41,545 nucleotides of DNA from a virus: positions 1 through 41,545 of the IMG/VR virus record IMGVR_UViG_3300037131_000051; one strand, written 5' to 3'. The notes below the pieces were generated by a model. It was not told where the DNA came from. It was given only the letters and a program-made list of their open reading frames with translations, and searched no databases. Made by a program: the position numbers and the translations under genes. Below are positions 1 to 41,545 of this stretch, piece after piece. The stretch's first letter is position 1. Each line of letters begins with the position of its first letter.

Positions 1-731
1 GCGGCGGTGGTTCAGGTGCCATGGCGACCGCGACGGTTGCGGGCGGTCCCGTGACCGGCATCACGATCACCAACGGGGGCGGCGGGTACACGTCCGCGCC
101 GACGATCACCATCTCGGGCGGCGGTGGCGCAGATGCGGCGGCGGCGGCTACGGTCGGGGGCGGCCCGTTGACTGGCATCCTCCTCACCGACGGGGGCAGC
201 GGCTATACCTTCACGCCAAACATCACAATTTCTGGCGGAGGCGGTACCGGCGCGACGGCGACAGCGACGGTTGTGGGCGGAGTTGTAACCGGCATCACGA
301 TCACCAACTTAGGCGGCGGCTACACTTCCGCGCCAAACGTCACCATATCGAGCTCCGGCGGCACGGTGAACCTGCAATATCCCGCAGTCAAGGTCACGAT
401 TGGGCTTCCCTACACTGCGCAGGCTTGTACGCTGCCGCTCGTCCTGCAGATGGACGCCAACGGCCAGGGCAGGACAAAGAACCTCAACAAGGTCTGGCTC
501 AGGCTCTTCCAGTCGAGCGCGATCTTCGCCGGGCCCTCGCCGGCGTCGTTGACCCAGTACAAGCAGCGCACCACCGAGAATTACGGCCAGCCGCCAAACC
601 TGGTGACCGATGAAGTCGAGATTACCATTCCGGCCAGCTGGCAGACCTCGGGCCAGGTGACCATCCAGCAAACAGATCCGCTTCCGCTCACACTGGTCGG
701 CCTCACAGTGGAAGCAGTGATCGGAGGATAG
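1..731 (+). CDS. Tail tubular protein B (T7 gp12-like), C-terminal part
   Basis: This is the C-terminal end of the gene that begins at 37891 and runs off the right edge. The frame (first full codon at base 3) matches the right-edge frame once the 96-base terminal overlap is merged, giving a protein of about 1429 residues. It begins inside the Gly/Thr-rich 39-residue repeat array and ends in about 120 non-repetitive residues (from about base 360) that resemble the C-terminal end of nozzle proteins. The role is the distal part of the short tail. The stop TAG (729-731) is two bases before the next gene's ATG. No independent gene start is implied at base 21; that ATG is only an internal codon of a repeat unit. 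Confidence 0.8.
9..359 (+). repeat. 117-bp tandem repeat array, left-edge part
   Basis: Three units starting at 9, 126 and 243, each 117 bp (39 codons), continue the array at the right edge (units at 40990, 41107, 41224, 41341 and 41458). The unit at 243 is almost identical over about 100 bp to the one at 41224. After 360 the periodicity stops. The repeated peptide has a Gly-rich turn, a TITISGGGG strand and a GITITNGG strand, which suggests a beta-solenoid or beta-prism-like rod. Confidence 0.85.
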
Positions 732-733
732 CT

Positions 734-1486
734 ATGAGCACGATGGCATCACCACTGACTGCCGAATGGGAGTCCTCACCGTCTTTCCTCACCAGCACAT
801 GGAACGACGTCGAGAATTTCTTCACCGGCGCGAATGCGAACACCAACGGCATGAACGCTGCCCAGGCCTCGACCGCCAAAGGGGCTACGGCCATGCAGAA
901 CGCCGGCCTGTTGATGTCGATCATGGGCGGCGTGAACTCTGCCATTGGCGGCTACTTCCAAGCCAAGTCGCAGCAGTACCAGGACAAGTCGCAGGCGCTG
1001 AACCTGACCTACCAGGCCGACATGGCCAGCATCAACGCCCGGTCGGCCGAGTACTCGGCCCAATCAACCCTTGAAGCCGGGCACAGCCAGATCGAGAACA
1101 TGACGATGGCCGCGGGCCAGCAGAAGGCCTCGACCACGGCGACCATGGCAGCCCACGGCATCGCGCTCGGCTCGGGCAGCGCGCAGGAGATCTCCGCCAG
1201 CCAGGACATCGTGAAGGACATCAACGCCTACACGATCAACGCCAACGCCACCCGCGCCGCCGCGCAGGATAGAACCCAGGCGACGAACTATCAGAACCAA
1301 GCTTTGATGGACCGGACCGGCGCACAGAACGCGCTCCGCTCCGCGGATTCCATCAGCCCGTTCGCCTCGATGACATCGAGCCTGTTGACCTCGGCCTCGT
1401 CCGTGGCCAGCAACTGGAACAACTCGCAGCGGCTCAAGATGATGATGGCAGGCGGATACATGCCCAGCGGAATGGTGACACAGTAA
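734..1486 (+). CDS. Internal virion protein, T7 gp14-like
   Basis: A 250-residue protein, Ala/Gln/Ser-rich and mostly helical. A Gly-rich hydrophobic stretch at about residues 55-75 (MSIMGGVNSAIGGYF) is followed by a long Gln/Ala-rich amphipathic region. This is the pattern of small core proteins (T7 gp14 class) that leave the virion and sit in the outer membrane during DNA ejection. Its position directly after tail tubular protein B and before two larger core proteins repeats the T7 order gp12-gp14-gp15-gp16. The start lies two bases after the upstream stop, and the stop TAA is followed at once by the next ATG. The assignment rests on order and composition, not on a catalytic motif. Confidence 0.65.
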   Translation: MSTMASPLTAEWESSPSFLTSTWNDVENFFTGANANTNGMNAAQASTAKGATAMQNAGLLMSIMGGVNSAIGGYFQAKSQQYQDKSQALNLTYQADMASINARSAEYSAQSTLEAGHSQIENMTMAAGQQKASTTATMAAHGIALGSGSAQEISASQDIVKDINAYTINANATRAAAQDRTQATNYQNQALMDRTGAQNALRSADSISPFASMTSSLLTSASSVASNWNNSQRLKMMMAGGYMPSGMVTQ

Positions 1487-3709
1487 ATGGCCGATATCAC
1501 AAACAGCTTTGTTCCTTCGGTAACGACGGCCCCCATCGGCGTCTCTCCCATGACCGCGCAGCCGGTGCAGCCCATGCAGAACGCCGCGCCCGGCCAAATG
1601 CAGCAGATAGGCGCGGCTACCGAACACCTCGGCCTGGAGACCCAGGACATCGGCGAGCGGATACAGAACCAGCTCGACGACGCGATGGCAAAAAACGCAG
1701 AGTCGAAATTCCTGCAGACCGCCATGACCATTAACAACGGAGATGGCACGGCCGCAAACCCCGGCTACCTGCACCTCAAGGGTGAGGCTGCCATCAACGG
1801 CCTGGCTGACGCCCAGACAGCCCTCGCCAAAGCCAAACAGGCCGGCGCCGATAGCCTGTCGAGCGACTTCCAGAAGGCGATGTACAACCGGGTGGCGCAG
1901 CAGCATCTGTTGTCGTTCGGCGCCCAGATGGTCGACCATAACTTCACGCAGGTGTCCGATTATGCGGCGCAAGCGTCTTTCGACCGGGCGCAGACCTATG
2001 CGACAAAAGCCGCGCTCTCAGGATCGAGTTACGGTCAGACCGACGCCGATGGACAGCCCACTGGCGATTACTACACCGCTCACCAAGCCGCCATATCCGA
2101 GGCTCAGAATGCTTTGCTGGTATCAAAGGGATACCCCATCGGAAGCGATCCCTCCAACGCCGGTGTACTCAAGATCACAACACTGATGGGCCAGGGCGCG
2201 CTGATGCAGGCGATAGACGCCAAGCAGCCGTTTACCACGGTTCAACGGATGTACGACGACATGAAGGGAAAAGGCGAGCTTGACGTTCAGGCCATCGACA
2301 GCATGGGCAAACAGGTAGCGTCCTACGTTGCTGCAGATCAAGGCCGCACGATTGTCAACCAGAGCCTGAGCGATGCCCAGCGCGCCAGCCAGGGCCAGCC
2401 AACATCGGCCACTGGTACACCCGATTATCACCTCCCGATCAAGGGAGCAGGAATTACAGCAGCCCCCTTCGATAAGGACGCCGGCGGCGTCGAGGTTACT
2501 ATTCCGGCCAATACGCCGGTGCAGGCCCCAGCAGCTGGCGTAGTGACCGCGGCGGGACCAAACGAGGACGGAGTTCCGTCTCTCGAAATCAAGCACCAGA
2601 ATGGATCTGTCACAACTCTCGCCGGCCTCAATGCTTTCAATGTGAAAGTTGGCGACCAGGTGCAGTCGGACGAAAACGTAGCCACCAGCGGATCCTCGGG
2701 AAACCAAAAGGCGCCTTCGGTTTTCTGGTCACTCTCTGACCCCAAGGGCAACGCCGTCGATCCAACGCAGGCGGGTCTGCCTCCGGTTGACACCTCAAAG
2801 ATCACCGACGAGAACGTTCTGCACAATGCGCTAGATAGCATCCGCACGCAGATCACCGACCCCAAGCAGCAGGCCCTGGCTACCGATGAAGCAGAGTCCA
2901 TCGTCAAGATAAACCAGCGGAACGATAACGCCCAGAAGGCGCAGATTCTGCAGCAGGCCACCAACCAGTTCTACCAATTTGCGAATGACCATCACGGCAC
3001 GTACAGCATGAATTCCATCCCCCAGACGCTTCAGGCCCAGATTCCCCCAGAAGCGCTTGCTAGGTTCAAAGATATCGTGGCGAATCCGACGCCCACAAAA
3101 GACGACGTTAACACGGTCGCGGGGTTCTATTTACACCCGGAAACGCTCACTGTGGCCAACGTTCAGGCAGCACGGCCCAACTTGTCGGATTCGCGATACC
3201 TATCCCTGCTGGGCGATGCGCAGGCCATGGCGAGCGCGCCTCCAAAGCTGCTCGCCGTCACGCTCGACAAAGAGCAGCTCGATGCCACGCTCGTGAACAA
3301 CCCAGGATTCAAGAACCTCGTAGACCCCAAAACCGGTACGGAGGAGTTTGTGGAATCCACCAAGCTACGAGGGAACATCCGCGACCAGATAGATGCCGAG
3401 CAGACGCGCACCGGCCGCGAACTCGACCGAGCTGCTAAGCAGAAGATCATTGACACAACTCTGATGAACTCGGTCTCTGTGCCGGGTGCCGTCTTTGGCT
3501 CAAACCAGTTGTCAGCATTTGAGCTGACTCCGCCACAGCAACAGAAGGCATTCGTGACGGTTGGTGCGCAGAAGATCCCGCTCGCGTCGATCCCAGCCGA
3601 TCAGCGCGCTCAAGCGATCACGGCTCTCCGTGGCAGAGGGATACCAGTAACCGAGCAGGCGATTGCTAACCTGTGGGTCCAGGCCGGAAAGCCAGGAGCG
3701 ACGAAATAA
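1487..3709 (+). CDS. Internal virion protein, T7 gp15-like, with degenerate M23/LytM-like domain
   Basis: A 740-residue Ala/Gln-rich protein, the middle of three ejected core proteins by gene order (T7 gp15 is about 747 residues). Residues about 310-428 read like an M23/LytM beta-barrel: a PIKGAGITAAPF lead-in, an ANTPVQAPAAGVVTAA strand, an IKHQNGSVTTL strand, a KVGDQVQSDENVATSG turn and a final strand where functional enzymes carry HxH. Here that strand is SVFWSL, and the first-motif HxxxD is also absent, so the zinc ligands appear lost. By inference the domain binds peptidoglycan or is structural rather than hydrolytic. The ATG follows the upstream TAA directly; the stop overlaps the next gene as TAATG. 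Confidence 0.7.
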   Translation: MADITNSFVPSVTTAPIGVSPMTAQPVQPMQNAAPGQMQQIGAATEHLGLETQDIGERIQNQLDDAMAKNAESKFLQTAMTINNGDGTAANPGYLHLKGEAAINGLADAQTALAKAKQAGADSLSSDFQKAMYNRVAQQHLLSFGAQMVDHNFTQVSDYAAQASFDRAQTYATKAALSGSSYGQTDADGQPTGDYYTAHQAAISEAQNALLVSKGYPIGSDPSNAGVLKITTLMGQGALMQAIDAKQPFTTVQRMYDDMKGKGELDVQAIDSMGKQVASYVAADQGRTIVNQSLSDAQRASQGQPTSATGTPDYHLPIKGAGITAAPFDKDAGGVEVTIPANTPVQAPAAGVVTAAGPNEDGVPSLEIKHQNGSVTTLAGLNAFNVKVGDQVQSDENVATSGSSGNQKAPSVFWSLSDPKGNAVDPTQAGLPPVDTSKITDENVLHNALDSIRTQITDPKQQALATDEAESIVKINQRNDNAQKAQILQQATNQFYQFANDHHGTYSMNSIPQTLQAQIPPEALARFKDIVANPTPTKDDVNTVAGFYLHPETLTVANVQAARPNLSDSRYLSLLGDAQAMASAPPKLLAVTLDKEQLDATLVNNPGFKNLVDPKTGTEEFVESTKLRGNIRDQIDAEQTRTGRELDRAAKQKIIDTTLMNSVSVPGAVFGSNQLSAFELTPPQQQKAFVTVGAQKIPLASIPADQRAQAITALRGRGIPVTEQAIANLWVQAGKPGATK

Positions 3710-6700
3710 TGCCACCCCCGCAGAGCATCTACGATTCGATCTTGAACGTCCCATCCGCACCGACGACGGCACCAGCACAGCCAGCGCCGAACGCCTACGA
3801 CAGCGTGCTGGACGAGCAGGATCAGCAGAGCAACCAGCAGCTTATGCAGTCGATCTCTGCGGCTGCTGGGAAGGATGCGAACCTCGAGGGCGAAGCACAA
3901 CGCCTCGGATTCCAGACCGGCGTTGGCCCAGATATCGCCCGGCGCAACATGGATGAAGTGCGGCGTAGGGCAATGATCCTTGACGCTCAGGACCGGCAGC
4001 TGGGGGCGAGCAGTCCGATCCTCGCGCGCCAGCTCTCCGACCCCAACTTCGCCGCTATAGCGCACGACCAGCTCGACAACCTCTCAACGACCGAGAAGAT
4101 CTTCAATTGGATCAAGTCGGCCCCTGCTGCGGCCATGCAGATGCCGTATGACATCTGGGAACAAGCCAACGCCGGAAAACTCGCTTATGAGCGGGACATG
4201 CTTGGCTGGAAAACGACAGCTGGCATGGCGACCGCGGGCGATGCTAACCGGCTCCTTGAAATCAAGGACGAACTGAACGCCTATGGGCCGGAAAAGACAT
4301 GGGCGGGAAAGCTCTCGAACTTCACGGGCTCATTTGCGCCCATGGTTGAGCACGGCGTAACAGTCGGCTCCGAGGCGGGACTGGCAACAGGCGGCGTGGC
4401 GGCAATTGCCGGAGCTCCGACCGGCCCTGGTGATTTAGTCATAGCACCAACCGCGGCGATGACCGCATTCGGCGCTGGGTTCAATACCACGATTGGCGTC
4501 GAGGGAGTGCAGATGGCTCGCGGCCACGCGTACCTCGACATGATAGATAGGGGCATCGACAAGGACACGGCGCTCATGGCCTCGGCTGGCGTTGGCCTGA
4601 TCAACGGCGCCCTGCAGATGGGAGCCATGAAGATAATCGGGCACCCCATAGAGCAGGCTGTCAGTGACGCGTTCAGCAAGGCTGTCGGAGACAAGATCGC
4701 CCAGGGATTGGTTCGCCCGTCGGTAGGCAAGGCGGTTTCCGGTGCGCTGTTCGGCGCAGCTGGGAGAGCGGGAGCAACCGGCCTCGATATGGGCGCTCAG
4801 GATCTTGTCTCGCAGATCGGTAGCAGCCTCGCCGGGTACAAAGACACGGGCAAGTTCGACCCCATCCAGACCTCGCGCGTAGCCGATGCCTTCCTTAACG
4901 GCGCGCTGATCGGTGGCGTGATGGGCGGGGCCGGAGACATGATTAAGCTGCACGCGGACATGTCCCGGGCGGCGGATGCTGACCGCTCGCAGCAGTTCTT
5001 CACCGCGCTATCGCAAAACGCCGCCGACTCCAAGGTCCGGGAGCGCAACCCGAATGCCTACGAGAACTTCATCGCCAGTCAGGCGGACGGTTCCGGCGCA
5101 GAAAACACTTACATCGACGGCCAGAGGATGGCTGAGTTGCTACACCAGAGCGGCGTGGATCCGGTGGCGGTCGAAAAGGTTGTGCCTGGGTTCTCCAAGC
5201 AGTTGGTGGAAGCGCAGGGGTCCGGCGGAGATGTGGAGATCCCGACCGCCAAGTTTGCCGCCCACATTGCCGGTACCGAACTTGGCAACTCGATGATCGA
5301 GCACATGCGCCTCGACCCTGAAGCCATGAGCGTGTCCGAAGCGAAGGACTTCCAATCCAGGGTGCAGGAGATGACGACCGAGGCGAAGCTGAACGCCGCC
5401 GGCAGGATGGCGACCGATGCCGGCTTTGCGCAGAGCGCCCAGAACGTCGAGGACAAGGTATTCGAGCAGATTCAGGCCACAAAGGCGTTGCCGGATGATG
5501 CCGCGCGCACGAACGCGCAGGTCATGAGCAACATGATCGCTGCCAAGGCGAACGAAACGGGTATGACTCCCGAGGCCTTCTATGAGAAGTACAAGCCGGG
5601 CATTCAACGGGCAGTTGGGAGCAATGTTGGGACGCTCGACGAACCATCTCTCGAGCACGCCAACATCCTGAACCAAAGCGGCGACTTTGGCACGGTGCAT
5701 GAGCAGTTTTACCACGATGACAAGGGAGCGATTAAGCAGCTTTTGGCGGATAAGGACGGGGAGGCGGTTGCCGCGCTGCATCATCCTGATGTGGGTGACA
5801 TCGACCTTGTTTACGGGAAAGAAGGGACGCCAGAAAAGGATTACAAAGACGGCTACGGGCTGGCCAAACTGGCGATAAAGCACCCGGAAGTTGTCGCAGA
5901 CTTGCAGGGCCACATTGATCAGTTGCACAAAAAGTCAGAGACCGATAACCGCATAGTTCTTGAGGGTAACAATGGAAGAGCTGTCGTAAGTAAAAACTGG
6001 CTGGGAGATAGCAAGAAGTGGCTCTTAACGGCCTACCAAAGCGCAGAGGAGCTTTCGGCAGCAAAGGATGGGACTATTGGCGACACCGATCACGCTGAAC
6101 CAGCGTTTCCCGCTAGCCAGGAGGCCGAAAGCTCTTCTCTGAATATGGGACGAAACGGGAGAAAAGTCAACGGAGATGACATCCTGCATCAGTCACTGCC
6201 CGAAAACGTGCGCGGCGGATACGATCCCATCACCCGGAACATCCTGCTCGGAGACAAGTCAAACTTCACCACGTTTGCTCACGAGACCGCGCACTGGTAC
6301 CTGAGCGTGCTCTCTGAGATGTCGCGCGATCCCAACGCCTACAGCGGCATCAAGGGCGACATGGACACGCTCATGAAGTGGTTTGGCACCACGAGCGACC
6401 AATGGAAGCAGTGGGACGACGAACTGAGTCAGACCGGGAAGATCAACCCCGAGCAGGCTAAGTACCATGAGCAGTTCGCCTATTCGTTTGAAAAGTATCT
6501 AGCCGAAGGGAAAGCTCCCACCGAGGAGCTGCAGGGCGTCTTCCGCCGTTTCTCCCGCTGGCTCAAACAGGCTTATCTGTCGGTCGGCGACAACATCAAC
6601 GCCATCTACAAGCGGGAGCACGGCGTCGACCTGCCTGACGCGAACAACGAAGTGAAGCAGGTGATGGACCGGATGCTGGCCTCGGACGAACAGATCAAAC

Positions 6701-9700
6701 AGGCGGAAGCCGAGCGGCACATGGACCCCGTCCTGAAAACCAAGCCCGAAGGTTGGGACGACAACAAGTGGGCAGCATACCAGCAGATGGCGAACGAGGC
6801 CTCGGAAGACGCTTCCTCTAAGCTCACCGCGTCCAGCCTTCGCCAAATGCAGTGGCTCTCGAATGCCAAGAGCCGGATGCTGAAAGAGATGCAGGCGCAG
6901 CACGACTCTCTCCGCGCAGAGACGCGCGAGGAGGTCGCCGGCGAGGTGCGGAAAGACCCGGTTCGCCAGGCGATGGAGTTCTTCAAGAACGGGAAGATGA
7001 CCGGCCCCGACGGCGAAGAAATCGAGGCCACCGAAGGCCACAAGCTGGACAAAGATGCTGTCCATTCCATGTACCCCGAATCTGCGTTAGGGGAACGTCC
7101 CGACCTGTCGAAGCTGCGCGGCATGACCGCTGCGGAGGGTGGTCTCCATCCTGACCTGGCTGCCGAGATGTTTGGCTTCGACTCTGGCGACCACATGATT
7201 CGCAACATTGCCGATGCAAAGCCGGAAGCCGACGAGATCGACGCCAGGACCGACCGGCGCATGCTCGACCGGTACGGCGACATAAACGACCCCGAGAGCA
7301 TGAATCAGGAAGTCGAGAAAGCGCTCCATAACGAGGCCCGCCAGCGTTTTGTTGCCGTCGAGATGCGCCACCTGCAGAATTCAACAGCTCCGGTGCGCGT
7401 GATGATGAAGGCCGCGCAGGCGGCTGCTGAGAAGATGATCGACGAGCAACCGATCGGGGATAGCAGCCCGCGCGAGTACACCGTTGCTGCGACCCGCGCC
7501 GCTCGTGAGGCAGAAGATGCGATGCGGCGCGGCGATAGCGCAGGCGCCGCAAAAGCGAAGCAGAATCAACTGCTGCAGATCTCGCTGGCCAAGGCCGCAA
7601 CCGAAGCGCAGGAGGAAACACAGAAGACCCTGAAGTACCTCGGCAAGTTCGACAAGCCCAAGCTGGCGATGACGAAGGCAATCGGCGCGGACTATATGGA
7701 CCGCATCAACGAGCTGCTGGCTGGGTACCAGATGTCAGCTCGGACGCCGGTGGGCGAAGGACGCGAGGATATCAGCTCCTGGGTGCGCTCGGAGTACAAC
7801 CGCACTGGAATCATGCCAGCGGTCAGCGACGACATCATCTCCACCATGGGCCGGATGCACTGGAAGGATATGAACCTCAACCAGCTGCGCGACCTGAACG
7901 ATGCAGTGACCTCGCTCGACTACATTGGCCGCAAGCGCAAGCTCATGCAAATGGGAGAACAGCAGCGCAGCGTCGATGACGTGATGGAAGATGTCAGGGC
8001 TGCTCTCTCTGGCGTGAAGCATACGGATCCAATCGACCTCCGCGCCGACCTTGCGCACGCCAAGGGGCTGGACAAGATCTCTACTCAGTTTCTGAAGGCC
8101 AAAGAGTGGGGGCGCTCAATCGATGCGGCTTTAATCAAGATGGAGCAGTTATTCCAATGGCTCGACGCCGGCAAGGACGCGGGGCTCAAGGAAGCGCCCA
8201 TCGACGGCCCGATGCAGTCTGTCTTCCGGATGGCAACGACTGCCGAAGGGCGAGAGCGTACGATGCGCGCAGGCTCCGCCGAAGCCCTGAGAGCGCTCGG
8301 GGAGAACCTGAAAGGGGCGAAGGTCGACCTCAACGAAGTCCTCGACGTGCCTGAACTCTGGCGCAAAGCGAGCGGGGCGAAGATGTACCGGGAAGAGCTG
8401 CTTGCAGTCGCGCTCAATATGGGCAACGAGGGAAATCAGGAGAAGCTGCTCGCCGGGTACCAGTGGAGCCAGGGGCAAGTGATGTCGGCCATCAACCGGC
8501 TGCTGTCGAAGCCAGAGATGGAGTTTGTGCAGGGAGCCTGGGATCACATCGGCTCCTACGCCGGCGACATCAGCGAGCTGCAGCGCCGGCAGACGGGCGT
8601 CACACCTATCATGGTCGACCCGACGATGCTGGCGACGAACCATGGAATTTACAAGGGCGGCTATTATCCTGTCGTTTATGACGATTTTCAGGACCGCAAC
8701 ATCGAGCTCAAGAACGCCCAGAATGCAGATGCCCTTTTTGAGAACAACTACGCGCGCCCCAGCACGGCCAGCGGTCACACCATCGACCGTACCGGCTACA
8801 CAGGGCCGATCCACCTTTCGCTAGGGGTAATTGCCCGGCATCTTGACCAGGTGACGCATGACCTCGCATGGCGCGAGCCGATTGCCGATATGAATAAGAT
8901 TCTGAGCGACGAGCGGCTGCATGACGAAATCGACCAGACTTATGGTCGCGAGTACTCGCGACAGCTTCGCCCGTGGCTGCAGGCAATGGCCAATGACAAG
9001 GTATTTAACACGGCAGGCGACTCAGCCTGGGAGAAGTTCTACCGCGGAGCGCGCAGCAACGCAACCATGGTTGGGATCGGCTTCCGGCTGTCCACCATGG
9101 AGATCCACGGCCTGTCGGCGCTGTCAAACTCGATCGGAGAGGTCGGTACCAAGTGGTTTGCCAAAGGCGCGGCCCAGTTTGCTGGGTTCGACCGGATCCA
9201 AGCCACCAGGGACTTTGTCTACGAGCGGTCGCCGGAAATGGCGAACCGCATGAACGAGATCGACCGCAATGTGCACGAAGCCATCGACGAAATCAACCGC
9301 CGCCAGGCCTCGCTCACGGCACCGAGCGCGGCGACGAAGGTGCTCGACGGAGCGCGCAAGTTCGCTTTTCTGGGAGTGTCGGCGATCGACATGGCATCGG
9401 CTATGCCGACCTGGATGGGAGCGTACTTGAAGGGGATGGCCAAGGCGGAAGACGGGGGATTGAACCTCTCCGAGGAAGACGCCATCGAGAACGCCAACCG
9501 AGCAGTTCGAAATGCGCACGGCGGCGGCGGTACCAAGGACATGGCCGCGATTCAGCGCACGAAAGGCGTAACATCGCTGGCCACCATGTTCTATTCGTTC
9601 TGGAATCACATGTACCAGCGGCAGAGGGACCTAGGGAAGGGAGCGCTCGCGATGGCCAAGGGACAGGGCAGTGTTCGCGACATGCCAAGGCTACTCGCCA

Positions 9701-10143
9701 GAAGCTTCTTCTATTTCGCGGTGACTCAGATGATTCACGCAAGTCTCAAGCCGGGGACAGGAAAAGACGACGACGGGTCTCTCGGAGGGTATCTCAAGCA
9801 TCTCGGCGAGGAGATGGGTCTGGGCTTCGTGTCCGGAGTGCCGGTATTGCGCGACCTGGCTGGTGCCTACGTCAACGGTCGCGACTACTCCATCTCCCCG
9901 CTTGAGCAGTCCGGCAAGTCGATTGTAGCCGCGGCCACGGACGCCACGCACCTGGCCGAGGGAGAGCCCGCCAGCAAGCACGCCTTCGAGCATGGCGCGC
10001 AGGCTGTGGGCTACACATTCGGGATACCGACGTCCCAGCCGGCGGCGACGACGAAGTTCCTCTGGGATGTGGTCAACGGCAACCAGGACCCGCAGGACCT
10101 GAGCGACTGGTGGAAGGGCATGCAGACCGGAAAGATCAGGTGA
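3709..10143 (+). CDS. Giant polyvalent internal virion protein (gp16 position) with PBECR-like nuclease and HExxH zincin domains
   Basis: A 2144-residue protein, the third and largest core protein by order. I choose ATG 3709, which overlaps the upstream TAA (TAATG); an in-frame start at 3673 lies inside the upstream gene. Layout: an N-terminal helical region; a Gly/Ala-rich hydrophobic segment at about residues 205-410 that may insert in membranes; a module at about 650-780 with DIDLVYGKEG and a C-terminal AVVSKNWLGDSKKWLLTAY strand, matching the phage Barnase-EndoU-ColicinE5/RelE-like (PBECR) nuclease type found in polyvalent proteins; HETAH at residues 858-862, a zincin HExxH motif; then long charged helices; and a C-terminal region with hydrophobic patches. 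It is probably ejected into the cell with the DNA. T7 gp16 (about 1318 residues) has a lysozyme-like domain instead. Domain names are by motif recognition only. Confidence 0.75.
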   Translation: MPPPQSIYDSILNVPSAPTTAPAQPAPNAYDSVLDEQDQQSNQQLMQSISAAAGKDANLEGEAQRLGFQTGVGPDIARRNMDEVRRRAMILDAQDRQLGASSPILARQLSDPNFAAIAHDQLDNLSTTEKIFNWIKSAPAAAMQMPYDIWEQANAGKLAYERDMLGWKTTAGMATAGDANRLLEIKDELNAYGPEKTWAGKLSNFTGSFAPMVEHGVTVGSEAGLATGGVAAIAGAPTGPGDLVIAPTAAMTAFGAGFNTTIGVEGVQMARGHAYLDMIDRGIDKDTALMASAGVGLINGALQMGAMKIIGHPIEQAVSDAFSKAVGDKIAQGLVRPSVGKAVSGALFGAAGRAGATGLDMGAQDLVSQIGSSLAGYKDTGKFDPIQTSRVADAFLNGALIGGVMGGAGDMIKLHADMSRAADADRSQQFFTALSQNAADSKVRERNPNAYENFIASQADGSGAENTYIDGQRMAELLHQSGVDPVAVEKVVPGFSKQLVEAQGSGGDVEIPTAKFAAHIAGTELGNSMIEHMRLDPEAMSVSEAKDFQSRVQEMTTEAKLNAAGRMATDAGFAQSAQNVEDKVFEQIQATKALPDDAARTNAQVMSNMIAAKANETGMTPEAFYEKYKPGIQRAVGSNVGTLDEPSLEHANILNQSGDFGTVHEQFYHDDKGAIKQLLADKDGEAVAALHHPDVGDIDLVYGKEGTPEKDYKDGYGLAKLAIKHPEVVADLQGHIDQLHKKSETDNRIVLEGNNGRAVVSKNWLGDSKKWLLTAYQSAEELSAAKDGTIGDTDHAEPAFPASQEAESSSLNMGRNGRKVNGDDILHQSLPENVRGGYDPITRNILLGDKSNFTTFAHETAHWYLSVLSEMSRDPNAYSGIKGDMDTLMKWFGTTSDQWKQWDDELSQTGKINPEQAKYHEQFAYSFEKYLAEGKAPTEELQGVFRRFSRWLKQAYLSVGDNINAIYKREHGVDLPDANNEVKQVMDRMLASDEQIKQAEAERHMDPVLKTKPEGWDDNKWAAYQQMANEASEDASSKLTASSLRQMQWLSNAKSRMLKEMQAQHDSLRAETREEVAGEVRKDPVRQAMEFFKNGKMTGPDGEEIEATEGHKLDKDAVHSMYPESALGERPDLSKLRGMTAAEGGLHPDLAAEMFGFDSGDHMIRNIADAKPEADEIDARTDRRMLDRYGDINDPESMNQEVEKALHNEARQRFVAVEMRHLQNSTAPVRVMMKAAQAAAEKMIDEQPIGDSSPREYTVAATRAAREAEDAMRRGDSAGAAKAKQNQLLQISLAKAATEAQEETQKTLKYLGKFDKPKLAMTKAIGADYMDRINELLAGYQMSARTPVGEGREDISSWVRSEYNRTGIMPAVSDDIISTMGRMHWKDMNLNQLRDLNDAVTSLDYIGRKRKLMQMGEQQRSVDDVMEDVRAALSGVKHTDPIDLRADLAHAKGLDKISTQFLKAKEWGRSIDAALIKMEQLFQWLDAGKDAGLKEAPIDGPMQSVFRMATTAEGRERTMRAGSAEALRALGENLKGAKVDLNEVLDVPELWRKASGAKMYREELLAVALNMGNEGNQEKLLAGYQWSQGQVMSAINRLLSKPEMEFVQGAWDHIGSYAGDISELQRRQTGVTPIMVDPTMLATNHGIYKGGYYPVVYDDFQDRNIELKNAQNADALFENNYARPSTASGHTIDRTGYTGPIHLSLGVIARHLDQVTHDLAWREPIADMNKILSDERLHDEIDQTYGREYSRQLRPWLQAMANDKVFNTAGDSAWEKFYRGARSNATMVGIGFRLSTMEIHGLSALSNSIGEVGTKWFAKGAAQFAGFDRIQATRDFVYERSPEMANRMNEIDRNVHEAIDEINRRQASLTAPSAATKVLDGARKFAFLGVSAIDMASAMPTWMGAYLKGMAKAEDGGLNLSEEDAIENANRAVRNAHGGGGTKDMAAIQRTKGVTSLATMFYSFWNHMYQRQRDLGKGALAMAKGQGSVRDMPRLLARSFFYFAVTQMIHASLKPGTGKDDDGSLGGYLKHLGEEMGLGFVSGVPVLRDLAGAYVNGRDYSISPLEQSGKSIVAAATDATHLAEGEPASKHAFEHGAQAVGYTFGIPTSQPAATTKFLWDVVNGNQDPQDLSDWWKGMQTGKIR

Positions 10144-10160
10144 TAAGCAGCGGTTTGGGC

Positions 10161-10898
10161 TTAGTTCCGGTATTTGCGCAGGACCTCGTCATAGGGGAAA
10201 AAGATAGAAACGAAGTTATTGGCCCGCCTGACGTTGGCCTTCGAGGCCTCCTGATCAAACGCGTAGATGTACCCAAGCTTCTCGGCTTCTGACTTCGCTT
10301 CCGCGTCAGTACCGGTGATGTTCTTGATCGACTGCACAATCTGTTCATTTGTACCCTGATCGAGAATGTCAGCGTAACTGTTGTTGGTGTCGCTCAAGCG
10401 GGTAGGATCCACGTGTTGCTCATGTAACCGCTTTTCTAGTTCTTTCCCCTTTGGTGCGAACCGAAGGCGTGCGTCTTTGGGATGTTCGAATACCCATTTA
10501 TGTTCGCGAATCAAGTCGTCGAAATGGTGATCGTCTTCATGTTTCTGTTCCGCCATCCAGTTTGACTGCACTGTCTGCTGCTGCTGTGCGAGGGCTTCTT
10601 GTGTGTGGGTGGTGTAGGCAACTCCGCTAAGGTAGGCAGCAATCAGCATGACGGCGGCGATGACGAGGTGACGCTTGTACCGAGTAAAGAGAGCCCGAGC
10701 CGCTTCGCTTCTCCTGGCCCGCAGCACGCCGACAAGAATCAGCACGGCTACAAAGCAGGAAACGGCTAAGACCAACTGGTCAGGGTATCCCTCATAAAGG
10801 TGATCAACAGTCCTGTTGGCGATGTGGGCGAGCACGAAGCCAGCCGCGATCGCAAGGGACAGGCCCACCAGTGAGTGCTTCTTAAGTAATTCCAGCAT
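10161..10898 (-). CDS. Three-helix membrane protein with soluble C-terminal domain (moron candidate)
   Basis: The only long gene on the minus strand, set between the core protein and the tail-fibre gene and transcribed against both. From ATG 10898 it has about 245 residues; a TTG start at 10919 would add seven. Three hydrophobic segments lie at about residues 9-27, 42-59 and 78-95 (for example LVIAAVMLIAAYLSGVAY), followed by about 150 charged residues rich in Gln, His and Asp/Glu. Its base composition looks more AT-rich than its neighbours. Isolated, reversed, compositionally distinct genes in late regions are typically morons expressed from the prophage, often affecting superinfection or host fitness; that role is inference. 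No family recognised. Confidence 0.75.
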   Translation of the reverse strand: MLELLKKHSLVGLSLAIAAGFVLAHIANRTVDHLYEGYPDQLVLAVSCFVAVLILVGVLRARRSEAARALFTRYKRHLVIAAVMLIAAYLSGVAYTTHTQEALAQQQQTVQSNWMAEQKHEDDHHFDDLIREHKWVFEHPKDARLRFAPKGKELEKRLHEQHVDPTRLSDTNNSYADILDQGTNEQIVQSIKNITGTDAEAKSEAEKLGYIYAFDQEASKANVRRANNFVSIFFPYDEVLRKYRN

Positions 10899-10967
10899 GA
10901 TGAAATCAGAGTACCTCAACCTTAATTCCAGCGCATTGATATTCGTATCGGTGCCGGAGGCTACGGC

Positions 10968-11696
10968 ATGACCGTCAGTTCAACAACCCGCATGGCCCAG
11001 TTCGCCGGCAACGGATCGGCAGCTACGTTCGCGTTTGCTTTCATGGTGTTTGAGCCCTCCGACGTAGTGGTGATCGAGACCAACAACACCACCGGCGCCG
11101 AGGTGACCAAAGTGCTGAATACCGATTACTCGGTCCTGCTGAATGCGAACCAGGCCGTGTATCCAGGGGGCACTGTCCTGCTCACGGCTGGCCCCCTGGC
11201 CGCCGGCTACACGGCAGTCATCACCTCGGCCGTGCCGGAGACACAGAGCACCGACCTGACCAACAGCGGCGGGTTCTATCCGGAAGTGATCACCGCGGCG
11301 CTCGATCGGCTCACGATTCTGGCGCAGCAGCTGCAGCAGGCCGTCAACCAGGCGCTGTCCATTCCGGTGGGAGATCCCACCACCATATCGACGATCCTCC
11401 CTCCCGCTCAAGTCCGGGCTGGAACGTTCCTGTCATTCGACGAAAATGGAGCGCCGCAGGCGAATATCCTTGCACCGAGCGGGATCAGCATCGGCTACGG
11501 CGAGACGATCGCCACGGCTGGCCAGACGGTGTTCAACACGCCCCAGTACAAGCCGGGAGCCAACAACCTGCTCGTGGTCTGCGGCGGCCTACTGCTTACC
11601 AACGGACTCGACTACACGGAGACCACATCCCAAACGATCACGCTGACACAGGCGTCGGACGCTGGCGCGGTCTACACCTTCCGCGTTTTGAACTAG
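10968..11696 (+). CDS. Tail fibre anchor protein with T7 gp17 N-terminal domain
   Basis: A 242-residue protein. The first about 150 residues match the T7 tail-fibre N-terminal (virion-attachment) family: TTRMAQFAGNGSAATFAFAF, then VVVIETNNTTG, then a TDYSVLLNANQ region, and a helical LTILAQQLQQAVNQAL segment that in T7 joins head and stalk. It stops after a short C-terminal domain with a final QTITLTQASDAG strand pair, so it probably serves as an adaptor that docks the separate tailspike encoded next. A GGAGG ribosome site (10957-10961) lies seven bases before the ATG. The gene diverges from the minus-strand membrane-protein gene. Confidence 0.85.
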   Translation: MTVSSTTRMAQFAGNGSAATFAFAFMVFEPSDVVVIETNNTTGAEVTKVLNTDYSVLLNANQAVYPGGTVLLTAGPLAAGYTAVITSAVPETQSTDLTNSGGFYPEVITAALDRLTILAQQLQQAVNQALSIPVGDPTTISTILPPAQVRAGTFLSFDENGAPQANILAPSGISIGYGETIATAGQTVFNTPQYKPGANNLLVVCGGLLLTNGLDYTETTSQTITLTQASDAGAVYTFRVLN

Positions 11697-11703
11697 GAGA
11701 GCC

Positions 11704-14487
11704 ATGAAGAAGATTCTGATTTGTGCCTTCGCGCTGACCGTTGCCACATGCGCCGCGCAGACGCCCACCCAGGTTGACCCCGGGCGCATCGGTTGGAGCC
11801 TGAACCCAAACACCAACATTAAGGCAGCGTCCCTCGCGGCAGGCACGAGCATGTCCGCCATGCAGCCGGTTGTGAACGTCGCAGCTTATGGGGCGGTGGG
11901 CGATGGACTGAGCGGAGCGGCAAGCTACACCGCCGGAAGTTCCACCGTCTCTGTGCCGTCGGCGAGTTATACGCAGGCGGACGTGGGCAAAATCCTGCTC
12001 CTGAAAAACGCAGGATTGCAGGGCACATCGGTACCCATTACCGCCTGCGCGGTGGCTAGCAACGTGGTGACGCTCACCGCGACGAATAGCTTCCGCAGCA
12101 CAGAGATGCTGGTGCCCACCGGCTTCACTGGCGGGTGTGCTTTCCTAAACAATCAACTGCTGACGGTCGGAACAACCGCCCTGTCCGGAACAAGCTTTAC
12201 CGCGAACTTCACCGCCGCGAACCTCGCGACGGCCAGCGACAGCGGCACCGGCTCGGTGGTATCCGACCTGCGCGGCACGATTGCTACCGTCATTGATGCG
12301 ACGCACGTAACCGGAGCCACGGCGGCAGGCTATAGCTCAACGATGACACCACAGGTGACAATCTCAAACGGGACGGCGGTCTGGGCGACGGACAACACGG
12401 CGGCGATTCAGTCGGCATTCAATGCGGCGGCAAATCATGCCACGTTCCCTCCTGGCGAGGTCGGGAATAAGATCCCCCAGGTGTTTTTCCCGCAAGGCGA
12501 ATTTCATTTCACGGGGACGGTGACGCGCACTTATGGGCAGATCGCGGGGATACCCGGGGCCGGTGGCACCCGCGTCGTATGGGACGGAGTAAACAACGGG
12601 ATCGCCTTCGAGGTGCCTAGCAACGCGGCCGCGAACGAAAGCATGTCGGGCATAGAGTTCTCCGCCGACTCTTACTTTTTCGCGCCGGCGAAGTGGTTCG
12701 ACATCAACACCATGGTGGACGCCCAGACTCACTGGAGTGATATTCACTTCTCGCAGGACCTGGTGGCTGCGGTCGCCTTCAACGCCGGCTTCGTGAATTT
12801 CCACTTCGATCATGTGCGCTTCGACGCGATTTGCGGAACCGGGATGGCTATTACCGTTCCAGCTGGGACTTCGCGCAGCAACTTCAATCTCGATCAATTC
12901 ACGGTTGATTTTGGCGGCAGCTTTCAAACGGCGGCAGGCTGCACGGCCAGCAGCTTTATTGATTTCAATGTGGCGGCCTCAGGCGGCGGGTGGAGCACCC
13001 TGCGTTTTGCCAACGCGCGGATCGAGAACCAGGTGGCGACGCGCTATGGTGGGACAAATCCAGCTGTAATCCGCTTCCTCACGGGCGGTGGTTCAGGAGC
13101 CGGGGTGAAGTATATTCCGGTTGAATGGAACAACCTAACGTTCAACTTCAACAACACCCTGGGGCTGATGTCCACCGACGACACCAGCGGGAACAACTGC
13201 CCCATTTATACGCTGACGCAGGTGATGTATGCCGGCCTCTCATCAATTTACCAATCGGGCAATGGCACCTGGTGCGGCGGGCCGGCCGTCGCACAGCCTC
13301 CGACGTTTGCCAGCGGGAACTATATCGAATCCTACGTTGGCGACCCCGGCGGTTCCACGACGGCGCTGGGGTGGAGCGGAGAGCAGCCAGAAAATTTGGT
13401 GACGGATTCCGAGATAAATTATCCATCGACCTATTGGACTCTTGCGAGCGGTTGGTCTACAGGGACGCAATGCGGCTTTGCCGGCACCAGTTGCTTTGAG
13501 CTGCCTGGCACCGGTTCTGCGTTTCCGACCCTCACGGTAACGCAGGCGATTCCTGTGACTCCTGGGTTGACCTACTATTTCGCGGGCTGGGTGAATTGCT
13601 CGAAGGTTACGTCCGGCGGAGTTGGGTGGTATGTCTCTGGCACGGGCTTTACGACGCAGAAAGCCACTTGCTCTGGAACAGACGGTACGTTCGGAGGACT
13701 GGTAACGATCCCGTCGGGGACAACCTCGGTGACGTTCGGCTTTTCCTCCAATAGCGGCGTGGTGGCGAGCGGTTCTAATCTGATCATCAACCGCCCGCAA
13801 TTCAACCTGAGCAGCAGCGCAGTGAATTACCAACCAAACCCTGTCCAGACGCTCGCCTCTTCCAGCGCGCCCGGAATGGTGCAGTGCGGGACCGGGACAA
13901 GTTGCAGCGGCGGAGTCCTCAGCGTCCCAGCACAGCCGCTCGGCAGCTCGTCAACGCCCGGCTTACTGGAGTGCGGGACCGGCACCACCTGCGCTAGCGG
14001 TGTCCTCAATGTCAATGCACAGCCGCAAGGGAGCTCGTCAACGGCGGGCATCCTGAAGTGTGGTACCGGCACGACTTGCAGCGGTGGCACCATCAGCGTG
14101 TCCAGCACGAGCAACCTGATCACAAGCTACGATTCGACGGGCAACAGTGCCAACTTGGGCGGCACGACGATCTGGAATGTTCCGTCAAGCCAGAGCTACA
14201 CCTACTACTCGGTCTGCGGCTACGAGATTGTGTCTCAGGCGGCGATCACCAACTCCACGATGCCAACCTTGAGCGTCCGGTTCTACGATGCAACCACTGG
14301 CAACCTGGAGTCGTACACCATTGGCTACAGCTCGACCGCGAATACGACAGCTGCGAGCACCGGTGTTTGCGGCTTGATTCACCCAGGCAACAGCACGACT
14401 GTGGCCGTGCAGAACTCAGGCTACGCCTCGTCCGGCACAACGCCCATGCTGTTCAATGTCCACGCGACGATCACCGGCGTGCAGTAG
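11704..14487 (+). CDS. Tailspike with pectate-lyase-type beta-helix and Cys-pair repeats
   Basis: A 927-residue protein. After an N-terminal MKKILICAFALTVATCAA segment that looks like a Sec signal peptide, the NVAAYGAVGDG motif at about residue 56 marks the pectate_lyase_3/tailspike beta-helix superfamily. A NTAAIQSAFNAA helix and FPPGEVG/VFFPQGEFHFTG turn follow at about 230-275. The middle is Gly/Ser/Thr-rich beta-helix. About residues 570-700 form a separate beta domain resembling a carbohydrate-binding jelly roll. Three 29-residue repeats with CGTGTxC follow at about 719-802, then a C-terminal beta domain of about 110 residues. Role: host glycan recognition and probably depolymerisation; catalytic residues cannot be assigned. 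An AGGAG site precedes the ATG, so the hydrophobic N terminus is probably translated. Confidence 0.8.
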   Translation: MKKILICAFALTVATCAAQTPTQVDPGRIGWSLNPNTNIKAASLAAGTSMSAMQPVVNVAAYGAVGDGLSGAASYTAGSSTVSVPSASYTQADVGKILLLKNAGLQGTSVPITACAVASNVVTLTATNSFRSTEMLVPTGFTGGCAFLNNQLLTVGTTALSGTSFTANFTAANLATASDSGTGSVVSDLRGTIATVIDATHVTGATAAGYSSTMTPQVTISNGTAVWATDNTAAIQSAFNAAANHATFPPGEVGNKIPQVFFPQGEFHFTGTVTRTYGQIAGIPGAGGTRVVWDGVNNGIAFEVPSNAAANESMSGIEFSADSYFFAPAKWFDINTMVDAQTHWSDIHFSQDLVAAVAFNAGFVNFHFDHVRFDAICGTGMAITVPAGTSRSNFNLDQFTVDFGGSFQTAAGCTASSFIDFNVAASGGGWSTLRFANARIENQVATRYGGTNPAVIRFLTGGGSGAGVKYIPVEWNNLTFNFNNTLGLMSTDDTSGNNCPIYTLTQVMYAGLSSIYQSGNGTWCGGPAVAQPPTFASGNYIESYVGDPGGSTTALGWSGEQPENLVTDSEINYPSTYWTLASGWSTGTQCGFAGTSCFELPGTGSAFPTLTVTQAIPVTPGLTYYFAGWVNCSKVTSGGVGWYVSGTGFTTQKATCSGTDGTFGGLVTIPSGTTSVTFGFSSNSGVVASGSNLIINRPQFNLSSSAVNYQPNPVQTLASSSAPGMVQCGTGTSCSGGVLSVPAQPLGSSSTPGLLECGTGTTCASGVLNVNAQPQGSSSTAGILKCGTGTTCSGGTISVSSTSNLITSYDSTGNSANLGGTTIWNVPSSQSYTYYSVCGYEIVSQAAITNSTMPTLSVRFYDATTGNLESYTIGYSSTANTTAASTGVCGLIHPGNSTTVAVQNSGYASSGTTPMLFNVHATITGVQ
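13858..14106 (+). repeat. Three 87-bp repeats in the tailspike gene
   Basis: Units start at 13858, 13945 and 14032 (29 codons each; the last is slightly short). Each encodes SSS-x-PG/AG, a hydrophobic pair, then CGTGTxCxxG and a short beta strand. The two cysteines per unit are spaced identically, suggesting disulfide-stapled or metal-binding loops in the spike shaft. Confidence 0.85.
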
Positions 14488-14531
14488 CGCCCCGCGTCTC
14501 TCCAACAAGGTCGACGGAACCAATCAACAAA

Positions 14532-14554
14532 CCCGTTTTTTGGCGGGCATTTTT
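14532..14554 (+). terminator. Weak terminator-like hairpin after the tailspike gene
   Basis: CCCG (14532-14535) can pair with CGGG (14544-14547), followed by CATTTTT. The stem is short, so it may only attenuate between the tailspike gene and the lysis cassette. Confidence 0.35.
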
Positions 14555-14575
14555 ATGTGCAATCGGAGATCTTTC

Positions 14576-14914
14576 ATGACTGCTTACGCAGAGGACCTCG
14601 AAGAGGAACATGCAATTTCCATGGACCGGAGGACGCCTGAACCGTGGCGCGGCCTTCTGCCATGGGCACCCTTCATTCTCACCCTGGTGACGCTGATCGC
14701 CGGCTGGGTGCTCGGCATCGGCCGCACCGACGCGGCCACCGGAGAGCGGCTGCGGCAGATGGAAAACCGCGTAGCCCAGCTCGAACTCAGCACGGTGAAA
14801 AAAGACGAATACAACGCCCAGATCACCGGGCTGCAAGGGCAGCTGAACGACATCCGCGATGACACCCACTACGTCCGGACGCGGCTGGACCTGATCGCCG
14901 CCAGGCGGCAATAG
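14576..14914 (+). CDS. Small single-TM protein with coiled coil, lysis cassette
   Basis: 112 residues from ATG 14576, which has GGAGA six bases upstream; an in-frame start further left lies inside the tailspike gene. One strong transmembrane helix at about residues 26-43 (WAPFILTLVTLIAGWVLGIG) is followed by a short linker and a predicted coiled coil (RLRQMENRVAQLEL, then KDEYNAQITGLQGQLNDI). It lies seven bases before an AGGAGG site for the endolysin. The topology fits an inner-membrane spanin subunit or a holin-associated protein; I cannot tell which. It ends five bases before the endolysin's first possible ATG. Confidence 0.75.
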   Translation: MTAYAEDLEEEHAISMDRRTPEPWRGLLPWAPFILTLVTLIAGWVLGIGRTDAATGERLRQMENRVAQLELSTVKKDEYNAQITGLQGQLNDIRDDTHYVRTRLDLIAARRQ

Positions 14915-14926
14915 GAGGCAATGCCG

Positions 14927-15487
14927 ATGAGCACCGCAGTGTACGCACCAGGCGGAATCCTGATCTCGATGCCGGCCGCCGAGCTGGCAAAACTTTGCCG
15001 CGGCTTAGGCACAACGTTGCCGCTGCAGGGCACCGACGACGGCCATGGAAAGCCGATCGATGGCCCTACGCTGTTGTGGGCGATGAGCGGACGCGAGTCC
15101 AGCTTTGGCCGCAACATGAAGCCGCGCCACGAGCCGGCGTACGACTCCGGCGGGCGCTATTCGAAGAATAACGAGATTGTGAACGGCCTGAAGAAGTGGG
15201 GCAGCGCATTTGCCTGCAGCTATGGACCGCTGCAGATTATGGCCTGCAACGCCAAGGGCTGCACGCCCGACGAGCTGGCGCACGATCCCGAGGCCTCGCT
15301 GGGTGCTTCCGTGGCGCAGCTGCGGATCGTCGTGCTAGGCGAGCAGCACGCGCACACCATCGCCGAGATCTGCGAGTGCTGGAACGGCGGACACCTTGGT
15401 GCGACTACCACGCCTGGCTATGCGGCCGAAGTGCAGGCCCACTACGCCGCGGGACTGCCTGAGACCGGCACGGCGGTGACGGCATGA
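14927..15487 (+). CDS. Endolysin, lytic-transglycosylase/lysozyme-like fold
   Basis: 186 residues from ATG 14927, chosen over ATG 14921 because AGGAGG (14913-14918) is eight bases from it but only two from the other. The GRESSFG motif (about residue 57, Glu as the predicted catalytic acid), SYGPLQIM about 40 residues on, and a later WNGG turn are the signatures of the SLT/lysozyme-like superfamily that cleaves the MurNAc-GlcNAc bond. There is no signal peptide, so a holin is needed; candidates follow at 15484 and 16228. The stop overlaps the next start as ATGA, indicating translational coupling. Confidence 0.8.
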   Translation: MSTAVYAPGGILISMPAAELAKLCRGLGTTLPLQGTDDGHGKPIDGPTLLWAMSGRESSFGRNMKPRHEPAYDSGGRYSKNNEIVNGLKKWGSAFACSYGPLQIMACNAKGCTPDELAHDPEASLGASVAQLRIVVLGEQHAHTIAEICECWNGGHLGATTTPGYAAEVQAHYAAGLPETGTAVTA

Positions 15488-16218
15488 CCCGCGCGCTACA
15501 GATCGCGGGGCTGGTGCTGCTATGTGCCGTGCTCGCGCCGGTGGCGTGCCACATCCCCGGCTGGTGTCGCGGGGTGGATCACCTCCAAGAGCAGGCCCAG
15601 AACACGGCGGATAGCGTAGCGCAGGCTGCTGCAAAATCCAACCAGGCGAGTGAGGAGATGTTTGACGCCAGCGGGATCATCGTCTACCAGACCTTGCCGC
15701 GCCTGAATGGACTGCTCGACGCGGTTAGCAAGGGCACGCTCCCCAAGGTAAACGCACTGCTGACCACTGCGAACGGAACCATTGCGGCCACAGGCGCGAC
15801 CGTCGCCAAGGTGGGCGACGTGGCCGATACGGTCAAAGGGAAGGTCGCAGAAGTGGATGTGACCGCCGACCAGAAGAAAGCCCTCGACCTCATGGACGCT
15901 GTGACCGGAGCAGTCCCGCACCTCAACCAAGCCGTGGACAACTTTGCAGAGGATGCGGACACGCTCAACGTCTTCATCGCCGATCCAGCCAACGCCAAAC
16001 TGCGCGCTGCAGCAACTGACTTCCTTATCAGCTACGCCGGGCTGGGCAAAACCGTCAACACGACCACAGGGCACATCGACAAGCGTTTCTTTGCTCCCTA
16101 TGACGGCAATCACCCCAAGTGGCACGAGGCCTTGAGTATCACCACCGGGCTGCTTGGGCTGGGATCGAAGGGCGCAGAAGCCAGCTTCTACGGCATCGGC
16201 GCGGTGCACGGACAATAG
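15484..16218 (+). CDS. Membrane-anchored helical protein of lysis cassette
   Basis: 244 residues. N-terminal hydrophobic segment (residues 6-22, LQIAGLVLLCAVLAPVAC) that could be a signal anchor or an imperfect lipobox (PVAC, no Leu at -3), followed by about 170 residues of Ala/Asp/Thr-rich helices with heptad-like spacing and a C-terminal Gly-rich tail. It overlaps the endolysin stop by four bases and ends nine bases before a two-helix holin candidate. A periplasmic coiled coil tethered to a membrane fits a spanin-type disruptor, or a structural role; no family recognised with certainty. Confidence 0.75.
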   Translation: MTRALQIAGLVLLCAVLAPVACHIPGWCRGVDHLQEQAQNTADSVAQAAAKSNQASEEMFDASGIIVYQTLPRLNGLLDAVSKGTLPKVNALLTTANGTIAATGATVAKVGDVADTVKGKVAEVDVTADQKKALDLMDAVTGAVPHLNQAVDNFAEDADTLNVFIADPANAKLRAAATDFLISYAGLGKTVNTTTGHIDKRFFAPYDGNHPKWHEALSITTGLLGLGSKGAEASFYGIGAVHGQ

Positions 16219-16227
16219 GAGAACCCT

Positions 16228-16398
16228 ATGCGCGACAAGATGCTTTTGACGGCGCTCACGGCGCTGTTCTTTACCGGGGCTATGATTTCGCTTCACTTCG
16301 GGAACGACAAGCTTTTCGTATTTTCCAGCGGCCTTTGTTTGACCGCGTTCGGCGCTGTCGTGGCGCTGGTACGCGGCGACAAGAATATTATTCCCTGA
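16228..16398 (+). CDS. Two-TM mini-protein, holin candidate
   Basis: 56 residues: MRDKM, then a hydrophobic helix (LLTALTALFFTGAMISL), a short loop HFGNDK, a second helix (LFVFSSGLCLTAFGAVVALV) and a basic RGDKNIIP tail. AGGAG at 16217-16221 precedes the ATG. Two short helices with charged ends, directly downstream of an endolysin gene, is class II holin architecture; sequence alone does not prove pore formation. The 52 bases after it hold no gene. Confidence 0.7.
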   Translation: MRDKMLLTALTALFFTGAMISLHFGNDKLFVFSSGLCLTAFGAVVALVRGDKNIIP

Positions 16399-16450
16399 AT
16401 ATCCACAACCAACCCTTAAACACACGGCGCAACCCGCCGAAGGAAGCACC

Positions 16451-16963
16451 ATGTCCGTACTCAAGACCATCGAAACCGACGTTGAAAAGTTCTTCAAGGG
16501 CACCGGAACCGACGCGGAGAAATTCGCCGTCGCTTTCCAGAAGTGGTTTGCCAAGACGCCGAGTGCATTGCAGACCGTCGAGAACTTCCTGGGTGAAGTG
16601 GCCCCGGAAATCGTCGCTGCCACTGCGCTGATTGACCCCGTCGCGGAGCCGGAAGTCGCCGCGGCATTGGCGATTGCCGAAACCGGAGTGGGCGCGATCG
16701 AGGCTTCCGCAACCGCTGCAAACAGCGGAACCTCGCTGCTCGCCAATCTACAGAACTTTGCCGGCACCGTTCCCGCGCTGCTCACCGGGCTTGCCATCAA
16801 GAACCCGGTCCTCCAGGCAAGCATCGAGAAGATCGCTGGCCTGGTGACCAACGAGGCCAAGGTGCTGATTCCGGCGGTTACTGCCTGGGTTTCCCAGATC
16901 AAGGCTGCCACTGCTCCAGCCCCGGTTGCTCCAGTTGCCCAGGCCGCGGCCGCAGGCCAGTAA
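16451..16963 (+). CDS. Hypothetical Ala/Val-rich protein
   Basis: 170 residues, last gene of the late operon before a terminator. The N terminus is amphipathic (VEKFFKGTGTDAEKFAVAFQ); residues about 50-150 are Ala/Val/Ile-rich with several mildly hydrophobic helices, and the C terminus is a Pro/Ala linker (APAPVAPVAQAAAAG). It has weak membrane character but no clear TM helix. A GAAGGA site sits about 8 bases upstream of the ATG. No function recognised; the position after the lysis genes suggests an accessory lysis or virion role. Confidence 0.7.
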   Translation: MSVLKTIETDVEKFFKGTGTDAEKFAVAFQKWFAKTPSALQTVENFLGEVAPEIVAATALIDPVAEPEVAAALAIAETGVGAIEASATAANSGTSLLANLQNFAGTVPALLTGLAIKNPVLQASIEKIAGLVTNEAKVLIPAVTAWVSQIKAATAPAPVAPVAQAAAAGQ

Positions 16964-16989
16964 CGCAAACGGTAACACCCGCAAGAAGA

Positions 16990-17020
16990 AGGCCCCTGTT
17001 TCCATCGCAGGGACCTTTTG
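16990..17020 (+). terminator. Terminator at the end of the late operon
   Basis: AGGCCCCTG (16990-16998) pairs with CAGGGACCT (17008-17016) with one mismatch and is followed by TTTTG. It lies after the last late gene and before the convergent minus-strand gene at 17036. Confidence 0.6.
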
Positions 17021-17035
17021 TGCGTCTGGGCTATG

Positions 17036-17272
17036 CTAAACTGTGTCTGCCTTTCCAGAAGGGCGAGTTTTAGGCGGGCCTCCGGCTTCGACACCGGGGG
17101 TCTTTGCTGTTTGGGCTCCCTTATTGCGTGTCTTTGGCCGCCCACCCTTCTTGCCCCACTCGCTATGACTCCCGGCATGTTTCTTGGCTGTCGTCTTGCC
17201 ACCTTTGGCCGCCTCGCACTTCGGGCAGACCAGCTCCGTGTCCGTGTGTACCGCGCAGGATGGTTTGGCCAT
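17036..17272 (-). CDS. Small basic protein with zinc-ribbon-like cysteines, divergent from integrase
   Basis: 78 residues from ATG 17272, with GGAGG five bases upstream; longer in-frame starts lack such a site. The sequence opens MAKPSCAVHTDTELVCPKC, giving three cysteines and one histidine in 15 residues, then a Lys/Gly-rich basic tail (GKKGGRPKTRNKG) likely to bind nucleic acid. It is transcribed away from the integrase gene. Small basic divergent genes beside integrases are often excisionases or regulators; no known Xis signature is visible, so that is only inference. Confidence 0.6.
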   Translation of the reverse strand: MAKPSCAVHTDTELVCPKCEAAKGGKTTAKKHAGSHSEWGKKGGRPKTRNKGAQTAKTPGVEAGGPPKTRPSGKADTV

Positions 17273-17292
17273 GGTTACCTCCGTAATTTGTG

Positions 17293-17310
17293 AAAGCCAC
17301 CGCTGGCTTT
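17293..17310. promoter_or_regulatory. Perfect inverted repeat between divergent genes
   Basis: AAAGCCA (17293-17299) and TGGCTTT (17304-17310) form a perfect 7-bp inverted repeat with a CCGC centre, between the ATG of the minus-strand gene (17272) and the integrase ATG (17326). It could be an operator controlling integrase expression or a short hairpin in the integrase leader. Confidence 0.4.
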
Positions 17311-17325
17311 TACCGTAGCGCAATC

Positions 17326-18447
17326 ATGCCATCCAGCCAAACGCTTTTATCCCTCCAGCTCGTCCACACTCCCAACCATCACGACTGCCCGGCATGCCGT
17401 GGGTATCTGCAGCGCGCGCAGGCGGCGCCAGTGCACGCCTCCATGACGTTTGCCACGGCCGCGCCGATCTGGCTTGCCGAGCACAGCCCGAAGATCGCGC
17501 ACAAGACGTTTACCGATTACGAGTACTACATCCGGATGCTCGGCCGCTTCTTCGCCGAGCTGCGCCTGGACGAGATCCACGTCGGCCACCTGCAGGCCTA
17601 CGCAGACGAGCGCGCGCAGACCGCCGGCCCCAGCTGCATCAATCACGAACTGAATACCGCGAAGCAGATCATCGCGCGCGCCGGCCTCTGGACAGAGATC
17701 GAGAAGCTCTACAGGCCGCTGCAGGTCCCACGCTGCGATGTAGGCCAGGCGATGGAGCCGGATGCCGAGCGGAATCTCTTTGCGGTCGCCTCGACGGAGC
17801 CGCGCTGGAAGGTCGCCTACTTCTGTTCGATCCTGACGGCCACCACCACCGCAGGCCCATCGGAGATCACGCACCTGCACGTCAATGACATTGAGCTTAC
17901 TGAGAGCGCCGGCGCGCCCATGGGAATGCTGCGCATCCGCGATGGATTGAAGAACGGCCACCGGGAGCGCATCGTGCCGCTCAACGGATCCTCGCAGTGG
18001 GCCGCGGGGCAGCTGCTCAAGCGTTATTACAAAATCTGCCGCAGCGCCAAGATCGAGCCGAACCCGGAGCATTACCTGCTGCCAGGACGCACGCGGTCGA
18101 GCCCCTACGACCCATGGAAGCCGATGGGCTCGTGGAAGAAGGCGTGGGGATCGCTGCGCAAAATGGCCGGGGTGCCGACGCTGCGGATGTACGACCTGAG
18201 ACATCACGCGATCACCAAACTGATGGAGGCAGCCGAGATCAGCGAGCAGACCATCGAGGAAATGGCCGGGCACGCGCTCAGCTCGAGGATGAAGAAAAGG
18301 TACAGCCATATCCGCATGAAACCCAAGTCCGACGCGACCGCGAAGCTCGAACTGACGCTGCCGAAGAAGCCCGCGGCGTCGGTCCCCGCGTGCGAAAGAG
18401 GCTCGATCGAAGGGTTACCCGGCAGAGATTCACAACGACTATCGTGA
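17326..18447 (+). CDS. int: Tyrosine integrase with unusual catalytic residues
   Basis: 373 residues from ATG 17326; a GTG at 17290 would add 12 and would place the inverted repeat inside the gene. The N terminus has a HDCPAC pair, then a SAM-like core-binding domain (about 40-130, MTFATAAPIWLAEHSPKIAHK) and a catalytic domain (about 155-350). Visible active-site parts: a beta-strand Lys in GLKNGHRERIVPL, YDLRHH (R292), GHA (H316) and the nucleophile Y326 in KKRYSH. The first Arg, normally in TGLRxxE, is replaced: TTAGPSE has Gly at that place (177). The His of HxLR is Tyr289. It lies just before a tRNA fragment that is the likely attP, fitting prophage integration. Confidence 0.85.
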   Translation: MPSSQTLLSLQLVHTPNHHDCPACRGYLQRAQAAPVHASMTFATAAPIWLAEHSPKIAHKTFTDYEYYIRMLGRFFAELRLDEIHVGHLQAYADERAQTAGPSCINHELNTAKQIIARAGLWTEIEKLYRPLQVPRCDVGQAMEPDAERNLFAVASTEPRWKVAYFCSILTATTTAGPSEITHLHVNDIELTESAGAPMGMLRIRDGLKNGHRERIVPLNGSSQWAAGQLLKRYYKICRSAKIEPNPEHYLLPGRTRSSPYDPWKPMGSWKKAWGSLRKMAGVPTLRMYDLRHHAITKLMEAAEISEQTIEEMAGHALSSRMKKRYSHIRMKPKSDATAKLELTLPKKPAASVPACERGSIEGLPGRDSQRLS

Positions 18448-18456
18448 AAACAGTTG

Positions 18457-18485
18457 TTGACTTAAAGCAAAACTGCGAGTACAAA
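18457..18485 (+). promoter_or_regulatory. Candidate sigma70-type promoter
   Basis: TTGACT (18457-18462), a 17-base spacer and TACAAA (18480-18485). It lies right after the integrase stop and would serve the small gene at 18495 and read through the tRNA-Arg fragment. After integration, such a promoter could supply transcription for the reconstituted tRNA. Prediction by eye only. Confidence 0.4.
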
Positions 18486-18494
18486 GGTAAGGCT

Positions 18495-18824
18495 ATGGCA
18501 GGTGAGATCGTTCTACCAACTAGGAGCTGCAACATCTGTGGGCATAGCTGGGTGCTTCGCCAATCGAGGGAGCCCGGTAAGTGTCCCAAGTGCAAAAGCC
18601 CAAATTGGAATAGAACGGAGTTCACCCGCCCGAGTAAAAAACGCCCTGCCCCTCCATTAACACCGGAGAGGCGCGCGGAGATTCTCAGTCGCCGCGCGGA
18701 ATATAAAAGGGCATACCGGGAAGCTCGCAAGGCTTCTTTAACCTCAACCCAAAAACGCTCCAGTGTTAGACCGGTTTCTGAAAGTGCCTCTTCTGTTTCC
18801 GCAACGCCCTCTTTGGGAGCGTAG
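18495..18824 (+). CDS. Small zinc-ribbon protein ending inside the tRNA fragment
   Basis: 109 residues. Two CxxC pairs (CNICGHSW and CPKCKSPNW) about 19 residues apart form a rubredoxin-like zinc ribbon at residues 11-38; the rest is basic, with ERRAEILSRRAEYKRAYREARK as a charged helix and a Ser-rich tail. Zinc-ribbon plus basic helix suggests nucleic-acid binding, so an integration accessory or transcription role is conceivable. Its last codons and stop lie within the 5' end of the tRNA-Arg fragment, so prophage integration would leave the gene intact while tRNA sequence supplies its 3' end. Confidence 0.65.
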   Translation: MAGEIVLPTRSCNICGHSWVLRQSREPGKCPKCKSPNWNRTEFTRPSKKRPAPPLTPERRAEILSRRAEYKRAYREARKASLTSTQKRSSVRPVSESASSVSATPSLGA

Positions 18825-18854
18825 CTCAGTTGGATAGAGCATCTGCCTTCTAAG
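18815..18854 (+). other. 5' half of tRNA-Arg(TCT): putative attP core
   Basis: From 18815 the sequence reads as a tRNA: acceptor GGGAGCG, TA, D stem GCTC, D loop, GAGC, A, then anticodon stem TCTGC (18842-18846) and loop CTTCTAA with anticodon TCT (18849-18851). After the first base of the 3' strand the pairing fails, and no T arm or 3' acceptor is found downstream. A partial tRNA beside an integrase gene is the classic attP identity segment; here the phage carries the 5' rather than the usual 3' half. Crossover probably falls in or just before the anticodon loop (inference). Confidence 0.75.
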
Positions 18855-18933
18855 GCGAAGCTCGATCGGCAGCAACGGAAGAGACTCTTCATAAAACCGG
18901 CATCAACACTGGACACCTTCTGGAGAGTGTTCC

Positions 18934-19206
18934 ATGTCGAACGATGCCGCGCGCGATGTTGTAGAAGCTGAATCAAGCCCAAATCAACCTTTTTCTAACC
19001 CAGCCCTAGCCCCGGCCACTGCCTACGGAGCTCGTCAGGCGTCCGCCGAGTTGTATGACGCCTGCCTCCGTGTTGTAGAAGTTGCCAACCAGATTGAAGC
19101 GAAACCCGCCGCCATGGTAGCCATGGGCGCGGACCTCAAGCTGCGCCTCATCCAGACCCGGCTGTGCGCACAGCAGGCGCTCGATAGCGCGCGGAGGCTC
19201 TCGTGA
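18934..19206 (+). CDS. Hypothetical small helical protein
   Basis: 90 residues, first gene of a tightly overlapping operon that runs to 22.8 kb. GGAG lies nine bases before the ATG. A disordered N-terminal third (Ser/Pro/Ala) is followed by a long Ala/Leu-rich helix (ASAELYDACLRVVEVANQIE and further helices to the end). No family recognised. It overlaps the next gene's GTG start by four bases (GTGA), so the two are probably translationally coupled. Confidence 0.65.
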   Translation: MSNDAARDVVEAESSPNQPFSNPALAPATAYGARQASAELYDACLRVVEVANQIEAKPAAMVAMGADLKLRLIQTRLCAQQALDSARRLS

Positions 19207-19820
19207 TTCAACGCCTCTACGATCTTAGCTATCTGCGGGATGTGCGGCTGGCCAAGCGTCTGTTCCCAGCTCCGGACCCGGTGCCTGCGCCTCGGTTCCC
19301 CAAACCAGGGCAGACCATTCGCCTGGTGCACTCGCCGGCGGACGAATTGCCGCCGCCGGCGTTTCCCAAACCATCGCAGCTCAACCGCTTGGCTGACCGT
19401 CCGCGAAAGTTTGCAAGACGCTGCAAAGGGGCGCCGGTAAAACTGTCGCTCGTCGGTGCTGCCGAAAAAGTTCCGCCGGTCAAATCATCGGTGAGGGAGG
19501 TCACGGGGAATGTCCCTGGAGGACACGCCAGAGCAGGAGTCGCGCGGCCGGCGGCGGCTCCATCCTCCGCTCCTCCGCAGACCGTCGAGTACTTGGCAGC
19601 GCTGGCTGACCTCGCGAGTAACGAGCTCTCACGCGCGGCCATCAAAGAGGACTGGAACGCGGTGACCAGGTGTTTCGGCACCGTGCCTGACGCTGCGCTG
19701 TTTGCGCACGGCTATGAGCAGTACCTGGTCGATCGCGAAGCTGTGGCGGACCCGCTGCGGCGCGTGTTCCTGCACTACTCCTGGTGGCTGAATTTGAAAC
19801 GAGGAGGGGCGCATGAATAA
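19203..19820 (+). CDS. Hypothetical protein with Pro-rich N-terminal half
   Basis: 205 residues from GTG 19203, coupled to the gene before. Residues about 20-130 are rich in Pro, Arg and Ala with two similar segments, PAPRFPKPGQTIRL and PPAFPKPSQLNRL, a short internal duplication about 33 residues apart. The C-terminal about 75 residues look folded and helical (EYLAALADLASNELSRAAIK, then LFAHGYEQYLVDREAV). No catalytic motif. The stop lies eight bases inside the next small gene. Confidence 0.6.
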   Translation: MIQRLYDLSYLRDVRLAKRLFPAPDPVPAPRFPKPGQTIRLVHSPADELPPPAFPKPSQLNRLADRPRKFARRCKGAPVKLSLVGAAEKVPPVKSSVREVTGNVPGGHARAGVARPAAAPSSAPPQTVEYLAALADLASNELSRAAIKEDWNAVTRCFGTVPDAALFAHGYEQYLVDREAVADPLRRVFLHYSWWLNLKRGGAHE

Positions 19821-19977
19821 CTCCTATGAACGCCGGCGCCCCGCACAGCAGCCGGCGGACTTCCCGCTGCCCGAGAAGCCCGGGCTCCTGCGCTGCTTTT
19901 CCTTCGCCATCCCCATTGCCATCGTGTTGTGGGGATCGATCGCCATCCTGATCTGGGCTTTGCGAGGTGGAAGATGA
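19813..19977 (+). CDS. Single-TM mini-protein
   Basis: 54 residues: a Pro/Arg-rich cytoplasmic-type N terminus (MNNSYERRRPAQQPADFPLP) and one transmembrane helix near the C terminus (FAIPIAIVLWGSIAILIWAL) ending in RGGR. GAGGAG lies six bases before the ATG. It overlaps the previous gene by eight bases and the next by ATGA. Possible roles for such phage mini-membrane proteins include superinfection exclusion or host membrane modulation; nothing here decides. Confidence 0.65.
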   Translation: MNNSYERRRPAQQPADFPLPEKPGLLRCFSFAIPIAIVLWGSIAILIWALRGGR

Positions 19978-20498
19978 ACGCGAAGACGGCAATCGGATCC
20001 ACTTCCGCCAACCGCGAGATTCTTCTCTCTTCGCACCTTGGTGATGGCACCCTGCGCATTGCCATGGCCCAGATGGCTCCCGGCGAATGGTGGGTGATGA
20101 TGAATTTCCCCGGCCGCTCGTCGCTTACCTTGAGCCTGGATGCCTCCCAGGACGAGGCCTACTACCTGATGGAGCTGGCGCGGAAGATCGGCACCGAGGC
20201 AATTGCCTACGCGGCGGCGATCCGCAAGGCACCTGATGTGGAAATCTCCGAAGTAAAAATGCCGAGCTGCAAGATTGTCGAGGGTGTTTTCGGGCGCTTC
20301 ATTCTAGTAAACCCGTTAAACCCCAACTACTACGCATGGTCCGGCAGTGGCTGGAGTGCGCACGAACGGGGGATGCCAATCGGACGCTCGCAAATCTGCA
20401 ACTTCGAGACTGTGCAGGAAGCAGAAGAGTATGCCTCCAAGTCCGGCTTGCGTATTGTTCGCGAGTTGGCCGCTGCTCCCGAAGGCGGTGCCGCATGA
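19974..20498 (+). CDS. Hypothetical early-region protein
   Basis: 174 residues from ATG 19974, overlapping the upstream stop (ATGA). Residues about 15-65 look like a beta-rich domain (GTLRIAMAQMAPGEWWVMMN, then SSLTLSLDASQDEAYYLMEL) with a following helix; the C-terminal about 70 residues form a second alpha/beta unit (WSAHERGMPIGRSQICNFET, EEAEEYASKSGL-like). It ends in the EGGAA motif shared with several neighbours. No family recognised. Confidence 0.65.
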   Translation: MNAKTAIGSTSANREILLSSHLGDGTLRIAMAQMAPGEWWVMMNFPGRSSLTLSLDASQDEAYYLMELARKIGTEAIAYAAAIRKAPDVEISEVKMPSCKIVEGVFGRFILVNPLNPNYYAWSGSGWSAHERGMPIGRSQICNFETVQEAEEYASKSGLRIVRELAAAPEGGAA

Positions 20499-20731
20499 GC
20501 CTACACCGCCGTCTCCCCTCCGACCCCACCAATCTGCTCGAGCTAAAAAATGAGCAATTCGCATTAGCCGGCCTCGACTACGAAGAACGAAGGACCGCGC
20601 AGTGTTACCTGACCGGCGCGCTTGCAAACTTAGTTCCACCTGAAAAATGGGCGGAGACTGTCAGGCTCGTTATCGAATGGGTCCACGAAGACAGAAAACG
20701 CCGTGCCGGACGAGAAGGCGGTGCCGCATGA
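20495..20731 (+). CDS. Small hypothetical helical protein
   Basis: 78 residues from ATG 20495, with stop/start overlaps at both ends. Predominantly helical and charged (LLELKNEQFALAGLDYEERR, then WAETVRLVIEWVHEDRKRRA), with a single Cys. The C terminus GREGGAA repeats that of its neighbour. No domain recognised. Position inside the coupled operon is the main support that it is expressed. Confidence 0.6.
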   Translation: MSLHRRLPSDPTNLLELKNEQFALAGLDYEERRTAQCYLTGALANLVPPEKWAETVRLVIEWVHEDRKRRAGREGGAA

Positions 20732-20961
20732 GACACACCGTCGCGCGCAACCAAACGCTGACACTGCTTTCCCCGGCTGATCGGCCCCGCTGCTCGCACT
20801 GCGCGTGGCTCAGCTATTACCTCGGGGAGCTTGATTACTTTATCGGCCAGCGGCTGAAGGGGCAGAAGCGCCCGTTGTGCGCGGTGCATGCCTTCGAATT
20901 CGCGAGGCGGCATGGGCTTCCTGTACCGGACGGAGCGATGGAAATGGAGCGTGCCGCATGA
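20728..20961 (+). CDS. Small Cys/His-containing protein
   Basis: 77 residues. CSHCAWLSYYLGELDYF and a later LCAVHAFEFARRH give CxxC...CxxH, a likely zinc site spanning residues about 22-55. The remainder is a basic N terminus (MRHTVARNQTLTLLS) and a short acidic tail. Starts and stops overlap both neighbours by four bases. The zinc-site arrangement recalls treble-clef or ribbon mini-proteins that phages use as host-factor binders; function unknown. Confidence 0.6.
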   Translation: MRHTVARNQTLTLLSPADRPRCSHCAWLSYYLGELDYFIGQRLKGQKRPLCAVHAFEFARRHGLPVPDGAMEMERAA

Positions 20962-21155
20962 GCCAGCACTTCACCCGCTCGACCGTTTCTGCAGCGTTTT
21001 ACTGCAACAAGTGCGCGAGGGAGACGCAGCACCGCATCGATGACCGGCGGCGCGGCCCTTGCCTGGAATGCATCGCGCGCAACGATAAGCTTTGCCGGGA
21101 CGCACGCAAAGAACTCTCTGCGCGGCAGGGTGAACTGTTTGGCGGTGCCGCATGA
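20958..21155 (+). CDS. Small zinc-ribbon protein
   Basis: 65 residues. CNKCARETQHRI followed 17 residues on by CLECIARNDKLC gives two CxxC pairs, a compact zinc ribbon, then a charged helix (RKELSARQGELFGG). Translationally coupled at both ends (ATGA). One of a run of Cys-pair proteins in this operon; too short for family assignment. Confidence 0.6.
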   Translation: MSQHFTRSTVSAAFYCNKCARETQHRIDDRRRGPCLECIARNDKLCRDARKELSARQGELFGGAA

Positions 21156-21427
21156 CGCCGGCGCAAGCGAGAATGCTCGGCGGTGTCGTGTCATCGTCGG
21201 CGGAGCATAAGTGCCTCTTCTGCGGATGCACGGAACTGGCGGCCTGCGTACTCAATTGGGGCGGCCTGACGATTGGCTGCTGGTGGGTCAACGAGGAGCG
21301 CGATGTGTGTTCATCTCCGCAGTGCGTGAAGCAGTACTCCACGGAGCTAGTGCGGAAGATGACCTTGTTGATGGACATGGCTTCGCGGCCCACATCCTCG
21401 ATCGACGATATCGAGAGGCGCGCATGA
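21152..21427 (+). CDS. Small Cys-rich protein
   Basis: 91 residues. CLFCGCTELAACVL (four Cys), then GCWWVNEERDVCSSPQC: together CxxCxC...C...C...CxxxxC, typical of a zinc-binding fold found as short cassettes in phage early regions. A C-terminal helix (VRKMTLLMDMASRP) follows. Stop/start overlaps with both neighbours. Function not recognised; a role in binding a host protein or nucleic acid is inference. Confidence 0.6.
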   Translation: MTPAQARMLGGVVSSSAEHKCLFCGCTELAACVLNWGGLTIGCWWVNEERDVCSSPQCVKQYSTELVRKMTLLMDMASRPTSSIDDIERRA

Positions 21428-21657
21428 GCTACGCGACCTGGTTGAAAGAGTTGCGGGTGGCAGCGGTGGAGGAGTTCTTCTTTTCTCCGGAGGCCGCCGA
21501 AACCATGCTTCCCGCGCGAAGACAGTTTTGGAAGGAGTACTTCGATGAGGGGTTCGGTCCGATGCCGGCACTCGCGGAGGATTTGTTGTCGAGCGAACCG
21601 CCCATGCCGAGACTGCCGACCTTCGACGAGCCAGGCGAACGCGAGGAGCCGGCATGA
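21424..21657 (+). CDS. Small acidic hypothetical protein
   Basis: 77 residues from ATG 21424, coupled at both ends. Acidic and aromatic-rich (AAVEEFFFSPEAAETMLP, FWKEYFDEGFG), with a Pro/Glu-rich tail. No cysteines, unlike its neighbours. Small acidic phage proteins include DNA mimics, but the charge pattern here is modest and no specific claim is justified. Confidence 0.55.
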   Translation: MSYATWLKELRVAAVEEFFFSPEAAETMLPARRQFWKEYFDEGFGPMPALAEDLLSSEPPMPRLPTFDEPGEREEPA

Positions 21658-21947
21658 GACATCGGAGATTCATTTACCGCTGCCCAAGCTGCCAGGAGAC
21701 CGGGCTGCGGCCCGATCCGGAGGCGGTGTACAAGGTGCGTGTGTGCGAGCCGTGCGCTGGCAAAGGAAAGACTCGCATCACGGTGATGCAGCGCATTGAG
21801 TTGGATCGTGAATTGCGGGGGGGCAGAAGTAAATGTTCAAGAAATCGCAGTCAACGAGTGCTTTCAGGATGCCTGCGTTCGACGTTGACGGGCCGCGCGA
21901 AGATCCGTCGGTGGTCGAACTCAAGAAGTACGAAAAGGTTTTGGTGA
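21654..21947 (+). CDS. Small zinc-ribbon protein, C terminus possibly frameshifted
   Basis: 97 residues as read. The first about 60 are convincing: YRCPSCQETGLRPD and CEPCAGKGKTRI form a DnaJ-like two-pair zinc site. From a run of seven G (about 21816-21823) the frame becomes Ser/Arg-rich low-quality sequence that overlaps the next gene by 115 bases. With one more G the frame would stop at TAA just before ATG 21833, restoring the compact spacing seen throughout this operon. So the true product is probably about 59 residues, or slippage at the G run makes both forms. Confidence 0.5.
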   Translation: MRHRRFIYRCPSCQETGLRPDPEAVYKVRVCEPCAGKGKTRITVMQRIELDRELRGGRSKCSRNRSQRVLSGCLRSTLTGRAKIRRWSNSRSTKRFW

Positions 21948-22021
21948 TGAAGAACAAAACGAGGAGGTCACATGGAAAGGAAGGAATATCCGAAGGGGTA
22001 CGGCGAGTACTTCGTGCGTAA
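21833..22021 (+). CDS. Small hypothetical protein
   Basis: 62 residues from ATG 21833. Charged (FKKSQSTSAF, VVELKKYEKVLVMKNKTRR) with no motif. It overlaps the read-through form of the upstream gene and, by 50 bases, the next reading frame at 21972, whose GAGGAGG site lies inside it. One of the two overlapping frames may be spurious or their ends may be altered by indels. Confidence 0.4.
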   Translation: MFKKSQSTSAFRMPAFDVDGPREDPSVVELKKYEKVLVMKNKTRRSHGKEGISEGVRRVLRA

Positions 22022-22187
22022 ACCCAGTTTGCGCCGGCAGCGAGTTGTCGCTCGCCACCGGCCCGAAAACATTTCAACCCAGTCGGTCGAAACAAAGAGT
22101 ATCACGCGGAGGCAAACAGGAGTATTTGGGGGGTGGCTGCGCAGGTGGCTCCCGTGGTTCCCCACTCCGGTAGGTGGAAGGCTTTGA
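21972..22187 (+). CDS. Small basic hypothetical protein
   Basis: 71 residues with a strong GAGGAGG site 4-5 bases before ATG 21972. Very basic (YFVRKPSLRRQRVVARHRPE, then VFGGWLRRWLPWF, an amphipathic Trp/Arg segment). The stop TGA overlaps a TTG start (TTGA) of the following frame. The good ribosome site is the chief evidence; function unknown. Confidence 0.45.
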   Translation: MERKEYPKGYGEYFVRKPSLRRQRVVARHRPENISTQSVETKSITRRQTGVFGGWLRRWLPWFPTPVGGRL

Positions 22188-22819
22188 CGGCCCGGAAGAG
22201 CAAGGGAAATCCGGGCGGCGATTCCAACCGGATTCGTGTGCGGCGCGGCGAAGCGAGGGTTTGGTTTTACCGCAACGAATCGAGTATCGACGTTTACGTG
22301 CGACCCGACAAAACAACGGGCGCCAAGCCAGCCGCGCGATTTTATAGGACGGTGAGCAATGGAAAAGAAGACAGATCAGCCCTATGTAATTGTCCGCACC
22401 TACAGTGCGGGCGCGTTTGCCGCGAACCTTGTCTCACGCGACGGCAAAGAGGCGAAGCTAGCGAACGCGCGGCGTCTCTGGTATTGGGACGGCGCGGCAT
22501 CGCTTTCGCAGATTGCTGTCTCGGGAGTTTCAAAACCATTCATCGCGCACCCCCAGTACGGGCCAATGATTGTGGACGTGAGAGAGATGCGGAGGGCCGC
22601 GTGAAACCGTCAAAACACTGGAAACGATTGGTGCAAAGGGCCAAAAGAAAAGCCGTCAAGGCGAGACCCGCGGGTTTACCCCTTGGGGTTTGGGTACGGG
22701 CGCAGTGGCCCGTGACCATTAAAGAGGCGGTGCAATCCAGGCTGGATGAGCGGGTAATGTTGACTGCCAATTTCCCGGCGGTCCCCTTGCTCGTGCGGCG
22801 CGTTCAAGGAGACTTGTAA
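22184..22819 (+). CDS. Uncertain frame running under the DUF6948-like gene
   Basis: From TTG 22184 (TTGA overlap with the previous stop) a frame stays open for 211 codons to 22819. Only its two ends look protein-like: RIRVRRGEARVWFYRNESSI near the start and a basic helical C terminus from 22601. The middle (22359-22604) is the shadow of a better gene in another frame and is Cys/Arg-rich. Most likely a short N-terminal gene lost its stop, or an indel joined two genes. Treated as doubtful. Confidence 0.25.
   Translation: MTARKSKGNPGGDSNRIRVRRGEARVWFYRNESSIDVYVRPDKTTGAKPAARFYRTVSNGKEDRSALCNCPHLQCGRVCREPCLTRRQRGEASERAASLVLGRRGIAFADCCLGSFKTIHRAPPVRANDCGRERDAEGRVKPSKHWKRLVQRAKRKAVKARPAGLPLGVWVRAQWPVTIKEAVQSRLDERVMLTANFPAVPLLVRRVQGDL
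22359..22604 (+). CDS. DUF6948-like phage protein
   Basis: 81 residues. PYVIVRTYSAGAFAANLVSR, DGKEAKLANARRLWYWDGA and SLSQIAVSGVSKP match a family of small phage proteins I know as DUF6948, characterised by the RRxWYW core; no function is known. The domain fills the whole protein. GGTGAG upstream gives a weak ribosome site. It overlaps a GTG start at 22601 by four bases (GTGA). Confidence 0.75.
   Translation: MEKKTDQPYVIVRTYSAGAFAANLVSRDGKEAKLANARRLWYWDGAASLSQIAVSGVSKPFIAHPQYGPMIVDVREMRRAA
22601..22819 (+). CDS. Small basic protein
   Basis: 72 residues from GTG 22601, coupled to the DUF6948-like gene by GTGA. N-terminal half is strongly basic (KHWKRLVQRAKRKAVKARPA); C-terminal half LDERVMLTANFPAVPLLVRR looks folded. 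This start is preferred to the long upstream frame because it gives normal operon spacing. AAGGAG for the next gene lies in its last codons. Probably nucleic-acid binding by charge, otherwise unknown. Confidence 0.5.
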   Translation: MKPSKHWKRLVQRAKRKAVKARPAGLPLGVWVRAQWPVTIKEAVQSRLDERVMLTANFPAVPLLVRRVQGDL

Positions 22820-22857
22820 TAGCCTCGCAACCAAAATCACGGCCTGGGCAAAACAAG

Positions 22858-24309
22858 GTGCAGCGGGCGAAGATCGACCCTCACTCGGAGGCGTATGTAG
22901 GGGTGCGCCGGCGGGCAGAGTACACAGCCGCGGAGCCGGGCCAGTGGTGTAGCACATCGCATGGCAGTACCCCGGTCCCTGCGGTCTGCCGGCGTAACAT
23001 GGAGCCGCTGTGCGCGGAGTGTAAAGCCACGTATGCGACATTCGATTTGCCGGAGACGCCGGCCCCGCCGCTCCCGGCAGAAAAGCCGCGCCGTGAAAAG
23101 GCTGAGAAGTTCGAGTCAATAACTATACCCGTACCTAAAGCCCTCCATATCACAGGGATGCCTCGCAGGAGCGCGATTCTCTCGCTGCCGGCAGCGCTCT
23201 ACAATATATGCTCCCCTGGCGAGCCGACGGGGCACAAGAGCACCGTGCCCAACAAGAGGCGGGCGGACAAGGCTGCGCAGCGCGACCTGCGCGTAGCGCA
23301 AGCGGGGATCGCGCTGAAGACACTCCCCGCAGACGGCGCCCCGAAGGTTAATGTTCACAATCAGTCACTGACGCAGTGGGCCGGGTCGCTGGGGTATAAA
23401 TGTCCGCAGTCGGCTTGCAGGCTCTTAGGCCGCAAGGGGCGCGGGGTGATTCGGATCACGCGCAAGAAACAGCACATCGAGGCGAAGTGGAACCTTGCGG
23501 AAGTTGCGCGGCCGAACTACCATCCCGCGTGCTTCCAGCCAGGCTCAGCCGCCGATCTGGCCGCGATGCCGGAGCACGCCGCCCTTTTCAAGCCCCCGCC
23601 CACAATCGACGGCGCAACCGGCCAGGTGATCGAAACGAAAGCCGAGTTGAGCAACCTGAAGTACCGGAAATTCATGGCCGTCGCGCACCATCCGCTGTCG
23701 ATTCTGCACGGAACGGATCTCGCGGTCTACGACTACCTGGTGGCGCACGATCTCTACGTGTGCAACAAGGCCACCAAGCAATGGAAGGCCGGGAAGATAC
23801 AGCAGACCCAGGAGCAGATTGCCGCGGCATTGAAATGCGATCGCAATGCCGTGGCGCGCTCGCTCCGCCGGCTGGCCGTGAGTTGGACCGACCGCGCTGG
23901 CGTCGCGCATCCCGGCCTCGGGCTGATTCTGTTTATTGGCAAGCCTGGCGCGTGGTACTGGGTTAAGACCGGTGCCCCGCTGGGTAAGGGCACGAAGCCA
24001 ACGCCCGAGCAGAGGCGTGCGGGCCTCGTGCAGTGGCGCCAGGACGAGCCCAACGAATACATCGGGGTGTGCGAGTGGGTTCCGACCGAGCTCGAGAGCT
24101 TCGAGCGCGCCATGGAGCCGGTGTGGGCGACCCAGGCCAACTGGGCGACGCACATGAACCGGATCTTCCGGCAGACGCTTGGAGAGTGGCAAGAGCCGGA
24201 GAACGACTCCGCGAAGTTCCGTGCCGAGTGTGCGCGGCGCATGATTGACGCTGGAATCCCTGAATGGCAGGTTGAGGTGGTTTTCCCTCACTCGCACGGG
24301 CCTCCGTAG
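22858..24309 (+). CDS. Replication-initiator-like winged-helix protein
   Basis: 483 residues from GTG 22858, but a better-placed start is an ATA at 22819, six bases after AAGGAGA (22806-22812) and overlapping the upstream TAA, which would add 13 residues (ASQPKSRPGQNK...). Residues about 35-55 hold CAEC. A DNA-binding region at about 280-360 has a recognisable helix-turn-helix (TQEQIAAALKCDRNAVARSL) and wing. The layout, a basic N-terminal segment, a winged helix and a helical C-terminal part, resembles phage O-type or RepA-like initiators. It is the largest non-structural gene and is followed by an A-rich repeat region, as expected for an initiator and its origin. No helicase or polymerase motifs. 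Confidence 0.6.
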   Translation: MQRAKIDPHSEAYVGVRRRAEYTAAEPGQWCSTSHGSTPVPAVCRRNMEPLCAECKATYATFDLPETPAPPLPAEKPRREKAEKFESITIPVPKALHITGMPRRSAILSLPAALYNICSPGEPTGHKSTVPNKRRADKAAQRDLRVAQAGIALKTLPADGAPKVNVHNQSLTQWAGSLGYKCPQSACRLLGRKGRGVIRITRKKQHIEAKWNLAEVARPNYHPACFQPGSAADLAAMPEHAALFKPPPTIDGATGQVIETKAELSNLKYRKFMAVAHHPLSILHGTDLAVYDYLVAHDLYVCNKATKQWKAGKIQQTQEQIAAALKCDRNAVARSLRRLAVSWTDRAGVAHPGLGLILFIGKPGAWYWVKTGAPLGKGTKPTPEQRRAGLVQWRQDEPNEYIGVCEWVPTELESFERAMEPVWATQANWATHMNRIFRQTLGEWQEPENDSAKFRAECARRMIDAGIPEWQVEVVFPHSHGPP

Positions 24310-24377
24310 GTCCAGCACCAGCGGCCGTTACCTGACCGCAGGGGTGCCAAACCCACCAGCAGCTTAAATCCCATTCA

Positions 24378-24410
24378 CGGCCGCAGGCGAAGTGTCTGCG
24401 GTCGCTTTTT
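24378..24410 (+). terminator. Strong terminator after the initiator-like gene
   Basis: CGGCCGCAG (24378-24386) pairs fully with CTGCGGTCG (24396-24404, one G-U) and is followed by CTTTTT. It closes the early operon. Confidence 0.8.
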
Positions 24411-24645
24411 GCGTGCGCGTGTAGTGTTTATGCGGGTGCGACGGGGGATTCGCTTTCTCTTCGCTGCGAGCCATCCATCAAACTTGAGCGCAAACAAATA
24501 TGCACGCGCCAAGTAGGCCGTTCGTTCACGACGAAAATTGCTCGCCGCCAGAGTAACCCAGCGTGGACCCAACAAAAAGCGAAAAGTGGGGAATCTACCA
24601 GGCTCCGGCGATCCACAGCGCGCAAATCTCCGCCCAACCGTGAAT

Positions 24646-24737
24646 AGAAAGCAGCACCGAGAAATCACAGAAAGCAGCACCAAGTTAAAAAAAAGAAACT
24701 CTAAATTCAAAAAAAGCAGCAATTAGTCTTTTAAGAC
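24646..24737. repeat. Iteron-like direct repeats in A-rich DNA: candidate replication origin
   Basis: AGAAAGCAGCACC at 24646-24658 and again at 24669-24681, and a partial copy AAAAAGCAGCAAT at 24711-24723; offsets 23 and 42 bp keep them near two-turn phase. Between and after them lie A runs (AAAAAAAAG, AAAAAAAG) and the palindrome GTCTTTTAAGAC (24726-24737). Location beside an initiator-like gene supports an origin; function not shown. Confidence 0.45.
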
Positions 24738-25083
24738 CTTATCTCCACAAACCCTATTCATCTCCACTCGCCGCTCGTTGATTTCCGATGTGGAAGCTGT
24801 GCGAATTCAAAAGCAAAAGGAGCGGCGCTGAAGAACGCGCCGGATCGAAGTGCATTAAAAGACATTCGTCGAAGGGGCTGCCGCCCCTCCGAGCCACCCC
24901 GCTTTGCTGGAGAGGAAAAGGCGCAAGTTAAAGGCCAAACAACCGCAACGGCAACGGCAAAAGCTTGGGCATGCGAGATGCCAGCGGTGCGGGGTTTTGA
25001 TGTTGGTGTTGCAGTGGAACCGTGCGACTGGGCGGGGCGGGGCCGGAAAGCCTTCCTAGCGGAGTCGGAATGTGAGCCTGGTA

Positions 25084-25110
25084 GGGGTCCTTCGCTGCGC
25101 TCAGGATGAC
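25084..25110. repeat. Host-type interspersed repeat fragment
   Basis: GGGGTCCTTCGCTGCGCTCA followed by GGATGAC. This sequence (in reverse reading CATCCTGAGCGCAGCGAAGG) is a familiar short interspersed element of Acidobacteria and some other environmental phyla, often mis-annotated as peptides containing HPERSEG or LSAAKDP. It indicates past exchange with host intergenic DNA. Confidence 0.6.
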
Positions 25111-25142
25111 TACATAAAACAAGATCACGAAACAACGGCACG

Positions 25143-25173
25143 AAAAACAAAGCCCCGGCCGGCGACCGGGGCT
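25143..25173 (-). terminator. Strong minus-strand terminator
   Basis: AGCCCCGG (25151-25158) and CCGGGGCT (25166-25173) form a perfect 8-bp stem; on the minus strand it is followed by TTGTTTTTCG. It lies 20 bases past the stop of the minus-strand mini-gene at 25193-25342, supporting that gene. Confidence 0.85.
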
Positions 25174-25192
25174 GGGCACGGCCTGGCAGAGG

Positions 25193-25342
25193 CTAAGCGG
25201 CTTTGCGCGTTGCGCGTGTTTTGGCGACAGCCGGGGTGCGCCGAGCGGCAGACTGTTTTGCTTCCGTGCCGAGCCCGGCGAGTGCGATGTCGATGTGCTG
25301 GCGCGCGAGGGTGAGCGACTTTGCGACTTTCGAGTTTTGCAT
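25193..25342 (-). CDS. 49-residue basic protein with own terminator
   Basis: From ATG 25342, with GGGAGA about nine bases upstream on the minus strand. The N-terminal half is one amphipathic helix (SKVAKSLTLARQHIDIALAG); the C-terminal half is Ala/Arg/Lys-rich (AARRTPAVAKTRATRKAA), like small nucleoid or regulator tails. It is divergent from the gene at 25396 with only 53 bases between, and ends in a strong terminator, so it is an independent unit likely to be expressed in lysogeny. A regulatory role is inference. Confidence 0.6.
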   Translation of the reverse strand: MQNSKVAKSLTLARQHIDIALAGLGTEAKQSAARRTPAVAKTRATRKAA

Positions 25343-25395
25343 TTGGTGATTCTCCCTTGCCGGGGATTTTAGCACTGTGCGTTAAACTTTGAGCA

Positions 25396-25776
25396 ATGAT
25401 CGAGCGCGTCGACATAACACCCGAGGAGTTCGATCGACGCAAGGACCGGCTGCGATCGCGCTGGGCGCAGCTGATCGAATGCCTGAAAGCCGGCGCGCCG
25501 GGCGAGGTGTTTTCCATCTGCCTCCGCAACGAGGCAAACACCGGGAAGGCTCGACAGCGGGCGCGGCAATCCATCTATGCAATCGCGCGGCACCATGGGA
25601 TACGCATCCGGATATCCAGCTCCCCACTGGCGATCCTGGTGATGAAGTGCGGCGCGGCGGCCGGATGCGAGGTTTGTCCGGAGTGCCGGCGGACGGGCGC
25701 ACGAATGCACTCCCCGGCGTCGGGTAAAGCTTCGCCGCCGGCCGCGGGCGCGAGTACCTTAGAGCGTCGACCTTAG
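25396..25776 (+). CDS. Hypothetical accessory protein
   Basis: 126 residues from ATG 25396. Residues 1-75 look folded, helical and basic (TPEEFDRRKDRLRSRWAQLI, then RQRARQSIYAIARHHGIRIR, resembling a helix-turn-helix or OCR-like DNA contact). Residues about 85-100 hold CEVCPEC, a Cys cluster. The Pro/Ala tail shares a 36-bp segment with the gene at 26331. It is divergent from the 25193-25342 gene. Function unknown; DNA binding plausible. Confidence 0.6.
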   Translation: MIERVDITPEEFDRRKDRLRSRWAQLIECLKAGAPGEVFSICLRNEANTGKARQRARQSIYAIARHHGIRIRISSSPLAILVMKCGAAAGCEVCPECRRTGARMHSPASGKASPPAAGASTLERRP

Positions 25777-25920
25777 CTGCACTGCTAACTTCTACAACCT
25801 TTAGGCAAACGTTCGTGTTGCGGCGCGAAGGTTTGTAGCTCGATACTGGGAACTCATTCCAGCAGTTCATTCTTTGCTTCAGCGTGTGCCCGCGCGCATT
25901 AGCGGAGCCCTGAGAACACC

Positions 25921-26334
25921 ATGAAAATCCCTGTTTTTCTACACACCTCAAACCCGAGTGTGGATGCACCCCATCGCCACAAAAGCCGTTCGTGGGTGAT
26001 GGCGAAGATCGCTGCCGGCGTGGTGGTGGCGGTGATTGCAGTGATCGGCGGCGTGCGCACCGAGGCCGCTCAGTACATGGATTCGCCGAAGGCCTGCGCC
26101 AGGCTGGAGCGCGGCCCACGGATTGACGACATCGGCTACGACCGGACGGTCTCGCACGGCCGAAAGCTGGTGTGGGTGCCATCCGGGTTGACCTGGCAGA
26201 TGAAACCGACCTATGGATCAATGAGCCGTCACTTTGGACAGACTCCCCACAAAGGGTTGAACTGCGCGCCGAACAAAACCACCAGTCCGCGCGACCAGAA
26301 CCCGATGAGCGCCGGCGCACAGGTGACGGTGTGA
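25921..26334 (+). CDS. Hypothetical single-TM protein
   Basis: 137 residues. A short N-terminal part (MKIPVFLHTSNPSVDAPHRH) precedes one transmembrane helix at about 28-45 (IAAGVVVAVIAVIGGV), then about 90 residues of extramembrane sequence with two Cys, probably outside the cytoplasm. The 144 bases before it hold no gene. Stop overlaps the next GTG (GTGA). Confidence 0.55.
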   Translation: MKIPVFLHTSNPSVDAPHRHKSRSWVMAKIAAGVVVAVIAVIGGVRTEAAQYMDSPKACARLERGPRIDDIGYDRTVSHGRKLVWVPSGLTWQMKPTYGSMSRHFGQTPHKGLNCAPNKTTSPRDQNPMSAGAQVTV

Positions 26335-26585
26335 CCAGCGTAGAGCCGGACCTGGCCGCCGCGGCGGCGCCGGGTAACGCTTCGCTGCCGGCCGCGGGCG
26401 CTGGGGCGGATGCACAGTGCCGCGAGTTGAGCGAACGGCTGCAGGCGGCGCGGTGGACCAGGGCGGACTGGCACGCGTTTCTCACGCTCTGGGATAAAGC
26501 GGTGGGCACACCCGGCTATGACAAGGCGCAGTGGAAGGATCTTGAGCGGCGCATCCAGGCCGCAATTCAGGGGGAATACCTATGA
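26331..26585 (+). CDS. Hypothetical small protein
   Basis: 84 residues from GTG 26331, coupled by GTGA to the upstream gene; a longer in-frame start at 26172 would overlap it heavily. Low-complexity Ala/Pro N-terminal third (sharing a 36-bp segment with 25716-25751), then a compact helical domain (CRELSERLQAARWTRADWHA, FLTLWDKAVG, QWKDLERRIQAAI). No family recognised. Stop overlaps the next ATG. Confidence 0.55.
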   Translation: MTSVEPDLAAAAAPGNASLPAAGAGADAQCRELSERLQAARWTRADWHAFLTLWDKAVGTPGYDKAQWKDLERRIQAAIQGEYL

Positions 26586-26755
26586 ACGCCGATTTGAAAT
26601 GCCACGTATCGAGCAAGACGCGCGGGAACCTGGCCATGCACCAACTGCTGGAACTGCGCCGGAAGGCGCGGCTGGAGCGGGAGGCGCACCAAGAGCCCAC
26701 AGAGCCTACCGCCGGGCCGCGCGGGATGGACGACTTGCAAGCAGGCGAAGTTTAA
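26582..26755 (+). CDS. Small charged helical protein
   Basis: 57 residues: MNADLKCHVSSKTRGNLAMH, a strongly charged helix (QLLELRRKARLEREAHQE) and a Pro/Gly acidic tail. ATG overlaps the preceding stop (TATGA), and TAA is followed at once by a possible GTG. GGGGGAA lies about six bases upstream. Function unknown. Confidence 0.55.
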   Translation: MNADLKCHVSSKTRGNLAMHQLLELRRKARLEREAHQEPTEPTAGPRGMDDLQAGEV

Positions 26756-26824
26756 GTGACGTTTTCCCGTTGTCAGGCGCCGCCCGTCCCGGCCGCGCAT
26801 TCGGGAAGCGGGGATGAATGCGTG

Positions 26825-27496
26825 ATGCGGCAAACCGATCTGGCGATCATACGTACGGCCGCGGCGCAGTCATCCCCGCACATTCACACGCACACCAACA
26901 TCCGCTGCCACTTTTGCGGAGTTACCTTTCGCACGGAAGCGGCCTACAAAAGACACCGCCCGGACGCGGCGGACTGCAGAAAAAAGCGACAAGAGCGAAG
27001 GAGTTTAGGCGTGGCTAAAGTGAAGGTTGAACTGCCGGTATTGACGTTTGACGAGCTGGAGGCCGCGCGCGCGGCGTGCGTGAATGCGGCCGAAGCCGGC
27101 AAAGCCAAGGCTGCGGCCGACAAGGAAAAAGACGCGGCGATGGGGCAGGTGTTTTTCAAGATGGGCTTTGTGAACCTGGACGAGGTGAAGGCGCTGAGTC
27201 CCGAGGAGCTGGCCAAGGCGATCGGGCAGCGCGCGGGGAAATGCTTTCGGTTGGAAGGCGAGGCGGTGGCTGAGTTTGCGCTGCAGAAGACCAGCCAGGG
27301 GAAGTATCCGAAATGGAAGCAGGAGTTGATTGCGCTGAACGGACCGGCCGCGGCGGCGGAGATCGAGGGCGAGACGGCGACGCAGTACTCCTACTCGGTG
27401 CTGCTGGCTGGGTTGGCGACTCCGGGTTCGAGCTCGACGTTTGTGCTGGCCGCCGGCTGGCGCTTGGGCAAGGCGAAGGCCGCTTCGGCGAAGTAA
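26825..27496 (+). CDS. C2HC zinc-finger protein
   Basis: 223 residues from ATG 26825; GTG 26756 directly after the upstream stop would add 23 less convincing residues. Residues 28-51 contain C-x2-C-x12-H-x6-C (CHFCGVTFRTEAAYKRHRPD then ADC), a C2H2-like finger rare in phages. A basic segment follows, then an Ala/Glu-rich charged region (FDELEAARAACVNAAEAGKA) and a C-terminal domain with a WKQELIALNGPAAAAEIEGE segment and a Gly/Ser strand pair. DNA or RNA binding is likely from the finger; no wider family recognised. Confidence 0.65.
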   Translation: MRQTDLAIIRTAAAQSSPHIHTHTNIRCHFCGVTFRTEAAYKRHRPDAADCRKKRQERRSLGVAKVKVELPVLTFDELEAARAACVNAAEAGKAKAAADKEKDAAMGQVFFKMGFVNLDEVKALSPEELAKAIGQRAGKCFRLEGEAVAEFALQKTSQGKYPKWKQELIALNGPAAAAEIEGETATQYSYSVLLAGLATPGSSSTFVLAAGWRLGKAKAASAK

Positions 27497-27498
27497 TG

Positions 27499-27514
27499 AC
27501 ACGTCAGTACGTGT
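27499..27514. promoter_or_regulatory. Perfect inverted repeat
   Basis: ACACGT-CAGT-ACGTGT, two bases after a stop codon and six bases before the ATG at 27521. It would place a small hairpin at the ribosome site of the 27521 gene or act as an operator. Confidence 0.35.
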
Positions 27515-27520
27515 GATGAC

Positions 27521-27694
27521 ATGAGCGAGCAGCCGGAGCAGTTCGAGGATGAGGACGCCGGCGAGGCCTGCGACTCGTCCGAATTGTTCCGCTGGCTGCG
27601 GTTGCAGCCGCCGCGGCGCTGCGGGCTGCGGATATTCCGCACCGGGGCAGAGGTATCAAAATCAAGTTTTGATACGTTTTTTGATTCTTTTTGA
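27521..27694 (+). CDS. Small acidic protein in front of recombinase
   Basis: 57 residues: an acidic start (MSEQPEQFEDEDAGEACDSS), a helical ELFRWLRLQPPRRCGLRIFR segment and an FDTFFDSF tail encoded by the TTTTGAT repeats. The 3' end therefore lies in the recombination-site-like sequence and may have been altered by the cassette. GTGATGAC precedes the ATG; there is no strong ribosome site. Confidence 0.4.
   Translation: MSEQPEQFEDEDAGEACDSSELFRWLRLQPPRRCGLRIFRTGAEVSKSSFDTFFDSF
27654..27674. promoter_or_regulatory. Perfect 8-bp inverted repeat, possible recombinase core site
   Basis: TATCAAAA-TCAAG-TTTTGATA. An 8-bp inverted repeat with a 5-base centre just upstream of a tyrosine recombinase gene has the shape of a core crossover site; it could also be a hairpin. 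It is followed by two more TTTTGAT units. Confidence 0.45.
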
Positions 27695-27717
27695 TTATGG
27701 AACATCTTTCAAACGAG
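27680..27717 (+). repeat. Left imperfect direct repeat flanking the second recombinase
   Basis: TTTGATTCTTT(TT)GATT, then variable bases with GAAC, then TTTCAAACGAG. It aligns with 28235-28271, sharing 11 bp at each end and GATT/GAAC in between. The recombinase ATG (27697) lies inside this copy. Confidence 0.7.
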
Positions 27718-28239
27718 CAATTACGGGAGCTTCTGAGGGTCGCCAAGGCTCATCGGGAGCGCGACTGGCTGATGATTCTGGTGGGCTATTGGCATGGTCT
27801 TCGAGCCAGTGAAGTGGTTGGTATCACAGCTGGTTGCATCGCCGATGGCCACCTGACGGTGGCTCGGTTGAAGGGCTCGCTGAAGACCACGCAGCCGCTG
27901 GTGGAAGACGCGGATCCGCTGCTGAATGAGGCGAAAGGGCTGTTTGATTTCTCGCGCGAAATGCATGGAAATCAAAAACTGTTTCCGATCAGCCGCGTGC
28001 AGTTTTACCGGCTCTTCCGGCGCTACGCGGCGCAGGCCGGGATTGCAAAACACAACGCGCATCCGCACATCCTGAAGCACTCCATTGCTATGCAAACTAT
28101 TAAATCTGCAGGCATTGAGAACGTTCGCCAGTACCTTGGGCACAAGTCCCTGAGCTCTACGGGAGCGTATCTCAAGGTGGATGATGCGAAGGCTTCGGCG
28201 GCGGTGACTGGTGCCTTAGGGGCACGCAAGACTGTTTGA
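27697..28239 (+). CDS. Minimal tyrosine recombinase (catalytic domain only)
   Basis: 180 residues from ATG 27697. No N-terminal core-binding domain; the chain is only the catalytic fold, as in FimB/FimE-type and small integron-like recombinases. Active-site parts: R36 in HGLRASE, a beta-strand Lys in RLKGSLKTT, H124-x-x-K127 in PHILKHS (Lys in place of the usual second Arg), H149 in LGHKSLSS and nucleophile Y158 in GAYLKV. It lies between the zinc-finger gene and terminase, away from the main integrase, and its start and stop are embedded in a pair of imperfect direct repeats. Roles could include cassette mobility, dimer resolution or inversion; no invertible segment is evident. Confidence 0.8.
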   Translation: MEHLSNEQLRELLRVAKAHRERDWLMILVGYWHGLRASEVVGITAGCIADGHLTVARLKGSLKTTQPLVEDADPLLNEAKGLFDFSREMHGNQKLFPISRVQFYRLFRRYAAQAGIAKHNAHPHILKHSIAMQTIKSAGIENVRQYLGHKSLSSTGAYLKVDDAKASAAVTGALGARKTV

Positions 28240-28271
28240 TTCTTTGATTCCCAGAACGCTTTTCAAACGAG
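28235..28271 (+). repeat. Right imperfect direct repeat flanking the second recombinase
   Basis: TTTGATTCTTTGATT, then CCCAGAACGC, then TTTTCAAACGAG, matching 27680-27717. It contains the recombinase stop (28237-28239) and lies just before the small terminase gene. Confidence 0.7.
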
Positions 28272-28282
28272 GGTAATGTTAC

Positions 28283-28597
28283 ATGCCGCGAGGTGGATCG
28301 AGGCCGGGAGCCGGGCGGGCGAAAAAGCCGACGAAGCCGGCGGCGGTGAGCAAGAGCGAGGCGAATGAGATCCTCGACTTCCTCGCGCTCAAGCATACGA
28401 AGCACACCGCGGACTGCTGGTGCCTGAAGTGCCGGTGGCGGAATCTCTCCCGGGCGCAGGATCTTCGGCTGCGGTTCCAGGTAGAGAAGTCGCTCCTCGA
28501 TCGCGTGCTCGGCCTGCCGGCCCAGACTATCCAGCAGAACCATTCCGGGACCCTGACGCTGGAGCAACTGGTCTGCGGGGCCGGTAACGAGGAATGA
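28283..28597 (+). CDS. terS: Small terminase subunit (putative)
   Basis: 104 residues. The N-terminal MPRGGSRPGAGRAKKPTKPA motif is common in small terminase subunits and other phage DNA-binding proteins. Residues about 45-55 hold CWCLKC; a helical C-terminal part (LRLRFQVEKSLLDRVLGLPA) may mediate oligomerisation. It overlaps the large terminase gene by four bases (ATGA), the usual arrangement. Role: recognises the packaging site and regulates the motor. Shorter than many TerS proteins, so assignment rests mainly on position and N terminus. Confidence 0.6.
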   Translation: MPRGGSRPGAGRAKKPTKPAAVSKSEANEILDFLALKHTKHTADCWCLKCRWRNLSRAQDLRLRFQVEKSLLDRVLGLPAQTIQQNHSGTLTLEQLVCGAGNEE

Positions 28598-30078
28598 GTA
28601 CCGCCGCGGCCAAGATCCGCGAGTGGCGCCTGGATCCGGTCAAGTTTGTAAGGGAATGCTTCCGCGCCGAACCAGATGCGTGGCAGCTCGACGTCTTGCG
28701 GCTCATGGGTGTCCCTGGGCGCAAGCGCATTGCCATGAAGGCCTGCGCGGGCCCTGGAAAAACTGCCGTGCTCGCGTGGGCTGGATGGCATCGCCTGGCA
28801 TGCTTTGCGGCGCCCAACGAGCACCCCAAGGGCTCCGCGGTATCAATTACGGCGGACAACCTGCGCGACAACCTCTGGGCGGAGATGGCCCGGTGGCAGA
28901 ACCAGTCGCCTTTCCTGCTGAACGCGTTCGTGTGGAACAAGGAAAGGATCACGGCCAAGGATCACGCCGAGACCTGGTTCCTGGCGGCGAAGGGCTGGGC
29001 GAAGTCGTCCGACACCGAAACGGTCGGCCGAACGCTGAGCGGCCAGCACTCAAGGTTCCCGTTCTACCTGATTGACGAGTCGGGCGACATTCCCCCACAG
29101 ATGGTCCGGAGCGCCGAGCAGGGCCTCACCAGCTGCGAGGACGGCCTGATCATCACCGCGGGCAATACGACGAGCCAGACGGGCCTGCTGTACGAGGTTA
29201 CGACCCGTTCCAGGGAGAACTGGGAAGTGGTCTCGATCACTGCGGACCCGGACGACCCGAAACGGACGCCACGCGTCGACCTGGAGTGGGCCAAGAACCA
29301 GATTGCGCTGTACGGCAGGGAGAATCCCTGGGTGATGGCCTACATTCTTGGCCTCTTCCCGCCTGGCAGCATCAACGCGCTGCTGAGCTCCGACGAGGTT
29401 GAGCGGGCCATGAAGCTGCACCCGCGGCCTGAAGAGTATCAGTGGGCGCAGAAGCGGCTGGGCGTCGATGTGGCGCGGTTCGGAGACGACCGGACGGTGA
29501 TCTTCCCCAGGCAGGGATGTGTGGCGTTTACGCCGATCATCATGCGCCATGCGCGCGACTCCTCCGTTTCGGTGGACATCGCGGCGCGGACGCTGGCTAA
29601 AAAGTTTGAGTGGATGCGCGAGGACGACAGCTCGCAGGTGGTGTGCGAGACCGATGAGGTCCTGATCTTCCTCGATGACACGGTGGGATGGGCCCACGGC
29701 AGCATCGATGTGATGCGGGCCGCAGGGCACGACGTTTACGCGATCGCGTTCGACAAGCCTGCAAATGATCCCAGGTACCTCAACATGAGGGCCGAGATGT
29801 GGATGAAGATGGCCGACTGGGTAAAGGCCGGTGGAAGCCTGCCGCCGATCCCCGAGCTGATCAGCGAGTTGTGCAGCCCGACCTACTTCTTTACGAAGGG
29901 CAAGTTCCAAATTGAGAGCAAAGACCAGATCAAGAAGAGGCTCGGTAAGAGCCCCGACTTGGCGGACGCGCTGGCGCTGACGTTTGCTATTCCCGATCGG
30001 CCGAGCCGCATGACGAAACTGCCGGGGATGCGCCAGAGCAGGGCACCTAAGACCTATGACCCGTACGCTTCGATATGA
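28594..30078 (+). CDS. terL: Large terminase subunit
   Basis: 494 residues. ATPase domain: Walker A ACAGPGKT at 50-57, Walker B FYLIDES around 158-163 with the catalytic Glu162, and a coupling ITAGNTTSQTG motif at about 187. RuvC/RNase H-like nuclease domain: GVDVARFGDDRT (D292) and SPDLADALAL (D455, D458) as metal ligands. Full length for the family. It packages the DNA through the portal encoded at 32179. Follows TerS with a 4-base overlap; a GNAT gene starts five bases after its stop. Confidence 0.95.
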   Translation: MSTAAAKIREWRLDPVKFVRECFRAEPDAWQLDVLRLMGVPGRKRIAMKACAGPGKTAVLAWAGWHRLACFAAPNEHPKGSAVSITADNLRDNLWAEMARWQNQSPFLLNAFVWNKERITAKDHAETWFLAAKGWAKSSDTETVGRTLSGQHSRFPFYLIDESGDIPPQMVRSAEQGLTSCEDGLIITAGNTTSQTGLLYEVTTRSRENWEVVSITADPDDPKRTPRVDLEWAKNQIALYGRENPWVMAYILGLFPPGSINALLSSDEVERAMKLHPRPEEYQWAQKRLGVDVARFGDDRTVIFPRQGCVAFTPIIMRHARDSSVSVDIAARTLAKKFEWMREDDSSQVVCETDEVLIFLDDTVGWAHGSIDVMRAAGHDVYAIAFDKPANDPRYLNMRAEMWMKMADWVKAGGSLPPIPELISELCSPTYFFTKGKFQIESKDQIKKRLGKSPDLADALALTFAIPDRPSRMTKLPGMRQSRAPKTYDPYASI

Positions 30079-30082
30079 GCTT

Positions 30083-30547
30083 ATGACGATGACCACGGAA
30101 ATCCGACGCGTAAACTACCGCGACATTCTTGACGCGCCCAACGCGCAGCAGCTGATCGACGAGTACGGTGCGGAGTGCTCCATCCCGCTGATTGGCAAGA
30201 TCGACCAGCAGCCCCAGATCTACGCAGCCCTCGAAGCCGCGGGCATCTTTCACTGCTTTGGCGTGTACGCCGGCGACGAGCTGGTGGGCTTTGCATCCAT
30301 CTTGGCATCAGTCCTCCCCCATTACGGCCAGAAGGTGGCGTCGGTCGAATCTCTGTTTCTGGCATCAGCCTACCGGCCAGGGTGCACCGGGAAAGCTCTG
30401 ATGGCGGCTATCGAGTCGCACGCGCGTTTGCTCGAATGCGTTGCCATCGTGTACACCGCGCCGATCAACAGCGCGCTCGCCATGGTGCTGCTGGCCACCA
30501 AGCCATACGCACTCACTAACGCCGTGTTCTGTAAGAGGCTGGCGTGA
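30083..30547 (+). CDS. GNAT-type acetyltransferase-like protein
   Basis: 154 residues from ATG 30083, five bases after the terminase stop; an earlier in-frame ATG (30056) lies within terL. The N-terminal TTEIRRVNYRDIL strand and helix, FGVYAGDELVGFASIL (beta4), KVASVESLFLASAYRPGCTG (beta4-alpha3 with an acetyl-CoA-type loop, here RPGCTGKAL in place of RxxGxG) and AIVYTAPINSAL fit the GNAT fold. Such genes near terminase are common in podoviruses; the substrate is unknown. GTGA overlap with the next gene. Confidence 0.75.
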   Translation: MTMTTEIRRVNYRDILDAPNAQQLIDEYGAECSIPLIGKIDQQPQIYAALEAAGIFHCFGVYAGDELVGFASILASVLPHYGQKVASVESLFLASAYRPGCTGKALMAAIESHARLLECVAIVYTAPINSALAMVLLATKPYALTNAVFCKRLA

Positions 30548-31014
30548 GCGACCTGGTGATGACGCCAGCGGCGCTGCCGGTAATGGCTCCGATCTCCGCT
30601 GACATGCTCGCAAAGGTGCGTGAGGTCGAAGCGGTGTGGCTGAAGATGCCGCAGGAGAAGATCACGACTGAGCACGTATTCCATGCCGGCCTGTACGCCC
30701 GTACGGTGCGCATCAAGGGCGACCAGTTCATTTCCTCTGTGATGATCAAGCGGCCAACGCTGGTTGTGATCCATGGCAGCGTCCTCGCGCTGGTGAATGA
30801 GGGATGGATACGGCTCGACGGATACAACGTGATTCCGGCTGCAGCTGGCCGAAAGACGATCTTCGCGGCCATTAGCGATACAGAGTTCACCATGCTCTTC
30901 CCGACCACGGCAACCACGGTCGAAGAGGCTGAGCGCGAGTTTACCGACGAGACTGACCTGCTGATGTCCCACCAGGTGGTAAACGCGAACATCGTCACCA
31001 AAACAGGAGAGTAA
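30544..31014 (+). CDS. Cupin-like phage protein, first copy
   Basis: 156 residues from GTG 30544, coupled to the GNAT gene. After a unique N terminus (SDLVMTPAALPVMAPI) the sequence is a single beta-barrel-like domain: HAGLYARTVRIKGDQFISS, RPTLVVIHGSVLALV, then YNVIPAAAGRKTIFAAISD and a helical tail EEAEREFTDETDLL. The strand/Gly pattern fits a double-stranded beta helix seen in small podovirus proteins next to terminase. No metal-binding His cluster of enzymatic cupins is clear. From codon 18 on it is identical to the next gene. Confidence 0.75.
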   Translation: MSDLVMTPAALPVMAPISADMLAKVREVEAVWLKMPQEKITTEHVFHAGLYARTVRIKGDQFISSVMIKRPTLVVIHGSVLALVNEGWIRLDGYNVIPAAAGRKTIFAAISDTEFTMLFPTTATTVEEAEREFTDETDLLMSHQVVNANIVTKTGE

Positions 31015-31488
31015 CACCATGGCCAATATCAAGAAGCTCGTCTCCGCTGACATGCTCGCAAAGGTGCGTGAGGTCGAAGCGGTGTGGCTGAAGATGCCGC
31101 AGGAGAAGATCACGACTGAGCACGTATTCCATGCCGGCCTGTACGCCCGTACGGTGCGCATCAAGGGCGACCAGTTCATTTCCTCTGTGATGATCAAGCG
31201 GCCAACGCTGGTTGTGATCCATGGCAGCGTCCTCGCGCTGGTGAATGAGGGATGGATACGGCTCGACGGATACAACGTGATTCCGGCTGCAGCTGGCCGA
31301 AAGACGATCTTCGCGGCCATTAGCGATACAGAGTTCACCATGCTCTTCCCGACCACGGCAACCACGGTCGAAGAGGCTGAGCGCGAGTTTACCGACGAGA
31401 CTGACCTGCTGATGTCCCACCAGGTGGTAAACGCGAACATCGTCACCAAAACAGGAGAGTAACACCATGGCCAATATCAAGAAGCTCG
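30593..31488 (+). repeat. Perfect 448-bp tandem duplication
   Basis: Bases 30593-31040 and 31041-31488 appear identical over 448 bp. The unit holds the cupin-like domain plus the ribosome site and first seven codons of the following gene. The junction shows only a 2-base (TC) homology. Confidence 0.95.
31019..31462 (+). CDS. Chimeric second copy of cupin-like protein
   Basis: 147 residues. The first eight residues MANIKKLV come from the start of the downstream gene; from SADMLAK on it is identical to residues 18-156 of the upstream protein. The fusion arose because the tandem duplication placed the downstream start in frame with the cupin domain. Ribosome site AGGAGA is eight bases upstream, as for the parent gene. 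If the duplication is real, the phage makes two cupin-like proteins differing only at the N terminus. Confidence 0.8.
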   Translation: MANIKKLVSADMLAKVREVEAVWLKMPQEKITTEHVFHAGLYARTVRIKGDQFISSVMIKRPTLVVIHGSVLALVNEGWIRLDGYNVIPAAAGRKTIFAAISDTEFTMLFPTTATTVEEAEREFTDETDLLMSHQVVNANIVTKTGE

Positions 31489-31727
31489 TCATCTATTCGA
31501 GCGAAGCGGAACTGAACCAGCACGCGGCCAACTACCCGTGCCTGGTGAACTACCACGTACCCACGAAGAGCGGTGTGATCGACGATGGCTGCGGACACTA
31601 TGCCGATGTCACATTCACCTCGGTCAACTCCAAGTCCGACTTAGACAAGCTCCCGACCGGACCCTTCGAGAACATCGTGCTGGTTGGCTTCGAAGTCCCA
31701 ACCGTGCTCACTGCGAGCGAGGAGTAG
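31467..31727 (+). CDS. Hypothetical small protein
   Basis: 86 residues. Starts MANIKKLVIYSSEAELNQHA and continues with an alpha/beta pattern (PCLVNYHVPTKSGVIDDGCG, then DVTFTSVNSKSDLDKL and FENIVLVGFEVPTV). The original owner of the ribosome site and N-terminal codons duplicated in front of it. AGGAGA eight bases upstream. It lies between the cupin-like genes and a membrane-like Gly-rich gene in the packaging/head operon; function unknown. Confidence 0.65.
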   Translation: MANIKKLVIYSSEAELNQHAANYPCLVNYHVPTKSGVIDDGCGHYADVTFTSVNSKSDLDKLPTGPFENIVLVGFEVPTVLTASEE

Positions 31728-31729
31728 CC

Positions 31730-32074
31730 ATGTCAGGCGCAGCCCTTTTAATAGCCGGAATCTCGGCTGGCGTCGGCGCCCTCGGCGTTGGCGTCAGCGC
31801 GATTGACGGTGCCAAGTCCGCCGACGCTGAGAAAAAAGCCCTCGCGCAGCAGACGACGGCGACGCAGACGGCCGAGGCCAACGCTCTCTCCACCCAGCGC
31901 GCGAACCAGACGGCGACCAACGCGGCAAATCAACAGACCCCCAACATCGCCGCCATCATGAACCAGGCGGCGCAGATCTCCAAGGTCGGTGCAGGTTCCA
32001 CCATGCTGACTGGCACCGGTGGCGTGGGCAACGGCAGCTTGAGCCTGGGCAAGTCCAGCCTGTTGGGAAGCTAG
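31730..32074 (+). CDS. Small Gly/Ala-rich protein with hydrophobic N terminus
   Basis: 114 residues from ATG 31730; GAGGAG is five bases upstream. Hydrophobic N-terminal helix (ALLIAGISAGVGALGVGVSA), then a Gln/Thr/Ala-rich low-complexity helix (QQTTATQTAEANALSTQRAN) and a Gly/Ser tail. This composition is frequent in small podovirus head-gate or core-adjacent proteins lying just before the portal gene. No firm family. Confidence 0.65.
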   Translation: MSGAALLIAGISAGVGALGVGVSAIDGAKSADAEKKALAQQTTATQTAEANALSTQRANQTATNAANQQTPNIAAIMNQAAQISKVGAGSTMLTGTGGVGNGSLSLGKSSLLGS

Positions 32075-32179
32075 ATGAAACTCTTTACCGAGACCGACAA
32101 GGACTCAATCATGGTTCACGGCACGTTCGGGTGCAATCAATACGAAGACGTGCCAGAGACTGACAAGGACTCCATCTGA
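32075..32179 (+). CDS. 34-residue mini-protein
   Basis: Begins directly after the upstream TAG and overlaps the portal start (TGATG). Sequence opens MKLFTETDKDSIMVHGTFGC and ends with PETDKDSI, so TDKDSI occurs twice. Flush spacing to both neighbours argues for real translation or for translational coupling of the portal gene. Function unknown. Confidence 0.45.
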   Translation: MKLFTETDKDSIMVHGTFGCNQYEDVPETDKDSI

Positions 32180-33876
32180 TGGCAGACGACAACGAGAAAC
32201 GCCAGCTGGCGCTCACCCGCTGGGGCCAGCTGAAGACGGAGCGGTCCTCCTGGTGGAGTCATTGGCAGGAGATCACCACCTACATTCTGCCGCGCTCCGG
32301 ACGCTATTTCCGTCAGGACCGCGACAAAGGCGATCGCAGGAACCAGAACATTTACGACAACACCGGGATACGAGCGCTTCGTACGCTGGGCGCCGGCTTG
32401 ATGGGTGGCGCGACATCGCCGGCGAGGCCGTGGTTTAAGCTGGGCACGGCTGATCCTGATATGAACTCGTACCAGCCGGTCAAGCTGTGGCTGGATGACG
32501 TGGCCAACCGCATGCTCATGGTGTTTGCCAAGAGCAATACCTACCGGGCTCTGCACCAGATGTACGAGGAACTCGGCGCGTTCGGAACCGCCGCGTCTGT
32601 CATCCTGCCCGACTTCAAGAACGTGATCCATCACTACCCGCTCACCATCGGCGAGTATGCGATCGCGAGCGATGCTCAAGGCATCGTTTGCACCCTTTAT
32701 CGCGAATTCGAAATGCCGGTGTCCAGCATGGTCAAGGAGTTCGGCTACGACAAGTGCTCGCGCACCGTGCAGAACCTCTACGACAAGGGCAACGGCCTCG
32801 ATGCCTGGATCCCATTGATTCACGCCATTGAGCCGCGCGCCGATCGCGACCCAAGCAAGGCGAATAGCCAGAACATGGCATGGAGCAGCATCTACTTCGA
32901 GCTGAACGGCGACTCCAGGACGCTGCTACGCGAGTCCGGCTTCAAGCAGTTTCCCGCGGTATGTCCGCGCTGGGCTGTAGCCGGCGGCGATATCTACGGC
33001 AACAGCCCGGGCATGGAAGCGCTGGGGGATATCAAGCAGCTGCAACACGAGCAGCTGCGCAAGGCGAACGCGATCGACTACCAGACCAACCCACCGCTCG
33101 ACGTTCCGACCAACATGAAGAACCAGGACGTCAACCGCTTTCCCGGCGGCGTGACCTATCGGGATCCGACGGCCGGCGGAGCGATCAAGTCTCTGTTCGA
33201 TGTCAACTTGAACCTGCAGTATCTGCTGCAGGACATTCAGGACGTGAGACAACGGATCAACGGCTCATTCTTCGCCGATTTGTTCCTGTTGTTGAGCAAC
33301 AACACCAATACGCAGATGACCGCGACGGAAGTGGCCGAGTTGCATGAGGAAAAGATGCTCATGATCGGCCCTGTGCTGGAGCGCATCAGCAACGAGCTTC
33401 TCTTTCCCCTGGTGCAGACCACGTTTACGCACATGCAAGAGGCGGGAATCGTCCCGCCTGCCCCACCGGAAATGCAGGGACAACAGCTCAACATCGAATT
33501 GATCGGCATACTGGCACAGGCTCAACGAGCTATCGGCACCAATTCCGTGGATCGCTTCGTCACTTCCATGGGCACGGTGGCGCAGATGAAGCCGGAAGTG
33601 CTCGACAACTTTGACCCCGATGCCTGGGTAGAGAGTTACAGCGAGATGCTGGGCGTCGATCCGAAGCTCATCGTGGGTTCGCAGCAGGTTGCAGCCGTTC
33701 GCCAGGCGCGCGCCAAGGCCCAGGCGGCGCAAGCGCAGGCAGAGGCGATGCAGCAGCAGAGCCAGACGGCCAAGAACTTTGGCCAGACGCCCACACAGGG
33801 CGGTGCGAGCAACATGGGGCAGGACATGCTCAACCAATTCAGCGGCTACGGTTCGCAAAGCGGGGGCGGAAACTAG
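32179..33876 (+). CDS. Portal (head-tail connector), T7 gp8-like
   Basis: 565 residues. The start LTRWGQLKTERSSWWSHWQE, the YILPRSGRYF segment and the NTGIRALRTLGAGLMGGATS motif are characteristic of the T7-type head-tail connector family, as are PWFKL and ALHQMYEELGAFGTAA. The C-terminal part includes QQRINGSFFADLFL-type and MTATEVAELHEEKMLMIGPV segments (stem/crown) and a Gln-rich tail. It forms the dodecameric DNA gate at one capsid vertex, working with the terminase upstream and tail tubular protein A downstream. Confidence 0.93.
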   Translation: MADDNEKRQLALTRWGQLKTERSSWWSHWQEITTYILPRSGRYFRQDRDKGDRRNQNIYDNTGIRALRTLGAGLMGGATSPARPWFKLGTADPDMNSYQPVKLWLDDVANRMLMVFAKSNTYRALHQMYEELGAFGTAASVILPDFKNVIHHYPLTIGEYAIASDAQGIVCTLYREFEMPVSSMVKEFGYDKCSRTVQNLYDKGNGLDAWIPLIHAIEPRADRDPSKANSQNMAWSSIYFELNGDSRTLLRESGFKQFPAVCPRWAVAGGDIYGNSPGMEALGDIKQLQHEQLRKANAIDYQTNPPLDVPTNMKNQDVNRFPGGVTYRDPTAGGAIKSLFDVNLNLQYLLQDIQDVRQRINGSFFADLFLLLSNNTNTQMTATEVAELHEEKMLMIGPVLERISNELLFPLVQTTFTHMQEAGIVPPAPPEMQGQQLNIELIGILAQAQRAIGTNSVDRFVTSMGTVAQMKPEVLDNFDPDAWVESYSEMLGVDPKLIVGSQQVAAVRQARAKAQAAQAQAEAMQQQSQTAKNFGQTPTQGGASNMGQDMLNQFSGYGSQSGGGN

Positions 33877-33884
33877 GAGAAACG

Positions 33885-34202
33885 ATGGGCTTAGTCAACA
33901 TGAAGATGAGTAAGGAGGAGGCGAAGGAGCAGTGTTCGCCTTCGTCCTCGGATGATCAACCGCGGTACCCGTACGGGCTTTCGATCAATCTGGACGACGA
34001 CGCCATGGGAAAGCTTGGGATCGGTGACGGCGTGAACGTGGGCGACGAGGTGACAATCACGGCCAAAGCTACGGTCACCAGCAAGAGCGGTTACCAGACT
34101 ATGGTTGGCGATGCCGAGAGCAGCATCGGCCTCCAGATCACCGACATGGAAGTGAGCGGCCGCGGCGACAAGAAGACCAAAACCCTCTACGACAAGAAGT
34201 AA
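33885..34202 (+). CDS. Small capsid-associated protein (capsid-staple-like)
   Basis: 105 residues. The GLVNMKMSKEEAKEQ opening, then YPYGLSINLDDDAMGKLGIG and a VNVGDEVTITAKATVTS beta segment followed by a helix-free tail, match a class of short phage proteins that NCBI names capsid staple protein. It likely binds the capsid lattice. Position between portal and scaffold is consistent. Name given with caution; the AGGAGA site is eight bases upstream. Confidence 0.6.
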   Translation: MGLVNMKMSKEEAKEQCSPSSSDDQPRYPYGLSINLDDDAMGKLGIGDGVNVGDEVTITAKATVTSKSGYQTMVGDAESSIGLQITDMEVSGRGDKKTKTLYDKK

Positions 34203-34205
34203 ACC

Positions 34206-34556
34206 ATGGACGAGCCCAACTACGACCCAACCGATCTCGCTGGCCAGGAAGACCACCGGAAGAAGGAAGCAAACCGGCGTCGCCTGGCGACAGAGACAGA
34301 GCTTGGAGACCTCAAGTGGCAGATGAGTTCCAGGCGCGGACGCCGGATCATCTGCCGCCTGCTCGATGAATCAGGCATACACCGATCGACATTCGACAAG
34401 GACACCCACCAGACGGCCTTTAATGAGGGCTGGAGGAACTTTGGGAATTCGCTTCTCGTGAAGTTGGACGCTGCATGCCCCGACCTTTACTTGACCATGC
34501 TGAAGGAGTTTTACGATGGCAGAACCAACGGTGACGGAAACGGCAGCAGCAGCTGA
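34206..34556 (+). CDS. Bbp19-like phage protein
   Basis: 116 residues. The block DLKWQMSSRRGRRIICRLLD, ESGIHRSTFDKDTHQTAFNE, EGWRNFGNSLLVKLDAACPD and YLTMLKEF matches the Bbp19 family, named from Bordetella phage BPP-1, where it also lies in the head gene cluster. Role unknown; perhaps head assembly. Its 3' end overlaps the scaffold start by 41 bases, and AAGGAG for that gene is inside it. Confidence 0.75.
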   Translation: MDEPNYDPTDLAGQEDHRKKEANRRRLATETELGDLKWQMSSRRGRRIICRLLDESGIHRSTFDKDTHQTAFNEGWRNFGNSLLVKLDAACPDLYLTMLKEFYDGRTNGDGNGSSS

Positions 34557-35190
34557 CGCAACCTCAACGGCCGCAGTCCCTGCAACGCTTTTAGGCGCAG
34601 ACGCGACTCAGACCCCCAACACTCCAGCGACTCCCGCGGCCACGGCCGTGGTGGTAGCTGAGACGCCAGCTACGCCTGAGGTCACTCCTGAGACGCCAGC
34701 TGCGGCACCCGAAGTGAAGCCTGTCCCAGGCGCACCCGAGAAGTATGTGTTCACAGCTCCGGAAGGTACGGAGTACGACGCGTCCATTCTCACTGCGTTC
34801 GAAGCCGGCGCACGGGATGCCAACCTGAGCCAGGAAGCTGCGCAAAAGCTGCTCGAAACCATGTCTCCGCAGATTGCGGCACGGCAGGCCGAGCAGGTTG
34901 CTTCGGTTCGACAGGGCTGGTTTGACGCGTCGAAGGCCGATAAAGAGTTCGGTGGCGCCGCGCTGGAGCAGAACCTGGGGATCGCAAAGAAGGCTCTCGA
35001 TAACTTCGGGTCGCCCGAGCTTCATCAGCTGCTGACTTCGACGGGACTGGGCAATCATCCGGAGATTATCCGGTTCATGTTCAAGGCTGGGAAGTCGATC
35101 AGCCAGGACAACATGGTCATTGGCTCCGCCCCAACGCGGGGCAGAACCAGCGCGGCCAGTGTTCTGTACGACAAGACTACGACCGCGTAG
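34516..35190 (+). CDS. Capsid scaffolding protein
   Basis: 224 residues, acidic. The first about 80 residues are Thr/Ala/Pro low-complexity (AATPATPAVTPETP-like), followed by a helical region (FEAGARDANLSQEAAQKLLE, IAARQAEQVASVRQGWFDAS) and a C-terminal HPEIIRFMFKAGKSIS block typical of podovirus scaffolds that contact the coat protein. It lies immediately before the major capsid gene. AAGGAG is seven bases upstream of ATG 34516. Confidence 0.8.
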   Translation: MAEPTVTETAAAADATSTAAVPATLLGADATQTPNTPATPAATAVVVAETPATPEVTPETPAAAPEVKPVPGAPEKYVFTAPEGTEYDASILTAFEAGARDANLSQEAAQKLLETMSPQIAARQAEQVASVRQGWFDASKADKEFGGAALEQNLGIAKKALDNFGSPELHQLLTSTGLGNHPEIIRFMFKAGKSISQDNMVIGSAPTRGRTSAASVLYDKTTTA

Positions 35191-35214
35191 TACTTCATCA
35201 CCCCGTTTTTAACG

Positions 35215-35235
35215 AGCCGCCTGCGGGCGGCTTTT
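35215..35235 (+). terminator. Terminator hairpin between scaffold and capsid genes
   Basis: AGCCGCC (35215-35221), tetraloop TGCG, GGCGGCT (35226-35232), then TTTG. It may lower read-through between scaffold and capsid, or protect the 3' end of a scaffold-containing transcript. Confidence 0.75.
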
Positions 35236-35267
35236 GTTCGCCCAAAAATCCACACCAGGAGTAGCTC

Positions 35268-36332
35268 ATGTCAGTTCTTCCCGCAAATGGGGGGCACGTC
35301 ACCCTCATCGATATCGCCAAATCTTTCGGACCAGACGGCAAAGTTGCCGTAGTTGCCGAGCTGCTGAACCAGTCCAACGAACTGATTCAGTACATGAACT
35401 TCATCGAAGGCAACCTGCCGACCGGCCACAAGGCATCCGTCCGCATCGGTCTTCCCACCGTGTCGTTCCGCGAGTTCTACAAAGGCGTCCAGGTTTCGAA
35501 GTCTGGACGCGCCACCATCGAGGACGTTTGCGCGATGCTCGAAGGTCGCAACGAAATCGACGTTGACCTGGCGAACCTGAACGGGAACTCGGCGGCTTTC
35601 CGCTTGAGTGAAGGTCTGGCATTCGTCGAAGCGATGAACGAGAGCTTTGCTCAGTCCATCATCTACGGCGACACCAGCACCACCAAGGACGGCGTTCTGG
35701 GCCTGACTCCGCGCTACAACAGCAAATCCGCAACCAGCGGCCAGAACATCATCGACGCCGGTGGCACGGGCGCAGGCAACACCTCGATCTGGCTGGTGGT
35801 TTGGGGCGAGAACACCGTCACCGGTATCTACCCCAAGGGCTCGCAGGCCGGGTTGATCCAGCAGGATCTGGGCGAGATCGACGCGTTCGATTCGAGCAAC
35901 AACCGCTTCCGTGCGTATGCGGAGCGTTGGCAGTGGAAGTACGGCCTGCACGTGAAGGATTGGCGCTATGCCGTGCGTGTCGCGAACGTCAACATCAGCG
36001 ACATGACCAGCCAGGCCAACACCCAGGCCATCACCGCTTCGACCTGGATCAACAAGCTGATGATCAAGGCGCTGGCGCGCATCCCGTCCATGGGCATGGG
36101 CGTTCCGACCTTCCTGGCCAGCCGCACGGTCAAGGAAATGTTGAGCGTCGCCGCTCTCGACAAATCGCAGAACGCTCTGTCGTTCACCGAGGCTATCAAC
36201 CAGTACGGCAAGGTCGCGGCCGGCTCCGTGGCAGGCCAGGGCACGGGCATTCAGGGTGGTCAGCTGATGTTCCAGGGCGTCCCGGTGCTGACGGTTGACC
36301 AGCTGCTCGCCACCGAAACCCAGGTCAGCTAG
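35268..36332 (+). CDS. Major capsid protein (BPP-1/GP7-like)
   Basis: 354 residues. LIDIAKSFGPDGKVAVVAEL, NELIQYMNFIEGNLPTGHKA and the VRIGLPTVSFREFYKGV segment followed by KSGRATIEDVC match the GP7/Bbp17-type HK97-fold capsid protein family. A helical spine and A domain follow (YAVRVANVNISDM, WINKLMIKALARIPSM). The C terminus QGVPVLTVDQLLATE closes the fold. AGGAG lies eight bases upstream. It follows the scaffold and precedes the cement gene, as in BPP-1. Confidence 0.93.
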   Translation: MSVLPANGGHVTLIDIAKSFGPDGKVAVVAELLNQSNELIQYMNFIEGNLPTGHKASVRIGLPTVSFREFYKGVQVSKSGRATIEDVCAMLEGRNEIDVDLANLNGNSAAFRLSEGLAFVEAMNESFAQSIIYGDTSTTKDGVLGLTPRYNSKSATSGQNIIDAGGTGAGNTSIWLVVWGENTVTGIYPKGSQAGLIQQDLGEIDAFDSSNNRFRAYAERWQWKYGLHVKDWRYAVRVANVNISDMTSQANTQAITASTWINKLMIKALARIPSMGMGVPTFLASRTVKEMLSVAALDKSQNALSFTEAINQYGKVAAGSVAGQGTGIQGGQLMFQGVPVLTVDQLLATETQVS

Positions 36333-36421
36333 GGACTCACCTCCTGCAGGAACTCAAAACAGTTCAACACCTCTAACGGCCAGGGGGACACGCAACCTCT
36401 CCCTGGCGGAGATACAAAGAA

Positions 36422-36874
36422 ATGGGAATGCTCGACTCTGAACTCGTACTCTCCAGCGCGCAGGCACCGACCGCCGTTGGCGACACCCCTTCGACCAATG
36501 TCTATGACAGCGGCTCGGCCTACAGCAACGCACAGAACTGCGACGAATCGATGGTCGGCGAGAACGTCTACGCCAACGTGATTTGCAACACCGTCCCGAC
36601 CTCGGGTGGTGCTGCAACCATTCAGGCCGTCCTGCAGGACTCTCCGGACAACGCCACCTGGACGGATCGCCTGATTGGGCCGTCCTTTGGATACGCCGCT
36701 GTGACCAAGGGACTGGCTCTGCTGCAGACCCCGAGCCCGATGTTCACCCAGCGCTACCAGCGAATCGTGTACCGCATTGGAACCGCGGTGCTGACCGCCG
36801 GCGCGTTCGACGCGTACTTCAGCAACACGATCCCGCGCAACATTCAGCGCCCAACCGGATTCACGGTCAGCTAG
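36422..36874 (+). CDS. Capsid cement protein, Bbp16-like
   Basis: 150 residues. MGMLDSELVLSSAQAPTAVG, a TIQAVLQDSPDNATWTD strand-turn, RYQRIVYRIGTAVLTAGAFD and the C-terminal YFSNTIPRNIQRP match the Bbp16 family: beta-rich cement proteins bound to the capsid exterior as in phage BPP-1. Situated after the major capsid gene. GGAGA nine bases upstream. About 90 bases before it hold no gene. Confidence 0.85.
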   Translation: MGMLDSELVLSSAQAPTAVGDTPSTNVYDSGSAYSNAQNCDESMVGENVYANVICNTVPTSGGAATIQAVLQDSPDNATWTDRLIGPSFGYAAVTKGLALLQTPSPMFTQRYQRIVYRIGTAVLTAGAFDAYFSNTIPRNIQRPTGFTVS

Positions 36875-36883
36875 GAGTAAGCG

Positions 36884-37048
36884 ATGCTGGTGCGTGCAAC
36901 CTGTACTCACTTCAACAAAACGTATCGCAAAGAGGGCGCCGAGTTTGAATACGACGGCCCTCTTTACGAGCACATCGAACCGGTCGAGGAGCTCGATGAA
37001 GAGCTACCCGTCAAGCCCCGCAAGACGAGGGGTAAATCGGTCGAATAA
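36884..37048 (+). CDS. Small hypothetical head-region protein
   Basis: 54 residues: MLVRATCTHFNKTYRKEGAE, then a DGPLYEHIEPVEELDEELP acidic stretch and a basic tail (KPRKTRGKSVE). AGGAG lies about eight bases before the ATG. Tiny proteins with this N-terminal pattern often follow cement-protein genes in podoviruses. Function unknown. Confidence 0.65.
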   Translation: MLVRATCTHFNKTYRKEGAEFEYDGPLYEHIEPVEELDEELPVKPRKTRGKSVE

Positions 37049-37059
37049 CTAATCTCCTG

Positions 37060-37091
37060 AGGGGCCGGCACGATATCGGCCCCTTCTTTTC
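37060..37091 (+). terminator. Strong terminator after head genes
   Basis: AGGGGCCG (37060-37067) and CGGCCCCT (37077-37084) form an 8-bp stem followed by TCTTTTC. It separates head genes from tail genes. Confidence 0.8.
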
Positions 37092-37103
37092 AAGGAATCA
37101 ATT

Positions 37104-37196
37104 TTGGAAACGGCAATTGGCATAGGGTTCGGGACACTCCTCATGGCTCTCGTGGTGTTCTTCACCTGGTGCATCGTTCACGTCAGGAAGGGTTAA
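37104..37196 (+). CDS. 30-residue single-TM mini-protein
   Basis: TTG start at 37104 with AAGGA about seven bases upstream. METAIG, a hydrophobic helix (IGFGTLLMALVVFFTWCIV) and a basic HVRKG tail. Ends three bases before the tail tubular A start. Short and TTG-initiated, so only moderately supported; the strong ribosome site and the helix argue for it. Confidence 0.45.
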   Translation: METAIGIGFGTLLMALVVFFTWCIVHVRKG

Positions 37197-37198
37197 TA

Positions 37199-37891
37199 AT
37201 GCCGAGCGTCGTCACCATCTGCAATGCCGCGCTGAGCCACATTGGCGATTCAGCCGCCGTCTCGTCAGTGTTTCCCCCTGACGGATCGCCGCAGTCCGGG
37301 TACTGCAATAAGTTCTACCCGCTCGCTCTGAGCGCTCTGCTCGAGATGGCGACATGGAGGTTCGCGACTGTGCGCGCCACGCTGGCCGAAGCCGCGGCGA
37401 ACCCCAGCTCCGCCTGGCAATACGCCTACGCCTACCCCAACCAGGTCATCAAGATCATTTCCATTTTGTGGCCGGATGCGATGGACGACTACAGCGAGAA
37501 CCTCGGACAGGTGAGCCCGTGGGTTCAGTTCCCCAATCCGGAGCCGAACTACAGCAACCCGGCCGCGAACTTCTATGCTCCCCAGCCCTTTGAGGTCGAG
37601 CAGGACGGTGAAGGCAATCCGATCATCCTGACCAACGTCGCCAACGCCGCGGTGCGCTACACCACCATGATCGAAGACCCCAACAAATTCTCTCCGCTGT
37701 TCGTTCTGGCACTCTCGTACATGCTGGCGAGTCTGCTGGCCGGCCCCATCATCAAGGGCGATGCCGGCTCGGAAAAGGGCATGGAGATGCTGAAGGCCTG
37801 CGAGGCGTATCTGGCGCAGGCGAAGTCCTCCGACGCGGATCAACGCAAGATTGAAGTGCGGCAGTCCGTGCCCTGGATGGCTCACCGATAA
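37199..37891 (+). CDS. Tail tubular protein A (T7 gp11-like)
   Basis: 230 residues from ATG 37199 (AGGAAGG upstream; an in-frame ATG at 37169 lies inside the mini-gene). [40 protein letters not shown] and [11 protein letters not shown] are the hallmark of the tail tubular A family, the ring linking portal and nozzle. The C-terminal [17 protein letters not shown] block is also typical. Stop overlaps the next start as TAATG. Confidence 0.92.
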
Positions 37892-40800
37892 TGGCCAGCA
37901 CAAAGGTATTCAAATCATCGTTCTCAGGCGGCGAGCTGTCGCCCGAGATGTTCGGCCGGGTGGACGATGCGAAGTACGCCAACGGCGCAGCCTCGATCCA
38001 GAACATGATCACCACGCCGCTTGGGCCTTTAGAGAAGAGGCCAGGATTCCAGTTTGTCGCCGGCACGCGGGGCAACAGCACGCCGCGGCTGATTCCCTTC
38101 ACCTACTCGCCCACCCAGACCATGGTTATCGAGCTGGGCGCCGGCTATTTCCGGTTCTACACGCAAGGCGAACAGCTGCTCTATAACGCGACCCAGCGCG
38201 CCTGGGTGCCGCAGAGCACCGTCACTTTCTCGATCGCATCCCCCAGCGTGGTGTCATGGCCGTCGCATGGTCTTGTGACCGGCGACTCGGTTCAATTCGA
38301 CGCTCCAGCGAGCACGGATGAGCTGCCGGGCCTCACTCCCATGTATTCGTACACGGTCACGGTGATCGACGCCAACACGTTCAATATCACCGATCCCACG
38401 ATCGGCGCCCTTGTCCCCGTCACCTACCCGGGGACTGGGACGTTCTATGGCATGAAGGTCTATGCAGTTGGAGAGCTGTGCTCCTATAGCGGCAACGTCT
38501 ACTACTGCACCAGCCAGTACGTCGACACACCGGGCGCGCCGACCTTCCCGTCGGTCGACGCCAGCTTCTACGCTGAGCCCGTCAGCCTCGTCTACGAGAT
38601 CCCCAACACCTACGCCGCGGCCGACCTGATGAGCATTCATTACGTCCAGTCGAATGACGTCATCACCCTGGTGCATCCCAACTATCCCCCGATGCAGCTG
38701 CAGCGGCTCGGTGGCTCCGAGTGGACCTGGGTGCCGATCGTATTCGGGCAAGAGCTCCCTGCGCCCACCGGCGTGCAAGTGGCGGGCAGCCCCGGATATC
38801 AGGCGCAGATTACAAACATCACCCTGGCCAACCCGGCGGTGATCACCACCCAGTCCCCTCACCTGCTGTCCGTGGGCGACGGGATCTACATCAAGAACCT
38901 CAACGCCCAGGTTCCGGTCCGCGCCTACATCCCCCAGAGCGTGATTACCTTTGTCTCACGCACGGTCATCAACTGGCCATCGCACGGTCTGGCGAACGGC
39001 GACATGGTTCAATTCGCAGCGGTTGGACCCGGGGCGGCCCTGCCAATGACCCAGCCAGCCACATCGATCTTTGGCGGCAGCCCGAACACGCCGCTGAAGC
39101 CGATGTATTCGTACATGGTCACGGTGAAAGACGCGAACAACATCAGAATCTCCGACACATTGTTTTCGCCGGGCTCTCCGAACATCAGCTTTTACACTTC
39201 CGGATCGGGGACCATCTACGGCATGAAGGCCTATTTAGTGGGCGACGTCTGCTCCTACGGCGGATCAGTGTACGACTGCACGGCGCCGTTTGTTGGCACA
39301 GCCGGAACCGCAGCGAATCCCTCAACGGAGGCGCCCTACTTCTCGGTGACAACCACCGTCACGTCGGCGACAAAAGCGCTGGATGGATTCTACCTGGTCA
39401 ACACGGTCCCCACCGTCGGCGGCGGAGCGCTGAGCACGACCGAGCTGACGCTGATGGATTACAGCGGAAACATCCTCAACGCTGCGACCTGGTCCGGATA
39501 CAGCGGCCCCAGCGACCCGGCCGGTCCGCTGTTTATTTCCAACCCGACCATCGAGTACGGCACACAGCTATTCAACATCGACAACCATTACGTCGTCACC
39601 GCGGTTGATTCCACCGGCGTGCAGCAAAGCGCCATCTCGGCCGACGTCGACGTGATCAACAATTTGGACGTCACGGGCAGCTTCAACACAATCACCTGGG
39701 ACCCGGTTGAAGGCGCAAACAGCTACTACATCTACAAACAAGCCAACGGTCTTTATGGGTTCATCGGCCAGGCGTCGGCAACGGGAACCTTGTCATTTGT
39801 GGATGACAACATCGCTCCGGACATGGGCGTGACGCCGCCGAACTACAGCCCTGTGTTCAACTCCGCCGGCAATTACCCCGGCGCGGTCTCCTACTATCAA
39901 CAGCGCCGCTGCTTCGGAGGCACGGCCAGCCAGCCGCAGAATTTCTGGATGACGAAAAGTGGCACCGAGAGCGATATGAGCTACTCGCTGCCGATCCAGG
40001 ACACCGACCGCGTGGCCATCACCATCGCGGTGCGCGAGATGGCGACCATCCAGCACATCATCCCCCTGCTGCAGCTGATCCTGCTGACGAGCTCCAGCGA
40101 GCTCAGCGTCTCCCCCGTCAACACGGACGTGATCACCCCCTCGACCATCGATCCGCGGCCGCAAAGCTATATCGGCGCGTCGCCCGTGCAGCCGTCGATC
40201 GTCAACAACTCGATGATCTACTGCGCCAACCGCGGCGGGCATGTGCGCGAGATGGGATACCAGTGGCAGATCGGCGGATACGTCACCGGCGACATCTCGC
40301 TGCGCGCCGGCCACCTGTTCGACAATTTACAGATCCTCGACCAGGCGTTTATGAAATGCCCGTGGCAGATCGTCTGGTTCGTCAGCTCGAACGGCAACCT
40401 GATCGGCCTGACCTACATTCCCGAGGAGGCGATCGGCGCCTGGCACCACCATGTGACCGATGGCGCGTTCCTGAGCATCGCCGTGGTGGCGGAAGGCGCC
40501 GAGGACCGGCTCTATGCGGTGATCCAGCGCACCATCAACGGCGTGGTGACCAACAGCATCGAGCGCATGAGCACCAGAAACTACGGCGGAGTGACGGAGG
40601 ACGCGTTCTTCGTCGACGCCGGCGCGACCTTTGACGGCACCAATACCTCCGGGACTACGCTGGCGCTGACGCCTGGATCCCAAGGCGTTTATGACCTCAC
40701 CGCGTCAGCTGCAATCTTTAGCTACCCGGCGCAGACCGACGTAGGAAGCTTCCTGGTCGCAACCGGATCCGACGGCAACGAGTACCAGTTCAACGTGGCG

Positions 40801-41545
40801 AGCACTTCGTCAACGACCGCTGCAATTGCTCTGCCGGTCACGACAATCCCTGCAGGGGTGACCTTTATAACCAGCAGCGACTGGGCCTGGGCGCGGCCGA
40901 CGATCAATGGCCTGACCTGGCTTCAGGGTGAAACTGTCGCGATCCTGGCCGATGGCGCGGTGCAGCCTCCGCAGACGGTGGGAGTTGGGGGAATGCCAGC
41001 GACCGCGACAGCTTTGGTTGCTGGCAGCCCCGTGACGGGAGCTGTGCTTACCGCCGGGGGCGGCAGCTACACTTCGGCGCCGACGATCACTATCTCGGGA
41101 GGCGGCGGCTCAGGTGCCACGGCCACAGCTACGGTTGGGGGCGGCCCCGTGAACGCCATCCTCATCACCAACGGAGGCAGCGGCTACTTAAGGCCGCCGA
41201 CTATCACAATTTCTGGCGGAGGCGGTACCGGCGCGACGGCGACAGCGACGGTTGTGGGCGGAGTTGTAACCGGCATCACGATCACCAACTTAGGCGGCGG
41301 CTACACGTCCGCGCCGACGATCACCATCTCGGGCGGCGGTGGTTCAGGTGCCATGGCGACCGCGACGGTTGCGGGCGGTCCCGTGACCGGCATCACGATC
41401 ACCAACGGGGGCGGCGGGTACACGTCCGCGCCGACGATCACCATCTCGGGCGGCGGTGGTTCAGGTGCCATGGCGACCGCGACGGTTGCGGGCGGTCCCG
41501 TGACCGGCATCACGATCACCAACGGGGGCGGCGGGTACACGTCCG
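37891..41545 (+). CDS. Tail tubular protein B (T7 gp12-like nozzle) with inserted domains, runs off the edge
   Basis: 1218 codons here and, across the terminal overlap, about 1429 residues; T7 gp12 has 794. The N terminus [40 protein letters not shown] and [12 protein letters not shown] is the classic nozzle start; [20 protein letters not shown] with TESDM and [16 protein letters not shown] are further family blocks. Extra modules: [14 protein letters not shown] (about 123-136) and [14 protein letters not shown] (about 362-375), E1-FCCH-like repeats, with a related [13 protein letters not shown] near 325; [15 protein letters not shown] (about 191) and [15 protein letters not shown] (about 448), CBM5/12-like. 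The C-terminal part carries the 39-residue tandem repeats. It forms the distal tail channel; the inserted domains may bind surface glycans. Confidence 0.9.
40990..41545 (+). repeat. 117-bp tandem repeat array, right-edge part
   Basis: Units start at about 40990, 41107, 41224, 41341 and 41458 (last truncated by the window end). The last two are identical over the 88 bases available. The final 96 bases (41450-41545) equal bases 1-96. Confidence 0.9.

Follow-up and report, generated by a model that had tools for sequence, protein, structure and literature searches.

A single-domain tyrosine recombinase and its probable palindromic core site in the small terminase leader of a probable acidobacterial phage

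A very short tyrosine recombinase gene that begins and ends within two similar repeats, directly in front of the terminase genes of a phage, raises the question of whether it is a self-mobile unit or an enzyme kept beside the site on which it acts. We addressed this question in the IMG/VR virus record IMGVR_UViG_3300037131_000051, whose positions 1 to 41,545 (41,545 bp) form the window analysed here (Table 1). The phage is podovirus-like, encoding a head-tail connector (PF12236, at 32179) and an internal virion protein, and a GNAT acetyltransferase-like gene (30056-30547) lies between terL and the head-tail genes. A single-sequence query retrieved 16 relatives of the recombinase in viral contigs and an alignment query 62; since further relatives occur in acidobacterial genomes and in the Tunturiibacter phage Tunturi_3, the host is probably an acidobacterium and the phage a virus of soil Acidobacteria.

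Table 1. Features of the recombinase and terminase region, and the second tyrosine recombinase of the phage
Feature	Coordinates	Strand	Basis or remark
Full-length tyrosine integrase, 385 aa, second tyrosine recombinase of the phage	17290..18447	+	phrog_1, 3e-29
IR0, 25-nt palindromic element GGTATCAAAATCAAGTTTTGATACG, probable core recombination site	27652..27676	+	30-site covarying family; single strong copy in the window
Left TTTGATT-type element, overlapping the recombinase start	27680..27717	+	Heptamers 27680-27686 and 27690-27696; TTTGA-N14-TCAAA at 27690-27713; resembles the terS-proximal element
Catalytic-only tyrosine recombinase, TTG start (or ATG 27697)	27691..28239	+	PF00589, E 2e-20; PHROG integrase
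Right TTTGATT-type element, just 5' of terS	28235..28271	+	Heptamers 28235-28241 and 28243-28249
terS, small terminase subunit, N terminus MPRGGSRPGAGRAKK	28283..28597	+	Assigned from position and motif
terL, large terminase subunit	28594..30078	+	phrog_2, 1.3e-21

The preliminary description of this DNA had proposed a catalytic-only tyrosine recombinase, and the profile searches agree, as all matches of the protein (180-182 aa) fall within the catalytic domain. It belongs by catalytic-domain homology to the PF00589 superfamily, with R36, K59, H124, H149 and Y158 conserved. To clamp a site, tyrosine recombinases normally depend on a core-binding domain; this N-terminal domain, a trait of simple integrases and Xer proteins, is missing from the 180 aa protein. 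The second catalytic arginine (Arg II) is replaced by Lys127, giving an HxxK motif (H124 at 28066-28068, K127 at 28075-28077). The motif is present as first described, but it is not the departure from the norm that it had been taken for: R36, K59, K127, H128, H149 and Y158 are invariant among 33 aligned relatives, so that HxxK is a trait of the whole closer family (33/33), which rules it out as a sign of decay. The papers searched contained no account of HxxK recombinases. The AlphaFold (AF2) model reached a pLDDT of 90.8, with the loop preceding the tyrosine as its poorly modelled part, and matched the catalytic domains of XerA, lambda Int, XerH and Brujita Int (5vfz). No Shine-Dalgarno sequence was seen ahead of the gene (27660-27700), whose start falls inside a heptamer repeat, and its expression may be weak or leaderless.

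Comparison with known enzymes places the protein among several familiar layouts. Like the Int of mycobacteriophage Brujita, it is a small phage recombinase with no arm-binding domain and with a matching catalytic fold, but Brujita Int has a core-binding domain, whereas the window protein consists of the catalytic domain only and carries HxxK. XerH and XerA are among its best fold and sequence matches, although Xer recombinases have about 350 aa and the window protein has 180 aa, no N-terminal domain, a lysine for Arg II and a phage location. The FimB/FimE invertases share its approximate length and catalytic-only layout (NCBIfam PRK09870/PRK09871 matches). Fim-type inversion was ruled out, the window having one strong IR0 and no inverted site pair around an invertible segment. 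The protein gp84 of Tunturi_3 (PP885686) is a catalytic-only relative with 38% identity and the same HxxK, but it lies in a different gene neighbourhood without terS-type repeats. The Tunturi viruses showed lytic cycles despite their integrase or recombinase genes (PMC11924767).

A perfect inverted repeat had been noticed just ahead of the left repeat, and we confirmed it at 27654-27674 (TATCAAAA-TCAAG-TTTTGATA) as the sole perfect 8-5-8 palindrome in the window. On its own this is weak evidence, because the window holds ten perfect 8-bp palindromes with spacers of 3-11 bp. From the sequence before or after the recombinase gene we built a family of 30 loci in which the element, here called IR0, is gapless and 25 nt long, with arms of 7 and a centre of 11. 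The arms differ widely between loci (GGTAACA/TGTTACC, GGTCCCA/TGGGACC and CTTCACA/TGTGAAG; GGTATCA/TGATACG in the window) and co-vary over the 30 sites: 86% of arm cells pair, against 65% after shuffling, and arm covariation was 0.538 against 0.162 +/- 0.031, none of 500 shuffles reaching the score, which is inflated by the choice of some sites for their palindromicity. The family is supported despite this selection, because C6 and G20 are invariant, G15 is conserved and held-out sites agree: IR0 was the top site in L039/G429 and L042/G431, both outside the model set, and the held-out L306 also supports it. The window copy scored 30.8, compared with a shuffled top of about 17. In scans of 12 whole or half contigs IR0 was also the top-scoring site in 11, and it almost always adjoined the recombinase gene. 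It ranked second in G416, and in G434 it is close to the end of the contig and 836 bp away from the gene. Scanning with the present IR0 model gave no clear site in the distant relatives L016, L058 and L122-L126. Both the module and the covariation of IR0 are established by computation, and we conclude that IR0 belongs to the recombinase and is probably its site, at which binding and cleavage are predicted.

A stem that covaries around a conserved loop could also be an RNA hairpin, acting as a terminator or in translational control of the recombinase and not in recombination, and several phages do have a T-run after the stem (GGTCCCA..TGGGACC TTTTTT in L032, for example). We regard this as highly doubtful. 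The stems are AT-rich, the element lies upstream or downstream of the gene depending on the locus and has no T-run in the downstream cases (L030, L034, L050), chromosomal relatives carry extra unpaired half sites, and the Rfam search returned nothing for IR0. The unpaired third half site and the variable placement thus favour a DNA site bound by protein. As a separate observation, one locus has, just past IR0, a REP-like palindrome (GGGCTCCCGG..GTCGAGCCCGGGAGAT) of which several acidobacterial genomes contain dispersed copies (L050:4709-4750; L519-L524), and a sequence similar to it, GTCGAC..GAGCCCGGGAGAT, occurs 3' of the recombinase gene in L002.

The imperfect repeats of about 37 bp at the start and stop of the gene likewise proved to be real and beyond chance. 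Their local score was 20, compared with a mean of 9.2 and a maximum of 19.5 in 5000 dinucleotide shuffles, and such a score occurred in 1 of 4978 random window pairs. The TTTGATT heptamer occurs six times in the 41.5 kb window, always within 27680-28249, and similar repeats stand at both gene ends in relatives with the recombinase ahead of terS. The preliminary description had taken these repeats for crossover products bounding a self-mobile unit of minimal size, about 555 bp, a reading with which the position of the gene start and stop inside them agrees, as does the finding that the best match of the left copy of the window is its own right copy. Several results contradict it. The right copy precedes terS in phages that have no recombinase gene, and the repeats are absent both where the recombinase lies beside another terS type (L051, with IR0 present and heptamers absent) and where it lies away from terS (L030, L034, L039, L050). 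The two copies also look like an old motif held in common, with slight concerted change at most: the score was 12.9 for pairs from one phage, 12.0 for pairs from different phages and 7.8 when shuffled (p = 0.018 for own over cross). A search for empty sites in related phages gave none that was syntenic, the recombinase-free terL relatives having other terS types or leaders. As the repeats track terS and not the recombinase, and the search for a syntenic empty site gave none, we rejected the self-mobile cassette, to which we attach very little probability.

To what, then, do the repeats belong? A scan with the motif alone also matched recombinase-free contigs, and in the GC-rich ones the motif was directly 5' of a terS with the N terminus M-x-RGGxRxGAGRxxK. 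The terS of the window has no Pfam match and no PHROG match; homologues of it stand immediately 3' of the recombinase gene in L019-L022. We assembled 105 viral contigs (L381-L497, L285, L307) chosen solely by a GGxRxGAGRK-type terS motif, and TTTGATT or AATCAAA was found within 100 bp upstream of terS in 61 of them, compared with 1.5% of random windows. In the 50 bp that precede the terS start there are 97 heptamers, whereas the other 25 bp bins have 0-7 each. Unrelated phages thus keep the motif directly 5' of terS, a linkage established by computation. This linkage, the absence of the repeats in L051 and away from terS, and the lack of a syntenic empty site indicate that the repeats belong to terS, and they flank the recombinase gene because that gene sits in the terS leader.

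The heptamers probably serve TerS as a packaging site or terS as an operator. Their position and phasing, together with what TerS sites do in cos/pac phages (PMC11331095, PMC7672466), point to packaging. Operators or promoter parts common to the recombinase gene and terS, serving co-regulation and not packaging, are a real if tentative possibility: heptamers occur both at the start of the recombinase gene and no more than 50 bp from that of terS, and promoter-like hexamers in the region exceed those in shuffles (5 vs 0.5). The hexamer matches are weak, however, and TerS-binding subsites better account for several phased copies next to terS that go with a single terS type. The GGxRxGAGRK motif at the TerS N terminus resembles an AT-hook and could bind the heptamers.

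Our best reading is therefore that the locus is a variant of the simple tyrosine recombinase with its single core site (att-, dif- or lox-like), lodged in the terS leader, and we consider it fairly probable that it is a module for conservative site-specific recombination at IR0, accompanied by terS-linked heptamers that are not its substrates. We infer binding, cleavage and biological role from sequence as follows. The module would have two parts, the catalytic-only recombinase and its own 25 bp core site a short way 5' of the gene. Two protomers would bind the arms of IR0 and cut through Tyr158 within the roughly 11 bp centre, R36, K59, H124, K127 and H149 completing the active site, and strands would then be exchanged with a second copy. 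The direct repeats, as a terS-linked heptamer element, would take no part as recombinase substrates. The second copy could be a host attB, leading to integration and excision, and we judge this likelier than a sister IR0 within a dimeric, concatemeric or redundant genome.

Simple tyrosine recombinases can integrate phages (PMC8138268), and integration is favoured here because one contig, G425, contains a junction-like pair of sites followed by an acidobacterial gene. In this contig (L502:13852 and 14518) the recombinase gene and IR0 are followed, 666 bp on, by a second site that shares 17 nt of core plus right arm (ATTTCGTTTTGTTACCT) and differs from IR0 in its left flank; the 666 bp segment holds two small ORFs, and the gene after the second site belongs to a family present in 27 of 299 acidobacterial genomes. 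No second integrase was found in this partial contig. A query with the commonest or consensus IR0, allowing up to 3 mismatches, matched once, with 3 mismatches and in one genome, among 399 acidobacterial genomes, so that no convincing attB was established. Host DNA was also sought beyond IR0 in G414 and around G002:C66; the DNA matches in one of these searches were mostly the dispersed REP-like palindrome and not a host locus. Integration into a host attB thus has, in our estimate, slightly less than an even chance, and it is somewhat likelier than monomer resolution.

Resolution would follow the scheme of Cre/lox or of a single Xer with dif, two IR0 copies being recombined near the packaging site to resolve dimers or concatemers or to circularise the incoming genome, while the full-length integrase integrates. 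XerS/difSL and XerH/difH also pair one recombinase with a palindromic site beside its own gene (PMC5357621), and IR0 is likewise single-copy and adjoins its gene. Half of the phages have another integrase: of 26 phage contigs whose small recombinase is intact, 13 encode a full-length one. The window is among these 13, and there the small recombinase is ruled out as the sole integrase. The attB search is in keeping with resolution too, and clusters of near-identical contigs show no switch in the left flank of IR0. Resolution is nevertheless rather unlikely, given that the G425 pair resembles an att hybrid beside an acidobacterial gene and that these contigs have no known terminal redundancy. 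In one contig with an intact full-length integrase (L084:2720-2980), a degraded recombinase was seen with IR0 and the terS leader kept.

In phage P1, the Cre recombinase, its single palindromic loxP site and the packaging region share one neighbourhood. The window locus brings together the same three elements, although Cre has an N-terminal domain that the window recombinase lacks, and cyclisation of the window phage is a proposal only.

In chromosomal relatives the IR0-type element has a centre of 12 nt, and a further half site, which is unpaired, stands about 75 bp from it. Genome G183 has three such recombinase, IR0 and half-site copies (L257, L258, L259), and in L258 a cargo of about 990 bp lies exactly between the recombinase stop and IR0, where L259 has none. 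More than one IR0-like site follows the recombinase gene in G427 and G431. The cargo difference, these multiple sites and the 666 bp segment leading to the 17-nt half copy in G425 would fit a one-domain, integron-like platform for gene capture in acidobacterial phages and chromosomes, with single genes inserted beside the palindrome, a role that we consider improbable. Separately, an IR0-type palindrome with a half site and no recombinase was observed in genome G107 (L256:3556-3579), near an apparent tRNA 3' end fragment that ARAGORN did not call.

Repeats beside terS need not mark a mobile element, and for a very common type of terS the linked heptamer gives a sequence handle on its site of packaging or regulation. 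A conserved family without a core-binding domain, with lysine for the second catalytic arginine and with co-changing palindrome arms, would give a minimal recombinase, and the recombinase and IR0 family would supply ready pairs of enzyme and site for studies of specificity.
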